Assembly (NCBI GenBank): GCA_030690945.1
Contig: JAUYFM010000015.1
Span: 42,111-106,110, forward strand
Direction of reading: 5' to 3'
Origin: Smithellaceae bacterium
GTDB taxonomy: Bacteria; Desulfobacterota; Syntrophia; Syntrophales; Smithellaceae
Length of the DNA stretch: 64,000 nucleotides
The notes under the pieces are model-generated. The model was not told the DNA's origin, did no database searches, and saw only the letters and a list, made by a program, of their open reading frames with translations. Of the stretch, positions 1 through 64,000 are shown one piece after another (position 1 is the stretch's first letter; each line of letters opens with the position of its first letter). The translations under genes were made by a program, and so were the position numbers.

Positions 1-1338
<1,338 letters not shown>

Positions 1339-1453
1339 GGTTTGAATTTTAACTTGCCTTGCTTCCAAAGTCAAATTAAAAGCTTTTTTAAGGAAAAAGA
1401 TCAATAAATAACACTTGTATTTTTTTAATCTTACCGTTAATAATCCGCCAAAG

Positions 1454-1951
1454 ATGATGAACAAAAATAAAGTCAAAATAGGCGTGTTGTCTGATACGCA
1501 TATTTCCGGGTATGACGAGAACTTAAAGAAAATTATTGAGGAACACTTTTTTGATGTTGACCTGATCTTTCATGCCGGAGATTTAGTTGATTTGTCAGTC
1601 CTAACGCTTTTCGGTGATAAAGAGGTTCGAGCGGTCTGCGGCAATATGGACAACCACCGCGTGAGAGAGGAACTGCCTCAGCAGTTGCTGATGGACATCA
1701 ACGGATTTAAAATCGGGCTGATTCATGGCTGGGGCGAACCTTCAGGGATGGTGAGAAGACTGCTGGACAAACTGGGTAAGCTCGATTGCATTGTGTTCGG
1801 CCATACACATTATCCGGAAAACAGGACCATCGACGGCGTTTACTTTTTTAATCCGGGTTCGGCAGTCGATAAACGCTTCGCAAAATCCAGAAGCATCGGA
1901 ATACTGGAAGTAGGCCCGGATTTAAAAGGCAGGATTATAACTATAAAATAA
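1454..1951 (+). CDS. Metallophosphoesterase, YfcE/MJ0936-type phosphodiesterase
   Basis: This is a cytoplasmic calcineurin-like phosphoesterase of about 165 aa, the normal length for the YfcE/MJ0936 (COG0622) group, whose members hydrolyse phosphodiester model substrates in a metal-dependent way. Visible metal-binding motifs in order are SDTH (residues about 13-16), HAGD (about 46-49), GNMDNH (about 73), LIHGWG (about 99-104) and FGHTH (about 121-125). An ATG pair at 1454/1457 is the likely start; 13 upstream in-frame codons look non-coding. The gene is divergent from the ligA pair and is followed after 30 bases by a HIT hydrolase gene, so the two may be co-transcribed. The physiological substrate is not known. 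Confidence 0.88.
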   Translation: MMNKNKVKIGVLSDTHISGYDENLKKIIEEHFFDVDLIFHAGDLVDLSVLTLFGDKEVRAVCGNMDNHRVREELPQQLLMDINGFKIGLIHGWGEPSGMVRRLLDKLGKLDCIVFGHTHYPENRTIDGVYFFNPGSAVDKRFAKSRSIGILEVGPDLKGRIITIK

Positions 1952-1981
1952 TGGGGTCAACAATCATCGGGTGTTGGAAAT

Positions 1982-2467
1982 ATGGAAACAATGTTTGCTC
2001 CCTGGCGGATGGAGTATCTCGTGGGTGAAAAACAAGACGGATGTGTGTTTTGTAAATGCTCAACTCGATGCGATGATTATGTCGTGTTTGAAGGAAAGAC
2101 CTGTTTTGTAATGTTGAACCGGTATCCCTATGTCGGCGGCCACCTTATGATTATTCCGCAGAGACATCTGGGCGGCATTGAAGAACTCACATCCGAAGAA
2201 CGCATGGAAATATTCGCCCTAATGGATAAAGCCGTCAAAGTACTGAAAGAAGCCATGAATCCGCATGGTTTTAATATCGGCATGAATTTGGGCAAGGCAG
2301 CCGGCGCCGGCATTGCCGAACATGTTCATGTCCATATCATCCCGCGCTGGGACGGTGATACCAATTTTATGAGTGTGGTCGGCAATGTCCGCGTAATCCC
2401 GGAGGATCTGGTGACAACCGCCGCAAAACTGGCGCCTCTTTTTAAAAAATATTCGCAGGAGGTTTAA
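1982..2467 (+). CDS. HIT-family hydrolase/nucleotidyltransferase (Ap4A phosphorylase-like)
   Basis: This histidine-triad protein of 161 aa carries the catalytic HVHVH triad followed by IIPRW (residues about 114-123) and an N-terminal CVFC pair (C21, C24), as in zinc-binding HIT proteins of the Ap4A-phosphorylase/adenylyl-hydrolase type. The family acts on dinucleoside polyphosphates or AMP conjugates through a histidyl-nucleotide intermediate in the cytoplasm. The start APWRMEYL is the usual beginning of this bacterial subgroup. The lapA-like gene starts 5 bases after the stop, suggesting an operon of phosphoesterase, HIT and lapA. The exact substrate cannot be read from the sequence. Confidence 0.9.
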   Translation: METMFAPWRMEYLVGEKQDGCVFCKCSTRCDDYVVFEGKTCFVMLNRYPYVGGHLMIIPQRHLGGIEELTSEERMEIFALMDKAVKVLKEAMNPHGFNIGMNLGKAAGAGIAEHVHVHIIPRWDGDTNFMSVVGNVRVIPEDLVTTAAKLAPLFKKYSQEV

Positions 2468-2472
2468 ACTCG

Positions 2473-2832
2473 ATGAAAATATTTTATTTAATTCTCACCA
2501 TCATTTTCGCTTTTTTTATTGTTACCTTTTCACAATTCAATTCCGCGCTTGTAACCATAAAGTACTACTCCATACAGGATATTGTTGTTCCGGCTTATAT
2601 GCTTATTTTTGTTGCCTTGCTGGTGGGTGTCATCATTACGGGGTTGTTAGGCGTGATGGAGAGGTTTCGCCTGAATCGCACGATAAGCCGTCTGAATAAA
2701 ACGATCAGAGATTTGCGCAAGGAACTACGGGAGAATGAAGCGCCACCGATGATTGAAGACCGAAAAAAAGATATCCAATCCCTCATCATGAATGAAGAAC
2801 CAAGATCCATGACCGACCGTTCCCTACAATGA
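2473..2832 (+). CDS. LapA-domain (DUF1049) inner-membrane protein
   Basis: This 119-aa protein has two hydrophobic segments (residues about 3-22 and 38-62) separated by a short periplasmic loop, then a charged cytoplasmic coiled-coil-like tail (RLNRTISRLNKTIRDLRKEL). That is the layout of the LapA/YciS (DUF1049) family. In E. coli, LapA works with LapB in envelope lipopolysaccharide assembly control; no lapB-like gene is adjacent here. The gene is tightly spaced after the HIT gene, and its last 9 bases overlap the convergent mog-like gene. Family assignment rests on topology and length, with function inferred only from the family. Confidence 0.75.
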   Translation: MKIFYLILTIIFAFFIVTFSQFNSALVTIKYYSIQDIVVPAYMLIFVALLVGVIITGLLGVMERFRLNRTISRLNKTIRDLRKELRENEAPPMIEDRKKDIQSLIMNEEPRSMTDRSLQ

Positions 2833-3318
2833 CGTTGCGCAGTCGCGGTTATCGCCTCTGATTTTTTCGATGGCATGTTGAAGCGCGGGTAAAATGGCGG
2901 CCAGGTTTTCTTGGGCGCCTTTTGGGCTTCCGGGGAGATTGATAATCAGACAGCGGCCGCGAATGCCCACGATCGCGCGGGAAATCATGGCATGCGGGGT
3001 GACCTTGCTGCTGGCGATGCGCATGGCTTCGGCCATGCCGGGAACTTCCTTATCAATGACTTTCAGCGTGGCGTCCGGCGTGAGATCACGCGGGCTGACC
3101 CCCGTGCCGCCCGTGGTCAGAATCACATCCAGTTTTTCCACATCGGCGAATTGAATAATCGCTTTTTGTATCTGGTCAACTTCGTCAGGAATGATGAGGG
3201 TATGTTTTATATCAATAGCGGCGCCCGCAAGCATTTCTGCTATTGCGGGGCCGCTTTTATCTTCCCGTTTGCCCTGCGAGCCTTTATCGCTCACCGTGAT
3301 GATTCCGGCGTTGAACAT
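2824..3318 (-). CDS. MogA/MoaB-family molybdopterin adenylyltransferase
   Basis: This 164-aa cytoplasmic protein matches the MoaB/Mog fold that adenylylates molybdopterin before metal insertion. Diagnostic motifs are the N-terminal GIITVSDKGSQGKREDKSG, the substrate-binding TTGGTGVSPRD (residues about 68-78), a DATLKVIDKEVPGMAEAMR segment, and the C-terminal INLPGSPKGAQENL. Length fits the single-domain Mog/MoaB class, not MoeA. The start ATG lies 2 bases after the stop of the EF-G-like gene upstream on the same strand, so the two probably share a transcript. Molybdenum- or tungsten-cofactor enzymes such as formate dehydrogenase, typical of syntrophs, would be the consumers; none is in the window. 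Confidence 0.9.
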   Translation of the reverse strand: MFNAGIITVSDKGSQGKREDKSGPAIAEMLAGAAIDIKHTLIIPDEVDQIQKAIIQFADVEKLDVILTTGGTGVSPRDLTPDATLKVIDKEVPGMAEAMRIASSKVTPHAMISRAIVGIRGRCLIINLPGSPKGAQENLAAILPALQHAIEKIRGDNRDCATSL

Positions 3319-3320
3319 TA

Positions 3321-5399
3321 TTAGTCTTCTTCTTTTTTCGATTCGGCAATAATTTTGTCCGCGATATAGGAGGGAACTTCTTCATAATGCGAATCGGTAT
3401 AGGTGAAGTTTCCGCGTCCGCTGGTCATGGAGCGCAGATCGGGAGCATACTTTAATATTTCCGCCATAGGCACCTGACCTTTAATCACCTGATTGGTGCC
3501 ACTGGTGTCCATGCCCAGAACGCGTCCCCGGCGGCTGTTGAGATCACCGATAACATCGCCCATGTATTCATCAGGAACTTCAATGGCAATATTGACAATG
3601 GGCTCCAGCAGGATTGGCTGACACTCCATGACGCCTTTTTGAAAGGCCATGGAACCGGCAATTTTAAAGGCCATTTCCGAAGAATCTACGGTATGATAGG
3701 AACCGAAAACAAGGGATATCCTGAAATCCACCACAGGATAACCGGCCAGAACGCCTTTGGCGGCAGCTTCCACAATACCTTTGTCTACGGCCGGGCGGTA
3801 TTGCCCCGGAATAACGCCACCAACGATTTTATCCAGGAATTCATAGCCTCCGCCGCGTGGCATGGGCTCAATGTCGATTGTACAATCACCGAACTGGCCG
3901 CGTCCGCCGGACTGCTTCTTGTATCGGCCCTGAACGTTGGTTTTTCCTTTAATGGTTTCAAAATAGGGGACTTTCGGTGTGTTCAGATTGACTTCGACAC
4001 CGAATTTTCTTTTCATCTTCTCAATGTTGACTTCAATATGCACCTGACCCATGCCGGAGAGGATCATTTCTTTGGTCTGAACGTTGCGGGAGAAGACAAT
4101 GGTTGGATCTTCCTCCGTAAGACGGTGAATGGTGGAGGCGATCTTGTCTTCATCGCCTCTGGATTTCGGTTCAACGGCAAAAGACATGATCGGGGGCGGG
4201 ACAGCGACTTTGGCAAAGATGATGGGGGACTTTTCGTGGCTCAGTGTATCACCGGTGACGGTTTCCTTCAGTTTGGCGACGCCGGCAATGTCACCGGGAA
4301 TTAGAACTTCCGCCTGTTTCTGATTTTTGCCTTCCAGAAAGAAAATATGCCCGAATTTCTCCGTAATTTTTTTTGAAGAGTTGTAAACGGCAGTATCGGA
4401 ATTAAGTTTTCCTGAATAGACACGGAATAATGTCAACCGGCCCGCGTAAGGATCGGCAATGGTTTTGAAGACAATTGCGGAAAAAGGAGCATCTTCCGAA
4501 GGCTGTCTTTCTTCTGTTTTATCTGTGCCCGGTTTTGTGCCTTTAACCGGTCCACGGTCAACAGGTGATGCGAAAGAACTGACGGCTATATCCATCAGCA
4601 TGGTGATGCCGATGCCTTTGACGGCTGAACCGCAAATGACGGGGATAATACTTCCTGACGTCACGCCTTTTTTTAAACCGGACTTGAGTTCTTCCGCGGA
4701 AAGTTCGCCGGCTTCCAGGTATTTGTTCATCAGTTCGTCGTCCGCTTCCGCGATGTCTTCGACCATGGAACCGCGCATCATGCTGGCTTCATCCATCAGG
4801 TCCTCCGGAATGTCAGACGCCTTGCCAACGCCTTTGTTGTCGGCAAAAGTATAAGCCTTCATGGTGATCAAATCAATTATACCTTGAAATTTATCTTCCG
4901 CCCCGATAGGCAGGCAGATCGGGGTTGCTTTTTTCTTAAGTTTTGTTTTGATGCTTTCCAGCACTTTGTTGAAATCAGCTCTTTCGCGATCCATTCGATT
5001 GATGAAAATCATGCGGGGGAGGGAATATTCGTCAGCCAGCTCCCAGACTTTTTGTGTCTGGAATTCAACGCCGCCAACCGAGTCAATAATCACGACCGCG
5101 TTATCCACAATGCTCATCGAGCACTTAATATCAAAGGTAAAGTTAGAGTCGCCCGGCGTGTCCACGATATTGATTTTATGTTTGTCCCATTCGACAAAAT
5201 TGGCTGCCGATGAGATTGAAACATGCTTTTTTTGTTCTTCCGGTTCATAATCCATAGTGGACGAGCCGTCATCAACACGGCCCAGCCGTTCATTTTTTCC
5301 GGAAACATATAAAAGTGATTCACAAAGAGAGGTTTTACCTGTGCCGCCGTGACCGATGACGGCCATATTTCTGAGAGATTTGGATTCGTACTTTGCCAT
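3321..5399 (-). CDS. EF-G-like translational GTPase (EF-G II / FusA2-like)
   Basis: This 692-aa EF-G paralogue has the full EF-G domain order. G1 is GHGGTGKT (residues 16-23) and G4 is NRMD. G3 reads DTPGD, whereas EF-G normally has DTPGH; that histidine is the catalytic residue for GTP hydrolysis on the ribosome. Domains III-V follow (GMGQVHIEVNIEKMKRKFGVE; RGRVLGMD). The start is placed at the ATG at 5399, preceded by AAAGGAG; 19 further upstream codons are unlikely to be used. A separate, more EF-G1-like gene lies at 9838, so this is probably not the main elongation factor. Family members can act in back-translocation, recycling or stress. It is followed after 2 bases by the mog-like gene. 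Confidence 0.88.
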   Translation of the reverse strand: MAKYESKSLRNMAVIGHGGTGKTSLCESLLYVSGKNERLGRVDDGSSTMDYEPEEQKKHVSISSAANFVEWDKHKINIVDTPGDSNFTFDIKCSMSIVDNAVVIIDSVGGVEFQTQKVWELADEYSLPRMIFINRMDRERADFNKVLESIKTKLKKKATPICLPIGAEDKFQGIIDLITMKAYTFADNKGVGKASDIPEDLMDEASMMRGSMVEDIAEADDELMNKYLEAGELSAEELKSGLKKGVTSGSIIPVICGSAVKGIGITMLMDIAVSSFASPVDRGPVKGTKPGTDKTEERQPSEDAPFSAIVFKTIADPYAGRLTLFRVYSGKLNSDTAVYNSSKKITEKFGHIFFLEGKNQKQAEVLIPGDIAGVAKLKETVTGDTLSHEKSPIIFAKVAVPPPIMSFAVEPKSRGDEDKIASTIHRLTEEDPTIVFSRNVQTKEMILSGMGQVHIEVNIEKMKRKFGVEVNLNTPKVPYFETIKGKTNVQGRYKKQSGGRGQFGDCTIDIEPMPRGGGYEFLDKIVGGVIPGQYRPAVDKGIVEAAAKGVLAGYPVVDFRISLVFGSYHTVDSSEMAFKIAGSMAFQKGVMECQPILLEPIVNIAIEVPDEYMGDVIGDLNSRRGRVLGMDTSGTNQVIKGQVPMAEILKYAPDLRSMTSGRGNFTYTDSHYEEVPSYIADKIIAESKKEED

Positions 5400-5576
5400 G
5401 AAAACTCCTTTCAATATCTCAACAAGATCCTCAAAAGATCTGATGAAACGGGTCATTCAGAATGCGGGGATGTTTAGCCTATCCGGCAACTAAAATCAAG
5501 ATAATTTTCAACTTCTGACGATTTCCGGAGCTTCTTTTGCCTGATGATGCCGGCATTTAAACAGGCAGAGAGGCGT

Positions 5577-7274
5577 TTATCTTTTCTGCAGATTTTTTTC
5601 ACCCAGCTTCATGGGATAAAATACTGCAAAAACGCAAAGAAACAACGCAAAAGCGAAGGAAAGGGCAAACCAGAGAATTTGTATCCAGGAAAAGCCGTAA
5701 CCGTGAATTCTGGATGTAAATATTTTATAAACCGGGCCTGCTTCCAGGATAATGACCAAAGCAATCAGACCAAAACTAAGCAGCATAAAAAGCACGCCCC
5801 CGAAACTGGTCACCGATAGTGCCGGATTTTCCGATTTAAAATCAGGATAACGGGCGCCCAGTCCTACGGCGAGCGCGACGACAGCGGGAACAAGACAAAA
5901 TATTGTCAGGACGGATAAAAACATCATAAACGGCGTAACCCCAAGCAAAATATTGGAAACGACAATCAGGAATTCCGATAGAATAAGCAGCGGTGTGTAG
6001 TAGAGAAAAAACTTAATCCAGAGGAATGTTTTAATGGAAACAGGCGCTGATTGAATAATCCAGAAAGCTTCCCCTTCCATGCTGACGGCCGGAAAAACAA
6101 AACGGGCGGCGATGGCCGAAAGCACAAAAGCGGCCAGCCCCACATTCAAAAAAGAAAAGACATTTTGGAGATAGACCGTTTTGATGGGCGATCGATCCAG
6201 CGGCAGGACAGAGAAATTATACAGATAAACAACAATCAACGCGCAGATTAAAAACAATTGCGGCCATTGTGTGGAATCGCGAAAGAAGGAGCGAATTTCC
6301 TTAATGGCGAAAGCTTTTGCCGGACGCGAAAGAAAATTCAACAGTCCTTCCCAATGGTGTCCACGGAATTTAACCGGTGCGAAAAGCCTTTTGGCTGTTG
6401 TCTGAGCGCGGGAGAAGCCGCGAAAGTAGATGGCGCTTGCGGCCATTTCATTTAAAAAAATAAGGAAAAAAACACAGCTGGCCGAAAGAGACAGGTTAAA
6501 TAACGAATTTGTCCATTCACTTTTCAAGGCAAAACGCACAGCATCCGTTATCCAAGTGGTGGGCAGAAACGGTAAATTGAGCGTCTGCATTGAATTCAAA
6601 TAAAGGACAACTGAGGCAAAACTGTCAGGATTGACAAGTTGTTCCGGCCGGATCATCCTCAAAACAATCACAAGCAACAGCGCCAGCAAAACGCCCAGGA
6701 TGACAAAAAGGGTGCGAATTTTTCCCGCAGGCAGCACAGCCGCACCCAATAAGACAAGAAGACTGCTTGCGGCCGAGGCCATCAGGCACAGGCACACAAT
6801 CGCGCAAAGCGCAATCAGATAAAAAACGATGCCGGCCTGGTAGACCAGCCCGTAAGACATAAAAACGGGAAGACTGAAAGCCACTACCATCCAGGAGGAA
6901 TCAAAGGCGCTGCTAAGCCAGCGAGAAAAGAAAATATCCTTGATCGCAACCGGCAGAGAATGCAGTAAAGATAAGTCGCGGCTCAGATACAGGTGAGACA
7001 GGATGTTGATAATGCTGCTGAACAGTAAAAGGGTGAAGAAGGTGATGATCATCATGGAAAGAAGTTTCATGGCCAGGATGTCGCCAAAATCCTGCACACT
7101 CTGAAAGTAAGTCAAAACACGGTAAAATATTAAAAAGGCGCCTATCCAGAAAGTGAGGCCGATAAACGTGAACAGGAAAAGCCGCGGACGGCGATTATTT
7201 TGCGTACCCGGCCTCAATCCATTTCCGGCAGAAAGCAGCCGTGGTCTCAATAGGGTTAACAATACATTCTTCAT
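5577..7274 (-). CDS. ABC-2-type exporter membrane subunit, large
   Basis: This 565-aa polytopic membrane protein has about 12 hydrophobic segments in two halves separated by a cytoplasmic stretch (residues about 270-310, basic). It starts 4 bases after the stop of an ABC ATPase on the same strand, which identifies it as the permease of that exporter. The C-terminal half contains the PSMEGEAFWIIQSAPVS-like region seen in putative ABC-2 exporters of this size. The transported molecule is unknown. The transglutaminase-like gene upstream in the same operon suggests a link to envelope peptide or protein processing. There is a gap of about 180 bases before the EF-G-like gene. Confidence 0.8.
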   Translation of the reverse strand: MKNVLLTLLRPRLLSAGNGLRPGTQNNRRPRLFLFTFIGLTFWIGAFLIFYRVLTYFQSVQDFGDILAMKLLSMMIITFFTLLLFSSIINILSHLYLSRDLSLLHSLPVAIKDIFFSRWLSSAFDSSWMVVAFSLPVFMSYGLVYQAGIVFYLIALCAIVCLCLMASAASSLLVLLGAAVLPAGKIRTLFVILGVLLALLLVIVLRMIRPEQLVNPDSFASVVLYLNSMQTLNLPFLPTTWITDAVRFALKSEWTNSLFNLSLSASCVFFLIFLNEMAASAIYFRGFSRAQTTAKRLFAPVKFRGHHWEGLLNFLSRPAKAFAIKEIRSFFRDSTQWPQLFLICALIVVYLYNFSVLPLDRSPIKTVYLQNVFSFLNVGLAAFVLSAIAARFVFPAVSMEGEAFWIIQSAPVSIKTFLWIKFFLYYTPLLILSEFLIVVSNILLGVTPFMMFLSVLTIFCLVPAVVALAVGLGARYPDFKSENPALSVTSFGGVLFMLLSFGLIALVIILEAGPVYKIFTSRIHGYGFSWIQILWFALSFAFALFLCVFAVFYPMKLGEKNLQKR

Positions 7275-7278
7275 GAGC

Positions 7279-8004
7279 TTATGCTTCCCGAACTAACGTT
7301 AAAAACACTTCTTCCAGTCTGGCTTCGCCGGTTTTAGCGACAAGATTTAACTCAGCGATGGTGCCTTGTGCTAAAAGCGTTCCTTTATGGATAACGCCGA
7401 TTCTATCGCACAGATCCTCGGCGAGACTCAGCGTATGCGTAGAGACAAAGACGGTTACGTTTTGCGCGGCCAGTTCTTTAAGAATATCCTTGACCATACG
7501 TACGGCCTCGGGATCAAGGCCGACCATCGGCTCGTCAATGATCATCACTTTCGGATCATGGAGCAGTGCCGCGGCAATAATCAATCTTTGCTTCATGCCG
7601 TGAGAATAAGCCTCAATGATTTCGTTCGCCCATTCCCAAAGCGCAAATTGTTTTAAAAGCTCCTCCGATTTTCGTAAGAGACCTTGAGTCTCAACATTAT
7701 ATAAATCAGCAATGAATTTAAGAAACTCCATGCCGGTGAGTTTTTCATAAAGAAACGGTCTGTCCGGCACAAAGCCGATAATCTTTTTTGCTGTAACCGG
7801 GTTTTTTTTTAGATCGATCCCGGCAATAATAATACTTCCGGCTGTCGGCTCGATAATGCCACCCATCATCCGGATGGTTGTGGTTTTGCCCGCGCCGTTG
7901 GGTCCGATGAATCCATAAATTTCTCCGGCGGCCACATTCAAGCTCAAATGGTTCACGGCCAGTGTTGTTCCGTAATCTTTGGTCAGGTTTGTAAGTTCAA
8001 TCAT
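7279..8004 (-). CDS. ABC transporter ATP-binding subunit (ABC-2 type, CcmA-like)
   Basis: This 241-aa nucleotide-binding subunit has Walker A GPNGAGKT (residues 34-41), Q-loop region FVPDRPFLYEKLTG, a signature-like YSHGMKQRL (about 133-141, replacing LSGGQ), Walker B VMIIDEPMVGLD and a switch histidine in STHTLSLAE. The first codons overlap the end of the transglutaminase-like gene (8 bases), and the permease gene follows after 4 bases, so all three are one operon. It energises export by the adjacent membrane subunit. Substrate unknown. Confidence 0.93.
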   Translation of the reverse strand: MIELTNLTKDYGTTLAVNHLSLNVAAGEIYGFIGPNGAGKTTTIRMMGGIIEPTAGSIIIAGIDLKKNPVTAKKIIGFVPDRPFLYEKLTGMEFLKFIADLYNVETQGLLRKSEELLKQFALWEWANEIIEAYSHGMKQRLIIAAALLHDPKVMIIDEPMVGLDPEAVRMVKDILKELAAQNVTVFVSTHTLSLAEDLCDRIGVIHKGTLLAQGTIAELNLVAKTGEARLEEVFLTLVREA

Positions 8005-9463
8005 TTTTTGTGGATGTGACCTCCAGTTTTATTTTACCCATGACGCCCAGTAAATCCAGTTGTTCGCCGCCTTCGCCGCGTGCCAGCCGGATATGCGTGA
8101 CGTCGGCCGGAATCTGGTTAAAAACAGCGTCAGCGGTAACCCATTGTCCAATATAGGCCAGATTCCAGGCATGATAATAGAAGCGGCCATTGAGATAAAC
8201 CAATCCGGTTTCAATCTGCGCGGGAATACCCGCGGCGCGAAGCAGTGCGGCGGTTAAAACCGCATGTTCATTACAATCACCTTGCTTGTTTTTTAAAACT
8301 TCCAACGCGTTGGGCACGGACAACACCGGTTTCTTTTCTATCGAGCGATAAACCCATTGAACGATTTTTTGAAGCTTGATCTGTGGACTGTCCGTGTGAA
8401 AAACAATTTTTTCCACCTGCGTTTTTATTTGCGGGGCGTGGGATTGAACAAGCGGTGACGGATGTAAATACTTCTGAAAGACTGCGGGTATGTTGTTTTC
8501 TGACGCTACATAAGGATATGGCTCTTTGGTAATCGTTAAAATATCCTGATGGAATTTTTGCCGGCCGCCTTGAAGAAGGAGCGCCGAATTATGAATGCCG
8601 TCAATTTTGATTTCTATGCCCGTTAATTTTGATGGATTGGCGATATTTCGATTGGAGGGAATCGAAGCGATTTGCGTAAAATCAACACCACCAGCTGCGA
8701 TTCCTTCCCGCGCTTGCTCGGCGCTGACCTTTTCCATGGAAAGCCCCAGTATTCCTGTTTCTTTTAATACTTCGCCATCTTTTGCCAACCAGGCACAATT
8801 TTTAGCGCCCATAAAATCGGCGCAGAATTTTTGTGTCAAAACGCGTTTTTCCATAGTCAGGATAATCTCATCCGCGTTGCGGGTGACGGATATTTTGCGT
8901 ATGCCAAGAGTGGACGGATCAAAAATACTGAAGTCGCGGGTTTTATCTTTTTCCAGACCGGCAGAGAATGCCGCCTCGTAAATATTGCCGCTAATATGGG
9001 GAATTTCTTTAATCGGGACAACAGTTTTTTCCTCGGCAGGGGGAAGACCGGTATATAAAGTAAGTTTATCTTTGTTCACATAGCCTCTGGCAATAAACCG
9101 AAACAAACTGGAATTAAGCTCGAAATTGAAAGAAGAAAAGGACATATCGGGATTAAGCTCTGTCTCAGTAGATAAATTGAGCGCTTGCACGACGCCCATC
9201 GTGTTAATCTGCATGGTGACAGATTCCTCGGTCTGGAAGCGGCCATTTCCCAGTGTGTTGAACTTGCGATGTATTACACCGATTTTTTTCTTATTTTGAT
9301 AAATATTCATCCAGGATTCGGGCGAACGTGAAATTTCAACCTTTTGACGAACCGGGTTGTCCTCTGGTTTTTCTTTGAACAACTCCAGGCGCACGACCAG
9401 CAGACTAAGAAAAACCAGAGTAATTACAATGCCCCAGACTATGTTCCATTTTATCTTTGCCAT
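7997..9463 (-). CDS. Membrane-anchored transglutaminase-like cysteine protein
   Basis: This protein of about 488 aa has one N-terminal membrane anchor (residues about 8-27, IVWGIVITLVFLSLLVV), a long extracytoplasmic beta-rich middle region, and a C-terminal transglutaminase-like (papain-fold) domain. The presumed catalytic triad is visible: Cys in QGDCNEHA, His in YYHAWN and Asp in TADAVFN. Such domains in bacteria are usually proteases or amide-bond enzymes. Start is set at ATG 9463 (MAKIKW); 25 more in-frame codons extend to 9538. It is the first gene of an operon with an ABC exporter, overlapping the ATPase gene, so it probably processes or senses the exported substrate. Actual reaction unknown. 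Confidence 0.82.
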   Translation of the reverse strand: MAKIKWNIVWGIVITLVFLSLLVVRLELFKEKPEDNPVRQKVEISRSPESWMNIYQNKKKIGVIHRKFNTLGNGRFQTEESVTMQINTMGVVQALNLSTETELNPDMSFSSFNFELNSSLFRFIARGYVNKDKLTLYTGLPPAEEKTVVPIKEIPHISGNIYEAAFSAGLEKDKTRDFSIFDPSTLGIRKISVTRNADEIILTMEKRVLTQKFCADFMGAKNCAWLAKDGEVLKETGILGLSMEKVSAEQAREGIAAGGVDFTQIASIPSNRNIANPSKLTGIEIKIDGIHNSALLLQGGRQKFHQDILTITKEPYPYVASENNIPAVFQKYLHPSPLVQSHAPQIKTQVEKIVFHTDSPQIKLQKIVQWVYRSIEKKPVLSVPNALEVLKNKQGDCNEHAVLTAALLRAAGIPAQIETGLVYLNGRFYYHAWNLAYIGQWVTADAVFNQIPADVTHIRLARGEGGEQLDLLGVMGKIKLEVTSTKND

Positions 9464-9578
9464 GTTCGCCAATCTTTCTGAAATATTAGAGTGAATGACT
9501 ATGGCTTGGATTATAGCGGCAGGATTGCCTCCGGTCAACAGGCAGTATTGGAATATGTGATTATATCAAAACATTAGC

Positions 9579-9607
9579 TTGACAAATTCCGTCTAAGAAT
9601 ATAGAAA
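9579..9607 (+). promoter_or_regulatory. Candidate sigma70 promoter upstream of the leader hairpin
   Basis: TTGACA at 9579-9584 is followed by a 17-base spacer and TAGAAA at 9602-9607. The -35 is perfect and the -10 matches moderately. Transcription would begin near 9614 and meet the U-tailed hairpin at 9645-9686 within about 75 bases. Confidence 0.45.
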
Positions 9608-9644
9608 ACCAAACTCTTATTACTAAGGCTCGATTACGGTGGAT

Positions 9645-9686
9645 CCCCCATCTGGCAGAGACTCTTCCAAATGCGGGGTTTTTTTT
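9645..9686 (+). terminator. Rho-independent terminator or attenuator in the spd-EF-G leader
   Basis: CCCCCAT (9645-9651) pairs with ATG(c)GGGG (9671-9678) with one bulged C. The enclosed sequence continues the stem with TGG/CCA and AGA/TCT, and eight T residues follow. It lies upstream of the EF-G gene, so it either attenuates that gene or ends a separate short RNA. Confidence 0.6.
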
Positions 9687-9768
9687 ATAGTGAGACCCGA
9701 GTTTCAGAAACGAAGTGCGCTGAAACGCGCAGGTCGAACTATCCCGCGAGCGAAGCGAGTAGAGGTAA

Positions 9769-9799
9769 TAGACACCTCACGTGAGGCGTGCAGTATGAT
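9769..9799 (+). promoter_or_regulatory. Possible second promoter with palindromic operator before spd-EF-G
   Basis: TAGACA (9769-9774) and TATGAT (9794-9799) flank a perfect 12-bp palindrome CCTCACGTGAGG (9775-9786). The 19-base spacer is long for sigma70. A palindrome filling the spacer would be well placed for a repressor, or an activator that unwinds a long spacer. Speculative. Confidence 0.3.
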
Positions 9800-9837
9800 A
9801 AATAAAGATTGGTGTTTTTTTAGGAGAGGAAAGTAAA

Positions 9838-11925
9838 ATGAAGTTCGACGATCAAAAAATACGCAACATCGGAATCAGCGCGCATATCGATTCCGGTAAA
9901 ACCACGCTTACCGAAAGAATTCTTTTTTACACAAAGAGAATTCACGCCATCCATGATGTGAAAGGCAAAGACGGCGTGGGTGCAACCATGGATTCCATGG
10001 ACCTGGAAAAAGAAAGAGGAATTACCATTGCCTCGGCGGCTACCTATTGCGAATGGAAAGGGTATGAAGTCAATATCATTGACACGCCCGGCCACGTCGA
10101 TTTCACCATTGAAGTGGAAAGATCACTGCGCGTTCTGGACGGCGCGATTCTTGTTTTGTGTTCGGTCGGCGGCGTTCAGTCGCAGTCCATCACCGTTGAT
10201 CAGCAAATGAAGAGATATAAAGTTCCGTGTATTGCGTTCATCAATAAATGCGACCGCAGCGGCGCCAATCCTTTCCGTGTCATCGCTCAGTTGCGCACCA
10301 AGTTGGGGCATAATGCCGTAGCCATGCAGATTCCTATTGGCCTGGAAACAGAACTACAGGGTGTGGTGGATTTGGTGGCCATGAAAGCAATGTATTTTGA
10401 TGGTGATAATGGCGAAGATATCCGAATCGAGGCCATACCACAAAGTCTTCTGGAAGAGGCCAGCGCCAAAAGAGAAGAGCTTATCGACGCCGCATCGATA
10501 TTTTCCGATGAACTGACGGAAGCCATTCTGGAAGAAAAAGAAATTACACCGGAACTACTTTACGCCGCAGTTCGCAAGGGAACATTGAAAAGAGAAATTA
10601 CGCCTGTGTATATGGGATCGGCCTATAAAAATAAAGCCGTCCAGCCCCTGCTCGACGGCGTGACCTATTTATTGCCCAAGCCTTCCGAAGTGGAAAATAT
10701 CGCGCTCGATATGAATAATAATGAAGAGCCGGTTATCTTGAACAGTGATCCGGAAAAACCCATTATCGCGCTGGCCTTTAAATTGGAAGACGGCCAGTAC
10801 GGGCAGTTAACCTATATTCGTGTTTATCAGGGCACCGTTGAAAAAGGATCCACCATCGTCAACGTCCGCAATGGTAAGAAAGTCAAAGTAGGGCGCGTTG
10901 TTCGGATGCACGCCGATCAGATGGAAGATGTTGAAGCTCTGTGTTCGGGATACATCGGCGCTTTATTCGGTATCGAATGCTCTTCCGGCGATACATTTGT
11001 TTCTCCCGGCATCAATATGACGATGACCTCCATGTTTGTACCCAAGCCGGTTATTTCACTGGCCATTGTGCCGAAAGATAACAAGTCGCAAATGGCCATG
11101 TCCAAAGCGCTTAATCGATTCTCCAAGGAAGACCCGACATTCAAAACACATGTCGATCCGGAAACCAACGAAACCATCATTGAAGGCATGGGCGAGTTGC
11201 ATCTGGATATTTACGTAGAAAGAATGAAGCGTGAATATAATGCCGAAGTTTCCACAGGCAATCCCCGCGTAGCCTATCGTGAAACCATTACCCAGCGCGC
11301 AGACTTCAATTACACACACAGAAAGCAAACCGGTGGTTCCGGACAGTTTGGGCGCATCGCCGGATATATCGAACCGATTTCCGATGCCGAATTTGTTTTT
11401 GAAAATAAAATATTCGGTGGTTCGATTCCTACGCAATATATAGCAGCTTGCGAAAAGGGTTTTAAACAAAGCATGGCCAAAGGGCCGAAATTGGAATTTC
11501 CGATTACCGGCGTGAAAGTACTCATTAACGACGGTTCTTCCCATGCGGTGGATTCTTCCGATATGGCCTTCCAGGCAGCGGCCCGTGGCGCTTTTCGGGA
11601 AGCCTATCTACGCGCCAAGCCGGTTGTTCATGAGCCGATTATGAAAGTCGTTGTGGAATCTCCGGTGGAATTTCAAGGGCCGGTCATGGGACTTCTCAAT
11701 CAACGACGCGGTATGATTATCGGCTCGCAGGATGAAGGGGTCATGTGCGTGATCGAATCCCAGGTGCCGCTGGCGGAGATGTTCGGTTTCTCGACAATTC
11801 TACGTTCAGCTACTCAGGGCAAGGCGCAGTTTACTATGGAATTTGCCATGTATCGTCAGGTGCCGCAGCCCATTGCAGAAAAGATCGCCCTGGAAGCTGC
11901 TCAGAACAAGAAGACGGCAGCATAG
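9838..11925 (+). CDS. Elongation factor G, spdEFG1 / mitochondrial EF-G1 type
   Basis: This 695-aa EF-G catalyses GTP-dependent translocation on the ribosome. G1 is AHIDSGKT (residues 15-22), G3 is [10 protein letters not shown] with the catalytic histidine present, and G4 is NKCD. Domain IV/V motifs ([24 protein letters not shown]) are intact. The N-terminal wording ([40 protein letters not shown]) is strikingly like mitochondrial EF-G1. This fits the spdEFG1 class described from spirochaetes, planctomycetes and deltaproteobacteria. A strong ribosome binding site (AGGAGAGG) precedes the ATG. The gene stands alone with a long structured leader, away from the str ribosomal operon, which is usual for this class. 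It is followed by a RecA-fold ATPase gene. Confidence 0.95.
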
Positions 11926-12055
11926 AAAGACTGACCCCTTTGGGGGGGCGCGAGGCTGAAGACCGAAGGCTGAAGGCTAAAAAAAGACGATGGTGGTTGG
12001 CAAGGCGTTAAGACGGAAAGACAATGTTATTCATTTACCTTATGAGGTTATTATC

Positions 12056-12748
12056 ATGATCAAAAAAGAAATCATCCAACGTAATCCGCTTCTTAATCTT
12101 GGATACGACCACGAATATATTTTACCCACTGGCGGTTTTGGGGCTGTTTTAGCCTATGCCGGAGTAGGCAAGACCGCCCTTCTGGTTCAGATGGCGTTAC
12201 ATGCCATGATGAACGAACAGCCCGTATTGCATGTCAGCTTAAATGACGCAGTCAGCAAAGTGAATGTTTGGTATCGGGAATTATTTCACGATATGGCCGC
12301 AAAATATGATTCCGTGGAATCCAATGAGTTTTGGGAAAAAATTCTCATTTATCGTTTCATTATGACCTTCCGTGTGGAAGGTTTCAGCGTGCCGAAGTTG
12401 GAGGAGCGTCTGACCGATTTGATGCAGCAAAATATATTTAAGCCGCACACCGTGATTATCGATGGCTTGAAATTTGATGAATCCGGTCGCGGGTTGCTTC
12501 TGCAATTACGGGAATTAGCCAAAAAGTATTCTATGCGCATCTGGTTTACCGTTCATACGCACCGCCATGAACCCCCCAAAGAAAACGGCTTACCTCTTTC
12601 TTTCCTGCATGTAGCCGACCTTTTTGACGTGCTGGTGCAGCTTGCCGCCAAAGGGCCGGAAGTTTATATCAAAGCCCTCAAAGGCCAGTCCCCCGACGCA
12701 AAGCAGGATGCCTTGCTCCTCGATCCGGCGACAATGCTGATTAAATAA
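12056..12748 (+). CDS. Orphan RecA-fold P-loop ATPase (DnaB/RadA-like), function unknown
   Basis: This 230-aa protein has a P-loop AYAGVGKT (residues 33-40) and a Walker B-like hydrophobic strand ending in aspartate (TVIIDG, about 138-143). Its overall pattern resembles the RecA core of RadA/DnaB/KaiC-type ATPases, but it lacks recognisable helicase or DNA-binding domains. Start is taken at ATG 12056 (GAGG 8 bases upstream); 22 more in-frame codons upstream look non-coding. It lies 130 bases after the spd-EF-G gene on the same strand and ends just before a strong terminator, so the two may be co-transcribed. A role is not assigned. Confidence 0.75.
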   Translation: MIKKEIIQRNPLLNLGYDHEYILPTGGFGAVLAYAGVGKTALLVQMALHAMMNEQPVLHVSLNDAVSKVNVWYRELFHDMAAKYDSVESNEFWEKILIYRFIMTFRVEGFSVPKLEERLTDLMQQNIFKPHTVIIDGLKFDESGRGLLLQLRELAKKYSMRIWFTVHTHRHEPPKENGLPLSFLHVADLFDVLVQLAAKGPEVYIKALKGQSPDAKQDALLLDPATMLIK

Positions 12749-12750
12749 CA

Positions 12751-12788
12751 AACATAGAGACAGGTCTCAGACCTGTCTCTATGTTTTT
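12751..12788 (+). terminator. Strong rho-independent terminator
   Basis: A perfect 17-bp inverted repeat (AACATAGAGACAGGTCT and its complement, 12751-12767 / 12769-12785) is followed by a T run. It ends transcription after the RecA-fold ATPase gene. In practice a 3-5 base loop will form. Confidence 0.9.
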
Positions 12789-12877
12789 AATTACCACACC
12801 CGACGATAGCTCAATCTATCATTAACAACCCATTTGAATCCTACAGTTCCAAAGAGCCGGGTAATTGCAGAAGATGC

Positions 12878-12935
12878 GGCGCGTTTGGAAAACGCGCCCT
12901 ACGTCATGATGTAGGGACTGTTCCCCGAACAGTCC
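12878..12935. repeat. Triple-hairpin palindromic intergenic repeat
   Basis: Three adjoining inverted repeats fill this stretch: GGCGCGTTT/AAACGCGCC (12878-12898), CCCTAC..GTAGGG (12897-12916) and GGACTGTTC/GAACAGTCC (12915-12935). Their edges share bases, as in BIME/REP clusters. It resembles the other palindrome clusters in this window in carrying a CTAC/GTAG element. Confidence 0.6.
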
Positions 12936-12965
12936 GAATGCATTTAAAAACGCAATGGGGAAAAT

Positions 12966-15047
12966 ATGTCATATAATCGATTGCAAAACGAAAAAAGCCC
13001 TTATCTGTTGCAACATGCGAAAAATCCGGTGGACTGGTATCCTTGGGGCGAGGAGGCTTTTGAAAAAGCTCGTCGAGAGGACAAACCTATTTTTCTGTCA
13101 ATCGGTTATTCCACCTGTCACTGGTGTCATGTGATGGAGCGTGAATCGTTCGAGGATGAAGAAGTCGCCCGGCTTCTGAATGAAACGTTTGTGAACATTA
13201 AAATTGATCGCGAAGAGCGTCCCGATATTGACGCGGTCTATATGAAGATATGCCAGATAATGACGCAAAGCGGCGGCTGGCCTTTGACGATTATGATGAC
13301 GCCCGATAAAAAACCATTCTTTGCCGCGACCTACATTCCCAGGGAAACAAGATATGGCCATGTCGGCCTGCTGGAGATGATTCCGGAAGTCAAATCCCTC
13401 TGGCAGACGAAACGCGCGGATGTCATTTCAGTCTCATCGGAAATAACGCAGACTCTGCGGCGACCGACAAGCGGCAAGGCAGAGGATATCGGCGAAGAAA
13501 CGCTGCATCGTTCCTATCGGTCTTTCTCAGCGAGCTTTGACAAGACGTTCGGCGGCTTTGGCCAGGCGCCGAAATTCCCTTCACCACACAATTTCTTTTT
13601 TCTGCTGCGCTACTGGAGGCGAACAGGTGAAGCTCAGGCTTTACACATGGTGGAGCAGACGCTGCAAAACATGCGGCACGGCGGAATTTACGATCAGATT
13701 GGTTTTGGCTTTCACCGCTATTCGACAGACGCCCGCTGGATCGTGCCGCACTTTGAAAAGATGCTCTACGATCAGGCGCTTATGGCGATGGCGTACATTG
13801 AACTATTTCAGGCTACAGGGAAAAAAGAATACGAAACTTCAGCCCGTGAAATATTTTCCTATGTTTTGCGGGATTTGACGGATGTGAAGGGCGGTTTTTA
13901 CTGCGCCGAAGACGCGGACAGCGAAGGTGTCGAAGGGAAATTCTATCTGTGGACCCAGGAGGAAATCCGCAGCGTTCTGACAAAAGCCGAGTCGGATTTG
14001 TTTTTGTCTCACTACAGGCACGATAGTGACATATCCGCGCAGGGTATGCAGGAAATACCCGCCGGTCACTTTATCCCGCATCTCAAACCGCCATCAGGTG
14101 GCGATGCGGGGGATAGTTTGACGGAACTGTCCGACAAAATGGCTGGCATCCGAAAAAAGCTTTTCGCGGTTCGGGAAAAACGAGTGCACCCGCATAAAGA
14201 CGACAAGATTCTGAGCGATTGGAATGGCCTGATGATTGCGGCGCTGGCCCGCGGGGCGCAGGTCTTTGATGAACCGGCCTATGCTAAAGCTGCCCTCCGG
14301 GCGATGGATTTTATTTTTCGATCTCTGCAAACCAAAGAAGGCCGGCTGTTACACCGGTTTCGGGACGGTCAGGGCGCAATTGCCGCGAATATCGACGATT
14401 ATTCGTTTATCGTCTGGGCGCTTTTGGAACTCTACGAGGCAACGTTTGACACACAACATCTGTTCAAAGCGCTGGAGTATCAGTCTCATTTATTTGGATA
14501 CTTCCGGGATGATCAGGATGGCGGATTCTTTTTTACACCCAATGATGCGGAAGAGCTTTTGACGCGTCCGAAAGAACTCTATGACGGCGCCATCCCGTCG
14601 GGCAATTCATTGGCGTTTATAAATACACTGCGACTGTCCCGAATTACCGGGGACGCCGAGATGGATGAAAGAGCGCACGAAATTTACAGAGCTTTTTGTG
14701 CAGAGGTGGATGCGATGCCGACTGCTTTCACGCAATTTCTCTGTGGTCTGGACTTTGCTATCGGTCCGGCAAGCGAAGTGATCATTGCCGGGACTATGGA
14801 TCATTCAGACACGAAGGCGCTGCTTACGGCTTTGAGAAAAAGCTTTGTGCCGAATACGATCGTCATTTTCCGTCCCGAGGAAAGTTCAGCACATCCGGAT
14901 ATTGAAATCATCGCACCGCATGTGCAACCGCATCAAAGCATCAACGGCAAAGCGACAGCCTATGTCTGCTCGAATTTCACTTGTTCGCTGCCGACGAATG
15001 ACCCGGAACAAATGATTAAACTTCTAAGCATGAAGCATAAAAAGTAG
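12966..15047 (+). CDS. YyaL-type thioredoxin-domain / DUF255 protein
   Basis: This 693-aa protein has an N-terminal thioredoxin-like DUF255 domain with the family hallmark [22 protein letters not shown] opening and a CHWCHVM active-site motif (C51, C54), followed by an (alpha/alpha)6-barrel-like C-terminal region (for example [45 protein letters not shown]). Length and domain order are normal for the YyaL/spermatogenesis-associated protein 20 family. The biochemical function is not established; a redox or sugar-processing role has been proposed on fold alone. It is monocistronic, between a triple-hairpin repeat and a cloverleaf repeat. Confidence 0.92.
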
Positions 15048-15146
15048 GGAATGGTCTTGCCACCCGCATAACCTAAAGGTTACACGTGGGTGGTCGCGAT
15101 AGCCTAACCACCTAAAGGTGGCGCGAGGTCACAAGCCGTTCCCTAC
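15044..15146. repeat. Cloverleaf-like nested palindrome between convergent genes
   Basis: An outer 11-bp stem (GTAGGGAATGG / CCGTTCCCTAC, one G-T pair) encloses two arms. Arm 1 is CCACCC..GGGTGG with an inner TAACCTAAAGGTTA. Arm 2 is CCACCTAAAGGTGG. The CCTAAAGG core recurs in the repeats at 26.3 and 28.3 kb. The first bases overlap the stop codon of the DUF255 gene. It also lies where a bidirectional terminator would be useful. Confidence 0.7.
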
Positions 15147-15155
15147 ATCTGACGG

Positions 15156-15518
15156 TTATTTCCCCAAACAGTCGGATTTACCTTTTCCCCGTCCTTCGTT
15201 TGATTCTTTGATTAATTTGCCGTTTGCAAAAGTCAGAGCATAGATATAATCATTGTCGCCGCAGTTATAATACCAGATGTCAACTTTGTTGGCACATTTT
15301 TTATATTTTTTTACTTTCCCGTCTTTGTCAGTGCGGGTGGATGTCTGACGTCCTTCACAGGCCTTTTCTTTAGACGTTGGCTTACCGCATGTAACAGTGA
15401 CCTGCATCTTTGTATCACCGCTTGTAACCAGACCGGTTCCGCAGCGAAAGGCAAATCCGTTAGTGCTGAAAAAGAACAAAATGACAAAACTGACCAAAAC
15501 GATTTTGATTGCTTTCAT
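15156..15518 (-). CDS. DUF2845-type small secreted protein
   Basis: This 120-aa protein has a cleavable signal peptide (residues 1-24, KIVLVSFVILFFFSTNGFA) followed by FRCGTGLVTSGDT, the characteristic opening of the DUF2845 family, and several cysteines (about 6 in the mature part) that could form periplasmic disulfides. The C-terminus is lysine- and glycine-rich. The gene begins 3 bases after the stop of the methyltransferase-like gene, so the two are in one transcript. The VKOR-DsbA gene just upstream on the same strand could supply the disulfide bonds. Function unknown. Confidence 0.82.
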   Translation of the reverse strand: MKAIKIVLVSFVILFFFSTNGFAFRCGTGLVTSGDTKMQVTVTCGKPTSKEKACEGRQTSTRTDKDGKVKKYKKCANKVDIWYYNCGDNDYIYALTFANGKLIKESNEGRGKGKSDCLGK

Positions 15519-15521
15519 TTC

Positions 15522-16466
15522 TTATCCTTTCTTTTGCGAATCTTTAATAAGCACAAGATATTCATACTTGTAAAGATCATAAACAAACTGCTGGATGATT
15601 TCCTGCTCGTCGGTAAGCGGTGTGGGCGATCGCAAGGCGGCCTTTACTTTCTCATTGAAGTCGATGGGCAGGATGTAGACATATTGACCCCGGAAGACTT
15701 TATAATGGAAAGCACGGGCTATCGTCTGCAAATGAGAAAATTTGATGGTGAACTCAGCGTGACCCTGAAGTGATATTCTTTCAGGAGTTCCGGGCGCTGT
15801 AAAATTCAGATGAGGGAATTGCGGATTGTTTAGTGACGCTTCGCAACTGTGTTCACTTAAATAAATGTAGGGGATGGCTGCACCGCATAGTTTTTCCACA
15901 ACCTCCAGGGCTCCGATATTAATATTTTCAGTGGGGGTAAATTCGAGAGAGTATTCTTTCTGGTAATCCGCAATTCTGTTTAAAGAGCGAATTGTGTCAG
16001 GATCATTTTGTTCCGGGTGGTTTTGCTGAAAAACCAGCGTGGGAAAATCGCCAAGATTTTCATTCAGAATAGCCAGGTCAAAGGATCGAAGGTCGGATAT
16101 GGGCATCTTTGAAAAATCCATTTCCCGAAAATTCACGGGAAATTCGGTTAACGTTTCCCTCTGCTTTTGCAGCAAAAGAGGTGAAATGTCCAACATGGTT
16201 GCCTGAAGGTGAGGGGCAAGGGTCAGAAAATCCTTCATGACATATCCCAGACCGCCGCCAACTTCCAAAACGGTTTTTAAGTGTTCAAACGGAATCTTGT
16301 CTCCCAGAAAATGAAATAGTTGTGTGCCGAAAGATTCGTTGTATCGAAGCGCGAGCCGGCAGGGACTGTTCTCCGGATGAAGAGCGTTCACGACGGTCAG
16401 CTCCCAGCCCAGAGACGTCAGCGTGCGAACATGATAATCATCCGTGGTATTTAAAAAATAGCCCAT
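15522..16466 (-). CDS. Class I SAM-dependent methyltransferase-like protein
   Basis: This 314-aa cytoplasmic protein has a Rossmann motif I VLEVGGGLGYV (residues about 67-77), an acidic motif after the second strand (MLDIS) and LAILNENLGDFP at the position of motif IV, all typical of class I methyltransferases. No substrate-specific motif is recognised; the NENLGDFP wording is reminiscent of MidA/NDUFAF7-type proteins but is not enough to assign it. It is followed after 3 bases by the DUF2845 gene and preceded by the VKOR-DsbA gene on the same strand (62 bases away). Confidence 0.72.
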   Translation of the reverse strand: MGYFLNTTDDYHVRTLTSLGWELTVVNALHPENSPCRLALRYNESFGTQLFHFLGDKIPFEHLKTVLEVGGGLGYVMKDFLTLAPHLQATMLDISPLLLQKQRETLTEFPVNFREMDFSKMPISDLRSFDLAILNENLGDFPTLVFQQNHPEQNDPDTIRSLNRIADYQKEYSLEFTPTENINIGALEVVEKLCGAAIPYIYLSEHSCEASLNNPQFPHLNFTAPGTPERISLQGHAEFTIKFSHLQTIARAFHYKVFRGQYVYILPIDFNEKVKAALRSPTPLTDEQEIIQQFVYDLYKYEYLVLIKDSQKKG

Positions 16467-16528
16467 ACACTTAATATTTTATCAGTCTTGTGAAAATAAA
16501 GATAACGCTTGCTTTAGAAATGGAAATA

Positions 16529-17572
16529 CTACTTGCTCTTCCTTTGGGGAAACCTTTTCTGAAGCTCAGGAATAAGCTCTTTGCTAATACTTTCCGAACC
16601 AATGTACTTTCGGGTATAGGTGCTCGAGAAACGTAATAAACACGTTGGCGTTTGATCAATTTCATAGCGTTTGATCAACGCCATCCATTCTTTATACAGG
16701 GGCGTAGGATCAATGATGGTTAATACAATTCCCTGATATTTCAGGAAGTCAGCCAGAGCATTTTCCTGATTAATTTTTTTCTGCTTGGCGAGAGAAAAAA
16801 GAATATTTCTCGTTTTCGTGATATTTTGATAGCCTTTATTCGCTGCGACGGCGTAAAGGAAATATTTTGCATAGAGTGTGGAGTCCTTGCCATGACCCGG
16901 ATAATCCACAAAAGTAATTTTTACATCCCCTCTGGCCAGAAGCCTTTCCAACTCCGGCTCCAGGTTTTTCTCGACGGACTGGCAGGGCGGACAAAAGTAA
17001 TCCGTGAAGATAATGAGTTCCCAGGAACCATTGCCGTAAGAAGGGATAGTCGTATTGTCGGCGGCATAGGCCGGCGTTGCCGATCCGGAAAAGGAAAAGC
17101 TGACAAATATATAACCGATGATCATCATCGCCAACAGGGGCAGCCGTTGATTATCGGTGAAAGGAATTTTCGCGTCGCCGAAAAAATATATCAATTTCTG
17201 ATGCCACTTATTCGTCATGCCGGATCTTTCATAATTAATAAGATACATCAATATAACCATTATGCCAAAAGCCAGACAAAAAGGGCAGAAAACATTAATC
17301 GACACTTGAAAAGAAACAAGAAACACTTCAACACCGATACCTGATGCGACCAGCATGCGTAATAAATCAGCCTGCTTTAAAAATGCAAGTATGATGATGG
17401 CCGTCATATATCCATAACCGACGTACTTCAGATCAATTCCGAAAATATCTCCCTTGAGAAAGGAACAGGACGTATCGCAAATGGCGTAGAAGGCCACAAT
17501 ACCAATGCCGATCACGGCTAGGACAATGGTGATAAGCAGGCGGTGTTGAACAAGTAAACGGTAAAATTGCAT
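16529..17572 (-). CDS. VKOR-DsbA fusion, disulfide-bond-forming membrane protein
   Basis: This protein of about 347 aa has four to five membrane segments in an N-terminal vitamin-K-epoxide-reductase domain with cysteines C32/C36 (CDTSC) and the redox pair CPFC (C96-C99). A signal-like segment follows, then a DsbA/thioredoxin-like periplasmic domain with CPPC (C194-C197) and a cis-Pro-like QTPT. Such proteins oxidise secreted proteins and pass electrons to quinone, replacing DsbB-DsbA; they are common in strict anaerobes and deltaproteobacteria. Start is set at ATG 17572; a 33-codon extension upstream is possible but lacks a clear ribosome binding site. Its neighbour DUF2845 is a cysteine-rich secreted candidate client. 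Confidence 0.88.
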   Translation of the reverse strand: MQFYRLLVQHRLLITIVLAVIGIGIVAFYAICDTSCSFLKGDIFGIDLKYVGYGYMTAIIILAFLKQADLLRMLVASGIGVEVFLVSFQVSINVFCPFCLAFGIMVILMYLINYERSGMTNKWHQKLIYFFGDAKIPFTDNQRLPLLAMMIIGYIFVSFSFSGSATPAYAADNTTIPSYGNGSWELIIFTDYFCPPCQSVEKNLEPELERLLARGDVKITFVDYPGHGKDSTLYAKYFLYAVAANKGYQNITKTRNILFSLAKQKKINQENALADFLKYQGIVLTIIDPTPLYKEWMALIKRYEIDQTPTCLLRFSSTYTRKYIGSESISKELIPELQKRFPQRKSK

Positions 17573-17978
17573 CTTTTTTATTTTTCCTGATAAGCATTTT
17601 GCGGGGATTATAAGTATTGAAAATGGCAATGTCAATATAATATTGAAGCTCTCCGGAGAATCTCCGATCATTAAGGAAGAATTATTTTAAACAAGATGCG
17701 TTCGCTTACCCTTCAGCAAGTTGCGGGGAATGCGCTTACGCCCGGATTCAAAGAAAAAATAATAGTCTTGACAAGGATTACACGCTTATTCATAGTCCTT
17801 TCGGGAAGGGTCATTAAAGCAGATGATGAATTCTGGAAAGCGCTTGGAAATGGAATGGGAAAACCCATATAGGTCTGCACATTATTTCAATCGCTGTGGA
17901 AGAAGATAGAACACAAATTGGTTTTGTGAGCCAGAGGGTAACAGTAAAAAACAACATTGATGCTCATCGGGATACAAT
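17573..17978. other. Non-coding divergent region between VKOR-DsbA and addB-like genes
   Basis: About 400 bases with no convincing gene. A degenerate repeat (17711-17752, CAGCAAGTTGCGGGGAAT) matches the one after the first Liv binding-protein gene. A TTGACA (17767-17772) with a weak downstream -10 (CATAGT, 17-base spacing) could drive the addB-like gene. The rest is unremarkable. Confidence 0.5.
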
Positions 17979-20366
17979 ATGGCACAATATTCGAAAAAGT
18001 TAATCGAGTTTCTGCGCAGTGACCATCCCGATCTTTCCGGTTGGACAATAATTTGTTCAAGCGACAGGGCCGTAGACCCTGTGCAGCATCTTATACACAG
18101 CGAGTTGGGCGGCATTCTTCCGAAAGTCGAAGGCCTTAATTCCTATGCAACTAAGAAGATCGGTGCGAGTTTAAATCTTCAGCCGCTGCTTGGTGATGAG
18201 CGGCTCCTTTACTTTACCCAGTTCATAGCAGAAAAACTTCCTGATGAGACGTATCCCGCGCGCCGTGCCTCAGCCCTTCTTCCTGTGATTGCTAAACTTT
18301 CAGAATATAACATCAGGAAGGATACTATTTCAGGTGCGGAACGGTTTACCGAGAATGAATGGAACCGGCTTGAAGAATACCTTGAAACTGCACAGGCTTT
18401 TCGCGCGTGGCTATCCAGAATAAATCTCTTCATGCCGGAACTTGAAACAGCACGTCTTGATGAAATCATGCCGGGCGAAAAGGAAATATTTATCGGACTT
18501 CCCGAGATAACGCCGGTGACCGGGCTGTTCTATAAAAAAATAAGAGGAGAACGGTTATTCATTGACAAGCCACTTTTTGGGGTTGAGCTGGCAGGGCCTG
18601 ATAAGCTGCCGTTCGATTCGGCAAAAAATCTTGTTGGGTCATTCGGCGGCGGGGCTGAACCTTCAGAAGGCGCAGACATCGAATTGGTCAAACTTGCCGG
18701 GCTTCATGCCATCGTTGATCTTATCACGTTGGAGGTTTCAAATTTCCTTAAAGAACGGTCGGGGACTGATCAACTGATGATATATCTGCTTGATGAGTCA
18801 CTCACAGCATTGCTCTGGAACAGATCGCTTCGCTTGTTCGGGAATGCCGTTAATCTTGCTGTCTGGCTGCCATTTTCGACAACATCGGCGGGAAGAAGGC
18901 TTCTGGCTGAAATAGAAAGAGCTGAGGATTCAGGTCTGATACCTGATTTTAAGAGATATGCCACAGCCTGTGCGGTGGAATTGTCAAAAAATAGAGAAAA
19001 TTATGTCCGTGAGGAGTGCGAGGCACTTGAGGCGGCCGTCTCTTTTTCCACTCTCCTCGACGATTGGAAAGTGAGGCTGGGGAATAATCTAACTGATGCT
19101 GCGAAAATGCTTCTCCAAACTAAAAAATTTCGTGTCACGGGTAGCAGGTCGGCACCGATACAGGTTGTCGGTTTCGGCCATGTTTCGGGAGAGAAATTCA
19201 GCCGGGGATTGATACTTCCTCTGGACAGCGGCATCCTGCCGACACAGCCTTTTGAAGGTCCTTTCATAAATCCGGTGCATGTCCCGCAGCTGCGAAAAAG
19301 TGTATTTGAATACGAAGACCTTATTTTCCGGCAGATTCTGGCACAGGGTGGCAAAATTAAAATAGCGGCTGTCGACGACAAAATTAGGGAAAGAACGCCG
19401 AGCTATTACATGAGCCTTATTTCGCAGGAGTTTGGAAAACCAATTACTGCCATAGCATTTAAAGAGTCGCTGTCGGAAAGGCAACGCAGTGAAAAACCTG
19501 TGATACTCATTGATGATAATCTGCGGAACAGGCTTAAAGAATTTACATATTCTTTTTCGAGCCTTCAAAAGATCCTGGCGTGTTCGTTTTTATTCTACCA
19601 TCAATACATACTCAGGATTGAACCCCCATCATTTTTGGATGATGATGAAAAAATAAACAGGCAGATGGGAACTTTTATTCATAAATTCCTTCAACAGCTC
19701 TCAACTGACAGAAAGGATCTGCTGAATAACTGGGAGATGCTTTTTGATGAACTCTGGGAGAGCGATGATAACGCAGAAATAAGAGATATTGACGGGATAA
19801 ATATCTACATGCTTAACGCAAAAATCTTACTAAAGGAAATATATGAAGACGAGCTGGAATCGGGCCGGAGAATAATATTTGCCGATAATGCCATATCGTG
19901 CGAGGAAAAATTCAGCGGCAAGATCGCCGGGTGCTATAAGATAACCGGACGGTCGGACAGGCTGGCAAAGATATCGGGGCGTACCGAGGTTGTCGATTTC
20001 AAGTATTCGAAAAAGCACGACAGGTTCAAAATCCCCGCAAGAAAAACTGTGCTGGAGCGTTTCAAGGAAAAAGATATTCTACACCCTGTGGCGCAGCTCA
20101 TGATCTACCAGTACTTTAATAAAGACGTTGAAGGGGCCCGCTTTTATTTTCTTAAAGAATCATCAAAAGATCGGGACATGGTTCTTCCTCCAGAGCAGAG
20201 TGCTGAGGTGGATGAGCTTATGTCTGCCGTCAAGGAGCGCCTTGACGAAATAATCGGCGGAAGCGAGCTTGCGCCTGATCACGGCTCTCAGGAGTGCGAA
20301 TTCTGCCTGTTTCAGTCATTGTGCGGAAGAGAAAGCTATTATAAGGCTTCACGGAGGGATAACTGA
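17979..20366 (+). CDS. AddB-like nuclease subunit with PD-(D/E)XK domain
   Basis: This 795-aa protein pairs with the AddA-like helicase encoded next to it. The N-terminal two thirds resembles an inactivated helicase (no P-loop is visible near WTIICSSDRAVDP). The C-terminus has a RecB-type nuclease domain with GRTEVVDFKYSKK (residues about 666-678) supplying the acidic/lysine catalytic motif. A cysteine before it (ILACSFLFYHQYI) and a terminal CEFCLFQSLCG cluster are as expected for the AddB iron-sulfur staple. AddAB complexes process double-strand breaks to load RecA. The protein is shorter than Bacillus AddB (over 1,100 aa). Its stop overlaps the addA-like start (TGATG). Confidence 0.85.
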   Translation: MAQYSKKLIEFLRSDHPDLSGWTIICSSDRAVDPVQHLIHSELGGILPKVEGLNSYATKKIGASLNLQPLLGDERLLYFTQFIAEKLPDETYPARRASALLPVIAKLSEYNIRKDTISGAERFTENEWNRLEEYLETAQAFRAWLSRINLFMPELETARLDEIMPGEKEIFIGLPEITPVTGLFYKKIRGERLFIDKPLFGVELAGPDKLPFDSAKNLVGSFGGGAEPSEGADIELVKLAGLHAIVDLITLEVSNFLKERSGTDQLMIYLLDESLTALLWNRSLRLFGNAVNLAVWLPFSTTSAGRRLLAEIERAEDSGLIPDFKRYATACAVELSKNRENYVREECEALEAAVSFSTLLDDWKVRLGNNLTDAAKMLLQTKKFRVTGSRSAPIQVVGFGHVSGEKFSRGLILPLDSGILPTQPFEGPFINPVHVPQLRKSVFEYEDLIFRQILAQGGKIKIAAVDDKIRERTPSYYMSLISQEFGKPITAIAFKESLSERQRSEKPVILIDDNLRNRLKEFTYSFSSLQKILACSFLFYHQYILRIEPPSFLDDDEKINRQMGTFIHKFLQQLSTDRKDLLNNWEMLFDELWESDDNAEIRDIDGINIYMLNAKILLKEIYEDELESGRRIIFADNAISCEEKFSGKIAGCYKITGRSDRLAKISGRTEVVDFKYSKKHDRFKIPARKTVLERFKEKDILHPVAQLMIYQYFNKDVEGARFYFLKESSKDRDMVLPPEQSAEVDELMSAVKERLDEIIGGSELAPDHGSQECEFCLFQSLCGRESYYKASRRDN

Positions 20367-23155
20367 TGCAAAGCATCCTTCTGAAAGCGTCGGCAGGTTC
20401 GGGGAAAACAACAAGGCTCACCGATGAGGTGTTTGACAGGATATCCGCTGGCGGGAAATTCATCTCCGCGCTCACATTTACACGTGCCGCCACTGCCGAA
20501 ATGCGCTCCCGCATCATGGGAAAGATAGCGTCAAATAAAGAGATGCCCCTGCTCGCCAGGCTGACACTTATCATGGAGGCGGGGCGGGTCGGGTACTCGA
20601 CGATAGACTCATTCTTTTACAGGCTATTTGCTGCATCCGGCTATGCACCAAAAATGGCTAACGAGAAGGCACAGATAGAACTGGCAGGCGAAATTGAAAG
20701 CCTTTTTCGCGACAGCGTGATGCGAAGCGGCAAGGGAAACAAGCTGATCATCGCCGCCAGAATATTGAAAACAGATATTGGTGCGCTCTGGAGCCCCCTT
20801 GCGGAGGAACAAACTCTCGAGCGCTGCCTGATGGATATGGGCAGGCTTGAAGATCTTGACGATCTTATGAAAGAGAACGGCATATTATCCAATGAGCTTG
20901 AATCGCTGAGCAAAAAGGCAAACAGTCTATCAGCGCTGGTTTCGGCTCGTGTTAATAGTTGGGTTATAAATGCGTTGACAGATTATGACAGTTTTATTTC
21001 CAAAGTAGTTGCCGCCCACTCCGATCTGGAGACTTACACGAGCCTTGGCAAAAAGATAATGTGGGATCAGAGTCCCTACTCAGATCTCACCAGGATTTTC
21101 AAGGATTACAGAAAGACTGCCGAGAAGCTGTCGATTAACAAGGCTCTCCTCAGGGAGCTTGCCGTTGCCTTTCTTTGCGACCTCTATCTTGATGCGGCGG
21201 ATAAAGTTAAAAAGGAAAAAGGAGTGATATTTTTCTCCGATGTGCGGAAATCCCTTCTTGCTCTTGATGGAACGGCATCGAGTGAAAGACCGAAGCTCAT
21301 GAGCAACTACTTTTCCCTCGGCCTTGACAGAACCGAACATCTTCTGGTTGACGAATTCCAGGACACATCAATGGGCGATATTGCGATACTGCTGCCCCTC
21401 ATTGACGAGATTTTATCCGGTCCTGGCGAGCGGGGCGAAAGATCGTTCTTTGCCGTGGGTGATTGGAAACAGATGATATACGGATGGCGCGGCGCCAACC
21501 GCGAGGCGCTGGAGACGGCCATTGGGAGCTATGTAGAAAACGGCGTAATTGCTGAAAACTCACTTGAAAACAACTTCAGAAGCACGCCGCTTCTGATATC
21601 TTTCTTTAATAAGCTCGTGGAAAATCTTTTTACCGGGAAAGAGAGAACAGAAACACAGAAACCACCGGGAAAAACTGACGGGTTTGAAGGTGTGACAGAG
21701 GTGAATCTCGTCAAGCTTGAAAAAGACGGCATGTCGGAAGCCCCTTTCTATACCGCAATAATTGATGTCCTGAAGGAGAAAAAATCGGAGTACGGCTGTG
21801 AGTGGGGAGACATGGCCGTGCTTGCGGCTACCAACAACCATGTCCAGAAAATAACATCTGAGCTTTTCAAGGAAGAAATCGGTTTTTCGGAGGTCAAAGG
21901 CAGGCAGCTTCTTTCGACGAAAGAAGGTGTCGCGGTAATGCTTTTCTTAGCGGGTGTTCTCTCTAAAGATGGCGATAAGCAGTTCGCTAAAACAGTGGCG
22001 CAGTCGCCTTTATGGAATGGGATATTCGGAAATATAGAAAATGTCAGAGCTGAATTCGCCGGAAAATTCCCCGTACCTTTCGGGATAATGGCTGTAAGCA
22101 GTGCTATTGAGCTTTTGCGAGGGAAACTGTCTGCAACCATACTGGATATATGGCAGGATGAGGCGCAGGTCTTCTTCAGTGAGGGCGGCTTCGATGCTGA
22201 CGCATTTCTTTTACGGATGTTTAACATCCGCTTTAACGTGAATGTGCCTGAGGCTGAAAACAAGGGTAATATCAAGGTTGATACCATCCACGGAACAAAA
22301 GGACTTCAGTTTAAGCACGTTTTTGTGTTCTGGAACGAAGATGAAAAAGAGTTGCCATTCTATCTCCGATCCGAGCAGTGTCATGTGCAATTTAAAGGCA
22401 ACGAGTTTGAATTTTTAAACGCCAGCGAATCGGCCGTTGCAAAGGAGATTGTTGAAAATCGGGAAGCAAATCTGATGCGGATGCGCCGCGAGAAGGCAAA
22501 TGTATTCTATGTCGCCGCGACAAGGGCGGTACAAACACTAACCATTTTTCTGCCGATTAAAAAAGAAGGGAATTACAAGCCTGTTCATCAGGCAGTTCTT
22601 GACGCATTTGCGCAGTTTGCGCCTGATGGCAGCAAGAAGGATATCTGTGCTCCATCCAGCCCGTCAAAAGAGGCTGAATGCGTCGCAGTATTTGATGTGC
22701 CCGAAAAATATCATGATGAGCCTGATATATATGGCGAGATTGACCCGATACTTTTATCTGCCTATATTAAGGCAGGTATCATGCGAGGTGAACGACTTCA
22801 CCGCTGGCTTGCGAAAGTTATTGATCAGACTGAACTGCCGTCCGCCGGAGAGTTGGCTGATGAGGAATATGATGCGGCGATTCGCTTTGTTGAAAGAAGC
22901 GATGTCTCTGCCATAATGTTCAGGCCGGGCAAACTCTATATCGAGCAGCAGATATCCGATAAGAATAATTTTGGTATCGTGGATAGAATGATAGTGTCTG
23001 ATGATCTCATCACAATCATTGACTATAAATCCGGCTCCATGCGGGGGCTCAGGCAAAAGTACGATGAACAGCTTAAGCGATATACCAGGATCATGGAGTT
23101 GCTCTATCCATTGCGAAAGGTAGAATATTATATCTTGCCAATAGATAACAAATAA
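20366..23155 (+). CDS. AddA/RecB-like UvrD-family helicase-nuclease
   Basis: This 929-aa superfamily 1 helicase has Walker A ASAGSGKT (residues 8-15), motif Ia TFTRAATAEMRSR, Walker B VDEFQDTS (about 327-334), motif III GDWKQMIYGWRGA, motif V DTIHGTKGLQFKHV and motif VI YVAATRAVQTL. A C-terminal RecB-like nuclease core follows, with GIVDRMIV and TIIDYKSGS (about 870-890). This is the AddA layout, but at the short end for the family. It overlaps the addB-like gene by one base, implying fixed subunit stoichiometry. It acts in recombinational repair of double-strand breaks on DNA in the cytoplasm. Confidence 0.9.
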   Translation: MQSILLKASAGSGKTTRLTDEVFDRISAGGKFISALTFTRAATAEMRSRIMGKIASNKEMPLLARLTLIMEAGRVGYSTIDSFFYRLFAASGYAPKMANEKAQIELAGEIESLFRDSVMRSGKGNKLIIAARILKTDIGALWSPLAEEQTLERCLMDMGRLEDLDDLMKENGILSNELESLSKKANSLSALVSARVNSWVINALTDYDSFISKVVAAHSDLETYTSLGKKIMWDQSPYSDLTRIFKDYRKTAEKLSINKALLRELAVAFLCDLYLDAADKVKKEKGVIFFSDVRKSLLALDGTASSERPKLMSNYFSLGLDRTEHLLVDEFQDTSMGDIAILLPLIDEILSGPGERGERSFFAVGDWKQMIYGWRGANREALETAIGSYVENGVIAENSLENNFRSTPLLISFFNKLVENLFTGKERTETQKPPGKTDGFEGVTEVNLVKLEKDGMSEAPFYTAIIDVLKEKKSEYGCEWGDMAVLAATNNHVQKITSELFKEEIGFSEVKGRQLLSTKEGVAVMLFLAGVLSKDGDKQFAKTVAQSPLWNGIFGNIENVRAEFAGKFPVPFGIMAVSSAIELLRGKLSATILDIWQDEAQVFFSEGGFDADAFLLRMFNIRFNVNVPEAENKGNIKVDTIHGTKGLQFKHVFVFWNEDEKELPFYLRSEQCHVQFKGNEFEFLNASESAVAKEIVENREANLMRMRREKANVFYVAATRAVQTLTIFLPIKKEGNYKPVHQAVLDAFAQFAPDGSKKDICAPSSPSKEAECVAVFDVPEKYHDEPDIYGEIDPILLSAYIKAGIMRGERLHRWLAKVIDQTELPSAGELADEEYDAAIRFVERSDVSAIMFRPGKLYIEQQISDKNNFGIVDRMIVSDDLITIIDYKSGSMRGLRQKYDEQLKRYTRIMELLYPLRKVEYYILPIDNK

Positions 23156-23230
23156 ATAATTCAATAATATTAATCAAGTGCCATTTGTGTGGTTGTGATA
23201 TGTTTTTCTTTAAATCATGCTTGATAAATC

Positions 23231-23259
23231 TTGACAATTATTAGGCAATCCATTAGCTT
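23231..23259 (+). promoter_or_regulatory. Weak candidate promoter before the PTS genes
   Basis: A perfect TTGACA (23231-23236) with a 17-base spacer and TAGCTT (23254-23259). It lies in a 195-base gap between addA and the EIIA gene that otherwise shows nothing. The -10 match is poor. Confidence 0.35.
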
Positions 23260-23350
23260 ACCGTCTTGATTTTTGAAGATCATTGCAGGCGTTTGGACCG
23301 GGTATTTCGTCAGCTGAAATGTTGCTTGCACTTTCAAAAGGGGGACAACA

Positions 23351-23761
23351 ATGATTGGTGTGCTTATAACAACCCACGGGAATCTGGGAAATGAATTGAT
23401 TCATGCAGCGGAGTCCATAAAAGGCAAATTACAAGACGTTATGCATGTTTGTGTTGAACAGACCAAAGGCGTTGAAGATTTAAAAAAAGAAATCCAAAAC
23501 GCCATCAAAAAATTGGATAAAGGTAAAGGCGTCTTGATTCTGACGGATCTTTTCGGCGGCACGCCTTCAAACATTTCTCTTTCTTTCATGAAAGAGGGTA
23601 AAGTGGAAGTGGTCACGGGAGTGAATTTGCCAATGCTGCTGAAGTTATCCGATGTTAAAGAAGAGACCACGCTCAATGAGTTTGCCTGTTTTATCAAAGA
23701 CTATGGGAAAAAGAATATTTCTCTGGCCAGTGAAATATTAAGTAAAAAAGCAATCGGGTGA
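23351..23761 (+). CDS. PTS EIIA component, mannose/fructose (man) family
   Basis: This 136-aa cytoplasmic domain protein opens MIGVLITTHGNLG; H9 corresponds to the phosphoryl-accepting histidine of EIIA-Man. Also visible is the LTDLFGGTPSN motif (residues about 66-76), diagnostic of the family. It would receive phosphate from HPr and pass it to EIIB. EIIB follows after 4 bases and EIIC after a further 16. No EIID, HPr or EI gene is nearby, so the set may be regulatory rather than a complete sugar transporter. A ribosome binding site (AGGGGGA) precedes the ATG. Confidence 0.93.
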   Translation: MIGVLITTHGNLGNELIHAAESIKGKLQDVMHVCVEQTKGVEDLKKEIQNAIKKLDKGKGVLILTDLFGGTPSNISLSFMKEGKVEVVTGVNLPMLLKLSDVKEETTLNEFACFIKDYGKKNISLASEILSKKAIG

Positions 23762-23765
23762 TCAA

Positions 23766-24278
23766 TTGGCGGAATCTTACGATATTGCTCTGGTGCGGGT
23801 GGATAACCGACTTGTGCACGGCCAGATTTTGGAGGCCTGGGTACCGTTCATTAAAGCGAAATGTATCATGGTCGTTGATAATAACTCCGCCAGTGATTTT
23901 TTCTGTGAGACCGTTATTCGCATGGCCGTTCCCAGCGAAATCGAGGTTAATATCTGCTCTGTAGAGGACTTTGCCGCCAATTACGTTTATGCCCAGGGCG
24001 AGGGCAAAAAGACCATTGTATTGTTCAGCAGTATTGCCGACGCTCTGAAGGCTTATCAGGAAGGCTTTCATTTTGAAAAACTCAACATCGGTAATATCCA
24101 TCATGAAGACTATAAAGTCTGTTGCGCTCCGTCCGTGTTTTTATGCGAACCGGAAATTCAGGATATATTAAAGTTGTTGGAGGATAAGGGCGTTTCCATC
24201 GAACTTAAACGAGTCCCCAGAGAAAAAGCTGTGAATATCAGAGATGCTTTGAAGGAGTTTTGCCAGGTAAAACCATAA
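23766..24278 (+). CDS. PTS EIIB component, mannose family
   Basis: This 170-aa EIIB of the mannose family contains the phosphorylation-site region ALVRVDNRLVHGQI (H18 is the phosphoryl acceptor) and the typical FSSIADALKAYQEGF and LNIGNIHH segments. Length is normal for a free EIIB-Man. The start is TTG at 23766, directly after the EIIA stop (tight operon). In complete systems the phosphate goes to sugar held by EIIC-EIID; here only EIIC is encoded. Confidence 0.92.
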   Translation: MAESYDIALVRVDNRLVHGQILEAWVPFIKAKCIMVVDNNSASDFFCETVIRMAVPSEIEVNICSVEDFAANYVYAQGEGKKTIVLFSSIADALKAYQEGFHFEKLNIGNIHHEDYKVCCAPSVFLCEPEIQDILKLLEDKGVSIELKRVPREKAVNIRDALKEFCQVKP

Positions 24279-24294
24279 ACAGGTTGGTGGAATA

Positions 24295-24990
24295 TTGCTT
24301 GTAAAAATAATTCTCATATCTTTTGTCGGCGGCCTGCTTTGTCTCGATCGCGTATTCATTCAGACCATGATTTCCCGGCCGATCATCATTGCCCCGGTCA
24401 TCGGCATTATTCTAGGCAATCCTTATGCGGGACTGATTATCGGCGCGATACTGGAACTGTTCTGGATTGACCGCATTCCCGTCGGCATTTATATCCCTCC
24501 CAATGATTCCATAGCCGCAGCACTGGCGGCATCGATAGCGATACTATCCGGGCAATTCCCGGGAGTGGTTACAAAGGAAATGATGGCCCTGTCAATCCTG
24601 CTCGCGATCCCTTTTGGCATTCTGGCAAAAAAAATTGATGTTAAAATTATGGAGTCCAACAATCTTCTTTCCGATCAGGCTCTGGAGGCGGCAAAAACGC
24701 GCGACATTCGCGCCATAGAAAGAAAAACCTATCTGGGGCTGGCCAAAGTATTTCTATTTTATGTTGTCGGGCTTTTCATTTTGCAATCAATCTTAATCCC
24801 CATGCTGATCTGGCTTTATCCGAAACTGCCGGCTGAGATCAATGCCATGCTTTCCCTGACTTATTATTTTCTGCCGCTGTTGGGCATTGCTGTTGCGATC
24901 AATACCATCAAACTGCGCGGTGCGATTCCCGTTTTTTGCGCGATATTTTTAGGGGTTGCCGTGGCTTTGGAATTTTTCCATGTCTTCTGA
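24295..24990 (+). CDS. PTS EIIC component, mannose/sorbose family
   Basis: This 231-aa protein has several membrane segments and the EIIC-sorbose-like sequence IAPVIGIILGNPYAGLIIGA followed by ELFWIDRIPVG. Start is TTG at 24295 preceded by GGTGG. It is the third gene of the PTS operon, and its end overlaps the rimI-like start by 11 bases. EIID, the usual obligate partner, is absent both here and downstream. It may lie elsewhere, or the protein may work as part of a sensing device. Confidence 0.83.
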   Translation: MLVKIILISFVGGLLCLDRVFIQTMISRPIIIAPVIGIILGNPYAGLIIGAILELFWIDRIPVGIYIPPNDSIAAALAASIAILSGQFPGVVTKEMMALSILLAIPFGILAKKIDVKIMESNNLLSDQALEAAKTRDIRAIERKTYLGLAKVFLFYVVGLFILQSILIPMLIWLYPKLPAEINAMLSLTYYFLPLLGIAVAINTIKLRGAIPVFCAIFLGVAVALEFFHVF

Positions 24991-25474
24991 AAACCCGAAG
25001 CAGCAAATCAGCGTCGATCTGATGAAAAAAGATGATCTGCCGGAAATCCTGGCGATTGAGCGCACGTCGTTCCCGACGCCTTGGACGGAAGGCATGTTTC
25101 TCGATGAGCTTCGAACAACACACGCCCAGTGCCTGGTCATTAAAATTGAGATTGCAGGAAAAACAGTTATTGCCGCCTACATTATTTTCTGGTTTGTGGT
25201 TGATGAAGTTCATTTGCACAATCTGGCGGTCAGCAATGAATTCCGCAGACAGGGGCTGGCATACAATATGATGAATTTGATGACAGACATCGCGGCGCAA
25301 GTGGGGATTAGCAGACAGACTCTGGAAGTTCGCGAATCGAACCACGAGGCAATAAATCTTTACCGTAAATGCGGTTTTGTAGTAAAGGGAAGACGACCCT
25401 TATATTACACCGATACGCATGAGGATGCTCTGGTGATGTGGGCTGAAAACCAACAGGAAAGAAAAAATGGCTAA
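24980..25474 (+). CDS. rimI: Ribosomal protein S18-alanine N-acetyltransferase RimI-like GNAT
   Basis: This GNAT acetyltransferase of about 164 aa transfers acetyl from acetyl-CoA to a protein N-terminus. RimI-like hallmarks are the early IERTSFPTPWTEGMF, the acetyl-CoA-binding VSNEFRRQGLAYNMM (residues about 84-98), LEVRESNHEAINLYRKCGF and a terminal YYTDTHEDALVMW. Start is ATG 24980, overlapping the EIIC gene; an upstream TTG at 24956 in the same frame is less likely. It overlaps pyrK by 8 bases. In many bacteria rimI clusters with tsa genes; here tsaD is 17 kb away. Confidence 0.87.
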   Translation: MSSENPKQQISVDLMKKDDLPEILAIERTSFPTPWTEGMFLDELRTTHAQCLVIKIEIAGKTVIAAYIIFWFVVDEVHLHNLAVSNEFRRQGLAYNMMNLMTDIAAQVGISRQTLEVRESNHEAINLYRKCGFVVKGRRPLYYTDTHEDALVMWAENQQERKNG

Positions 25475-26282
25475 AGATATCTACATGGGAGAAGTTGCCG
25501 CAAACGAAGAAATCCAGATAGATTATTTTCTGATGAAGGTAACGTTGCCTTTGAGTTTTTCGGAACCCCTGCCGGGGCAGTTTGTGATGATCCGCATCGC
25601 CGGCTTGCATGATCCGTTTCTGTCGCGACCTATCAGCATTTATTCATATACACGCGGCAAATCAAATTGTGCCATCGAACTGCTCTATCGGGTGGTGGGC
25701 AAAGGAACGCAAATACTGGCGGGGTTGATTAAAGGATCACAAGTCGAAATATCCGGTCCACTCGGCGGAAGCTATTCCATAGATCATCAAAAAAAGAATA
25801 TTGTTTTTATTGCCGGTGGCATTGGCATTGCCCCTCTATCGTTGCTGGCAGAGGCTCTTTGCCGGAAAGACTGTTATTCTGCCGCCGCCATGACATTTTA
25901 CTTGGGCGCCCAAACAGCCGATGCCGTTGTTGGTCTCAATCGTCTCCGGAAACTCTGCTATAACATAACCGTGTGTACGGATGACGGCAGTTTGGGACAA
26001 AAGTCTCTTGTCACAAAGGCATTTCAAAAAGACATCAAGAAATATTCACCTTCCGATACGGTCATTTATGCCTGCGGACCTAAGGCCATGGTTCAATCAT
26101 TGTCGAAGATATTAGATGGAAAATATTTTTGTCAGGTGTCACTGGAAGAACGCATGGCCTGTGGTGTTGGCGCTTGTGTGGGCTGTGTTGTTGCCGTTAA
26201 AGACGGGCAGGGCAAGCTGGCCTATAAGCGGGTATGCGCCGATGGGCCTGTGTTTGATCTTCAGCAAATTATTTGGGAATAA
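25467..26282 (+). CDS. pyrK: Dihydroorotate dehydrogenase B electron-transfer subunit PyrK
   Basis: PyrK (271 aa) moves electrons between the catalytic PyrD subunit and NAD+ in class 1B dihydroorotate dehydrogenase (pyrimidine synthesis). Visible are the FAD-binding RPISIYSYTR (residues about 53-62), the nucleotide-binding IAGGIGIAPL (about 114-123), YACGPKAM and the C-terminal [2Fe-2S] cluster cysteines in ERMACGVGACVGCVVAV with a later Cys in KRVCADGPVF. It overlaps rimI at the start. PyrD follows after about 200 bases containing palindromic repeats, an unusual separation for this pair. Confidence 0.95.
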   Translation: MAKDIYMGEVAANEEIQIDYFLMKVTLPLSFSEPLPGQFVMIRIAGLHDPFLSRPISIYSYTRGKSNCAIELLYRVVGKGTQILAGLIKGSQVEISGPLGGSYSIDHQKKNIVFIAGGIGIAPLSLLAEALCRKDCYSAAAMTFYLGAQTADAVVGLNRLRKLCYNITVCTDDGSLGQKSLVTKAFQKDIKKYSPSDTVIYACGPKAMVQSLSKILDGKYFCQVSLEERMACGVGACVGCVVAVKDGQGKLAYKRVCADGPVFDLQQIIWE

Positions 26283-26343
26283 AATGGCCTTCAGGTCCGT
26301 ATAAACGATATAATGTAGTTAGTGGTTTCAGCCGTCTAAAAAA

Positions 26344-26443
26344 GCGAACCTGAAGGTTCGCACTACATTGGTTTTGAATAATTGACGTAGTTCGGGCCTT
26401 TAGGCCCGCGCAGTCCGCATATGTCTGAAAGCTAGGACTGCGC
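26344..26443. repeat. Palindrome cluster between pyrK and pyrD
   Basis: Three perfect hairpins: GCGAACCT-GA-AGGTTCGC (26344-26361), CGGGCCT-TT-AGGCCCG (26393-26408) and GCGCAGTCC/GGACTGCGC (26408-26416/26435-26443). ACTAC (26362) and GTAGT (26387) between the first two can pair as well. Same building blocks as at 28.3 kb, in the opposite arrangement. Its place between co-functional genes suggests an effect on mRNA stability or read-through. Confidence 0.7.
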
Positions 26444-26481
26444 AATAGACGATAATCATTACTTTAGAGGTGTATTTTCAG

Positions 26482-27417
26482 GTGAACCCATCGAATAAAA
26501 AGAAAGATGCGGCTATGGCCGTGGAGATAGGCGGGTTGAAACTGAAAAATCCCGTGATGACGGCCTCCGGCACTTTCGGCTACGGTGAAGAATATGCCGA
26601 CTATGTGGACTTAAACCAATTGGGCGCCATTGTTGTAAAGGGACTATCATTGAAACCGCGCCTGGGCAATCCGCCGCCGCGCATCATGGAAACAGCGGGC
26701 GGCATGCTCAATGCTGTGGGTTTGCAGAATGTCGGCGTTGATGTTTTTATCAAAGAGAAGCTTCCCTTTTTACGCCAGTACGACGTCGCTGTTATTGCCA
26801 ATATCTATGGTGAGAGCACTCTGGAATATTCGCAAGTCGCAAAGAAGCTGAGTCAGGCCGAAGGCGTCCATGCATTAGAGGTCAATGTTTCCTGTCCGAA
26901 TGTAAAAAAGGGAGGGCTCAGTTTTGGCTCCGACCCGAAGGCGGCCGCAGAAGTCACGCGCCGCGTGAAGGCCGAAACGCATCTGCCTGTGATCGTTAAA
27001 CTCACACCCAATGTGACGGACATTGCAGCCATCGCCCAGTCGGTGGAAGAAGCAGGCGCTGATGCGGTATCCCTGATCAATACGCTTACCGGTATGTCCA
27101 TTGATCTGAAAACCAGAACCCCGCATCTGAAAAATATCACCGGTGGCCTGTCCGGTCCGGCCATCAAACCGGTTGCGCTACGCATGGTCTGGCAGGTGGC
27201 GCAGAAAGTGGCCATTCCGGTCATTGGTATCGGCGGCATCCTGACGGCCGAAGACGCGCTGGAATTCATGATCGCCGGAGCAAAGGCGGTGCAAATCGGC
27301 ACGGCCAATTTCATCAATCCCCGCGCGACCATCGAGATCATTGACGGTATCCGGCATTATCTGCAAAACAATAAAATTAAAAATATAAACGATATTGTTG
27401 GAACATTGCGCACATAA
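26482..27417 (+). CDS. pyrD: Dihydroorotate dehydrogenase B catalytic subunit PyrD
   Basis: Class 1B PyrD oxidises dihydroorotate to orotate with FMN and, with PyrK, reduces NAD+. Motifs: TASGTFGYGEEY, the catalytic cysteine in VNVSCPNVK (residues about 136-144), VKLTPNVTDI, GGLSGPAIKP and GIGGILTAEDALEFMIAGA for FMN phosphate binding. The start is uncertain: GTG 26482 has AGAGG 11 bases upstream and is chosen; GTG 26470 and ATG 26515 (MAVEIGGLKL) are alternatives. It is followed after 3 bases by a metallo-hydrolase gene. Confidence 0.95.
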   Translation: MNPSNKKKDAAMAVEIGGLKLKNPVMTASGTFGYGEEYADYVDLNQLGAIVVKGLSLKPRLGNPPPRIMETAGGMLNAVGLQNVGVDVFIKEKLPFLRQYDVAVIANIYGESTLEYSQVAKKLSQAEGVHALEVNVSCPNVKKGGLSFGSDPKAAAEVTRRVKAETHLPVIVKLTPNVTDIAAIAQSVEEAGADAVSLINTLTGMSIDLKTRTPHLKNITGGLSGPAIKPVALRMVWQVAQKVAIPVIGIGGILTAEDALEFMIAGAKAVQIGTANFINPRATIEIIDGIRHYLQNNKIKNINDIVGTLRT

Positions 27418-27420
27418 CAC

Positions 27421-28107
27421 ATGAGGTTGAAAACTGAAGAAATCATCAGCGGTGGTTATCTGGTTGGTGGTCCCAATGTAACACAAGCCGATGACGCGGC
27501 CGTATATCTGATCGACTTTGCAGGCGATCTTGTTATGATTGATTCCGGGGCGGGCAGAAGCTCCTCACAGATTGTCCGCAATATTGAAATGCTCGGCTTA
27601 AACCCCTCAAAAATATCGCATCTAATTCTAACCCACTGCCACATCGACCATATCGGTGCTGTGCCGTTTTTCCGTGAACGCTATGGCACAAAAGTACTCA
27701 TCCATGAGTTGGATGCCCAGGCGATTGAAACCGGTGATACAATAAAAATGGCGGCCAACTGGTACGACACAACCTTTCCGCCGACAAAAGTCGATCAGAA
27801 ATTAAAAGGGGTGCATGAGATTTTGAAATTCGGAAATGAGGAGCTACACTGCCTGCACATCCCCGGCCACACACCTGGTTCCATTTCTGTTTACCTGGAC
27901 AGAGGCGGCAAAAGAATTTTATTCGGTCAGGATATTCACGGTCCATTCAACAAGGCTTTCGGTTCCGACACAGTGGCCTGGAAAAAATCCATGCAGGCAC
28001 TTCTTGCTCTGGAGGCGGATATCCTGTGTGAAGGCCACTTCGGAATATACCGGTCCAAGAATAATGTAAAAGATTACATTGAGAGATATATCGAAGAATA
28101 TGAGTAG
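27421..28107 (+). CDS. Metallo-beta-lactamase-fold hydrolase (glyoxalase II-like)
   Basis: This 228-aa cytoplasmic protein has the metal-binding motif THCHIDHIG (residues about 62-70), a later histidine in HIPGHTPGS (about 144-152), an aspartate in LFGQDIHG and a terminal histidine in CEGHFG. This is the complete binuclear metal set of the MBL fold. Length matches glyoxalase II-like or thioesterase-like members. The gene starts 3 bases after pyrD, so it is co-transcribed, but the substrate cannot be predicted from this. Confidence 0.88.
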   Translation: MRLKTEEIISGGYLVGGPNVTQADDAAVYLIDFAGDLVMIDSGAGRSSSQIVRNIEMLGLNPSKISHLILTHCHIDHIGAVPFFRERYGTKVLIHELDAQAIETGDTIKMAANWYDTTFPPTKVDQKLKGVHEILKFGNEELHCLHIPGHTPGSISVYLDRGGKRILFGQDIHGPFNKAFGSDTVAWKKSMQALLALEADILCEGHFGIYRSKNNVKDYIERYIEEYE

Positions 28108-28275
28108 ATGCCGCAGGACGAAGCCATTCTGCCCTCGCGTATAAAGATTGAATGTCAGACATCCTGAAAGAAACAAATTGTCAATCTCTACAAAGATCCA
28201 AAACTTCAATCAGTAATAAACACAATTCACGCCCGACGACAGGCATTGATACTACGACCCAAATTTTAAGGTAAA

Positions 28276-28385
28276 ACCAAGTTGCATTCAAATGTTAACA
28301 GTAGTTCGGGTCTTTAGACCCGTTGAACACGCGAACCTAAAGGTTCGGACTACGTTGGTTCGTTATCCTTTGAATGCGACTTGGT
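28276..28385. repeat. 110-bp nested palindrome with 17-bp terminal inverted repeats
   Basis: Left arm ACCAAGTTGCATTCAAA (28276-28292) and right arm TTTGAATGCGACTTGGT (28369-28385) are inverted repeats with one mismatch. Inside, GTAGT (28301) and ACTAC (28349) close two perfect hairpins, CGGGTCT-TT-AGACCCG and CGAACCT-AA-AGGTTCG. The right arm overlaps the last codons of the convergent gene. It resembles a MITE/BIME-type element. Confidence 0.75.
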
Positions 28386-28998
28386 ATAATATGACTAATG
28401 GAATATGGCCTTCATATTTATTTAAAAGGATTCTTTTCATATCCTGAAATCCGCTTTGGGTCTTATGAATTTCATAAGCAGCGTTGTATCGGTCAGAATA
28501 TAACTGTGTCAGATCTCTTAAATATTTTTCAGCAGCATTCCAATCATCGCCGGGTTCTAATACTGAAAAGAAAACGATGCATTTTATGCTGGCCTCTCGA
28601 AAATTTAAAAATTTATTGAAGTCAATGATATTGATCGGATTGTTCTTCTGAACCGCAACATGAATGGTTTCAGGAGAACAGCACTCAGGATTCAGGGGCA
28701 CGGCCACAATCAGATTGTCAATGCCGTCAATGACCTTGACAGCTTCACTTCCGATAAACAGCTTCTCTAATAATCTCTTTTTGGTCAAACCCAAAAACAC
28801 AAGGTTGTTGAATAAAGGTCCTCGCAACAATGTCCGGAGCTGATGCACCAGGGATTTTTCTGAAACGAAAAATCCGATCGACATGACTCCCGGCAAAGCA
28901 GTTTGCGCTAACTGCTTCAATTTATCGAGAGATTCCTGATTGGCAATTTTGGTCAGTTTTTTCTTGCTCTCGTATGGCGTCAAAGCGGGTAACATCAT
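28363..28998 (-). CDS. Unrecognised 211-aa soluble protein downstream of antiporter fragment
   Basis: I do not recognise a family with certainty. The protein has alternating hydrophobic strands and helices (FNNLVFLGLTKKRLLEKLF, NLIVAVPLNPE, SIKCIVFFSVLEPGDDW) and no signal peptide. A nucleotide-binding or universal-stress-like alpha/beta fold of the kind that accompanies cation antiporters is possible. Its ATG overlaps the stop of a 47-codon antiporter fragment (TCATGATG), so it is translationally coupled to it. The last codons (YQVAFKG) lie inside an inverted-repeat arm at 28369-28385, so the original C-terminus may have been changed by that element. Confidence 0.6.
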   Translation of the reverse strand: MMLPALTPYESKKKLTKIANQESLDKLKQLAQTALPGVMSIGFFVSEKSLVHQLRTLLRGPLFNNLVFLGLTKKRLLEKLFIGSEAVKVIDGIDNLIVAVPLNPECCSPETIHVAVQKNNPINIIDFNKFLNFREASIKCIVFFSVLEPGDDWNAAEKYLRDLTQLYSDRYNAAYEIHKTQSGFQDMKRILLNKYEGHIPLVILYQVAFKG

Positions 28999-29138
28999 GA
29001 CTGTATTATGAACATCCCCGCACAGCCCAGCAGGTAGCCGATGATGGGAGACAGCTTCAATCGATGGGCAAGATAGCCGAAAACCAGGGCTACTGCAAAG
29101 CCTCCGGCCAATGTTACCAGTACGCTGATTTCAGCCAT
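28995..29138 (-). pseudogene. N-terminal fragment of a CPA2 (KefB/YbaL-type) cation:proton antiporter
   Basis: The 47-residue reading frame (MAEISVLVTLAGGFAVALVF then GYLAHRLKLSPIIGYLL) matches the first transmembrane helix and start of the second in monovalent cation:proton antiporter-2 proteins, which are normally 400-650 aa. It then ends with CAGMFIIQS and a stop, so the rest of the transporter is missing. A good ribosome binding site (AGGAG) precedes the ATG and the stop overlaps the next start, so the remnant is probably still translated. An internal deletion joining it to the following gene is the likely origin. Confidence 0.65.
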
Positions 29139-29230
29139 TGTCAACTCCTGAAAAGGCGGCAAACACCCCCACGACATGTCCTTATTGACCTATCGTTGAT
29201 AACGCCAAGCGACTTTTTGTGAAAAACGGT

Positions 29231-29647
29231 TTATAAACTGTAATCGCCCGCCGCCTCCGGCTGATAGATAATTTCATCAACCTTGAGCTTTCTAGCCCCG
29301 GACGGGACAGTCCATTCGATGATATCACCCTTGCGGTAACCCAGCAGCGCCATACCCAACGGCGCTAAAATGGAAAGTTTATTTTCCGAAATATTGGCTG
29401 CAGATGGGAACACCAGTGTATAGGTCATCTTCTCTCCAGATTCGGTGTCCGTAACACTGACTGTGGAATTCATGGTTATCACGTCTTTCGGCACATTTAT
29501 AGGATCAACCAATATGCCACTGTATAATTCCTTTTCCAACAGATCGAGATTGACTTTGCTATACTTGGGCGTTAATCGCACACCTTCTATCAGTTCCAAC
29601 AATCGATCCATATCAAATTTTGTGATGTGTATAGTGCGATCTGTCAT
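29231..29647 (-). CDS. rnk: Rnk-type nucleoside diphosphate kinase regulator (GreA/GreB C-terminal fold)
   Basis: This 138-aa protein has a short N-terminal coiled coil (DMDRLLELIEGVR) and a GreA/B-like C-terminal domain: VPKDVITMNSTVSVTDTESG, LSILAPLGMALLGYRKGD and the terminal YQPEAAGDYSL, near-identical in wording to Rnk. Rnk binds RNA polymerase near the secondary channel without transcript-cleavage activity and affects nucleoside diphosphate kinase levels. GGAGG precedes the ATG. The gene is transcribed alone, towards the antiporter remnant, from an AT-rich upstream region. Confidence 0.9.
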   Translation of the reverse strand: MTDRTIHITKFDMDRLLELIEGVRLTPKYSKVNLDLLEKELYSGILVDPINVPKDVITMNSTVSVTDTESGEKMTYTLVFPSAANISENKLSILAPLGMALLGYRKGDIIEWTVPSGARKLKVDEIIYQPEAAGDYSL

Positions 29648-29874
29648 GATTCTGAATCCTCCATTTTATTTCGAAAAAATCGGATTATTAAATTTTTATT
29701 AGATAAAAAAACTATTTGACGGTCATGGTTTGCTGACGGTCACTCAAAATATGGGCCAAGTGTTTATTACTATAGGCAAATTAAATGCGCCTGTCAATCC
29801 AATAAAAGCATCCAATAAAAGCAAAGTGCCAGCTAAGAATTAAAAGTGAACCGTTTTTTGTGGATTTAATATCA
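29648..29874. other. AT-rich region upstream of rnk
   Basis: No gene. It contains two direct copies of TGACGGTCA (29717-29725 and 29734-29742, 17 bases apart) and a tandem 13-bp repeat TCCAATAAAAGCA (29798-29823). Either could be a binding or slippage site. The rnk promoter should lie here on the minus strand but no clear -35/-10 pair stands out. Confidence 0.45.
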
Positions 29875-30203
29875 GTAGTGTCCGGTTAATTGAAAATTCT
29901 CGCGTCAGAAAACAAATATTAACGGATAATTAAGCATGTTTTTTCTTTTTATCGACTTGAAATTTTTTCTGCCGTATAGCTACTCTAAAACGATCAGAGG
30001 GGTGGCTCATGTACACGGGGCAAACTGTATTCTCGCAACTCATGGACTTTCTGCCAATATATGAATTTCGTAAGTGCGTTGACAGGTACGGCGGTAATTA
30101 TCATACAAGCAGTTTCTCCTGTATGGACCAATATCTATGTATGGGTTTCGCCCAGCTAACTTACCGGGAAAGTCTCCGAGTCGTATTATCCAAGGAAAGC
30201 TGA
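29875..30203 (+). mobile_element. 5' remnant of an IS4-family element (DUF4372 transposase N-terminus)
   Basis: The 64-codon frame from 30009 (MYTGQTVFSQLMDFLPIYEF, then FSCMDQYLCMGFAQLTYRES) is the N-terminal DUF4372 region of an IS4-family transposase, normally about 380 aa. It breaks off after RVVLSKES. The sequence AGTAGTGTCCGGTTAATTG at about 29875 looks like the left end of such elements, though this could not be compared with a database. The catalytic DDE part and right end are missing, so the copy is dead. Confidence 0.65.
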
Positions 30204-30596
30204 TAGCAGGAAAGATGTGCCGGGGTAAAAAACACTGTAAACTTTATTCTTATCGTTTCTTTTCTGACTGAAGATCTTGCGGGCAGTGTTCAGAGCTTTG
30301 ACCAAAAGTGCTTCGGGGTTTGAGCACTTACGTTCAATATCCCGAATGACGCAGCCCAACATGGTCTTTAACTTCTTTGTCGCCTTCTTCGCACGATTGT
30401 ACTGGCCTGCACTCGCATAACGGCCCTGTTTGATAAAAACCTTTCTGCCGGTTCGTTCATAATTTTGTCGTAAATCGATGTTCATCACCTTAGCCAATTT
30501 GACAAGGGCGCGGCGGGATTTATGGTAAAGTCGTGCGTCAGTGGGGAAGGCAATGGCTTTCTCCTGAACGGTGGTGTCCACATTCACTCTTTCCAC
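30186..30596 (-). pseudogene. Internal fragment of an IS5/IS1182-type transposase
   Basis: The frame reads MERVNVDTTVQEKAIAFPTD, then ARLYHKSRRALVKLAK and KTMLGCVIRDIERKCSNPEA. This is the middle (DDE-domain, first aspartate in VDTT) of IS5/IS1182-like transposases. Both ends are cut: the N-terminal DNA-binding part is absent, and after KNKVYSVFYPG the sequence no longer follows the family. It abuts the IS4 remnant on one side and an IS630 remnant on the other, so insertions were nested or recombined. Confidence 0.7.
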
Positions 30597-31524
30597 ATGC
30601 CGAGGAGGAGCGCAAAGAACTGGAGGACATAACCCGACGCGGGAAAATGCATGCCAGAAGATTTATCCATGCCCGGGCGTTGCTGCTGTGTGATGCCGGT
30701 GTTGATGGTTCGGCATGGAACGTTGCTGACATCGCAGCGGCACTAGCGGTCAGCAGCCGATCAATTGAACACCTCAAAAAACGCTTTGTTGAGGATGGAA
30801 TGGAAGCGGCTCTTGAACGCAAGCCCCTGGAAAAGCCACCGAGGGAAATCATCTTTGATGGCGCATTTGAAGCAAGATTGATAGCATTGGCCTGTTCAGA
30901 CGCTCCGGAGGGAAATCGGCGTTGGACAGTCAGGCTGCTTGCCGACAAGGCCGGCGAACTTAAATATGCCGAATCGGTATCGCATATGACCGTACAGCGG
31001 GTTTTAAAAAAAACGAACTTAATCCTCACCTCAGCAATTATTGGAAAATCCCCCCCAAAGGGAGCGCAGCCTTTGTAGCATGTATGGAAGATGTCCTGGA
31101 GATCTATCACATGCCGTATGATCCTGACTATCCGGTGGTATGCATGGATGAATCTTGCAAACAAATGATTGGCGAAGTCCGCGAGCCGATACCGTGCGCA
31201 CCTGGACGGCCAGCGCGCGTTGACGACGAATACGTCAGAAACGGGGTGGCGGAAATATTTATGGAAGTGGAACCTCTGGCCGGCAGAAGACATGTGGCGG
31301 TCACTGAACATCGCACCAGGAAGGATTGGGCGTTGCAGATCAAGCAGATGCTTGATGAACGCTATCCGAGCGCAATCAAGGTACGTCTGGTTATGGATAA
31401 TCTGAACACCCACGGTATTGCCTCGCTCTATGAAACATTCGAACCCAAGGAAGCCAGACGTCTGGCAGAACGAATGATTTACGCCATTGCGACGACGGAG
31501 AGAGTAACAGTGAAGGGTGACTGA
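30594..31524 (+). pseudogene. IS630-family transposase, frameshifted and 3'-truncated
   Basis: Frame 1 has the helix-turn-helix N-terminus (ADIAAALAVSSRSIEHLKKR, then SVSHMTVQRVLKK). At a run of eight A (31006-31013) the homology continues in the -1 frame through NELNPHLSNYWKIPP and MEDVLEIYHMPYDPDYPVVC, with the first DDE aspartate in CMDES and the second in LVMDNLNTH. The sequence A AAA AAA C is a classic -1 slippery heptamer, so the shift could be programmed, as in some IS630 members. The C-terminus is lost after EARRLAER, removing the last catalytic residue, and the 5' start is also missing. Confidence 0.8.
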
Positions 31525-31923
31525 TTATCTTTCCCAGATTTTTTTCAGATCCTCGTCAAAGGTGAAAAGGACGCCGGCGTTTTTCCAGGCCTTGGCGCAG
31601 AGAATGCAGTCCACGATATCCAGGTTCTTTTCAGCAAAAAGGTTCAGGGCGGCCCGGAGTTCCTCCCTGTCCCGGTTTTGGATGCCTTTGTAGAGCAGCA
31701 AATCGGCAAGCCGGACCGCGGCCTCCTTCCGGGGGACCTTGTAGATTTTCGTCAGGATGTAAATGCATTCGACAAGGACGCCCTCCAGAATGACGGCCTT
31801 TGTCGCTCCGTTGAGCACCTGTGTGAAGAAGGCTTCGGCCGTTGCGTATTGATTCAGGTCGTCCTTGATAAGGTAGCGTATAATCGCATTCGTGTCCGGA
31901 AGATTAACGGTTGATTTTTTCAC
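31525..31923 (-). CDS. PIN-domain toxin, VapC family
   Basis: This protein of about 132 aa has a PIN-domain RNase fold: LPDTNAIIRYLIKDD (first acidic residue), VLVECIYIL, a conserved-type NLDIVDCILCAKA (central aspartate) and FTFDEDLKKI near the end. VapC toxins cut tRNA or rRNA and are neutralised by a co-encoded antitoxin. Start is set at GTG 31923 (GGAGG 8 bases upstream), 20 bases inside the antitoxin gene; a longer frame to 32019 runs antiparallel to nothing useful. The pair borders a transposon remnant, in keeping with mobile toxin-antitoxin cassettes. Confidence 0.85.
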   Translation of the reverse strand: MKKSTVNLPDTNAIIRYLIKDDLNQYATAEAFFTQVLNGATKAVILEGVLVECIYILTKIYKVPRKEAAVRLADLLLYKGIQNRDREELRAALNLFAEKNLDIVDCILCAKAWKNAGVLFTFDEDLKKIWER

Positions 31924-32146
31924 GGATCGCCTCCTCCCAGGCCGCCTCTTTCTGGTCCCGGAAAGAAGCGGTGGATGCTGCATTCTGCACATAGGCCTGG
32001 AGGGAACCGCCGACGTCACTGAGGGGCCGCAGGATCACAACGCCGTCCACAACGCTGAAAGAAATCAGATCGGCTTTCAGGACGTTCCGGATTTCCCGGG
32101 GAATTGTGATCTGTCCTTTTTCCGTAATTTTTACAGCAATGGACAT
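31904..32146 (-). CDS. AbrB/MazE-type antitoxin (VapB)
   Basis: This 80-aa protein has an N-terminal SpoVT/AbrB swapped-hairpin DNA-binding domain (AVKITEKGQITIPREIRNVL, residues 4-23) and a C-terminal acidic/amphipathic tail (DQKEAAWEEAIREKINR) that would bind the PIN toxin. It overlaps the vapC start by 20 bases, the usual order antitoxin then toxin. Such antitoxins repress their own promoter; an ATGAA-ATA-TTCAT palindrome lies about 20 bases upstream of its start. A GGAGG-type ribosome binding site precedes the ATG. Confidence 0.88.
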   Translation of the reverse strand: MSIAVKITEKGQITIPREIRNVLKADLISFSVVDGVVILRPLSDVGGSLQAYVQNAASTASFRDQKEAAWEEAIREKINR

Positions 32147-32165
32147 TTTTTGTACCTCCTTACTT

Positions 32166-32178
32166 ATGAAATATTCAT
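32166..32178 (-). promoter_or_regulatory. Palindrome upstream of the toxin-antitoxin pair, possible operator
   Basis: ATGAA-ATA-TTCAT is a perfect inverted repeat 20 bases upstream of the antitoxin ATG, in an AT-rich stretch. Position suits autorepression by the AbrB-type antitoxin; there is no direct proof. Confidence 0.4.
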
Positions 32179-32238
32179 TACATTTTTATTTTGCACATAT
32201 TTTATGAAAAATCAAGGACAATGCTGAGGAGGAATGCC

Positions 32239-33450
32239 ATGATTAAGGAAAAGCAATTTGGTTCGGACGGCGGCGCTTCGACAGGCTCAGCGCAGACGCT
32301 GCGTAAGCGGGCGGAGTCGGAGAAGGCATTACAGGAAAAAGCCGCCGGGAGGGCGGAAAACGTGGCGGCGCTGTCCTCTGACGAAGTGCGGCAGATGCTC
32401 CACGAGCTGCGGGTGCATCAGATCGAACTGGAGATGCAGAACGAGGAATTGTGCCGGACACAAAAAAAACTGGAAGCGTCACGGGCGCAGTATTTCGACC
32501 TGTACGATCTGGCGCCGGTAGGCTATTTCACCGTGAGCGAACAAGGGCTGATCCTGCAGGCCAATCTTACCGCCGCCACCCTGCTGGGCGTGGCCCGCGG
32601 CGCACTGGTCAATCACCTTTTGACCCGGTTCATCCTCAAAGAGGATCAGGCCATCTACTACGGGCAGCGCAAGCTGCTCTTGGAAACGGGCGCGCCGCAA
32701 GTCTGCGAGTTGCGACTGGTGAAAAAAGACGCCGCCACCTGCTGGGTGCGCATCGATACGACTACAGCGCAAGACATTGACGGTGCGCCCATATGCCGCG
32801 CCACGATAATCGACATCACCGAGCGCAAGCAGGCGGAGGAACAACTCCGGGAATCGCTGGAACAAGTGCGCCGGGCCATGCAGACGACAATCCAGGTGCT
32901 GGTGATGGCCGTGGAGATTAAAGATCCCTACACGGCGGGACATCAGCGTCGCATGACGGGTCTGGCCCGGACGATGGCCACGGAGATGGGTCTGCCGCCG
33001 GAAAAGATCGAAGGGCTCCGCATGGCCGGGATTATCCACGATATCGGCAAGATCACCATGCCCACGGAGATTTTGAGCAAACCGACGAAGCTGTCTTCCA
33101 TTGAGCTTTCCCTGATCAGAGAACATGTTCAATTAGGCTATAATATTTTGAAAGACGTGGAATCCCCCTGGCCCCTGGCGGAGATTGTCCTTCAGCACTA
33201 TGAGCGGCTGGACGGTTCCGGTTATCCGCGGGCTCTCAAGGGAGAAGATATCCTCATCGAGGCCCGCATCCTGGCCGTGGCTGATGTCGTGGAGGCCATG
33301 GCTTCCCACCGTCCTTATCGCCCGGCCCTGGGCCTTGACGCCGCGCTGGCGGAAATCACAAAGAAAAAAGGAACGCTCTATGATCCGGCGGCTGTGGAGG
33401 TTTGCCTGAGTTTATTCCGTGAGAAGGGTTATCAAATTGAAGGGGCATGA
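32239..33450 (+). CDS. PAS-HD-GYP cyclic-di-GMP phosphodiesterase
   Basis: This 403-aa cytoplasmic signalling protein has an N-terminal coiled coil (SSDEVRQMLHELRVHQIELE), a PAS domain (residues about 85-205, starting YFDLYDLAPVGYFT and ending IIDITERKQAEEQL) and an HD-GYP domain. In the latter, IIHDIGKI (H267-D268) binds metal and HYERLDGSGYPRAL carries the GYP loop. Such proteins degrade cyclic-di-GMP. Start is ATG 32239, with GAGGAGG 6 bases upstream. Residues about 5-17 (SDGGASTGSAQTL) come from a dispersed repeat-like DNA motif and look like an insertion into the coding sequence. It is divergent from the toxin-antitoxin pair. Confidence 0.9.
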   Translation: MIKEKQFGSDGGASTGSAQTLRKRAESEKALQEKAAGRAENVAALSSDEVRQMLHELRVHQIELEMQNEELCRTQKKLEASRAQYFDLYDLAPVGYFTVSEQGLILQANLTAATLLGVARGALVNHLLTRFILKEDQAIYYGQRKLLLETGAPQVCELRLVKKDAATCWVRIDTTTAQDIDGAPICRATIIDITERKQAEEQLRESLEQVRRAMQTTIQVLVMAVEIKDPYTAGHQRRMTGLARTMATEMGLPPEKIEGLRMAGIIHDIGKITMPTEILSKPTKLSSIELSLIREHVQLGYNILKDVESPWPLAEIVLQHYERLDGSGYPRALKGEDILIEARILAVADVVEAMASHRPYRPALGLDAALAEITKKKGTLYDPAAVEVCLSLFREKGYQIEGA

Positions 33451-33522
33451 TTTAAAAGGGCAGACTGAGGCTGGTTCAATGAGAAAAACTGCGGGGCGTC
33501 ATTCTTTTCGCGTCGTGAACCG

Positions 33523-33774
33523 GTGATAAACATAGGCCTCGGCGGCATCCGGGTTTACAGTGATGAAGAACTCAAGATAGGAAAACGATTGGAGTTGGAA
33601 CTCTTCTTGCCGGATAAAACATCGATGGTATGCACGTCAAGGGTGGTGTGGCAAAAACTGCTTCCGGAAGGCGCAGTCGCCAAATATGAAATTGGGCTTG
33701 AGTTTTTAGAGATGTCACCAGATGCCTTACGGTGCTTGGCGAAAGTGCTTGATTTTCAAACGCCAGTCGAATGA
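33523..33774 (+). CDS. PilZ-domain protein, probably N-terminally truncated
   Basis: The 83-codon frame holds the second half of a PilZ domain: INIGLGGIRVYSDEELKIGK (matching the D/NxSxxG motif region) and ALRCLAKVLDF at the end. PilZ domains bind cyclic-di-GMP. The usual N-terminal RxxxR motif is not in this frame; the preceding +1-related frame (MRKTAGRHSFRVVNR then stop) has a basic stretch of the right kind, so a frameshift near 33520 may have split an originally longer gene. GTG 33523 is the only start in frame. Placement next to the HD-GYP gene fits a cyclic-di-GMP circuit. Confidence 0.5.
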   Translation: MINIGLGGIRVYSDEELKIGKRLELELFLPDKTSMVCTSRVVWQKLLPEGAVAKYEIGLEFLEMSPDALRCLAKVLDFQTPVE

Positions 33775-33881
33775 GCGTGAATATGACGACTTCCTACCTT
33801 GCACCATAGGTGTTGACTCGTCGGCGAAAAAATTACGGAGATACGGCTTAATTGGGGACTGCCTGTCAAGTCAAGTGTAGT

Positions 33882-34514
33882 TCATGACAAAGGGGGTCGA
33901 CTTTTTCTTTTTAACACGCCCAGCGATTTAAAAAGAGGCTGCACGTCATACAATTCTGATGAGGCCGCCTTCTGATAAACCAGGTAAGGCGCTTGCCCAC
34001 CTTGTGCCGGATCGGGAAAAATATCGTGAAAGACCAGATAGCCGCCTGGCAGGACGTGTTTTGCCCAGATTTGATAGTCATTCAACACGGATTCATAGGC
34101 ATGGCTGCCGTCAATAAAGATAAGGCTAAGCTGCGTGTTCCACGCGCGTCCAATGACTTCCGACCGGCCAACGACAGGGACCACGGTATTTCCCAGATCA
34201 AAATCATCAATCGTTTTACGAAATAAACGCAGCGTGTCGATTTTTCCCGTTTCTTTATCCAGCAAATCAGAATCGAAATATTCCTGGCCCGGTTGCTGTT
34301 CTTCCGATCCTGTGTGGTGGTCAATGGAAAACAAAACAGCGTTGTTTTCCTTGCAGGCCGTGCCCAAAAAGATAGCGGATTTCCCGCAGTAGCTGCCGAT
34401 TTCCAGACAGGGGGCAAACTTTGAGGCTTCCAGGGCTATCATATAGAGGCGCCTGGCTTCCGCTTCGTCCAGAAAACCTTTAACATTCAGTGCTTTTGCG
34501 AAATCAATTTTCAA
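33882..34514 (-). CDS. Class I SAM-dependent methyltransferase (Methyltransf_24-like)
   Basis: This 210-aa protein has motif I LEIGSYCGKSAIFLG (residues about 37-51), an acidic motif II (LFSIDHH), a long LSLIFIDGSHAYESVLNDYQ that is typical of the Methyltransf_24/cephalosporin hydroxylase-like group, and PGGYLVFHDIFPD. The DGSH...HD pattern may bind metal as in catechol-type O-methyltransferases. Substrate unknown. It is monocistronic and divergent from nrdD. Confidence 0.83.
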   Translation of the reverse strand: MKIDFAKALNVKGFLDEAEARRLYMIALEASKFAPCLEIGSYCGKSAIFLGTACKENNAVLFSIDHHTGSEEQQPGQEYFDSDLLDKETGKIDTLRLFRKTIDDFDLGNTVVPVVGRSEVIGRAWNTQLSLIFIDGSHAYESVLNDYQIWAKHVLPGGYLVFHDIFPDPAQGGQAPYLVYQKAASSELYDVQPLFKSLGVLKRKSRPPLS

Positions 34515-34616
34515 GACAGGCCTTCCTTTAAACTAGTAGTCGTTTCATAAACTGCCCTCCGATAAATTGCAATCCAAAAAACACCGATAGTTATTATTTA
34601 ATCCTGCATATTTTCC

Positions 34617-34645
34617 TTGATATGGCCCATATGTAGTGGTAATAT
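34617..34645 (+). promoter_or_regulatory. Sigma70-type promoter of nrdD
   Basis: TTGATA (34617-34622), 17-base spacer, TAATAT (34640-34645). One mismatch to the -35 consensus and a near-consensus -10. Predicted start near 34652, about 65 bases ahead of the nrdD GTG. Confidence 0.65.
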
Positions 34646-34672
34646 TCACTCCAAACCCCAATATATAGCGTA
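34624..34672 (+). promoter_or_regulatory. Two candidate NrdR boxes overlapping the nrdD promoter
   Basis: CCCCAATATATAGCGT (34657-34672) agrees with the NrdR consensus ACACWATATMTWGTGT at 13 of 16 positions. GGCCCATATGTAGTGG (34624-34639) agrees at 10 of 16. Their starts are 33 bases apart, close to three helical turns, as expected for tandem NrdR sites, and they cover the spacer and transcription start region. No nrdR gene is in the window. Confidence 0.45.
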
Positions 34673-34715
34673 TTAAGGGGCAATCATTTCTTTTAATCAT
34701 GTCGGGGGAGGGCAC

Positions 34716-36803
34716 GTGAACACAAAGATTAAAAAGAGAGACGGCCGTTTAGTCAAGTTCAATGCGGATAAGATCACCAACGCCATTGCCAAAGCTTGTG
34801 CCGCCACGGGTGAATTTGATATGAAGGAGGCGCGCAAGTTGACCATCAAGGTGCTCAATCTTACGGAGCAGCTCTTCAACGGCAAAATTCTCTCGGTTGA
34901 AGAAATACAGGATATCGTCGAAGAAGTTCTTCTGCAATCTCCCTATCGCATGACGGCTAAAGCCTATATCATTTATCGCGATCAGCACTCGCGTCTCAGA
35001 GATATTACAAATAAAATGGAAGTGGATCTGGTCGATCAGTATTTGAATAAGGCCGACTGGAAGATTAACGAAAACAGTAATATGGATTATTCCTTGCAAG
35101 GGTTGAACAATTACATATCTTCCGAAGTCAGTAAGGTTTACTGGCTCAATGAAATTTATACGCCGGAAATCCGTAAGGCGCACACCGAGGGCGATTTTCA
35201 TATTCACGATTTAAGCTTGTTGTCCGTTTATTGCGTGGGCTGGGATTTATCTGATGTGCTGATGCAAGGATTTCGCGGCGTATCCGGAAAGGTGGAAAGC
35301 AAGCCCGCCAAGCATTTGCGGAGCGCTTTGGGGCAGGTGGTTAATTTCTTTTACACGCTCCAGGGCGAAGCGGCCGGTGCGCAGGCGTTTTCCAATTTCG
35401 ACACGTTGCTTGCGCCCTTTATCCGATATGATGGTTTGACTATCAAGGAAATCAAGCAGGCGCTTCAGGAATTTATCTTTAATATTAATGTGCCTACGCG
35501 CGTCGGTTTCCAGACGCCGTTTACCAATGTCACGCTGGATTTGATTGTTCCTAAATACTACAAGGATCAGCATGTGATCATCGGAGGTCAGCCGCAGAAA
35601 GAAACCTACGGAGAATTTCAGGAAGAACTTGATCTGTTTAATAAAGCGTTTTTACAGGTCATGGCCGAGGGCGACGCCAAGGGCAGAGTATTTACGTTTC
35701 CCATTCCCACTTATAGCATCACAAAAGATTTTGACTGGGACAATCCCAATATGATCGACCTGTGGGAAATGACCGCGAAGTATGGTGTGCCTTATTTTTC
35801 CAATTTCATCAACTCCGACATGAATCCCGAAGACGCGCGCAGCATGTGTTGCCGTTTGCGCATCGACAATCGCGAATTGCAGGTGAGAGGCGGCGGGCTT
35901 TTCGGCTCCAACCCTCTGACCGGCTCTATCGGCGTCATTACGATCAATATGCCGCGTATTGGATACCGGGCGAAATCAAAAAAGGACTTTATCCAGCAAC
36001 TGGCTAAACGGATGGACATTGCCAAGGAAAGTCTGGAAACCAAACGGAAAGTCCTGGAGAAATTTACCGACGGCAATCTTTATCCCTACACAAAATACTA
36101 CTTGCGCAATGTCAAAGAAAGATTCAACGAATATTGGAAAAATCATTTTTCCACCATCGGTCTGGTCGGGATGAATGAAGCCTGCCTGAATCTGCTGGGA
36201 ACAAACATCGCGTCGACGGAAGGCCAGGACTTCACCAAATTGGTACTGGATTTTATGAGAACCCGTTTGATTGCTTATCAGAAAGAAACGGGCAATAATT
36301 ACAATTTGGAATCCACACCGGCGGAAGGGACGTCCTATCGTCTGGCGCGTATTGACAAGACCAAGTATCCGGATATTATTTCCGCAAGCGACGGCAAATC
36401 CAAAACGGCGGAGCCGTATTATACCAACTCTACGCAGTTGCCGGTGAACTACACCGACGATATATTTGAAGCGCTGGATTTACAGGATGATATTCAAACG
36501 CGCTATACCGGCGGCACCGTATTCCACACATTTGCCGGTGAGCGCATCGATGATCCTCAGGCCGTCAAATCCCTGGTGCGTAAAATCTGCTCCAATTATC
36601 GTCTGCCTTACATGACCTTTACGCCGACCTTCAGTATTTGTCCGTCACATGGATATATCAAAGGGGAAATGGAAAGCTGTCCGACCTGCCAGGAGGCCTG
36701 CGAAGTCTATTCGCGCGTCGTCGGATATCTTCGGCCGGTCAAGCAGTGGAACAAGGGCAAGCAGGAAGAATTTGACTCACGGCAGGTTTACCGGCTTCAG
36801 TAA
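34716..36803 (+). CDS. nrdD: Anaerobic (class III) ribonucleoside-triphosphate reductase NrdD
   Basis: NrdD (695 aa) makes deoxyribonucleotides from NTPs using an oxygen-sensitive glycyl radical. It has an N-terminal ATP-cone (KKRDGRLVKFNADKITNAIA, residues about 4-95), active-site region SMCCRLRIDN, a zinc site of four cysteines near the end (SICPSHGYIKGEMESCPTCQ..C, about 641-662) and the radical-glycine loop RVVGYLRPVKQWNKGKQEEF, where G about 670 is the radical site. The start is GTG 34716, with GGGGGAGG ahead. The activase gene follows. Presence of this class alone in the window fits an anaerobic lifestyle. Confidence 0.96.
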   Translation: MNTKIKKRDGRLVKFNADKITNAIAKACAATGEFDMKEARKLTIKVLNLTEQLFNGKILSVEEIQDIVEEVLLQSPYRMTAKAYIIYRDQHSRLRDITNKMEVDLVDQYLNKADWKINENSNMDYSLQGLNNYISSEVSKVYWLNEIYTPEIRKAHTEGDFHIHDLSLLSVYCVGWDLSDVLMQGFRGVSGKVESKPAKHLRSALGQVVNFFYTLQGEAAGAQAFSNFDTLLAPFIRYDGLTIKEIKQALQEFIFNINVPTRVGFQTPFTNVTLDLIVPKYYKDQHVIIGGQPQKETYGEFQEELDLFNKAFLQVMAEGDAKGRVFTFPIPTYSITKDFDWDNPNMIDLWEMTAKYGVPYFSNFINSDMNPEDARSMCCRLRIDNRELQVRGGGLFGSNPLTGSIGVITINMPRIGYRAKSKKDFIQQLAKRMDIAKESLETKRKVLEKFTDGNLYPYTKYYLRNVKERFNEYWKNHFSTIGLVGMNEACLNLLGTNIASTEGQDFTKLVLDFMRTRLIAYQKETGNNYNLESTPAEGTSYRLARIDKTKYPDIISASDGKSKTAEPYYTNSTQLPVNYTDDIFEALDLQDDIQTRYTGGTVFHTFAGERIDDPQAVKSLVRKICSNYRLPYMTFTPTFSICPSHGYIKGEMESCPTCQEACEVYSRVVGYLRPVKQWNKGKQEEFDSRQVYRLQ

Positions 36804-36890
36804 GTGAGACAGGGCAGTTTGTCTCAAATCCCGTCTATCCCGGCGGGACTCAAACGCTCATGGCCATCCAGGGTGGCAAAAAAGGGACAC

Positions 36891-37580
36891 ATGAAAATCG
36901 GCGGTTTGCAAAAAGTTTCTCTGATTGATTATCCGGGAAAAATCAGCGCCATTATTTTTACACAAAGCTGCAATTTCCGATGTCCCTATTGTCACAATCC
37001 GGAACTCGTGGAACAAAAATTGTATCAGCCCTGCCTGCCGGAAAAAGACATTCTGGAATTTCTAACGACGCGCCGGAATAAGCTCGATGCGGTAACCCTT
37101 ACCGGCGGCGAACCGACACTCCAGGAAGATTTAATTCCTTTTATTCAAAAGATTCGTAAAATGGGCTTTGCGGTCAAGCTCGATTCCAACGGCTCACAGC
37201 CGGATGTTCTTGCCTCGATGATCCAAAAAAAGCTTCTTGATTTTATCGCGCTGGATGTGAAAGCGCCGATAGAAAAGTATCAAAGCGTTGTTCAGGCGCC
37301 GGTGGCTATTGACGTTATTCGGGAAAGTATCCGGCTTGTCATAAAAGCGAAAATTCAGCATGAATTCCGCACAACCGTTGTGGCTTCCCTGCTGACAGCA
37401 CAAGATATCTTGGCGATCGTGCGGGAAATTGCCGGAGCGAAACGCTATGCTCTGCAAAAATTTCAGCCGGCCAGGACACTGAATAAAAAATATATTCAGG
37501 AAAAGACATACTCGGATGAGGAGTTCTTGAAAATAAAAAAACAACTGGAAAAGAATGTTCCATTGATTATTATCCGTTAA
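36891..37580 (+). CDS. nrdG: Anaerobic ribonucleotide reductase activating protein NrdG
   Basis: This radical-SAM activase (229 aa) generates the glycyl radical on NrdD. The CX3CX2C cluster motif is CNFRCPYC (residues about 27-34), followed by LTGGEPTLQ (SAM-binding GGE motif) and LDVKAP. The opening MKIGGLQKVSLIDYPGKISA is typical of the NrdG2/PFL-activase-like subgroup used with ATP-cone NrdD. Start is ATG 36891, 87 bases after the nrdD stop; the in-frame stretch back to 36804 lacks homology. The pair is an operon. Confidence 0.94.
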   Translation: MKIGGLQKVSLIDYPGKISAIIFTQSCNFRCPYCHNPELVEQKLYQPCLPEKDILEFLTTRRNKLDAVTLTGGEPTLQEDLIPFIQKIRKMGFAVKLDSNGSQPDVLASMIQKKLLDFIALDVKAPIEKYQSVVQAPVAIDVIRESIRLVIKAKIQHEFRTTVVASLLTAQDILAIVREIAGAKRYALQKFQPARTLNKKYIQEKTYSDEEFLKIKKQLEKNVPLIIIR

Positions 37581-37723
37581 TTGCGGGAAGCGAGAAAAAA
37601 ATAATGCAAGGAGAAATAAATAGTGGTGATTCCATAGACGCAGAGCATTTGAGAAGAACTGGTGTCGCAACAGATGGATATTTGAAAGACTGAAGGCTTA
37701 AGTGGCTGAATGATCAAGAACAA

Positions 37724-37751
37724 TTTTTTTCTTGATTTTATGTTTTTGTGT
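37724..37751 (+). terminator. Weak terminator after nrdG
   Basis: ATCAAGAA and TTCTTGAT form an 8-bp stem with a T-rich loop, followed by a T-rich tail. It overlaps the -35 of the metK promoter. Weak stem, so efficiency is doubtful. Confidence 0.35.
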
Positions 37752-37759
37752 GGTATCTT
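37732..37759 (+). promoter_or_regulatory. Promoter of the metK riboswitch leader
   Basis: TTGATT (37732-37737), 16-base spacer, TATCTT (37754-37759). Transcription would start near 37766, immediately before the aptamer, as expected for short SAM-II leaders. Confidence 0.5.
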
Positions 37760-37765
37760 TCAGGA

Positions 37766-37817
37766 CAAGCGGTGATTTAAAGTAAATTGCTCCGCTCTAT
37801 AAATGTGCTAAAGCACT
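37766..37817 (+). ncRNA. SAM-II-type (SAM-II/SAM-V clan) riboswitch
   Basis: The leader shows stem P1 AGCGG/CCGCT (37768-37772 / 37792-37796) enclosing TGATTTAA and TTGC, then ATAAATGT and the conserved GCTAAAG. These are the invariant blocks of the SAM-II aptamer in the same order and spacing. TGCT (37788-37791) can pair with AGCA (37812-37815) to make the pseudoknot. It precedes metK, a classic SAM-regulated gene. The assignment is from memory of the consensus; a covariance-model search would settle SAM-II versus SAM-V. Confidence 0.85.
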
Positions 37818-37841
37818 GAAACTCAATGAATCATTCAATTG

Positions 37842-37867
37842 AACCCGTGCTTTGGCGCGGGTTTTTT
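37842..37867 (+). terminator. Rho-independent terminator of the metK riboswitch
   Basis: AACCCGTGC pairs with GCGCGGGTT (9 bp, one G-U, loop TTTG) followed by a T run. Its 5' side GTGCTTT (37847-37853) is the exact complement of AAAGCAC (37810-37816) in the aptamer, so the two structures exclude each other. Confidence 0.88.
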
Positions 37868-37917
37868 AATTTTTACATGAAAAACCCGCACAAAAAATTC
37901 GATAAGGAGAAAAGTTT

Positions 37918-39093
37918 ATGCAGATTTCGTCGGAAAGTGTCAAAGTGGGTCATCCTGATCTGGTTGCGGATATTATTGCGGCCAATATTATCGCGGCTAT
38001 CCTCGATGAAGAAAAGAAACAAAAGCTTACGCTGGCCAATATGCCGCATTGCGGCATTGAGGTCTTTTTAGGCAAAGGAATATGCCTGATTGGCGGCGAG
38101 GTCCGCACCAGAGTGTATGTCGATATTGATAAAATTGCCAGACAAACCGTAATTGAGCTCGGTTATAATCACGCGGCTGTCGGCTTGAACGGGCATTTAA
38201 TGGGCGTGCTCAACGCGATTATTCCTCAATCGGAAGATATCAATCAGGGAACCAGCTGCCTTTTAAATAAAGATCGCGAAATCGGAGCGGGCGATCAGGG
38301 CATCATGTATGGTTTTGCCTGTGACGAAACGCCGGAACTTCTTCCGCTGCCCTATGTTCTGGTCAATAAAATGATGCGGGCCTTTGAGTATTGTCAGGAC
38401 CCGATTTTCGCGCCGGATGGGAAAGGGCAGGTATCCGTCGATTATGACACCAAGACGGGAAAACCCCTGCGCCTGGCAAAGGTACTGATGTCCAACTCGA
38501 TTGATTACCGTTATGTCAAAGGCGATAGGTCGAAGGTGCGAGACCGAGCCAAAAAGATCGCTTTTGATTGTCTTAAAGATTACGTGGATAAGAAGACGGA
38601 ATTTTTGTTTAACCCGACCGGGGAATGGAATGCCATCAATTCCTGCAGCGCGGCGGATTCCGGTTTGACCGGACGCAAACTGGTTGTGCAGTTTTACGGC
38701 GGGTATCCCGGCGCACAGCTGGGCGGCGGCGCGGTCGTCAATAAGACACCGGAGAAAGTTGATTGCTCGGCGGCCTTCGGCGCCCGTTACGTTGCCAAGA
38801 ACATCGTGGCGGCGGGGCTTGCTTCCAAATGCGCAGTCCAACTGGCTTACGCTATCGGTATTGCCGATCCTTTCTCGATTTATGTCAATACTTTCGGCAC
38901 AGGAAAAATGTCGGATGAGAAGCTGGAGAAAATTATCGAAACGCATTTTGATTTGACGCCGGAAGGCATGATCGAAAAATTTGCTCTGCTGGACGGGAAT
39001 ATTTATCGTAAAATTCCCCGGACGCTCTTTATGGATGATTACCGCTGGGAAAAAACAGATAAAGTGAAAGATCTGCAAAAATCGGCTAAATAG
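37918..39093 (+). CDS. metK: S-adenosylmethionine synthetase MetK, divergent form
   Basis: MetK (391 aa) makes SAM from methionine and ATP. Recognisable motifs are ESVKVGHPD (residues 5-13), GAGDQGIMYGFACDET, the catalytic-lysine region DGKGQVSVDYD, GLTGRK, and SAAFGARYVAKNIVAAGLA. The sequence deviates from the usual family: the glycine-rich loop normally reading GGGAFSGKD is GGGAVVNKT, and the N-terminal third is poorly conserved. It keeps the loop lysine. ATG 37918 follows AAGGAGA. Expression is probably switched off by SAM through the upstream riboswitch. purB follows 25 bases after the stop, so it may share this control. Confidence 0.92.
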   Translation: MQISSESVKVGHPDLVADIIAANIIAAILDEEKKQKLTLANMPHCGIEVFLGKGICLIGGEVRTRVYVDIDKIARQTVIELGYNHAAVGLNGHLMGVLNAIIPQSEDINQGTSCLLNKDREIGAGDQGIMYGFACDETPELLPLPYVLVNKMMRAFEYCQDPIFAPDGKGQVSVDYDTKTGKPLRLAKVLMSNSIDYRYVKGDRSKVRDRAKKIAFDCLKDYVDKKTEFLFNPTGEWNAINSCSAADSGLTGRKLVVQFYGGYPGAQLGGGAVVNKTPEKVDCSAAFGARYVAKNIVAAGLASKCAVQLAYAIGIADPFSIYVNTFGTGKMSDEKLEKIIETHFDLTPEGMIEKFALLDGNIYRKIPRTLFMDDYRWEKTDKVKDLQKSAK

Positions 39094-39118
39094 CTTACAA
39101 AACAAACAGGAGAAGATT

Positions 39119-40414
39119 GTGATTTCAAGATATTCAAGAGAGAGGATGACGGCGATCTGGAGCCAGGAAAATAAGTATCAAAAATGGCTGGATGTCGAAA
39201 TAGCGGCATGTGAGGCGATGGTTAAGCTGGACAAGGTTCCGGCTGCGGCTGTCGAGACCATTAAAACGAAAGCGGTCATCAACGTCGCCCGGATTGATGA
39301 AATTGAAAAAATCACCAAGCACGATGTCATTGCTTTTGTGACATCTCTCACGGAAAAAATTGGGGAGGACGGCCGTTTTATTCATATGGGACTTACATCA
39401 TCCGATGTGCTGGATACGGCGCTGGCCATGCAGTTAAAAGAAGCCGCCGAAATCCTCCTTGATGATCTTGATCAGCTTCTGGTTGTTTTGAAAAAAAGAT
39501 CCTTCGAGCATAAAAATACTCTGATGATCGGCCGATCACATGGTATCCATGCCGAGCCGATTACGTTTGGTCTGAAGATGGCGCTTTGGTATCAGGAAAT
39601 GCAGCGCAACCGCGAGCGTCTTGTTCGGGCCAAAGAAACGGTAAGCTACGGAAAAATTTCCGGCGCAGTGGGCACCTTTTCTTTTATCGAGCCCTTTATC
39701 GAGGAGTATGTTTGTGAAAAACTTGGCCTAAAACCCGCGCCTGTATCATCGCAGATTATTCAGCGCGACCGGCATGCGGAGTTCTTTACCACCCTGGCAA
39801 TCATCGCATCGTCGCTGGATAAGTTTGCGCAGGAAATTCGTTTGCTGCAAAGAACCGAAGTCCGGGAAGTGGAGGAGTATTTCTCGCCGGGTCAGAAAGG
39901 GTCCTCGGCCATGCCGCATAAGCGCAATCCCGTACTTTCGGAAAACATTTCCGGCTTAGCCAGACTGGTGCGTTCTTACGCTGTCGCCGCGCTGGAAGAT
40001 GTCGCCCTGTGGCACGAACGCGATATCAGCCACTCCTCCGTGGAGCGGGTGATCGGGCCGGATGCCACGATTGTTCTGGATTTTATCCTGGGACGGTTTA
40101 CCGGTATGATGGAGAAATTGGTCGTTTATCCCGAGCGCATGACGGCCAATTTGAATATGACGCACGGCGTGATATTCTCGCAAATGGTGTTGCTCATGCT
40201 CATTGAAAAGGGGACAACACGCGAAGACGCGTATGCCATTGTTCAAAAAAACGCGATGAAGTCATGGGAAGAGGGCATAGCCTTCCGGACGCTCCTGGAG
40301 CAGGATGAAGCCGTTCAAAAGTTTCTGAACGCCAGAGACTTGGATGGCATTTTCAACGTCAATAACTTCCTTAAGAATCTGGATTTTATCTTCAACCGGG
40401 TTTTCGGAATTTAG
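39119..40414 (+). CDS. purB: Adenylosuccinate lyase PurB
   Basis: PurB (431 aa) catalyses two fumarate-releasing steps of purine synthesis. The family signature is SSAMPHKRNP (residues about 262-271). Other motifs are TSSDVLDTALA (about 93-103), GRSHGIHAEPITFG (about 139-152, catalytic His) and RDISHSSVERV. Length is normal. The start is GTG 39119 preceded by AGGAGA. It lies 25 bases after metK and ends at a strong bidirectional terminator, so metK-purB is likely an operon under the SAM-responsive leader. Confidence 0.96.
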   Translation: MISRYSRERMTAIWSQENKYQKWLDVEIAACEAMVKLDKVPAAAVETIKTKAVINVARIDEIEKITKHDVIAFVTSLTEKIGEDGRFIHMGLTSSDVLDTALAMQLKEAAEILLDDLDQLLVVLKKRSFEHKNTLMIGRSHGIHAEPITFGLKMALWYQEMQRNRERLVRAKETVSYGKISGAVGTFSFIEPFIEEYVCEKLGLKPAPVSSQIIQRDRHAEFFTTLAIIASSLDKFAQEIRLLQRTEVREVEEYFSPGQKGSSAMPHKRNPVLSENISGLARLVRSYAVAALEDVALWHERDISHSSVERVIGPDATIVLDFILGRFTGMMEKLVVYPERMTANLNMTHGVIFSQMVLLMLIEKGTTREDAYAIVQKNAMKSWEEGIAFRTLLEQDEAVQKFLNARDLDGIFNVNNFLKNLDFIFNRVFGI

Positions 40415-40458
40415 AAAAACGGTTGAGTCAAAAACTCGACCGAACGGATCGTAAAGTG

Positions 40459-40499
40459 AAGGGTATAGACCACAAATCTTCTTTGGGGTCTATACCCTT
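40459..40499. terminator. Bidirectional terminator between purB and nadB
   Basis: A perfect 13-bp stem (AAGGGTATAGACC / GGTCTATACCCTT) sits between the convergent purB and nadB genes, with T-rich sequence on the + side and A/T-rich sequence on the other. Suits both directions. Confidence 0.85.
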
Positions 40500-40502
40500 T
40501 GG

Positions 40503-42089
40503 TTATTTTACCAGGATCGTGTCTTTCAGGAATGAATCGATAGTTTCGGGATAGTCCATGGTGTAGTGCAGGCCGCGGCTTTCTTTTCTGGCACGGGCGC
40601 TCTGCACGATCAGCTTGGCCACCGTGGTAATGTTGCGCAGCTCGATGAGGTCTTTGGTGACTTTGTAGTTCCAGTAGTATTCGTGGATTTCGCGTTGAAT
40701 CATATCAATTCTCCGCTCAGCTCGCTCCAATCGTTTGTCCGACCGGACAATGCCCACGTAATTCCACATGCACCTGCGGATTTCATCCCAGTTGTTGGTG
40801 ACAACGACCGTGTCGTTGCTTTCCGAGGTATTGACGGTATCCCAAGGACGGATCGGCGTCGTACTCATTATGGTTTGCTTGAAGGACTTGGCAATTTTCG
40901 TATAAACCCGGTGGGAGTAAACCAGCGCCTCCAGGAGAGAATTGCTGGCCAGGCGGTTGGCGCCGTGCAGGCCGGTGCAGGAGACTTCGCCGCAGGCAAA
41001 AAGATTATCAATGGATGTTTTGCCATAGTGATCCACGGCAACGCCACCACAAATATAATGAGCCGCCGGAGCGATGGGAATTGGTTGCACGGCCATGTCA
41101 ATGCCGTATTCCAGGCACTTATGATAAATATTCGGAAAACGGTCGATCAGGAAATTCCGGTCGTGGTGTGTAATATCCAATAAAACATATTCATCGCCGG
41201 ATTGTTTGATTTCCGTATCGATGGCTTTGGCCACAACGTCACGCGGCGCAAGACTTTTCATGGGGTGATATTTCTCCATGAAGGTCTCGCCGTTTCTTAA
41301 CTTGAGAATTCCACCCTCGCCGCGCACGGCTTCGCTGATCAGGAACGCCTTTGCTTCCGGATGAAACAGGCAGGTGGGATGAAACTGGATAAACTCCATA
41401 TTGGCGATTTGCGCTCCCGCACGATAAGCCATAGCGATGCCGTCGCCTGTAGCGATGTCGGGATTGGTGGTAATCAGATACACTTTGCCCGCGCCACCGG
41501 TGGACAGGATGGTATATTTGGCGCGGTACGTCTGGATTTCGCCGTTATGAACGTCGAGAACGTAGGCGCCCAGGCAATTAATCGTATGGCCTTTGGCATC
41601 CTTTTGGATGATGAGATCAACGCCGATATGATTTTCATAGATTTGAACATTTGTAAGAGCGGCAACTTTTTCGTGAAGCGCCCGTTCGATTTCACGGCCG
41701 GTCAGATCTTTGGCGTGCAGGACGCGCCGGCGATGGTGGCCTCCTTCCTGCCCTAAATCATAAAGATGAGGCGGCACTTCTGATTTTGTGAAATTGACAC
41801 CCCAATCAACCAATTCCTGAATCCGGGGAGGCGCCTCCCGGACCACAAACTCGACAACGTCCTGATTGCAGAGCCCGGCGCCGCAGTCCAGTGTATCGCT
41901 GATGTGTTCTTCAAAGCTGTCTGTTTTGTCCGTTACGGCGGCAATACCGCCTTGGGCGTAATTGGTATTGGATTCCGATTTTTCTTTTTTCGTGACAATG
42001 GCTACCGAGCCTAGCCCAGCAACTTTGATGGCCAGACTTAAACCTGCAATTCCGCTGCCAATAATCAAAAAATCTGTTTTAATTTCCAT
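40503..42089 (-). CDS. nadB: L-aspartate oxidase NadB
   Basis: NadB (528 aa) oxidises aspartate to iminoaspartate in NAD synthesis; in anaerobes fumarate serves as electron acceptor. Visible are the FAD-binding GSGIAGLSLA (residues 12-21), the family motif NTNYAQGGIAAV (about 41-52), HHRRRVLHAKDLTGREIERAL, EFIQFHPTCLF, and the catalytic region LIS EAVRGEGG. The C-terminal helical domain is complete. The gene is divergent from tsaD and convergent with purB. nadA and nadC are not in the window. Confidence 0.96.
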   Translation of the reverse strand: MEIKTDFLIIGSGIAGLSLAIKVAGLGSVAIVTKKEKSESNTNYAQGGIAAVTDKTDSFEEHISDTLDCGAGLCNQDVVEFVVREAPPRIQELVDWGVNFTKSEVPPHLYDLGQEGGHHRRRVLHAKDLTGREIERALHEKVAALTNVQIYENHIGVDLIIQKDAKGHTINCLGAYVLDVHNGEIQTYRAKYTILSTGGAGKVYLITTNPDIATGDGIAMAYRAGAQIANMEFIQFHPTCLFHPEAKAFLISEAVRGEGGILKLRNGETFMEKYHPMKSLAPRDVVAKAIDTEIKQSGDEYVLLDITHHDRNFLIDRFPNIYHKCLEYGIDMAVQPIPIAPAAHYICGGVAVDHYGKTSIDNLFACGEVSCTGLHGANRLASNSLLEALVYSHRVYTKIAKSFKQTIMSTTPIRPWDTVNTSESNDTVVVTNNWDEIRRCMWNYVGIVRSDKRLERAERRIDMIQREIHEYYWNYKVTKDLIELRNITTVAKLIVQSARARKESRGLHYTMDYPETIDSFLKDTILVK

Positions 42090-42128
42090 GAGAATGATCC
42101 TGATCGATAAATGCCGGTAAAAAGTTTG

Positions 42129-42157
42129 TTTACAAATACCGGCGGCTTTTATATAAG
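42129..42157 (+). promoter_or_regulatory. Sigma70 promoter of tsaD
   Basis: TTTACA (42129-42134), 17-base spacer, TATAAG (42152-42157): one mismatch in each hexamer. Predicted start near 42164, 40 bases before the TTG start of tsaD. Confidence 0.65.
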
Positions 42158-42203
42158 CCTTTTAGATTATTTGTAAAGAAAATTATCAAAGAAGGATTTA
42201 AAT

Positions 42204-43244
42204 TTGTTGGTCTTAGGAATCGAATCATCGTGCGATGAAACGGCGGCGGCGGTTGTTCAAGATGGGAAATTACTCTCCAATGTCATTGCCTCGCAAATTA
42301 AGGATCACAGCGCCTACGGAGGCGTGGTGCCGGAAATAGCATCCCGCAAACATATTGAAGCCATTTCTCCCGTGATTGCGCAGGCGATGACGGATGCGGG
42401 CCTGACCTTGAGAAACATGGAAGGCATTTCCGTGACACGCGGGCCGGGTCTGGTCGGTTCACTGCTCGTCGGGTTATCCACCGCCAAGGCGCTGGCCTAT
42501 GGTTTAAATATTCCCTTTGTCGGCGTCAATCATCTGGAGGGCCATATCATGGCTTCATTTCTAGCTGAGAAAAAGCCGCAATTCCCCTTTGCCGCGCTCG
42601 TCGTTTCCGGTGGTCACACCAATGTGTATCTGGTCAAGGATTACCACGAGTTTCAGCTGCTGGGCCAGACACGTGACGATGCCGCTGGCGAAGCCTTTGA
42701 TAAGGCAGCCAAGCTGCTCGATCTGGGCTACCCGGGAGGGGTGGTGATCGATAAAATGGCAAAAGAGGGCAACCCCAGGGCATTTGACTTTCCACGGGCT
42801 ATGAAGGATTCGCCTGATTTCAGCTTCAGCGGTTTGAAAACATCACTCTTAACCATGTTCAAAAAGCGGGGAGGGCATATTGGCGGGGAAGAATTACCGG
42901 ATGTTGTGGCCAGTTATCAGGAAGCCATCATCGATGTGCTGGTCGATAAAACGCTCAAAGCGGCCGGCGAGAATAATATCACGCAGGTTGTTGTTTGCGG
43001 CGGCGTCGCTGCCAACAGCCGATTGCGAATGAGATTTGCCGAAGCCACGGCCAGGGTCGGTATGGAATTATTTATTCCGCCGATGGTTTTATGTACGGAC
43101 AACGCGGCCATGATCGCGGCGCTGGGAGAGATTATGCTGAAAAACGGACGCTCGGATTTGCTGAATTTAAATGCCGTATCACGCTGGCCCTTAGTTTCTC
43201 CTTCTTCGTCGGGAGAGGCGAAGACCGGCGTATGCCGGTGTTAG
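42204..43244 (+). CDS. tsaD: tRNA N6-adenosine threonylcarbamoyltransferase TsaD
   Basis: TsaD (346 aa) places the threonylcarbamoyl group on A37 of ANN-decoding tRNAs. Motifs are LGIESSCDETAAAVV (residues 3-17), SRKHIEAISPV, the metal-binding NHLEGH (about 109-114), VSGGHT and GEAFDKAAKLL. The start is TTG 42204 with GAAGGA 7 bases upstream. The last about 15 residues (SPSSSGEAKTGVCRC) do not look like TsaD; they are encoded by repeat-like DNA (43195-43252, GGGAGAGG and GTTAGGGTGAGGG), so the native C-terminus seems to have been replaced. It is followed directly by rsmA. Confidence 0.96.
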   Translation: MLVLGIESSCDETAAAVVQDGKLLSNVIASQIKDHSAYGGVVPEIASRKHIEAISPVIAQAMTDAGLTLRNMEGISVTRGPGLVGSLLVGLSTAKALAYGLNIPFVGVNHLEGHIMASFLAEKKPQFPFAALVVSGGHTNVYLVKDYHEFQLLGQTRDDAAGEAFDKAAKLLDLGYPGGVVIDKMAKEGNPRAFDFPRAMKDSPDFSFSGLKTSLLTMFKKRGGHIGGEELPDVVASYQEAIIDVLVDKTLKAAGENNITQVVVCGGVAANSRLRMRFAEATARVGMELFIPPMVLCTDNAAMIAALGEIMLKNGRSDLLNLNAVSRWPLVSPSSSGEAKTGVCRC

Positions 43245-43254
43245 GGTGAGGGAC
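43190..43254. repeat. Repeat-like sequence intruding into the 3' end of tsaD
   Basis: TCTCC..GGGAGA and ACCGGC-GTAT-GCCGGT inverted repeats followed by GTTAGGGTGAGGG resemble a widespread intergenic repeat type (GGGAGAGG ... GGGTGAGGG). It covers the last codons of tsaD and the ribosome binding region of rsmA. Related hairpin DNA is present at 48606-48650. Confidence 0.45.
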
Positions 43255-44109
43255 ATGACCACACCCAGAGATATTCTGAATCAATATGGCATCAAACCAA
43301 GAAAAAAGTTAGGCCAGTCCTTTCTGGTTGACGTCAATACGATTAATAAAATTGCCGCCTCGGCGCGTATTTCTTCTGACGATGTTGTGATCGAAATAGG
43401 CGCGGGGATCGGTGTCCTGACCAGGGAGATTGCACAAATCGCCAGGCAAGTCATTGCCGTGGAAATTGATCCGTACCTGGTGAACGTTCTCCGAGACCAG
43501 TTGGCCGGATGCGCAAACGTTGAGATTTATTCCGGCGATATTCTAAAATTTGATTTCTCTTCAATATCAAGCAAATATAATGCTAAAACTAATGTAATAG
43601 GTAATGTACCTTATAATATTTCCAGTCCCGTAATCTTTCATTTATTGTCTGCACGATCACACATCAGTTGTTTTACTCTAATGCTGCAAAAAGAGGTTGT
43701 GCAGCGATTGGTGTCTTTACCGGATAATAAAAATTATGGTGTGCCGTCTGTTTTGCTGCAGATGTATGCCGAAGTTGAAAGACTCTTTGATGTGCCTGCA
43801 ACCTGCTTCCATCCCCGTCCGAAAGTGGAATCTTCAATTATTCAGGGAACCTTTTTGGAAAAATCCCAAGTTGAGTTAATAGATGAGATGTTTTTCAGCC
43901 GGATCGTAAAAGCCGCTTTTGCACAGCGCCGTAAGATGCTGATTAATAATTTGAAAAACGCTAAAATTCTGGAAGAATTTTCTGATACTGAGTTAAAAGA
44001 AGCGCTCGATGCCGCAGGCATTGACGGCAAAAGAAGAGGTGAAACTCTGTCTCTTTACGAGTTCGGAAATTTAAGCAATATCCTGAAACAGAAGCGACAA
44101 AGTAGTTAA
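43255..44109 (+). CDS. rsmA: 16S rRNA dimethyladenosine transferase RsmA/KsgA
   Basis: RsmA (284 aa) dimethylates A1518 and A1519 of 16S rRNA during small-subunit maturation. Motifs: KKLGQSFLVD (residues about 16-25), motif I EIGAGIGVLT (about 47-56), VEIDPYLV, GDILKFD and the catalytic NVPYNISSPV (about 116-125), then FHPRPKVESSI. Start is ATG 43255; a GTG at 43246 is in frame but the ATG fits the family opening MTTPRDILNQYG. It follows tsaD immediately and is probably co-transcribed. Confidence 0.95.
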   Translation: MTTPRDILNQYGIKPRKKLGQSFLVDVNTINKIAASARISSDDVVIEIGAGIGVLTREIAQIARQVIAVEIDPYLVNVLRDQLAGCANVEIYSGDILKFDFSSISSKYNAKTNVIGNVPYNISSPVIFHLLSARSHISCFTLMLQKEVVQRLVSLPDNKNYGVPSVLLQMYAEVERLFDVPATCFHPRPKVESSIIQGTFLEKSQVELIDEMFFSRIVKAAFAQRRKMLINNLKNAKILEEFSDTELKEALDAAGIDGKRRGETLSLYEFGNLSNILKQKRQSS

Positions 44110-44208
44110 TAATCCGATTCCGACCCGTGTGCAAATTCCTTCTAAAACCGTTTTCTCATAACCGTAAAAAAATTGTAACAATATGATATAATTTATTAAA
44201 AAAATAGT

Positions 44209-44237
44209 TTCATGAAATATGAAATATTATTCATGAA
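44209..44237. promoter_or_regulatory. Paired TTCATGAA palindromes, candidate GntR operator
   Basis: TTCATGAAATAT occurs twice (TTCATGAA at 44209-44216 and 44230-44237). The copies are 21 bases apart, two helical turns, just upstream of the gntR -35. A dimeric regulator such as the adjacent FCD-type GntR could bind here. Confidence 0.5.
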
Positions 44238-44242
44238 ATATA

Positions 44243-44271
44243 TTGACAAATTATTTTCGTTTGATTAATAT
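44243..44271 (+). promoter_or_regulatory. Near-perfect sigma70 promoter of the GntR regulator
   Basis: TTGACA (44243-44248), 17-base spacer, TAATAT (44266-44271). Predicted transcription start is about 44278-44280, only 2-4 bases before the ATG at 44282. Confidence 0.75.
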
Positions 44272-44281
44272 CACAATTGTG

Positions 44282-44965
44282 ATGATCAAGTTAAGCAGAG
44301 AACGACTGAGCAATCAGGTTTATACGATCCTCAAGGGAATGATAGCTGATTATCGTTTCAACCCGGGAATGCGCATCAATGTTGAGCAGATCGCAAAAGA
44401 AGTTGGGGCAAGCAGAACCCCGGTATGGGAGGCCGTTCATCGCCTCATTCAGGAAGGTCTTCTGGAGAACATTCCTAACCGTGGTGTCTTCATGTCCGCA
44501 CTGACTCCCAAGCAGGCCATCGAACTCTATACCGTCAGAGAATCTCTGGAGAGCCTCGCGGCTCGCCTGGCGATTCCGAATGTCGATGAGAAAACCATTA
44601 AGAAAATGACTAAATGCCTGGATGAACAATACAGGGTTGTTCAGAAAGAGGATTTAGTCAGTTACTCCAGGCTGGATTATGATTTCCACGCGATGGTCTA
44701 TGAGGCAAGCGGTAATCGAACCTTGCAGGAAATGCTCGAAACAATTAAAAACAAAATGCGACCCATTGCCATGCATATTAATCCCATCCTTTCCAGTTTG
44801 TATCATGATCATGTTGAGATTCTGGAAGCATTCCAAGAGAAAAACCCTGACAAAGCAGAAGCCGCATTTCGAAAACACAATTTTCAAATGATCGCTCAGA
44901 TTAAAAGCAGTATGGAGGCAGACGAATGGAAGGAGGTGCCAAGAAATGACACTAACGCGTTATAG
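44282..44965 (+). CDS. GntR-family transcriptional regulator, FCD (FadR) subfamily
   Basis: This 227-aa regulator has an N-terminal winged helix (RLSNQVYTILKGMIADYRF; INVEQIAKEVGASRTPVWEA; NIPNRGVFMSAL) and an all-helical FCD ligand domain (YTVRESLESLAARLAI; DYDFHAMVYEASGNRTL; DHVEILEAFQ, with histidines that usually bind metal and an acid ligand). FCD regulators commonly respond to carboxylates. It is the first gene of transport module A, 35 bases before the binding-protein gene, and the likely regulator of that operon. No ribosome binding site is present; the promoter suggests a leaderless or nearly leaderless mRNA. Confidence 0.9.
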   Translation: MIKLSRERLSNQVYTILKGMIADYRFNPGMRINVEQIAKEVGASRTPVWEAVHRLIQEGLLENIPNRGVFMSALTPKQAIELYTVRESLESLAARLAIPNVDEKTIKKMTKCLDEQYRVVQKEDLVSYSRLDYDFHAMVYEASGNRTLQEMLETIKNKMRPIAMHINPILSSLYHDHVEILEAFQEKNPDKAEAAFRKHNFQMIAQIKSSMEADEWKEVPRNDTNAL

Positions 44966-45000
44966 GAACGAACTTTACAATAACTTAAAGGAGGTATGCC

Positions 45001-46260
45001 ATGTATAAAAAAGTTACACTGCTCTCAGTAGGCCTGGTTGTCTTTACTTTATTGACAGGTCTTCTATTTACAACAGGGGCGCAAGCAGCGCCGCCGGACA
45101 AGGTAAAGATGGGGCTCATGTTCGGATTGACCGGAGCCGCATCTCCTATCGGACCGTTACAACTGGATGGCGCAAAATTGGCGATCAAGGAAATCAATGC
45201 CGCAGGCGGCGTTAAATTCGGCGCCAAAAGAGTTCCCATCGAAAGCTTTGTAAAGGACGATGAATCCAAACCGGATATTGCTATTCGAAGATTCCGGGAA
45301 ATGGTGGACGAAAACAAGGTCGATGTGATCGTCGGCCAGACATTCGCTCCCATTTCGGCAGCACTCAATAAAGAGGTTAAGAAAAACCCCGTTGCTTATT
45401 TTCCGGTCAATGTTGTTGCCGTCAATATGTTCGAGAAGAACGAAATGGCTGAGACCACCTTCTCCATACATGGATGCGCTTACTCCATCGGTTATGCCGG
45501 GGCTTCTTACATTGTGGATAAGCTAGGTTATAAAAAGATTGTCTTCTTCGGGCCTGCTTATGCCTTCGGGCGTGATCAGTGGGCGGGCGCCAAAGCCGCC
45601 TTTGAAAAAAGAGGCATTAAGGTTGAATATGTGGAATCGCCGGTTGGAACAAGCGACTACACGTCATATCTCACAAAAATCAAAGAGCAAAAACCGGAGA
45701 TCGTCATGCTGGCGCACTGGGGTGTTGATGCTATTAACGTGTTAAAGCAGACTTATGAGACAGGCTTAAAAAAGACTTCGAAGATTTGGTTTGACTGGAT
45801 GACAAACGCCTTTGGAAGTGGTGTGCCGCCGGAAGCCCTGGAAGGCGTTTACTCGCTGATGTCATGGTACTACGATATGAAAGGTTTCCAGGACGCTGAA
45901 ATTGTAAAGGCCTCTGATGCCTTTGCCAAGAAATTCCAGCAGGAATATAAATATCCGCCTGATCCCTATTCTGCAATGGCCTATGAAGGCGTTATGGAAG
46001 CGGTTCGAGCGATGGAACTGGCACAGTCTGTCGATGGAAAGGCAATGGCCAAGGCCTTGATGGCCAACCCCAAATTTAACTCGATGAAGGGCCAGGGCGT
46101 CTGGAGGGCTGACCATCAGCCTGTCTTCAAATACGGGGCTTATGTGGTTATCGGTAAAGGCGCCAGCGAACGAAAAGACAAAAAGTGGGATCTGGTAAAG
46201 ATCATCGGTGCATACTCTGGTGAAGACTATCTTCCACCATTGTCAACGCTGGGATATTAG
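45001..46260 (+). CDS. Liv-type ABC transporter substrate-binding protein (module A)
   Basis: This 419-aa periplasmic binding protein has a signal peptide (residues 1-29, ending TTGAQA) and a type I periplasmic-binding fold: KVKMGLMFGLTGAASPIGPL, GAKLAIKEINAAGG, VDVIVGQTFAPISAA and YAFGRDQWAGAKAAFEKRG. This is the LivJ/AmiC-like group that binds amino acids, amides, urea or organic acids. A ribosome binding site (AAAGGAGG) precedes ATG. It is followed by stem-loops and then LivG. The neighbouring cysteine hydrolase hints at an amide or ureide ligand, but this is inference. Confidence 0.92.
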   Translation: MYKKVTLLSVGLVVFTLLTGLLFTTGAQAAPPDKVKMGLMFGLTGAASPIGPLQLDGAKLAIKEINAAGGVKFGAKRVPIESFVKDDESKPDIAIRRFREMVDENKVDVIVGQTFAPISAALNKEVKKNPVAYFPVNVVAVNMFEKNEMAETTFSIHGCAYSIGYAGASYIVDKLGYKKIVFFGPAYAFGRDQWAGAKAAFEKRGIKVEYVESPVGTSDYTSYLTKIKEQKPEIVMLAHWGVDAINVLKQTYETGLKKTSKIWFDWMTNAFGSGVPPEALEGVYSLMSWYYDMKGFQDAEIVKASDAFAKKFQQEYKYPPDPYSAMAYEGVMEAVRAMELAQSVDGKAMAKALMANPKFNSMKGQGVWRADHQPVFKYGAYVVIGKGASERKDKKWDLVKIIGAYSGEDYLPPLSTLGY

Positions 46261-46273
46261 GAGTAATCAACCA

Positions 46274-46352
46274 CCTCGCAGCAAGCTGCGGAGAATTGAC
46301 GCTCGTCCCGCAACAGCGGGATTAAAAAAGAGGGGCGGGAATCCCGCCCCTC
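46274..46352. repeat. Stem-loop cluster after the module A binding-protein gene
   Basis: Three hairpins in a row: CTCGCAGC/GCTGCGGAG, TCCCGC/GCGGGA and a GC-rich GAGGGGCGG/CCGCCCCTC (46330-46352). The first two match a second, degenerate copy at 17711. The last lacks a T tail on the + strand, so it probably protects the upstream message or partly blocks elongation rather than ending it. Confidence 0.6.
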
Positions 46353-46368
46353 AAAAATGTGGTGAGCT

Positions 46369-47151
46369 ATGACGACAGAACAACCGATAATTGAAACGAA
46401 AGAGGCTACGATACAGTTCAATGATCTTATCGCTGTCGATGGGGTCAATTTTACCATGAAAGAAGGCGAAGCCATCGGGGTTATCGGGCCCAATGGCGCA
46501 GGAAAAACAAGCTTTTTTAACCTTCTCACAGGCCTCTTCTTCCCTACGGGAGGGAAGATATTCTTCTCCGGCAAAGATATCACCACCGTCCCACCCCACA
46601 AAAGGGTCGCGATGGGGATTGTCAGGACGTTCCAGCTTGTTTCTGTCTTTGATTCACTCCCGGTCGTGGATAATCTTATTTTATCGACCAACAGAATCAG
46701 CCCTGATCATGAATCCAGGGGAGCATTTTTCTTTGGTGATGCCCATCGGCAAAATAAGGTAGAGCAATGCATGGATGCCCTGAAACTCATGGGGATAGAA
46801 AACAAGGCGCATCTGATGACTTCCGAGCTCTCCTATGGCGATAAACGCAAGCTGGAATTGGCGGTTGCTCTCTCTTTAAATCCTAAAATACTTCTCCTGG
46901 ACGAACCATTTGCAGGACTCAGCGATATGGAAATCGGCGAGGTTTCTCAAATCATCCGGGAAGTGAAAAAGAAGTTCTCCTTTGTGATCATCGAACATAA
47001 AATATCCCATATCATTGACCTCGTCCAGAGGTTATGCGTCATGCATGAGGGAAAGCTCATTGCCGAAGGGCCGCCGGCCGAGGTGTTGTGCAATGCTATC
47101 GTGCGTGAAGTTTATTGGGGAAAAGAGGAGGGATTGACATGCTCCGTGTAA
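46369..47151 (+). CDS. Liv-type ABC transporter ATPase LivG-like (module A)
   Basis: This 260-aa nucleotide-binding subunit has Walker A GPNGAGKT (residues about 39-46), Q-loop RTFQLVSVFDSL, a divergent signature ELSYGDKRKLELA in place of LSGGQ (typical of LivG), Walker B ILLLDEPFAGLS and switch IIEHK. It drives import together with LivF, LivM and LivH encoded downstream. Its 3' end overlaps the livF-like gene by 13 bases. Confidence 0.93.
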   Translation: MTTEQPIIETKEATIQFNDLIAVDGVNFTMKEGEAIGVIGPNGAGKTSFFNLLTGLFFPTGGKIFFSGKDITTVPPHKRVAMGIVRTFQLVSVFDSLPVVDNLILSTNRISPDHESRGAFFFGDAHRQNKVEQCMDALKLMGIENKAHLMTSELSYGDKRKLELAVALSLNPKILLLDEPFAGLSDMEIGEVSQIIREVKKKFSFVIIEHKISHIIDLVQRLCVMHEGKLIAEGPPAEVLCNAIVREVYWGKEEGLTCSV

Positions 47152-47828
47152 AGAATATCGATGCCTCCTACGGTCATGCCAAAGTGCTCCACGCCATATC
47201 GCTTGAAGTCAATTCCGGTGAAATGGTTTTTATCGCCGGAAGAAACGGGGCAGGCAAGACAACCCTTCTGAAATCGATTGCCGGTTTTCTCACGCCATCA
47301 ACGGGGTCTATAACATTCGACGATAGCAGCATCATGGGTCTGCCGGCCGAAAAAATCGCCTTATCCGGGATACGTTATGTCTTCCAGGATAAACGGGTGT
47401 TTTCACAATTGAGCGTGAAAGAAAACCTTGAACTTGCCGCTTATCCGGTCAAAGTCAGCACAGCGGATGCCATTCAAAAGGTGGTCAGCATCTATCCGAA
47501 AATAGAAAAATTTCTTAACTTGCGGGCAGGGAGCTTAAGTGGCGGTCAGCGGCAAATATTACTGATCGGTCGGGCGCTGATCGGCAATCCGAAATTACTC
47601 CTCATCGATGAACCGACAGAAGGGCTTGCAGCCGGGACTATTAACGATATTTTAAATGTTCTGGCCACCATGAAAGGAAAGGTGTCCATGCTCATTGTGG
47701 AGCAGAATCTCTCCGTTGTTGGAATGCTTGCCGACAAAGTTTACATGATGAAGGAAGGAAAAATCGTCCAGGAAATCACTGAGAAATCAGAGATGACTAA
47801 CAAAGCAAAATTGGAACAATGTTTGTAG
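47139..47828 (+). CDS. Liv-type ABC transporter ATPase LivF-like (module A)
   Basis: This 229-aa second ATPase of the importer has Walker A GRNGAGKT (residues about 33-40), Q-loop YVFQDKRVFSQLSV, signature SLSGGQRQ, Walker B LLLIDEPTEGL and switch VEQN. This EPTEGLA wording is diagnostic of LivF. Start is ATG 47139 with GAGGAGGG 6 bases upstream, inside the livG 3' end. A gap of 80 bases follows before the hydrolase gene. Confidence 0.93.
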   Translation: MLRVKNIDASYGHAKVLHAISLEVNSGEMVFIAGRNGAGKTTLLKSIAGFLTPSTGSITFDDSSIMGLPAEKIALSGIRYVFQDKRVFSQLSVKENLELAAYPVKVSTADAIQKVVSIYPKIEKFLNLRAGSLSGGQRQILLIGRALIGNPKLLLIDEPTEGLAAGTINDILNVLATMKGKVSMLIVEQNLSVVGMLADKVYMMKEGKIVQEITEKSEMTNKAKLEQCL

Positions 47829-47908
47829 AAACAGGTGATGGAAATAGAGGCAAGTCGACGTTAAAAGGCGAAACACAAAATTAATAGACAATAAAAAGGA
47901 GCATGATT

Positions 47909-48583
47909 ATGCAAGGAAAGAAAAAGGCACAAAAGATTGAAGCAGCTAAAACTGCAATTGTATTGATTGAGCCGCAGTACGATTTTCTCAAACCGGGTGG
48001 CTCCATGTATCAGCATATCGAGGAACAACTGGCAAAAAGAAATGTCATTCCCAATCTTGTAGATTTCATCGGGAAGGCGAGAAAAAAAGTTAAAAAAATC
48101 ATCTACGTCCCCTTTGAGGAATTTGAACCGGGGTTTCCTGAAATCGATAAAAACGGCCCGGGAATGGGCGGTCTCAGGGGGCTGGAAATTGATATGCCTA
48201 CAGGATGGAAGATTGATGGGAAGCCTGTCGCCGGTGCATGGGTAAAGGGCACCCCGGGACCGGAAATTATACCCGAACTGACCCCGAAAAAAGGGGACAT
48301 CGTCATTAGAGGGAAAAAGACCCTTGATGCCTTCTGGTCTACTGCCCTCGACTACACCCTGCGCGTCAATATGATTGAATGGCTGGTCGTTGTGGGATTT
48401 CATACCAACTGGTGTGTAGAATCAACAGCAAGATCCGGATACGATAAGGGTTACAGAGTCGTTGTAATCGGTGACTGCACAGGTACGGATACTGACGAAG
48501 AACAGAATTATGTCGAGAAGTTTATTTTCCCGAAGATAGGCTCCGTGATGAATTATAAAGAATTTTTGAAAAGCCTTGTCTAA
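47909..48583 (+). CDS. Isochorismatase-fold cysteine hydrolase
   Basis: This 224-aa cytoplasmic hydrolase has the catalytic triad of the family: aspartate in VLIEPQYDFL (residues about 17-26), lysine in VIRGKKTLDAF and cysteine in GFHTNWCVESTARSG (about 164). Members include nicotinamidase, N-carbamoylsarcosine amidase, biuret hydrolase and ureidoacrylate hydrolase, all acting on C-N bonds. Start is ATG 47909 (AAAGGAG 7 bases upstream). It is inserted between the ATPase and permease genes of a Liv importer, so it very likely acts on the imported compound. The exact substrate is unknown. Confidence 0.85.
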   Translation: MQGKKKAQKIEAAKTAIVLIEPQYDFLKPGGSMYQHIEEQLAKRNVIPNLVDFIGKARKKVKKIIYVPFEEFEPGFPEIDKNGPGMGGLRGLEIDMPTGWKIDGKPVAGAWVKGTPGPEIIPELTPKKGDIVIRGKKTLDAFWSTALDYTLRVNMIEWLVVVGFHTNWCVESTARSGYDKGYRVVVIGDCTGTDTDEEQNYVEKFIFPKIGSVMNYKEFLKSLV

Positions 48584-48605
48584 ATAACCCCTTTCCCCTC
48601 CTTTG

Positions 48606-48636
48606 CTTTCTCCCCCTGCTGCTTGGGGGGAGAAAG
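48606..48636. repeat. Hairpin between hydrolase and livM-like genes
   Basis: CTTTCTCCCCC pairs with GGGGGAGAAAG (11 bp, 9-base loop), followed by GGAGAGGTGTTAAAAAG. No T tail. It resembles the GGGAGAGG-type repeat DNA at the tsaD 3' end. Confidence 0.5.
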
Positions 48637-48702
48637 TTTCGGAGAGGTGTTAAAAAGAAATGGCAGGGAAAAACCCGCGTGCAGTTTTGAGGAATACTTA
48701 CA

Positions 48703-49671
48703 TTGAATACAGATAAAATAAATATGGACATATTCAAAACAGGTGCTGGAAGAAACCTTCTCGATCTGGCCATCATTGCCGCTGGTTTTTTAGTGCTTCT
48801 TCCGGTGCTGGGAATAAACCGCACGACCGACTTTATTATCTTCTGTGTCTTCGTTCTCGGATTCAATCTCCTCTATGGATTTATGGGAAGGCTCTCCTTC
48901 GGTCATATGCTCTATCTCGGAACAGGTGCGTATGCCGTCACCCTTTTTTCTGAACATGTTTCACAGAATCCACTACTCGCCATCATGGCAGGGATAGCTG
49001 CAGGCGCACTCATCGGGGTTATCATCGGGCCGATTATTGTCAGGACAACCGGCGCCTGTTTCGCACTGATCAATCTTGCCTTCGATCAAGTCGGCTATTT
49101 CCTTGTCCTTGTCGCCTTTTCCAAATATACTGGCGGCGAAGACGGTATGTCGGTATATTTTTCAAAGATGGGTGTAATCGACTTCGGGCAAAAACCGATT
49201 ATGTTTGGTTTTGCTTTGCTCTGCCTGATTCTTACCTATTACTTGCTTAAGAAATTCACGACCTCGCCATACGGGATTCTCATCAAAAGTATCAAGGAAA
49301 ACGAAACAAGGGTAAAGTTCCTCGGGTACAACACCTTCATCTACAAATGGATAACATTTATCATTTCGACATCCGTCGCAGCGTTTGCGGGGGCGCTCTC
49401 GATTCTTAACTACGGGTATGTAACCCCCAGCTTTATCGACCCTTCACGAGCGGTTGAAGTGATCTTTGCCGCATTGATAGGGGGGTCCGGCAGTCTTTAC
49501 GGCGCTATCATCGGCGGTGTTATTTATATGGCTATCAGCAATTATCTCGCTTCCTATATATCGCGGTGGGAAATGTTTCTCGGCATAGCGCTCCTGATCT
49601 GTGTATTCCGTTTCCGCAGCGGCATCTGGGGATTCGTGGCCGGTAAATTGAAAATACGAGAGGCGGCATAA
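48703..49671 (+). CDS. Liv-type ABC permease LivM-like (module A)
   Basis: This 322-aa inner-membrane permease has about 9 hydrophobic segments and the LivM signatures LLYGFMGRLSFGHMLYLGTGAY (split here over residues about 55-76), a TGGEDGMS loop and KENETRVKFLGYN, the EAA-like cytoplasmic loop contacting the ATPase. Start is probably TTG 48703 (GAGGA 9 bases upstream); ATG 48724 is the alternative. The permease order here is M then H, the reverse of module B. Confidence 0.92.
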   Translation: MNTDKINMDIFKTGAGRNLLDLAIIAAGFLVLLPVLGINRTTDFIIFCVFVLGFNLLYGFMGRLSFGHMLYLGTGAYAVTLFSEHVSQNPLLAIMAGIAAGALIGVIIGPIIVRTTGACFALINLAFDQVGYFLVLVAFSKYTGGEDGMSVYFSKMGVIDFGQKPIMFGFALLCLILTYYLLKKFTTSPYGILIKSIKENETRVKFLGYNTFIYKWITFIISTSVAAFAGALSILNYGYVTPSFIDPSRAVEVIFAALIGGSGSLYGAIIGGVIYMAISNYLASYISRWEMFLGIALLICVFRFRSGIWGFVAGKLKIREAA

Positions 49672-49684
49672 AAGAGAGGTTATC

Positions 49685-50518
49685 ATGATCAACACCATTG
49701 CATATGGATTAACCATCGGTGGAATTTTATATATCATCAGTATAGGACTTTCCCTCACCTTCGGCACCATGAGGATTGTTAATTTTGCCCATGGCCTGAT
49801 CTACACAATCGGCGCCTATTTTTTGATCACACTTCTGCCCATTGCCAGAGATAATTTCATCCTGGGAGCCGTTCTGGCCGTCCTGGCCGTTGTGCCCATC
49901 AGTTATATTATTGAAAGATTTGTGGTGCGAAAACTGTATGGCGTGTCGATCGATTATGCTATCATTGCCACCTATGCCGTCGTGCTCATCGGCGTTGATC
50001 TCATTAAATGGATCTGGGGCGCCTCCCCGATTCCCCTGTCCGATCCGGTCGGGATCGATGTTGCTTTTCTGGGTATCACGCTTCCCCTGTACCGTCTGAT
50101 CATTATACTGCTTGCGGTTGTTATCTTTATCGGCTTATCCATATTCTTCAAAAAAACCATGGTGGGGAAAATTGTCACGGCAGCCCTTGAAGATAAAGAT
50201 GCCGTGAGGAGTCTGGGAATTAATGTTGATAAATACTTCGCCTATATCTTTGTCATGGGAAGCAGCCTCGCTGCCCTGGGAGGGGTATTATACGCACCCA
50301 TTACCTCTGTTCACCCCTATATGGGATCGATGGTTCTTCTCTTGAGTTTTGCCGTTGTGCTTGTGGGAGGACTCGGCAATATAAAAGGTACTTTCGTTGC
50401 GGCCTTTGCTCTTGGCATGGTCATGTCCGTCACGGGAAGGCTCTGGGGACCTGCTGCGGAGACGATGGTCTTCGTGGTCATGGGCATTGTGTTGATCTTC
50501 AAACCGATTGAAGTGTAA
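49685..50518 (+). CDS. Liv-type ABC permease LivH-like (module A)
   Basis: This 277-aa inner-membrane permease has about 8 hydrophobic segments and the LivH opening GLTIGGILYIISIGLSLTFG followed by MRIVNFAHGLIYTIGAYF. The EAA-like loop LEDKDAVRSLGINVD (residues about 170-184) contacts the ATPases, and VVLVGGLGNIKG is the conserved loop near the C-terminus. It begins 13 bases after livM. The glycerate kinase gene follows 34 bases later in the same operon. Confidence 0.93.
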   Translation: MINTIAYGLTIGGILYIISIGLSLTFGTMRIVNFAHGLIYTIGAYFLITLLPIARDNFILGAVLAVLAVVPISYIIERFVVRKLYGVSIDYAIIATYAVVLIGVDLIKWIWGASPIPLSDPVGIDVAFLGITLPLYRLIIILLAVVIFIGLSIFFKKTMVGKIVTAALEDKDAVRSLGINVDKYFAYIFVMGSSLAALGGVLYAPITSVHPYMGSMVLLLSFAVVLVGGLGNIKGTFVAAFALGMVMSVTGRLWGPAAETMVFVVMGIVLIFKPIEV

Positions 50519-50552
50519 TCTGATACACAGCAAATCCGGAGAAACGTAAAAA

Positions 50553-51866
50553 ATGAAAAACGATTTGTCCCGGAAAACAGCTGTCGATATTTTCAACGCG
50601 GCACTACAGGCCGTTAATCCCTCCAAATTAGTTCAAGGCTATTGTGATTCCATAGCAGCGGCCTATTCCAAAGAACATTGCAATAAACTCTATCTGGTCA
50701 GCTTCGGTAAAGCCGCCTTTGCCATGACCGAGGCGCTTGTCGCAAATCGTGTCCGCGATATAATCACGCAAGGGATCGTCATCACGAAGTACGGCCACGC
50801 ACAAGGTACACTAACCAACAACATCGAAATATTCGAAGCAGGTCATCCGGTTCCCGATGAAAGGGGCGTTGCCGCAACAAAGCAGGTCATCGATCTGCTT
50901 AAAAACACAGATCGTCAAACCCTTGTGCTTTGTCTCATATCCGGCGGCGGCTCTGCCCTTCTGGCAGCCCCCTGTAACGGCATAACCCTTCGTGAAAAAC
51001 AGCAAGTCACAGAATTGCTGCTTAAAGCCGGGGCAAATATCAACGAGCTTAATACGGTGAGAAAACACATTTCCGCCATTAAAGGCGGGAGGCTTGCAGA
51101 AATTGCGCATCCCTCAAAACTCATATCCCTCATCTTATCAGACGTCATTGGAGATCCGCTGGACGTGATCGCATCAGGGCCGACATCGCCTGACGAAACC
51201 ACCTATGGGGATGCAATAGATGTTGTGGAGAAGTATGACCTGAGAGATAAGATTCCGGCTCAGATATTGAGCATATTAAGAAAAGGCTCTGAAGGCAATG
51301 CAAAGGAAACGCCGAAAAGGGGAGATCCGGTATTTGAAAGGGTAGAAAATATCATTATTGGCAGCAATAAAATAGCAACAGGGGTCTCAGCCAGGAAGGC
51401 TATAGAATCAGGTTTTGAGACAACCGTCCTATCATCTGAAATCCAGGGCGAAGCCCGGGATGCAGCAAGATGGCTTGCGCTGAAAGCAATAGAAATCAAG
51501 AGGCAGAAGGCGGAAGATAAAAAAATCTGCTTGATTTCAGGGGGCGAGACAACGGTGCGGGTGCAAGGAAAGGGTATGGGGGGGAGAAACACGGAACTTG
51601 CCCTTGCCTTTGCCAGGGAGATTGCAGGCCTTGATGGAATAACCCTTCTTTCAGCGGGCACCGACGGCACAGACGGACCCACCGATGCGGCAGGGGCAAT
51701 TGTTGATGGACAGACAGTCCCAAAGGCAACTCTAAAAGACCTCGATCCGGAAGTTTATTTAAACCATAACGATTCATATACGTTTTTCAAAAAAACTGGC
51801 GAACTTCTGATCACGGGCTCAACGGGAACAAATGTAATGGATATTCAGATTGTCCTAGTAATATAA
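50553..51866 (+). CDS. Glycerate 2-kinase, MOFRL family (GckA/TtuD-like)
   Basis: This 437-aa cytoplasmic kinase belongs to the class II glycerate kinase family, with an N-terminal DUF4147 domain (VSFGKAAFAMTEAL; EAGHPVPDERGVAA; LISGGGSALL; ELNTVRKHISAIKGGRLA) and a C-terminal MOFRL domain (LISGGETTVRVQGKGMGGRN; SAGTDGTDGPTDAAGA). It phosphorylates D-glycerate, usually to 2-phosphoglycerate, feeding lower glycolysis. Being last in the importer operon, it suggests that the imported compound, after hydrolysis and redox steps, yields glycerate or a related hydroxy acid. No hydroxypyruvate or tartronate semialdehyde reductase is adjacent. Confidence 0.9.
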   Translation: MKNDLSRKTAVDIFNAALQAVNPSKLVQGYCDSIAAAYSKEHCNKLYLVSFGKAAFAMTEALVANRVRDIITQGIVITKYGHAQGTLTNNIEIFEAGHPVPDERGVAATKQVIDLLKNTDRQTLVLCLISGGGSALLAAPCNGITLREKQQVTELLLKAGANINELNTVRKHISAIKGGRLAEIAHPSKLISLILSDVIGDPLDVIASGPTSPDETTYGDAIDVVEKYDLRDKIPAQILSILRKGSEGNAKETPKRGDPVFERVENIIIGSNKIATGVSARKAIESGFETTVLSSEIQGEARDAARWLALKAIEIKRQKAEDKKICLISGGETTVRVQGKGMGGRNTELALAFAREIAGLDGITLLSAGTDGTDGPTDAAGAIVDGQTVPKATLKDLDPEVYLNHNDSYTFFKKTGELLITGSTGTNVMDIQIVLVI

Positions 51867-51927
51867 GCACAGCAGGTCAATTAGCTATTTAATATTTATC
51901 GTTTTCTCACTTAAATAAAAAAAATAC

Positions 51928-51957
51928 TTGACAGGTCTCTCGGTCATCACTTATAAC
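51928..51957 (+). promoter_or_regulatory. Sigma70 promoter of the tetR-thiolase operon
   Basis: TTGACA (51928-51933) with TTATAA at 51951 (17-base spacer) or TATAAC at 51952 (18-base spacer). The -10 overlaps the first operator palindrome, so a bound repressor would block RNA polymerase. Confidence 0.75.
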
Positions 51958-51998
51958 GCGCGTTATTAATAACAATCGTTCTAAATAACGCGCGTTAT
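51953..51998. promoter_or_regulatory. Double palindromic operator of the TetR regulator
   Basis: ATAACGCGCGTTAT, itself a perfect 14-bp palindrome, occurs at 51953-51966 and 51985-51998, 32 bases apart (about three helical turns). The copies are embedded in a larger inverted repeat (ACTTATAACGCGCGTTATT and its complement). The first copy overlaps the -10, the second lies in the leader just ahead of tetR. Confidence 0.85.
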
Positions 51999-52016
51999 AA
52001 GTGACAGAGGTTAAAC

Positions 52017-52670
52017 ATGTCTGCAGATACTAAGATTTCACGAGCGGATATCATTGATGCCGCTTTCGAGATCGTTCGCAAGGGCGGCTGGGAGCAACTG
52101 TCCGCGCGATCCATTGCCAAAAAGCTTAAATCGTCCACAATGCCCATTTATTCCCAATTCAAAACGATGGAGATGCTCGAAGATGAGGTCGTAAAAAAAG
52201 CCGTGGCGTTACAGGCCGAATATTCATCGGCGCCACTTACGAATGTTTCAGCGCTGAATAATGGGATCGGCTATGTATTGTTCGCGTGGGAAGAACCACA
52301 CCTTTTTGCAGCCATCAATGATGAGAAACATGTCTCCATGCAGATTCCGTACGGTGCTCTGCTCTTCGAGGCCCAGGTAGAAGAGTTGACCCGAAATCAA
52401 AAGTTAGCAGGCTTATCGCGCGACCAACTGCGCTATTTTCACTTCTTAACGTGGATGTTTGTTCGGGGTATTGCCACACTGAAGCCTTGGATTGAACAAA
52501 CTCAGAGCAATGTTGATAAGGAGTGGCTAACCCAATTAATCCGCGACGGGTCAAGAATATTGACCTACGGCTTTATTGAGAACCAAGCCCGCTCTGCTGA
52601 GAAAAAAGAGAGTTATTTTGATTTTTTCAAGAATGTAACACAATATAATAACCAACAAGGAGAACAATGA
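52017..52670 (+). CDS. TetR-family transcriptional repressor
   Basis: This 217-aa regulator has an N-terminal TetR helix-turn-helix (ISRADIIDAAFEIVRKGGWE; LSARSIAKKLKSSTMPIYSQF, residues about 7-50) and a C-terminal helical ligand domain of unassigned type. It sits directly behind a double palindromic operator and is the first gene of module B, so autorepression plus control of thiolase and downstream genes is likely. Inducer is probably a CoA thioester or acid from the pathway, as for many such repressors, but that is inference. AGAGG precedes the ATG, and its stop overlaps the thiolase start (ATGA). Confidence 0.92.
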   Translation: MSADTKISRADIIDAAFEIVRKGGWEQLSARSIAKKLKSSTMPIYSQFKTMEMLEDEVVKKAVALQAEYSSAPLTNVSALNNGIGYVLFAWEEPHLFAAINDEKHVSMQIPYGALLFEAQVEELTRNQKLAGLSRDQLRYFHFLTWMFVRGIATLKPWIEQTQSNVDKEWLTQLIRDGSRILTYGFIENQARSAEKKESYFDFFKNVTQYNNQQGEQ

Positions 52671-53881
52671 TGAGTAAAAAAGATGTCGTATTTATTGACG
52701 GTGCACGGACAGCATTTGGTACATTTGGAAAGACTTTGCGGAATTTCACTATAGAACAGATCGGTGGACTTGCACTGAAAGGCCTGGTCGAAAAAACAAA
52801 AATTTTGGAAAAGGGCGGTGTTGTGGATGCCGTTTATGCGGGATCGGCCGGCAGCGGCCATTCAGCCCTGAACCTGGCGCGCTGGGTGACCCTGGCCAGT
52901 GGTCTTCCGGAGAGCACGTCAGCTTCTTATATTGAAATGCAGTGCGGATCGGCCATCGATTGCATCAACCATGCAGCCTATAGAATCCTTGCCGGCCATG
53001 CCGATATCATGATTGCCGGTGGCATGGAGTCCTACAGTCAGATGACCTGCAAGTTTTCCATGTCCACGGAACCCTTCAAGATGATTCCCCCGATGCCGAT
53101 TATGCCGTCTCTTTCTCCCACCTTTGATCCGGCGACCATGAATATGGGATTGACGGCGGAGGCCCTGCAGAAGATGTACAATATTTCACGTCAGGCTCAG
53201 GATGAATTTGGCCTGAAGAGCCAGGTCCTGGCGAAGAAAGCCATCGACGCCGGTTATTTCGTAGACGAGATCATTCCCGTCATGGTTCCCCAGGGCAAGA
53301 AACTGCCGCCCCTGGAGTTTAAGGTGGATGAGCATCCCCGGATGACCTCTATGGAAGCCTTGTCGGCCCTGCCTCCTGCATTTATTAAAGACGGAACGGT
53401 CACCGCCGGAAATTCCTCCGGTCGCAATGACGGTGGCGCCTTTGTTCTGATGATGACCCGGGAAAAGGCAGAGCAACTGGGATACAAACCTATGGCTAAA
53501 TGGATTGCCGGCGGTGATTATGGTGTTGATCCTAAAATCATGGGCATCGGCCCCGCTTATGCCGTTCCGTTGGCTCTGAAACGGGCCGATCTGAAACTCT
53601 CCGATATGGGTGTTTTGGAATGCAATGAGGCCTTTGCCGTGCAGAATCTGGCCGTTGCCGCAGAACTTGAGAAACAGACAGGCGAAAAGATCAATATGGA
53701 TAACTGGAATCCCAATGGCGGCGCTATTGCCTTCGGACATCCCAACGGCGCCTCCGGTGCGCGTATTTGTATGTTTACCATGAAGGAATTGATCCGCAGA
53801 GGCGGCAAGTATGGCTGCTTCAGTTCCTGCTGCGGCGGTGGTCTGGGTGTGGCAACGATAATTGAAAACTTGCAGCGCTAA
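52667..53881 (+). CDS. Thiolase (acetyl-CoA acetyltransferase family)
   Basis: This 404-aa thiolase cleaves a 3-oxoacyl-CoA with CoA, or condenses two acyl-CoAs. The nucleophile is the cysteine in EMQCGSAIDCINHA (about residue 93); the other catalytic motifs are NEAFA, GHPNGASGARI (about residue 357) and SCCGGGLGVATI (about 387), which carries the second cysteine. It opens MMSKKDVVFIDGARTAFGTF, normal for the family. It is translationally coupled to tetR. An SDR gene follows, giving the last two steps of a beta-oxidation-like route. Substrate chain length cannot be judged. Confidence 0.94.
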   Translation: MMSKKDVVFIDGARTAFGTFGKTLRNFTIEQIGGLALKGLVEKTKILEKGGVVDAVYAGSAGSGHSALNLARWVTLASGLPESTSASYIEMQCGSAIDCINHAAYRILAGHADIMIAGGMESYSQMTCKFSMSTEPFKMIPPMPIMPSLSPTFDPATMNMGLTAEALQKMYNISRQAQDEFGLKSQVLAKKAIDAGYFVDEIIPVMVPQGKKLPPLEFKVDEHPRMTSMEALSALPPAFIKDGTVTAGNSSGRNDGGAFVLMMTREKAEQLGYKPMAKWIAGGDYGVDPKIMGIGPAYAVPLALKRADLKLSDMGVLECNEAFAVQNLAVAAELEKQTGEKINMDNWNPNGGAIAFGHPNGASGARICMFTMKELIRRGGKYGCFSSCCGGGLGVATIIENLQR

Positions 53882-54017
53882 AAGCTTCCTGTTAGAGAGA
53901 GGTCCTGTAGCTCAGGTTAACGAAAATGTTTGAGGAAACAAGCCGGTCAAGCCGAAAAGTTGCCGGGTGTTAAAATTTATAAAGTATAAGTTAAAATTTA
54001 TTTTAGGAGAGTTATTC

Positions 54018-54767
54018 ATGAGATTGAAAGATAAAGTTGCAATAGTGACCGGATCAGGACGCGGTATCGGCGAGGGCATCGTTTTACGGTTTGCCGAAGA
54101 GGGTGCCAAAATTATTGTTAATGATGTTAACGAGTTAGATGCAAAAAATGTGGTGGATAAAATCAAGGCCAGCGGTGGACAGGCTGTTGCTGTTATCGGG
54201 AGTGTGGCCGATCGATCGGTTGTCCAGAAGATGGTGGATACGGCGGTTAAAGAATTCGGCACGCTGGATATTATCATTAACAATGCCGGTATCACTCGCG
54301 ACGTCATTCTGCATAAGATGACGGACGAGCAGTGGGATTCGGTCATCGCCGTTAACTTGACCGGCGTGTTTTACGGCATTCAGTGTGCAGCGCGGGTCAT
54401 GCGGGAAAAAGGCTATGGAAAGATCATTAATGTCTCTTCAACCAGCGCTCTGGGGAATGCCGGCCAGCTCAACTATTCCGCTACGAAAGCAGGGGTGATC
54501 GGTATGACGAAGACCGCCGCGAAGGAACTGGGGCCCAAGAACGTCAACGTCAACGCGATAGCTCCGGGAATGATCTGGACAGACATGATGAAGAATATGC
54601 CGCCGGAACAAATTAAGCAAATGGATGCCATGCTGCCCTTTATCGTTCCCCTGAACCGTAAAGGCTCTCCGCAGGACATTGCTAATCTGGCATTATTCCT
54701 GGCATCTGACGAGAGTTCATTTATCACGGGACAGATTATCTTCTGCGATGGCGGCATGAAAATGTAA
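54018..54767 (+). CDS. Short-chain dehydrogenase/reductase, FabG-like
   Basis: This 249-aa classical SDR has the cofactor motif GSGRGIGEGI (residues about 12-21), NNAGITRD (about 88-95), the catalytic serine in INVSSTSALG and YSATKAG (Y153, K157). It ends with ITGQIIFCDGGMKM, as in FabG. It would interconvert a 3-oxoacyl and a 3-hydroxyacyl thioester. Start is ATG 54018 with AGGAGAG upstream; 17 earlier codons are in frame but follow AT-rich non-coding DNA. Lying next to thiolase, it most likely acts on CoA esters rather than in fatty acid synthesis. Confidence 0.92.
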   Translation: MRLKDKVAIVTGSGRGIGEGIVLRFAEEGAKIIVNDVNELDAKNVVDKIKASGGQAVAVIGSVADRSVVQKMVDTAVKEFGTLDIIINNAGITRDVILHKMTDEQWDSVIAVNLTGVFYGIQCAARVMREKGYGKIINVSSTSALGNAGQLNYSATKAGVIGMTKTAAKELGPKNVNVNAIAPGMIWTDMMKNMPPEQIKQMDAMLPFIVPLNRKGSPQDIANLALFLASDESSFITGQIIFCDGGMKM

Positions 54768-54791
54768 AAAACCGCTTTGATTATTTCATCC

Positions 54792-54816
54792 CCTCTATGG
54801 CGAAGTGCCGTAGAGG
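54792..54816. repeat. Hairpin between SDR and the module B livH-like gene
   Basis: CCTCTATGGC pairs with GCCGTAGAGG (10 bp, one G-T, loop GAAGT). No T tail follows, so partial termination or mRNA-end protection is more likely than a full terminator. Confidence 0.5.
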
Positions 54817-54891
54817 CACAAAATTATGTGGCTGTCTTGTTGCATTCGGCAATGGGAGTGGTCCCGAACTTTAACAAGAAAGGATATTAAT

Positions 54892-55764
54892 ATGGATCCA
54901 ACAACATCAATGTACGTGGCCCAGGGGATACACGGGATAGCCTATGGCATGGTGCTATTTCTCATCGCCTCGGGGTTGACCATCATCTTCGGGATGATGG
55001 GTATTTTGAACCTGGCTCATGCCGCCATCTTTATGTTGTCAGGTTATTTTTGCTACCAGATCATAGCCATGACGGGGAGTTTTTGGTTGGGATTGGTTTT
55101 GGCGCCCATCGGTACGGGCATCTTCGGTATTTTTCTGGAGAGAGTCTTTATGCGCAGTATCCGCGCCTCCGGCCATCTGGGTGAATTGATCCTGACGCTC
55201 GGTCTCAGTATGGTGATTCTGGGACTCGTCAAGGTTTTTTGGGGTACGCAGAGTCTTCCAATGCAGGTTCCCGAAATTATTCAGGGAATGGTGAACTTGG
55301 GTGGGCTGGAGTATCCGATCTATCGTTTATTTATCATCGGAATGTCCCTGGTGGTTTTGGTTTTAATGGTCCTGCTGCTTTACAAGACCAGGTTAGGCAA
55401 GATTGTCCGGGCGGCCGTTTCCGACAGGGACATGGTGAACGCTCTGGGGATCAATATTCCCGTGGTGTTTATGCTTGTTTTCGGCGTCGGCTGCTGGCTG
55501 GCAGGGATCGCCGGTGTGGCGATTGCGCCGATTCTGACCGTCTTCCCGGGTTTGGCCGATCAGGTGGGAATGGATGCCTTCATTGTTGTCGTGACCGGTG
55601 GATTCGGGAGTCTCGCGGGGGCTTTTGTTGTTTCCATTATTTTTGGCCTCCTCAGTTCTTACGGTATTCAGTTTCTATCCCAGTTGGCGCCGGTTCTGAT
55701 GGTCATTTTCATGGCCATTGTCCTGGCGATTAGACCCAACGGATTATTTGGAGTGAAAGAATGA
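54892..55764 (+). CDS. Liv-type ABC permease LivH-like (module B)
   Basis: This 290-aa inner-membrane permease has about 8 hydrophobic segments, the LivH opening YGMVLFLIASGLTIIFGMMG followed by LNLAHAAIFMLSGYF, and the cytoplasmic coupling loop VSDRDMVNALGINI. Start is ATG 54892 (AGAAAGGA upstream); 22 in-frame codons before it look non-coding. It overlaps livM by 4 bases (ATGA). Confidence 0.93.
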   Translation: MDPTTSMYVAQGIHGIAYGMVLFLIASGLTIIFGMMGILNLAHAAIFMLSGYFCYQIIAMTGSFWLGLVLAPIGTGIFGIFLERVFMRSIRASGHLGELILTLGLSMVILGLVKVFWGTQSLPMQVPEIIQGMVNLGGLEYPIYRLFIIGMSLVVLVLMVLLLYKTRLGKIVRAAVSDRDMVNALGINIPVVFMLVFGVGCWLAGIAGVAIAPILTVFPGLADQVGMDAFIVVVTGGFGSLAGAFVVSIIFGLLSSYGIQFLSQLAPVLMVIFMAIVLAIRPNGLFGVKE

Positions 55765-56762
55765 TGAAAAAAACAATTAAACCAATTTTGTGGTTAGCGC
55801 TTCTGGTTATCCTTATCTTCTTTCCGAAATTGTTTGGCGTTTACTATACAAATGTTTTTGTGACATTTGCCATCTTCGCTACTTATGCCGTAGCGGTGAA
55901 TGTGCTCCTGGGTTACACGGGACTTCTGAGTTTCGGCCACGCCATGTTTTTCGGCGCCGGCGGTTATGGGACAGCCCTGGCTTTGAAGCACATTGACGGC
56001 CTTGCGCTTATGCCGGCCATTGGCATCGGTTTTCTCGCAGCGATGCTTTTAGCTTTGGTGCTGGCTCCTTTAGTGACCCGGGTGAGCGGCACGGCTTTCG
56101 CGATGATTCATTTGGCCTTCGGACAATTATTCTATATTCTGGCACTGAAGCTCCGGCATATTACGGGCGGCGAGGACGGCATCGGGAACTTTCCTATTCC
56201 GGCATTCACCATTCCCGGACTGATATCGATTCCCTTGAAGGGAGACCCGGTAAATTTTTACTACCTGGCCATTGTGATCATGGGCTTGAGCCTGTGGTTG
56301 ATGTGGTTTTTTACGAAGACGCCTTTCGGACAGATCCAGGTGGGCATTCGGGATAACGAAAAGAGAATTGATTATCTCGGATACAAAATTCCTCAAACGA
56401 AAGCAATTATTTATGTCGTATCCGGCGCCTTTTCAGGCCTGGCGGGCTGCATCTATGGATTATTCCACAACCTTGTATCGGCTGACGGCTCTCTTGGCGC
56501 CATGATCTCCTTCTCCCCCATCATTGCAGCTATGGTCGGTGGTGTGGGAAGTTTCTTCGGCCCCATCTGGGGGACGGCGGTCTTCCAGGTCATCGAGGAA
56601 TTGACCCACCGATTCACGGACCGTGTGGAACTGGTCATGGGTGTGATCCTCATCCTGGTCGTCATGTTTGCCCCCTCGGGCATTACGGGTGCTGTTAATA
56701 CCATGAAGATGAAGTGGCATGCTTATACCGCTTCCAAGGCTAAAATGGAGAAAACGTCATGA
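55761..56762 (+). CDS. Liv-type ABC permease LivM-like (module B)
   Basis: This 333-aa inner-membrane permease has about 9 hydrophobic segments and LivM motifs NVLLGYTGLLSFGHAMFFGA (residues about 49-68), ITGGEDGIGN and the coupling loop RDNEKRIDYLGYKI. It overlaps both neighbours by 4 bases (ATGA at each junction), a tightly coupled transporter operon. Confidence 0.93.
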   Translation: MMKKTIKPILWLALLVILIFFPKLFGVYYTNVFVTFAIFATYAVAVNVLLGYTGLLSFGHAMFFGAGGYGTALALKHIDGLALMPAIGIGFLAAMLLALVLAPLVTRVSGTAFAMIHLAFGQLFYILALKLRHITGGEDGIGNFPIPAFTIPGLISIPLKGDPVNFYYLAIVIMGLSLWLMWFFTKTPFGQIQVGIRDNEKRIDYLGYKIPQTKAIIYVVSGAFSGLAGCIYGLFHNLVSADGSLGAMISFSPIIAAMVGGVGSFFGPIWGTAVFQVIEELTHRFTDRVELVMGVILILVVMFAPSGITGAVNTMKMKWHAYTASKAKMEKTS

Positions 56763-57505
56763 ATATATTGGAAACCAAAGATCTGCACCATGATTTTAGC
56801 GGGTTGAAAGTTTTATTCGGTATCAACCTGCAGATAGAGGAAGGGGAGCGTCATGCCGTCATCGGGCCGAACGGCGCGGGCAAGACGACGTTGTTCAATA
56901 CCATAACAGGCACGTACCATCCGAGCAAAGGAAAGGTATTTTTCAAAGGGAAGGATATCACGGGCTACAAGCCGCATAAGCTGGCCCGCATCGGGATGGG
57001 ACGTTCCTTTCAGATCACCAGTACGTTTACCAGATTGACGGCCTTCCAGAATATCAGGCTTGCGATACTGGCCAAACACGGCATTCGTTTTAATCTGTTC
57101 CGGCATGTCGATAAAATGAAAGACATCACCCGTGAGACGGAAAAGATGCTGGAGCGGGTGAACCTGATCAATGAACGCAATGTGCCTGCCGGTCTGCTTT
57201 CTTATGGCAAATCGCGCGCCCTGGAGATCAGCATGGCCATGGCGACGGATCCGGAACTGATCTTGCTGGATGAATTTGCAGCGGGCATGTCGCGGGATGA
57301 GACCCATAATGCCGTGGCGCTGATCCGGAAGATGACGGAAGGGAAAACCGTGGTCATCATCGAGCATGATATGGATGTAGTGTTTTCCCTGGCAGACCGG
57401 ATTACCGTTCTGCACTATGGCAAGATTCTGGCGACAGGGAAGCCTGACGATATCCGTGATAATCAGGACGTGAAGGACGCCTATCTGGGCGATCTTCAAG
57501 TCTGA
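56759..57505 (+). CDS. Liv-type ABC transporter ATPase LivG-like (module B)
   Basis: This 248-aa nucleotide-binding subunit has Walker A GPNGAGKT (residues about 37-44), Q-loop RSFQITSTFTRLTAFQN, the LivG-type signature LLSYGKSRALEISMA in place of LSGGQ, Walker B LILLDEFAAGMS (EF where EP is usual) and switch IIEHD. It starts inside the livM stop. It pairs with the LivF-like ATPase that follows after 41 bases. Confidence 0.93.
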   Translation: MNILETKDLHHDFSGLKVLFGINLQIEEGERHAVIGPNGAGKTTLFNTITGTYHPSKGKVFFKGKDITGYKPHKLARIGMGRSFQITSTFTRLTAFQNIRLAILAKHGIRFNLFRHVDKMKDITRETEKMLERVNLINERNVPAGLLSYGKSRALEISMAMATDPELILLDEFAAGMSRDETHNAVALIRKMTEGKTVVIIEHDMDVVFSLADRITVLHYGKILATGKPDDIRDNQDVKDAYLGDLQV

Positions 57506-57546
57506 GAGGCCCTATACGACAACATAACAATATGAGGTGAGCAAAC

Positions 57547-58266
57547 ATGCTACTGGAAGTCAAAGATCTGAATACATTCTATGGCGAGAGCCATGTTTTA
57601 CAGGGGCTTTCCCTGAATGTTGCCCAAGGGGAGCTGGTTGCCCTGCTGGGACGCAACGGCATGGGGAAGAGCACAACCCTGAAAACCATCATGGGATTAG
57701 TCAAGTCAAAATCCGGGCACGTGATTTTCGAAGGGACAGACATTACCGGTTTTCCCCCGTACAAGGCGGCCCAGGCCGGTATCGGTTACGTTCCTGAAGA
57801 GCGGCGCATTTTCCCCGAACTCTCCGTTTACGACAATCTGCTTCTGGGCATCAAGGGCGGAAAGATCAAAAATCCCAACGATCCCAATGTCTGGACCATC
57901 GACCGCATCTATAGTCATTTTCCAAAGCTGAAGGAGCGTTGCAACCAACAGGGGCGGTTTCTGTCCGGCGGAGAGCAGCAGATGCTTGCCATCGGGCGTT
58001 CGCTGATGGGCAATCCCAGGCTGCTTTTGGTGGATGAACCGACTGAGGGTCTGGCGCCGATCATGGTTCAGGAAGTGCGCAATGTTCTGGAAGAGATCAA
58101 CAAGAAGGCCGGTGTTTCCATCCTGCTGGTAGAGCATAACCTGAAGGTGGCTCTCTCGCTCGCCCATCGCGTCTACTTGATGGGGAAGGCCCATATCGGA
58201 TATCAGGGCAGCGTGGAAGAACTCAGGAACAACCAAGATGTCCGTGCAAAATATCTGGAAGTCTAA
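57547..58266 (+). CDS. Liv-type ABC transporter ATPase LivF-like (module B)
   Basis: This 239-aa ATPase has Walker A GRNGMGKS (residues about 35-42), Q-loop YVPEERRIFPELSV, signature FLSGGEQQ, Walker B LLLVDEPTEGL and switch VEHN. It completes the HMGF permease-ATPase set of module B. The CoA-transferase genes begin 30 bases after the stop. Confidence 0.94.
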   Translation: MLLEVKDLNTFYGESHVLQGLSLNVAQGELVALLGRNGMGKSTTLKTIMGLVKSKSGHVIFEGTDITGFPPYKAAQAGIGYVPEERRIFPELSVYDNLLLGIKGGKIKNPNDPNVWTIDRIYSHFPKLKERCNQQGRFLSGGEQQMLAIGRSLMGNPRLLLVDEPTEGLAPIMVQEVRNVLEEINKKAGVSILLVEHNLKVALSLAHRVYLMGKAHIGYQGSVEELRNNQDVRAKYLEV

Positions 58267-58296
58267 GATGATATTAATTTAAGTCAGGAGGTATGG

Positions 58297-59343
58297 ATGG
58301 TGGATGTAAACAGTAAGGTCATGAGTGCCAAAGAAGCGATCAACAAGTTTGTCCATGACGGTGATGCACTGGTGATCGGCAATTATACAGTGGGAAGCTG
58401 TGCCGAACTTGTCTATGAGGTTATTCGACAGGGCAGGAAAGGTTTGACCCTATATTCGCAATCGGGAATTTTCGATGTCGAAACCATTGTCGGAGCCGGT
58501 TGCGTGGATCGTCTGGTGACGACATATTGTCTGCGTGCCGGGGGCAGGAAGGGTGGTTCGGCCGTGGAGCGGGGATTGAATGCGGGTACCCTGGAACTTG
58601 AGGACTATACGAACTTTCAGTACAATGCGCGCCTGATGGCGGGGATGCACGGTTTTTCCTATATCCAGGTTCTGGAAGGCGCCATGGTCACGGATCTTTT
58701 CAAGAAAAGAAGTTTTATGGGTGAAGACAAATTCCGTGTTATTAAGTGCCCTTACACCGGTAAGGACCACTTGACGGTGCCGGCGGCCAATCCCGATGTC
58801 TGTATCGTTCATGTGCAACGCTGCGATAAATTCGGAAATGCCCAGTACTGGGGCGCTTTGGGCAGCGTAGCCGCGGCCGCCCTGGCGAGCAAGCGGATTG
58901 TCGTTTCTTGTGAGGAGATTGTGGAGCACGACGTCATCCAATCGAGCCCTCATCTGACCCTGATTCCCGCTTATCGCGTCGATGCGGTGGTGGAGGTTCC
59001 CTGGGGAGCAAATCCGACGGAAGTACTGGGTTATTATAACATGGACCAGTTTATGTACGGCCTGTTCATGATGGCCGACGGCACGGCGGACGGTCTGAAG
59101 GCCTGGATGGATGAATGGGTTTTCGGCTGTGAGAACCGCGCAGCTTATATTGATCATTATATCCAGAAATTCGGCAGCAAGGTGCTGGATGGAATTCGGG
59201 CCAAGGCATTTTATTCGGCGCCGGCCAATTATGGATCGGCCTTTACCTCGCGTTGGGATCGGGAAGGCAAGGAACGAAATATGGGGATGACGCTCCCAGA
59301 GTTTGAGCAAACGTTGAAGGAAAGGGGGAAGCTCTATGAGTAA
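58297..59343 (+). CDS. Family I CoA-transferase alpha subunit (glutaconate CoA-transferase / IpdA-like)
   Basis: This 348-aa subunit belongs to the family I CoA-transferase group: AKEAINKFVHDGDALVIGNY with the glycine-rich CoA-binding opening, LTLYSQSGIFDVETIVGAG, CPYTGKDHLTVPAANPDVCI and HVQRCDKFGNAQYWG. It resembles the alpha subunit of glutaconate CoA-transferase and IpdA, a related enzyme of steroid ring cleavage. It would move CoA between acyl-CoA and a free carboxylate. It overlaps the beta-subunit gene by 8 bases. Placed after an importer, it probably activates the imported acid. Confidence 0.88.
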   Translation: MVDVNSKVMSAKEAINKFVHDGDALVIGNYTVGSCAELVYEVIRQGRKGLTLYSQSGIFDVETIVGAGCVDRLVTTYCLRAGGRKGGSAVERGLNAGTLELEDYTNFQYNARLMAGMHGFSYIQVLEGAMVTDLFKKRSFMGEDKFRVIKCPYTGKDHLTVPAANPDVCIVHVQRCDKFGNAQYWGALGSVAAAALASKRIVVSCEEIVEHDVIQSSPHLTLIPAYRVDAVVEVPWGANPTEVLGYYNMDQFMYGLFMMADGTADGLKAWMDEWVFGCENRAAYIDHYIQKFGSKVLDGIRAKAFYSAPANYGSAFTSRWDREGKERNMGMTLPEFEQTLKERGKLYE

Positions 59344-60148
59344 ACCATATACACTACAGGAACTTTTAGTAATTGCCGTTGCAAAAGAAATTCACGACCA
59401 TGAAAATGTCATTTTGGGCGTTGGTCTGCCCACGACGGCCGGGGCGGTGGCCAAGGCCCTGTATGCCCCCCATGCGACGCTGATGATGGAGTCGGGGATC
59501 ATTGATTTCGAGCCGCTTCTTCCCTTGAATCACATTGCCGATGCCCATTCCTGCCGGGGTTTTTCCTATGCGACGGATCTCTTTTCCGCCTTTACCATGA
59601 CGTATCGTGGTTTTGTCGATGTCTGCTTCCTTGGCGTGGGGCAGGTGGATAAATACGGGAATCTGAACACCACCGCCATCGGGGATTATTATAAGCCGAC
59701 GATGAGACTTCCTGGATCGGGCGGCGCTGCCGATTTCATCTCTTATGCCAAAAGAACGGTGCTCACGATGCTGGGAGGAAGTTTCGTGAACAAACTGGAT
59801 TATTTTACCTCTCCCGGCTATCTGGATGGCGGAGAGAGTCGGGATAAATCGGGTTTATTCCCGAAGGGTACGGGTCCGACGATGCTGCTTTCCACGAAAG
59901 GGGTGTTCCGATTCGATCCGGTGACCAAAGAGATGTATCTGGCCCAGATCCATCCCCGGGTTACGATTGAAGATGTGAAGAAGGATGTACCGTGGGATTT
60001 GAAAATAGCCCCCGATCTGTCGGAGACGCCTCGCCCAACGGATGAGGAAATTGATTTTATCAGGTGCTTTGCCCCGGCCATGTCGGCGGGCAGGGAACTG
60101 TCGATGGAGTTGACCATCGTGAACATGATGAAAATGCTCAAGGCTTAG
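59336..60148 (+). CDS. Family I CoA-transferase beta subunit (glutaconate CoA-transferase / IpdB-like)
   Basis: This 270-aa beta subunit has VILGVGLPTTAGAVAKALY and LMMESGIIDFEP, where the glutamate (about residue 52) sits at the position of the catalytic glutamate that forms the glutamyl-CoA thioester in family I CoA-transferases. Also visible are FLGVGQVDKYGNLNTTAIGD and LPGSGGAADFIS. Retention of the glutamate favours true CoA-transferase activity. The gene overlaps the alpha gene by 8 bases. A 180-base gap follows before the binding-protein gene. Confidence 0.88.
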   Translation: MSKPYTLQELLVIAVAKEIHDHENVILGVGLPTTAGAVAKALYAPHATLMMESGIIDFEPLLPLNHIADAHSCRGFSYATDLFSAFTMTYRGFVDVCFLGVGQVDKYGNLNTTAIGDYYKPTMRLPGSGGAADFISYAKRTVLTMLGGSFVNKLDYFTSPGYLDGGESRDKSGLFPKGTGPTMLLSTKGVFRFDPVTKEMYLAQIHPRVTIEDVKKDVPWDLKIAPDLSETPRPTDEEIDFIRCFAPAMSAGRELSMELTIVNMMKMLKA

Positions 60149-60325
60149 TTTAAGATACATAGAGAACCGATAGGGTATTGATTACAGGGAAAGCAAAAAG
60201 CGGAGAGGGGGAGGTGATTGGTCAGGCCAGTTAACTTCAATGCGGCAATCATGCGTAAACGTGATCATCATAGGGTGGTCTTTTTACGGAGTTGAAAATT
60301 GTGATACTTGAGGAGGGAAATGAAA

Positions 60326-61882
60326 ATGAAAAGCTTTAGGAAGAGTTTAGCGATTCTCATGGGTATTTTTCTGCTTTTTGCTATGGCGGTATATAGCCCG
60401 TCTCCAGCCATGGCCCAGAAAGCCGAAGCGGATACCAAGGCCCAGAAGGCCAAAGTAGACACTAAGGCCGAGAAGGCCAAAGTGACTACTAAGGCCCAGA
60501 AAGCCAAAGCGGCCACTAAATCGGATGCAGTTGAAACATGGTCCAAACCCAACGCGGCTTTTGATGCCAGCAAAATGGGCAATATGTCCGGTTGGGATCC
60601 GGCTAAATGGGTGAATCCCGAGGGGGACACCATTAAAATCGCAGTTTTCTGGCCTCATTCAGGTCCCGCGGCGGCGAATGGAGAACTCGGCTGGGCTTGT
60701 GTGACTTTTGCCGCCTACGATATCAACCAGCGGGGCGGCATCTTTGTGGACGGCAAAAAGAAGAAGATTGCCTTGTTCAAAGCGGACAGCATGTCCAAAC
60801 AGGATCAGGCCAAGAAGATCTGCGAACGCATGATCCTCCAGGATGGGGTTCATGCCATCATCGGCACCTCGGGGAGCAATCTGATGAAGGTCGCCAACGA
60901 GGTAGGCAACCGTTACAAGGTCATCTCCCAGAATGTCGGCGCCCTCTCCGAGGAACTCCAGGACGCGACGAATTTCGGTCGATACTCCTTCATGAGTTCC
61001 GATTCCACCTATTCAATTGGTCGGGGCATGGCCTACTACTACGGCCAGATTCGCAAGAAGGAAAAGAAGTTTTATATCCTCTGTCAGGATTACTCTTTCG
61101 GTCGGGACATGGCGGAAGGCTTCAAGATGGGTCTAAAGGAATACTACCCTGAGGCGCAACTCGTGGGAGAAGATTACCATAAGCTTTTCATCACGGATTT
61201 TGCCCCTTATCTCGAGAAGATCAAGGCCTCTGGCGCCGAGGTTGTCTATACGGGAGACTGGATCCCCGATGCAGCGAACCTCCTGAAACAGGCTCGACAG
61301 ATGGGAGTTATGCTGCCCTTTGCGAACCTTTTCATCGATAACCCGGACTTCCTGGAGGAAGTTGGTGTGGAGGGAACAAAAAACTTGGTCAATATCAAGC
61401 ACTTTGACAAGGCTGGACCGGCCTTCACAAATCCCGGCATGATCAAGTATTACAAGGCATGGAACGACGCCTGGCAGAAATGGGATTCCAAGCCCTACAA
61501 GACCCCCCTCTATAAACACCCCATGGGAACACTCGGCTCTTGGACACTTCAGGTCTACTGGCTCTTCAGCGTCATGGAAAGGGCAAAAAGCACTAATGCC
61601 GAGCAGATTATTAAGGTTTGGGAAGGGGATACCTATCAGTATCCCAACGGACGTCTTGTCAAGATGCGGGCCTGCGATCACAAGTCAATTCAGGGCTTCC
61701 GGGTAGCCGAGTTTGTGGAGCCGGCCCGGCAGAAAGCATCGTTTAACATGCCGCCTTACAACTGGTACAAAGAATCATCGAACGTCGGCGATTTGAGTTG
61801 GGAAATACCGGCAGAAAAGGTGTTACCCTGGATGGATCCGAAACTGGATCGGTGTGTAGGCAAGAATGCCTGGGGTAATTAG
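60326..61882 (+). CDS. Liv-type ABC substrate-binding protein with tandem-repeat linker (module B)
   Basis: This protein of about 518 aa has a signal peptide (residues 1-30, ending SPAMA), then an unusual lysine/alanine-rich linker of four 9-residue repeats (QKAEADTKA, QKAKVDTKA, EKAKVTTKA, QKAKAATKS) and a type I periplasmic-binding domain (KIAVFWPHSGPAAANGELGW; VHAIIGTSGSNLMKVANEVG; YSFGRDMAEGFKMGLKEYYP). At about 100 residues longer than its module A counterpart, it resembles larger binding proteins for aromatic or amide compounds. Start is ATG 60326 (AGGAGGG 8 bases upstream). It is the last gene of module B and the probable binding partner of the LivHMGF set. Confidence 0.9.
   Translation: MKSFRKSLAILMGIFLLFAMAVYSPSPAMAQKAEADTKAQKAKVDTKAEKAKVTTKAQKAKAATKSDAVETWSKPNAAFDASKMGNMSGWDPAKWVNPEGDTIKIAVFWPHSGPAAANGELGWACVTFAAYDINQRGGIFVDGKKKKIALFKADSMSKQDQAKKICERMILQDGVHAIIGTSGSNLMKVANEVGNRYKVISQNVGALSEELQDATNFGRYSFMSSDSTYSIGRGMAYYYGQIRKKEKKFYILCQDYSFGRDMAEGFKMGLKEYYPEAQLVGEDYHKLFITDFAPYLEKIKASGAEVVYTGDWIPDAANLLKQARQMGVMLPFANLFIDNPDFLEEVGVEGTKNLVNIKHFDKAGPAFTNPGMIKYYKAWNDAWQKWDSKPYKTPLYKHPMGTLGSWTLQVYWLFSVMERAKSTNAEQIIKVWEGDTYQYPNGRLVKMRACDHKSIQGFRVAEFVEPARQKASFNMPPYNWYKESSNVGDLSWEIPAEKVLPWMDPKLDRCVGKNAWGN
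60416..60523 (+). repeat. Four tandem 27-bp repeats within the binding-protein gene
   Basis: Units start at 60416, 60443, 60470 and 60497. Each begins CAGAARGCC or GAGAAGGCC and most end ACYAAGGCC. They encode the 9-residue K/A repeats and differ at a few, mostly third or hypervariable, positions. Copy number could change by slippage or recombination without breaking the frame. Confidence 0.9.
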
Positions 61883-61942
61883 TGAACAGATGATGATCGC
61901 TCTCCATACACGCGATCTCCATTTTTAAAAGAAGCACGGACG

Positions 61943-61975
61943 AAGAACCCCGCCTCCGGGTGGGGTTCTTCTATC
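61943..61975 (+). terminator. Terminator at the end of module B
   Basis: AAGAACCCCGCC pairs with GGTGGGGTTCTT (12 bp, one G-T, loop TCCG), followed by CTATCTGGT. The T tail is weak, but position and stem strength fit a rho-independent terminator. Confidence 0.75.
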
Positions 61976-62234
61976 TGGTAGCGCCCCTCTTCCGTTACTC
62001 TCTTTCCTGAAAGCGTCAAATTGTTCGCATCTGCGAAGATACTGGTTTTCAACTCGTAATCATTGCCCTAAAAATATTGACTTTATGATATTTGAGCGTA
62101 GAGTATAAGTACATAAGGATTGACTTTCATGATTCATTATCAACTTTTAGTTGTATAGGTGAGTTTATGTTTAAGGATCTCTTACATAATTCCCATTACA
62201 TAATTTGCCCCGTTTCACATAGTGGCAGTCAATA

Positions 62235-62245
62235 CCCCCCCCCCC
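62235..62245. repeat. Poly-C tract (11 C) upstream of the multi-PAS gene
   Basis: A homopolymer of 11 cytosines in an otherwise AT-rich leader, 135 bases upstream of the start codon. Such tracts change length by slippage and can alter promoter spacing. It could also be a sequencing artefact in length. Confidence 0.6.
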
Positions 62246-62380
62246 AATATTTCTAACATATTGTATTTACAAGTTAATAATGTTTTTACAGAGCGACGTT
62301 TCAGTCGTAGGAAATAAGACTTATTCACATTTGTACATGAAGGCGATGTGCCTTCTATCCAGATTTCAGTGGGTGACTTT

Positions 62381-64000
62381 ATGAAAGATGATCATAAGAC
62401 TAAAAAGCAACTCATAGATGAATTATCGGAATTGCGCTCGCAAAATGCCGAGTTGAAAAAATCAGAAAGCCCAGAGAAATACCGGAGTCTGGTGGAAAAC
62501 ATCCGAGACGTCATCTATGAGTTGGACGATCAGGGTGTGGTCCTTTATATCAGTCCGGCTGTCAGGGATCTGCTGGGATACGACTCGGCTGAAATCACAG
62601 GGAAGAACTTTATCGGGCTTGCACATAAAGATGATCAGAGTAGTCTGACGGAATGGTTTTCTGAACTCCGCAAAGGTAAAGAATCCCCATTTGAGTATAG
62701 AATCATTGATAAATCCGGTGAGTACAAATGGGCGCAGACGAGAGTCAGACCCATCATGGAAGGCGGCCAGTTTAAGGGGGCCCGCGGAATACTCATAGAC
62801 GTTACGACCCAGAAGCGCGCGGAGGCGGCGTTGCGGGAGAGTGAAGATCGATACCGTGAATTAAACGATGTCCTACCGATATCAATATCGACTTTTGAAG
62901 TTGATGCCGCAGGCACCATTATTTCCTATAATCGCACTGCCCTCGAAACCTTCAGGTATAATGAAGACGATTACAAAGAGGGTATGAACGCACTTCAGTT
63001 CTTTGCACCCGAGGAATGGCAGAGAGTTGGAGAGAATATGAGGGGGGTAACCCAGGGGACATCAACCCCCGGCCAAGAATTTACCTTTCTTAGGAAAGAT
63101 GGCAGTAAGTTTCCCGGACTCATCTATGCCTCGCCTAATATCCATCAGGATAAAACCGTGGGTATAAGAGGAGTCATCATGGACATCACCGAGCGCAAAC
63201 GGACGGATGCAAAACTCAGGCAGCAAGCCGATGCCATGGATGCGGCGACCGATGGGATAGCCCTCCTCAATGCAGAAGGGGAATACGTCTATGTAAACAA
63301 TGCGCATGCCAAGTGTTATGGTTATGAGAATGCCGGAGAACTTATTGGAAAGTCATGGAGGGTTCTCTATGATTCTGATGTCCTTCAACGCTTTGATCAA
63401 GAAATCATGCCTGAGTTTAGTCGAAAAGGAGATTGGCATGGCGAAGCCGTAGGTACGAAAAAAAACGGGGCCAAGTTTCCGCAGGAGCTATCCTTAACGG
63501 CTATGAATAATGGTGGATTGATTTGTGTCGTCCGCGACATTACCGAGCGCAAGCGGGCGGAAGAACAAATATACCGGGCGAATGCGTTTCTGGACTCGAT
63601 TGTCGAGAATATCCCGAACATGCTCTTCCTCAAGGAAGCCGGGAGCCTCCGGTTCGTTCGGTTCAACCGGGCGGGAGAGGATCTGCTGGGTTATTCGAGA
63701 AACGACCTGCTGGGTAAGAACGATTATGATTTCTTCCCGAAGGAACAAGCAGACCACTTTACGAAGAAGGACCGAGAGGTTCTGCACGGGAAGGAGGTTG
63801 TGGATATACCGGAGGAACTCCTACAGACCCGCAACAAGGGAGAGCGCACCATGCACACCAAGAAGGTGCCCCTCCTGGACATGAACGGAGAACCCGAATA
63901 CTTGCTGGGCATCTCCGAAGACATTACAGAACGTAAGCAGGCGGAGAAGCAACTCCAAGATACCCTCGAAAGTCTCAGGAAGGCGGTTGGCACAACGATC
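62381..64000 (+). CDS. Multi-PAS sensor protein, C-terminus beyond the window (probably HD-GYP)
   Basis: An open frame from ATG 62381 runs to the window edge (540 codons). It begins with a short coiled coil (TKKQLIDELSELRSQNAELK), then at least four PAS domains (residues about 30-140, 150-265, 275-385, 395-512), each closed by a PAC-type sequence such as GVIMDITERKRTDAKLRQ or EDITERKQAEKQL. There is no membrane segment. The last visible residues (LESLRKAVGTTI) match the linker entering the HD-GYP domain of the protein at 32.2 kb (VRRAMQTTIQVLV), so an HD-GYP output is more likely than a histidine kinase. Ligands unknown. Confidence 0.85.
   Translation, partial: MKDDHKTKKQLIDELSELRSQNAELKKSESPEKYRSLVENIRDVIYELDDQGVVLYISPAVRDLLGYDSAEITGKNFIGLAHKDDQSSLTEWFSELRKGKESPFEYRIIDKSGEYKWAQTRVRPIMEGGQFKGARGILIDVTTQKRAEAALRESEDRYRELNDVLPISISTFEVDAAGTIISYNRTALETFRYNEDDYKEGMNALQFFAPEEWQRVGENMRGVTQGTSTPGQEFTFLRKDGSKFPGLIYASPNIHQDKTVGIRGVIMDITERKRTDAKLRQQADAMDAATDGIALLNAEGEYVYVNNAHAKCYGYENAGELIGKSWRVLYDSDVLQRFDQEIMPEFSRKGDWHGEAVGTKKNGAKFPQELSLTAMNNGGLICVVRDITERKRAEEQIYRANAFLDSIVENIPNMLFLKEAGSLRFVRFNRAGEDLLGYSRNDLLGKNDYDFFPKEQADHFTKKDREVLHGKEVVDIPEELLQTRNKGERTMHTKKVPLLDMNGEPEYLLGISEDITERKQAEKQLQDTLESLRKAVGTTI

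What the first reader, a model, noticed from the sequence alone, without database searches (positions are those of the whole stretch)
37732..37917. metK SAM-II-type riboswitch with a built-in antiterminator-terminator switch
Seen: a promoter, the SAM-II aptamer blocks (TGATTTAA, TTGC, ATAAATGT, GCTAAAG), and a terminator 24 bases downstream. The aptamer 3' end AAAGCAC (37810-37816) is exactly complementary to the terminator 5' side GTGCTTT (37847-37853). AGCA within it also forms the SAM-dependent pseudoknot with TGCT (37788-37791). Inferred: without SAM, AAAGCAC holds the terminator open; with SAM it is locked in the pseudoknot and transcription ends. The seven bases thus serve as both ligand-pocket strand and antiterminator, an unusually compact design. 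SAM-II is best known from alphaproteobacteria, so host and mechanism both merit a look.
Basis: partly seen in the sequence, partly recalled or inferred. Interest (0 to 1): 0.75.

Follow-up and report, generated by a model that had tools for sequence, protein, structure and literature searches.

The report
SAM-sensing RNA switch controlling metK
The leader of the metK gene of this Smithella-like bacterium carries an RNA element matching the SAM-II sensor core, and the strand that would hold the bound SAM is also complementary to a predicted transcription terminator, so SAM is predicted to shut off the gene for the enzyme that makes it.

Summary
A SAM-II-type pseudoknot (37768-37817) lies between a promoter-like pair and a predicted intrinsic terminator (37841-37867) in front of metK (37918-39093), in a Syntrophales bacterium (Thermodesulfobacteriota), not an alphaproteobacterium. 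Rfam misses it (RF01726 18.4 bits, cut-off 44). A covariance model from 23 metK leaders matches 85 of 155 genomes of the class, and 0 of 379 sampled phylum genomes outside the order. Two of its matches pass the SAM-II model RF00521.

When the tail after GCUAAA changes (GCAC, GCGC, GTGC, GGCC), the terminator arm mostly changes too; one class (ATGC) did not compensate. In predicted folds the antiterminator is favoured up to 37860 and the terminator from 37862.

SAM binding and SAM-dependent termination are inferred. This is a variant, below Rfam's cut-offs, of a known kind: most SAM-II switches are already thought to act on terminators.

The parts
37732..37759 (+). Predicted promoter: -35 TTGATT 37732-37737, 16-nt spacer with TG at 37751-37752, -10 TATCTT 37754-37759
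   Evidence: Sequence; 8 of 12 matches; a pair of 8 or more of 12 just before P1 in 79 of 105 instances versus 12% of 2100 random positions
37768..37772 (+). P1 5' arm AGCGG
   Evidence: outer pair A-T in 90 and G-C in 8 of 105 instances
37773..37780 (+). UGAUUUAA; UUU 37776-37778 is the predicted third strand of the SAM-pocket triplex
   Evidence: Sequence; positions 37777-37778 invariant in 31 of 31 metK leaders; role by homology to SAM-V U8-U10
37781..37783 (+). P2a 5' strand AGU, predicted to pair with ACU 37815-37817
   Evidence: 45/45, 45/45 and 41/45 standard pairs in class A instances
37787..37790 (+). P2 5' strand UUGC (pseudoknot and pocket)
   Evidence: homology to SAM-V U19-C22
37792..37796 (+). 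P1 3' arm CCGCU
37807..37817 (+). P2/P2a 3' strand GCUAAAGCACU: predicted pocket strand (U37809 bulge, A37810-A37812)
   Evidence: homology to SAM-V G45-A50
37805..37816 (+). Antiterminator 5' strand GUGCUAAAGCAC (overlaps the pocket strand)
   Evidence: 12-bp helix in the predicted fold of transcripts ending at 37858-37860; covariation
37823..37842 (+). Linker hairpin predicted in both states; shortens the gap between the antiterminator strands
   Evidence: Predicted fold only
37847..37858 (+). Antiterminator 3' strand GUGCUUUGGCGC, equal to part of the terminator's 5' arm, loop and 3' arm
37841..37867 (+). Predicted intrinsic terminator: stem 37841-37864, U tract 37862-37867
   Evidence: in relatives a terminator in 86 of 105 instances by a strict finder and 102 of 105 by a relaxed one
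37904..37909 (+). Shine-Dalgarno AAGGAG of metK, outside the aptamer
   Evidence: Sequence
37918..39093 (+). metK, methionine adenosyltransferase (391 aa)
   Evidence: Pfam S-AdoMet_synt N/M/C; NCBIfam TIGR01034, 324.2 bits over cut-off 309.4

Best explanation
The metK leader holds a sequence matching the SAM-II pseudoknot core, the predicted pocket strand of which is complementary over 12 bases to the predicted terminator, and bound SAM would likely lock that strand away so that the terminator forms and metK is switched off. Without SAM, GUGCUAAAGCAC would pair with GUGCUUUGGCGC as soon as the polymerase has made the latter. That happens a few nucleotides before the terminator's 3' arm is complete, so transcription would run into metK. 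With SAM, the same strand would be held in P2 and P2a, and the terminator hairpin would form. Shown here: the elements, their conservation in Syntrophales, the covariation of tail and terminator, and near-equal computed energies of the two folds. Inferred: SAM as the ligand, co-transcriptional switching, and repression.
For: (1) All pocket positions of SAM-II/V as described in PMC6061858 (passages) are present. On 37755-37830, RF01726 is the only Rfam match on this strand up to E 10, at 18.4 bits. (2) The same core precedes metK in 30 of 54 named metK loci examined. Model R1 matches 85 of 155 class genomes, and both places over the RF00521 cut-off are also R1 matches. (3) P2a pairs in 45/45, 45/45 and 41/45 class A instances with A-T, G-C, G-T and T-A variants. 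(4) Antiterminator on 31 leaders: 95.3% of cells paired, 4 cells in 2 pairs changed on both sides, 27-47% paired when slid; 0 of 500 shuffles reach the paired percentage or the covariation score. The own terminator region pairs better than the mean of those of other tail classes in 94 of 103 instances. Ungapped, 8 or more of 10 bases pair in 72 of the 86 instances with a strictly defined terminator; allowing bulges and a relaxed terminator, 98 of 102. (5) On the MetK tree (49 rows) the GGCC tail lies inside the GCAC group, with GCCTTTTGGC in place of GTGCTTTGGC. (6) Predicted folding: antiterminator at -27.8 (to 37858) and -29.3 (to 37860), terminator from 37862 (-29.6); with the pocket strands blocked the terminator fold remains, -23.5. 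(7) metK makes SAM, so repression is simple feedback (inference).
Against: No Rfam model reaches its cut-off here. P1 and P2 hardly vary among the metK leaders and give no covariation support by themselves; the 31 leaders were picked with an exact core pattern, so their core invariance is partly by construction. For the antiterminator, 17 of 500 shuffles reach the number of pairs changed on both sides and 162 of 500 the number of pair types. Only 51 of 103 instances beat 99% of dinucleotide shuffles. 14 of 86 instances have fewer than 8 ungapped pairs, among them L202 (G084), which passes RF00521, and both L188 instances (G154), of which one passes it; four instances (L148 second, L182 twice, L188 first) lack the pairing also by the relaxed count. 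The ATGC tail class did not compensate, and GCGC strands pair better on average with terminators of three other classes. P2a is only 3 bp; 24 of 500 shuffles reach its paired percentage. Free-energy models ignore the pseudoknot and SAM. I have no binding or transcription data.
Confidence: 0.86

Rival explanations
1. SAM-II-type aptamer that senses SAM, but the terminator is constitutive (an attenuator with fixed leak) and control acts on RNA stability or through the released leader RNA, as partly seen for S. meliloti metA.
For: In S. meliloti a terminator behind the metA SAM-II aptamer was not predicted to be SAM-driven, and RNA stability differed under high-SAM conditions (passages of PMC9373788). 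The terminator is the slightly more stable end state. 14 of 86 instances have fewer than 8 ungapped antiterminator pairs.
Against: In most instances the terminator's 5' arm and loop follow the tail sequence of the aptamer, which a constitutive terminator would not need.
Confidence: 0.08
2. The pseudoknot senses another ligand (such as SAH or methionine) with the same platform.
For: Rfam score is far below cut-off, and SAM/SAH-type aptamers are known upstream of metK in Rhodobacterales (passages of PMC4239095).
Against: The uracils that face the SAM sulfonium in SAM-V (U9, U20) and their partner A48 are kept here as 37777, 37788 and 37810. A SAM-SAH match appears only on the opposite strand at 13 bits.
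Confidence: 0.04
3. The element controls translation by hiding the Shine-Dalgarno sequence, as in metX SAM-II and SAM-V.
For: The crystal-structure examples of SAM-II/V act that way (passages of PMC6061858 and PMC10907184).
Against: The Shine-Dalgarno (37904-37909) lies 86 nt beyond P2a and outside the pseudoknot, and a terminator lies between.
Confidence: 0.02

Closest known systems
SAM-II riboswitch, Rfam RF01726 (long loop) and RF00521 (SAM_alpha)
   Same: P1 plus pseudoknot, UUGC and GCUAAA core, third-strand UUU, P2a, terminator downstream, gene of SAM metabolism; best covariance match RF01726
   Different: Below cut-off (18.4 versus 44 bits); one U between UUGC and the P1 3' arm where RF01726 has AA; 3-bp P2a where 60% of SAM-II have 5 bp (passage of PMC6061858); target metK; order Syntrophales
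Sinorhizobium meliloti metZ SAM-II riboswitch (PMC9373788, passages)
   Same: SAM binding is predicted to lead to a Rho-independent terminator
   Different: Other gene and phylum; its predicted alternative structures are in a supplementary figure that I could not see
SAM-V riboswitch (RF01826, accession recalled; crystal structure PMC6061858, passages)
   Same: Pocket nucleotides and the pseudoknot register used for the assignment here
   Different: SAM-V controls translation and the SD is part of P2a; no SAM-V match up to E 10
SAM/SAH riboswitch (RF01727) upstream of metK in Rhodobacterales (PMC4239095, passages)
   Same: Target gene metK
   Different: Only a weak opposite-strand match of its model

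Membership tests
SAM-II riboswitch | P1 stem with a pseudoknot P2 between its loop and the 3' tail | tested here: met
   Standard pairs in 99.0% of cells, but almost no variation, so weak proof by itself; P1 outer pair A-T in 90, G-C in 8 of 105 instances
SAM-II riboswitch | Pocket nucleotides (third-strand UU, UU of UUGC, bulged U, AAA of GCUAAA) | tested here: met
   All present in the window and invariant in 31 metK leaders (GCUAAA and UUGC partly by selection); pocket positions from passages of PMC6061858
SAM-II riboswitch | Extra 3' helix P2a | tested here: met
   3 bp; 45/45, 45/45, 41/45 paired in class A. Sliding by -2 also pairs two of the three positions in 45/45 but only 4 of 45 of the third
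SAM-II riboswitch | Reaches the gathering score of RF00521 or RF01726 (a detection threshold, not a structural feature) | tested here: not met
   18.4 of 44 bits for RF01726, RF00521 not listed; in the class RF01726 passes in 0 of 155 and RF00521 in 2 of 155 genomes, and both places are also R1 matches. I therefore call it a divergent SAM-II-type variant
SAM-II riboswitch | Upstream of methionine/SAM genes, promoter directly before P1, often a terminator behind P2 (passages of PMC1273637) | tested here: met
   metK-like gene within 2.5 kb in 79 of 105 instances, starting within 430 nt in 75; promoter-like pair; terminator in 86 of 105 strict, 102 of 105 relaxed
SAM-II riboswitch | Selective SAM binding | not testable with these tools
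   Needs in-line probing or ITC
SAM-V riboswitch | SD of the next gene within P2a; translational control; SAM-V model match | tested here: not met
   SD is 86 nt downstream of P2a; no SAM-V match up to E 10

The most novel reading that the evidence does not exclude
Syntrophales have a metK-dedicated branch of SAM-II in which the terminator has evolved to read the ligand pocket itself: every base of the GCUAAA pocket strand must serve both the SAM triplex and the antiterminator. Near the window a further strand, AAAAACCCGCAC (37880-37891), would capture the terminator's 3' arm after read-through, making a relay of mutually exclusive helices. The branch outlived exchange of its target gene, since it stands before two MetK types about 40% identical.
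Probability: 0.2. Interest if true: 0.6.

Novelty: new variant of a known kind. Interest (0 to 1): 0.45.

Why it matters
It would extend SAM-II to an order of syntrophic bacteria where present Rfam models mostly overlook it (85 of 155 class genomes by our model; 2 of 155 pass RF00521; 0 of 155 pass RF01726) and give it metK as main target. In 2007 Barrick and Breaker wrote that the way SAM-II aptamers control expression had not been experimentally established (passage of PMC2258182); the S. meliloti study of 2022 gives in vivo data with a predicted terminator (passages). This leader is short, has nearly balanced predicted folds and has natural compensatory variants, so the step from SAM pocket to termination becomes directly testable in a purified transcription assay.

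Tried and rejected
Rejected: that the element belongs to RF00512, RF02860 or other families listed above RF01726; the ones whose alignments I saw rest largely on the generic terminator hairpin and are far below their cut-offs. Considered and given low odds: translational control and another ligand (see rivals). SAM-I (RF00162) passes in only 2 of 155 class genomes and not in the window's genome. Tried without result: RF00521 in the window's own genome (best E 1.2, none at metK); literature on SAM-II with Syntrophus, Desulfobacterota or Smithella (0 papers each) and with Deltaproteobacteria (1 paper, whose single Deltaproteobacteria mention concerns the rpsB motif). Only openly licensed PMC papers are covered. 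The third-strand scan parsed the wrong arm in L051, L054 and L056; I discount its 17 of 31 and use only the presence of a CCCGC box behind the terminator, 18 of 31. I did not test alphaproteobacterial SAM-II sequences for the same antiterminator, so I cannot say how common this layout is in the known class.

Rows dropped: L092 has no upstream DNA and was left out. L066 and L069 gave matches about 300 nt upstream that I take as spurious. L203 and L204 (weak R1 hits, E 9.6e-4 and 0.005) gave no pattern match. 110 pattern rows became 105 after duplicates were removed. One search used 103 of the 105, 91 distinct cores (87 in its three classes), the MetK tree 49 proteins. Model R1 was built from 23 of the 31 leaders.

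Full report
WHAT IS THERE. The window lies in a genome of the order Syntrophales. The named loci whose MetK is nearest (98, 97 and 96% identical) are titled uncultured delta proteobacterium, Syntrophaceae bacterium and Deltaproteobacteria bacterium, and others are called Smithella or Smithellaceae. Smithellaceae belong to Thermodesulfobacteriota, class Syntrophia. metK (37918-39093; TIGR01034 equivalog) follows nrdD and nrdG2 genes and precedes a lyase gene with an adenylosuccinate-lyase C-terminal domain. Between nrdG and metK are a weak promoter-like pair ending at 37759, the aptamer blocks and one terminator-like site.

IS IT SAM-II? At Rfam's gathering scores the whole window has no hit. 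With relaxed thresholds on 37755-37830 the only hit on this strand is RF01726, 18.4 bits, E 0.097 for that stretch, aligned over its full length. The decisive evidence is comparative. Of 55 metK loci found in named genomes, 54 have upstream DNA; 30 of these carry the same core within 250 nt of the start. The 24 without it are metK copies at 69-73% identity (23) and a spirochaete gene at 39%; one locus at 74%, L064, does carry it. A covariance model R1 from 23 of the 31 aptamers finds a match at E of 0.01 or less in 85 of 155 genomes of the class. In 395 genomes drawn from the phylum it finds 13, all among the 16 listed as same order or closer and none among the other 379. RF00521 passes its cut-off at two places in the class, G154 (43.6 bits) and G084 (41.6 bits), and both are R1 matches as well, at E 1.3e-5 and 3.6e-6. 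So the Rfam-recognised SAM-II and the window's element are linked by intermediates.

THE PSEUDOKNOT. In the SAM-V crystal structure, whose core superimposes on SAM-II, U20:A48, U19:A49 and A18:A50 pair, U47 is bulged and contacts the SAM adenine, and U9 and U10 belong to the third strand (passages of PMC6061858). Mapped here by me: C37790-G37807, G37789-C37808, U37809 bulged, U37788-A37810, U37787-A37811, A37786.A37812, third strand U37777-U37778. P2a then falls on A37781-U37817, G37782-C37816 and U37783-A37815, after three non-canonical positions on each side (the same spacing as I recall for metX SAM-II; that comparison is from memory). In 45 distinct class A instances these three pairs are standard in 41, 45 and 45 cases, with A-T, G-C, G-T and T-A at the outer one. 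On the metK alignment 93.3% of P2a cells pair, 6.6-69% when slid; 24 of 500 shuffles reach the percentage and 15 of 500 the covariation score.

THE SWITCH. GCUAAAGCAC (37807-37816) pairs with GUGCUUUGGC (37847-37856) over 10 bp, and the predicted fold adds G37805-C37858 and U37806-G37857, 12 bp in all. On the alignment of 31 leaders 95.3% of cells pair, against 27-47% when the partner is slid; 0 of 500 column shuffles reach the percentage or the covariation score, 17 of 500 the number of pairs changed on both sides, 162 of 500 the number of pair types. Across the class the four letters after GCUAAA differ: of 103 instances GCAC 35, GGCC 22, GGCT 14, GTGC 10, CAGC 8, GCGC 7, ATGC 4 and three singletons. 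The terminators mostly follow, for example GTGCTTTGGC, GCGCTTTGGC, GCCTTTTGGC, and TTTGTTTAGC behind a CAGC tail. The duplex with the own terminator region is stronger than the mean with those of other classes in 94 of 103. With a strict terminator finder 86 of 105 instances have a terminator, and in 72 of these 86 at least 8 of 10 ungapped positions pair; with a relaxed finder and bulges allowed it is 98 of 102 (the relaxed finder has no shuffled control). Counter-evidence: GCGC strands pair better on average with terminators of three other classes, the ATGC class lost one pair without compensation, 52 of 103 instances do not beat 99% of shuffles, 14 of 86 fall under 8 ungapped pairs, including the instances that pass RF00521 (L202; the L188 pair), and four have fewer than 7 pairs even by the relaxed count. 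On a tree of 49 MetK proteins the tail classes need 5 changes, the least possible for 6 classes, so the number of independent events is small. The GGCC pair (100/98) is nested within GCAC and has the matching terminator.

ENERGETICS. As the transcript grows, the predicted minimum-energy fold contains the antiterminator for ends at 37853 (-17.1), 37856 (-23.9), 37858 (-27.8) and 37860 (-29.3), and the terminator at 37862 (-29.6), 37864 and 37867 (-30.0 kcal/mol). With the pocket strands made unavailable the terminator fold has -23.5. A hairpin at 37823-37842 is predicted in both states and brings the antiterminator strands together. These are nearest-neighbour predictions without the pseudoknot or ligand.

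CONTEXT OF THE FAMILY. Of 105 distinct aptamer instances, 79 have a metK-like gene in the 2.5 kb downstream: 56 nearest to the window's type and 23 to a second type about 40% identical to it. In 75 it begins within 430 nt; in four (both instances of L196 and of L188) it lies more than 1.1 kb away behind other reading frames. Twelve loci have two aptamers in tandem. Tandem SAM-II is known: 44 cases in PMC9481103 (passages). The window's own genome has one R1 match.

KNOWN BACKGROUND. SAM-II was found in alphaproteobacteria with a few cases in other proteobacteria and the Bacteroides group, and many have putative terminators (passages of PMC1273637). [quoted passage not shown] A survey of about 200 proteobacterial genomes saw SAM_alpha only in Rhizobiales and Rhodobacterales, with metY as core target; its delta groups in the table were Desulfovibrionales and Desulfuromonadales (passages of PMC4239095). 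S. meliloti metZ is predicted to terminate on SAM binding (passages of PMC9373788). My searches for SAM-II with Syntrophus, Desulfobacterota or Smithella gave no paper. Hence: same working principle, a lineage and main target that I did not find described, and mostly below current Rfam cut-offs.

VERDICT. Observation confirmed; mechanism most likely right with a corrected pseudoknot and a longer antiterminator; SAM binding and SAM-dependent termination remain to be shown.

Noticed in passing
window 37880-37891: AAAAACCCGCAC is complementary to the terminator's 3' arm and U tract (-16.9 kcal/mol, shuffled mean -6.7). A CCCGC box lies behind the terminator in 18 of 31 metK leaders; by eye it does not covary with the arm. 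It may capture the arm in read-through mRNA, or have another role.
   Followed up: partly
L146, L148, L151, L152, L153, L155, L160, L169, L170, L182, L188, L196: Two SAM-II-type aptamers in tandem, mostly a TTGCTCCGC type followed by a TTGCAGCCGC type, several with a terminator-like hairpin after each.
   Followed up: partly
L151, L152, L155, L160, L168, L170: In five of these six loci tandem aptamers (in L168 a single one was seen) precede related small proteins (roughly 110-200 aa). The L170 member has no Pfam or NCBIfam match; a possible new SAM-controlled gene.
   Followed up: partly
L196: Tandem aptamers precede a PF01008 (IF-2B family) protein that resembles methylthioribose-1-phosphate isomerase, a methionine-salvage enzyme (that name is recalled), with a metK-like gene further down.
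   Followed up: no
G427 (L215, L217), another family of the same phylum: Two SAM-II matches over the RF00521 cut-off (38.6 and 37.9 bits) precede very similar copies of an unnamed protein; a G+C-rich hairpin follows the aptamer by eye.
   Followed up: partly
class Syntrophia, G041 and G030: SAM-I (RF00162) over its cut-off in only 2 of 155 class genomes; in G041 it lies just before that genome's metK.
   Followed up: no
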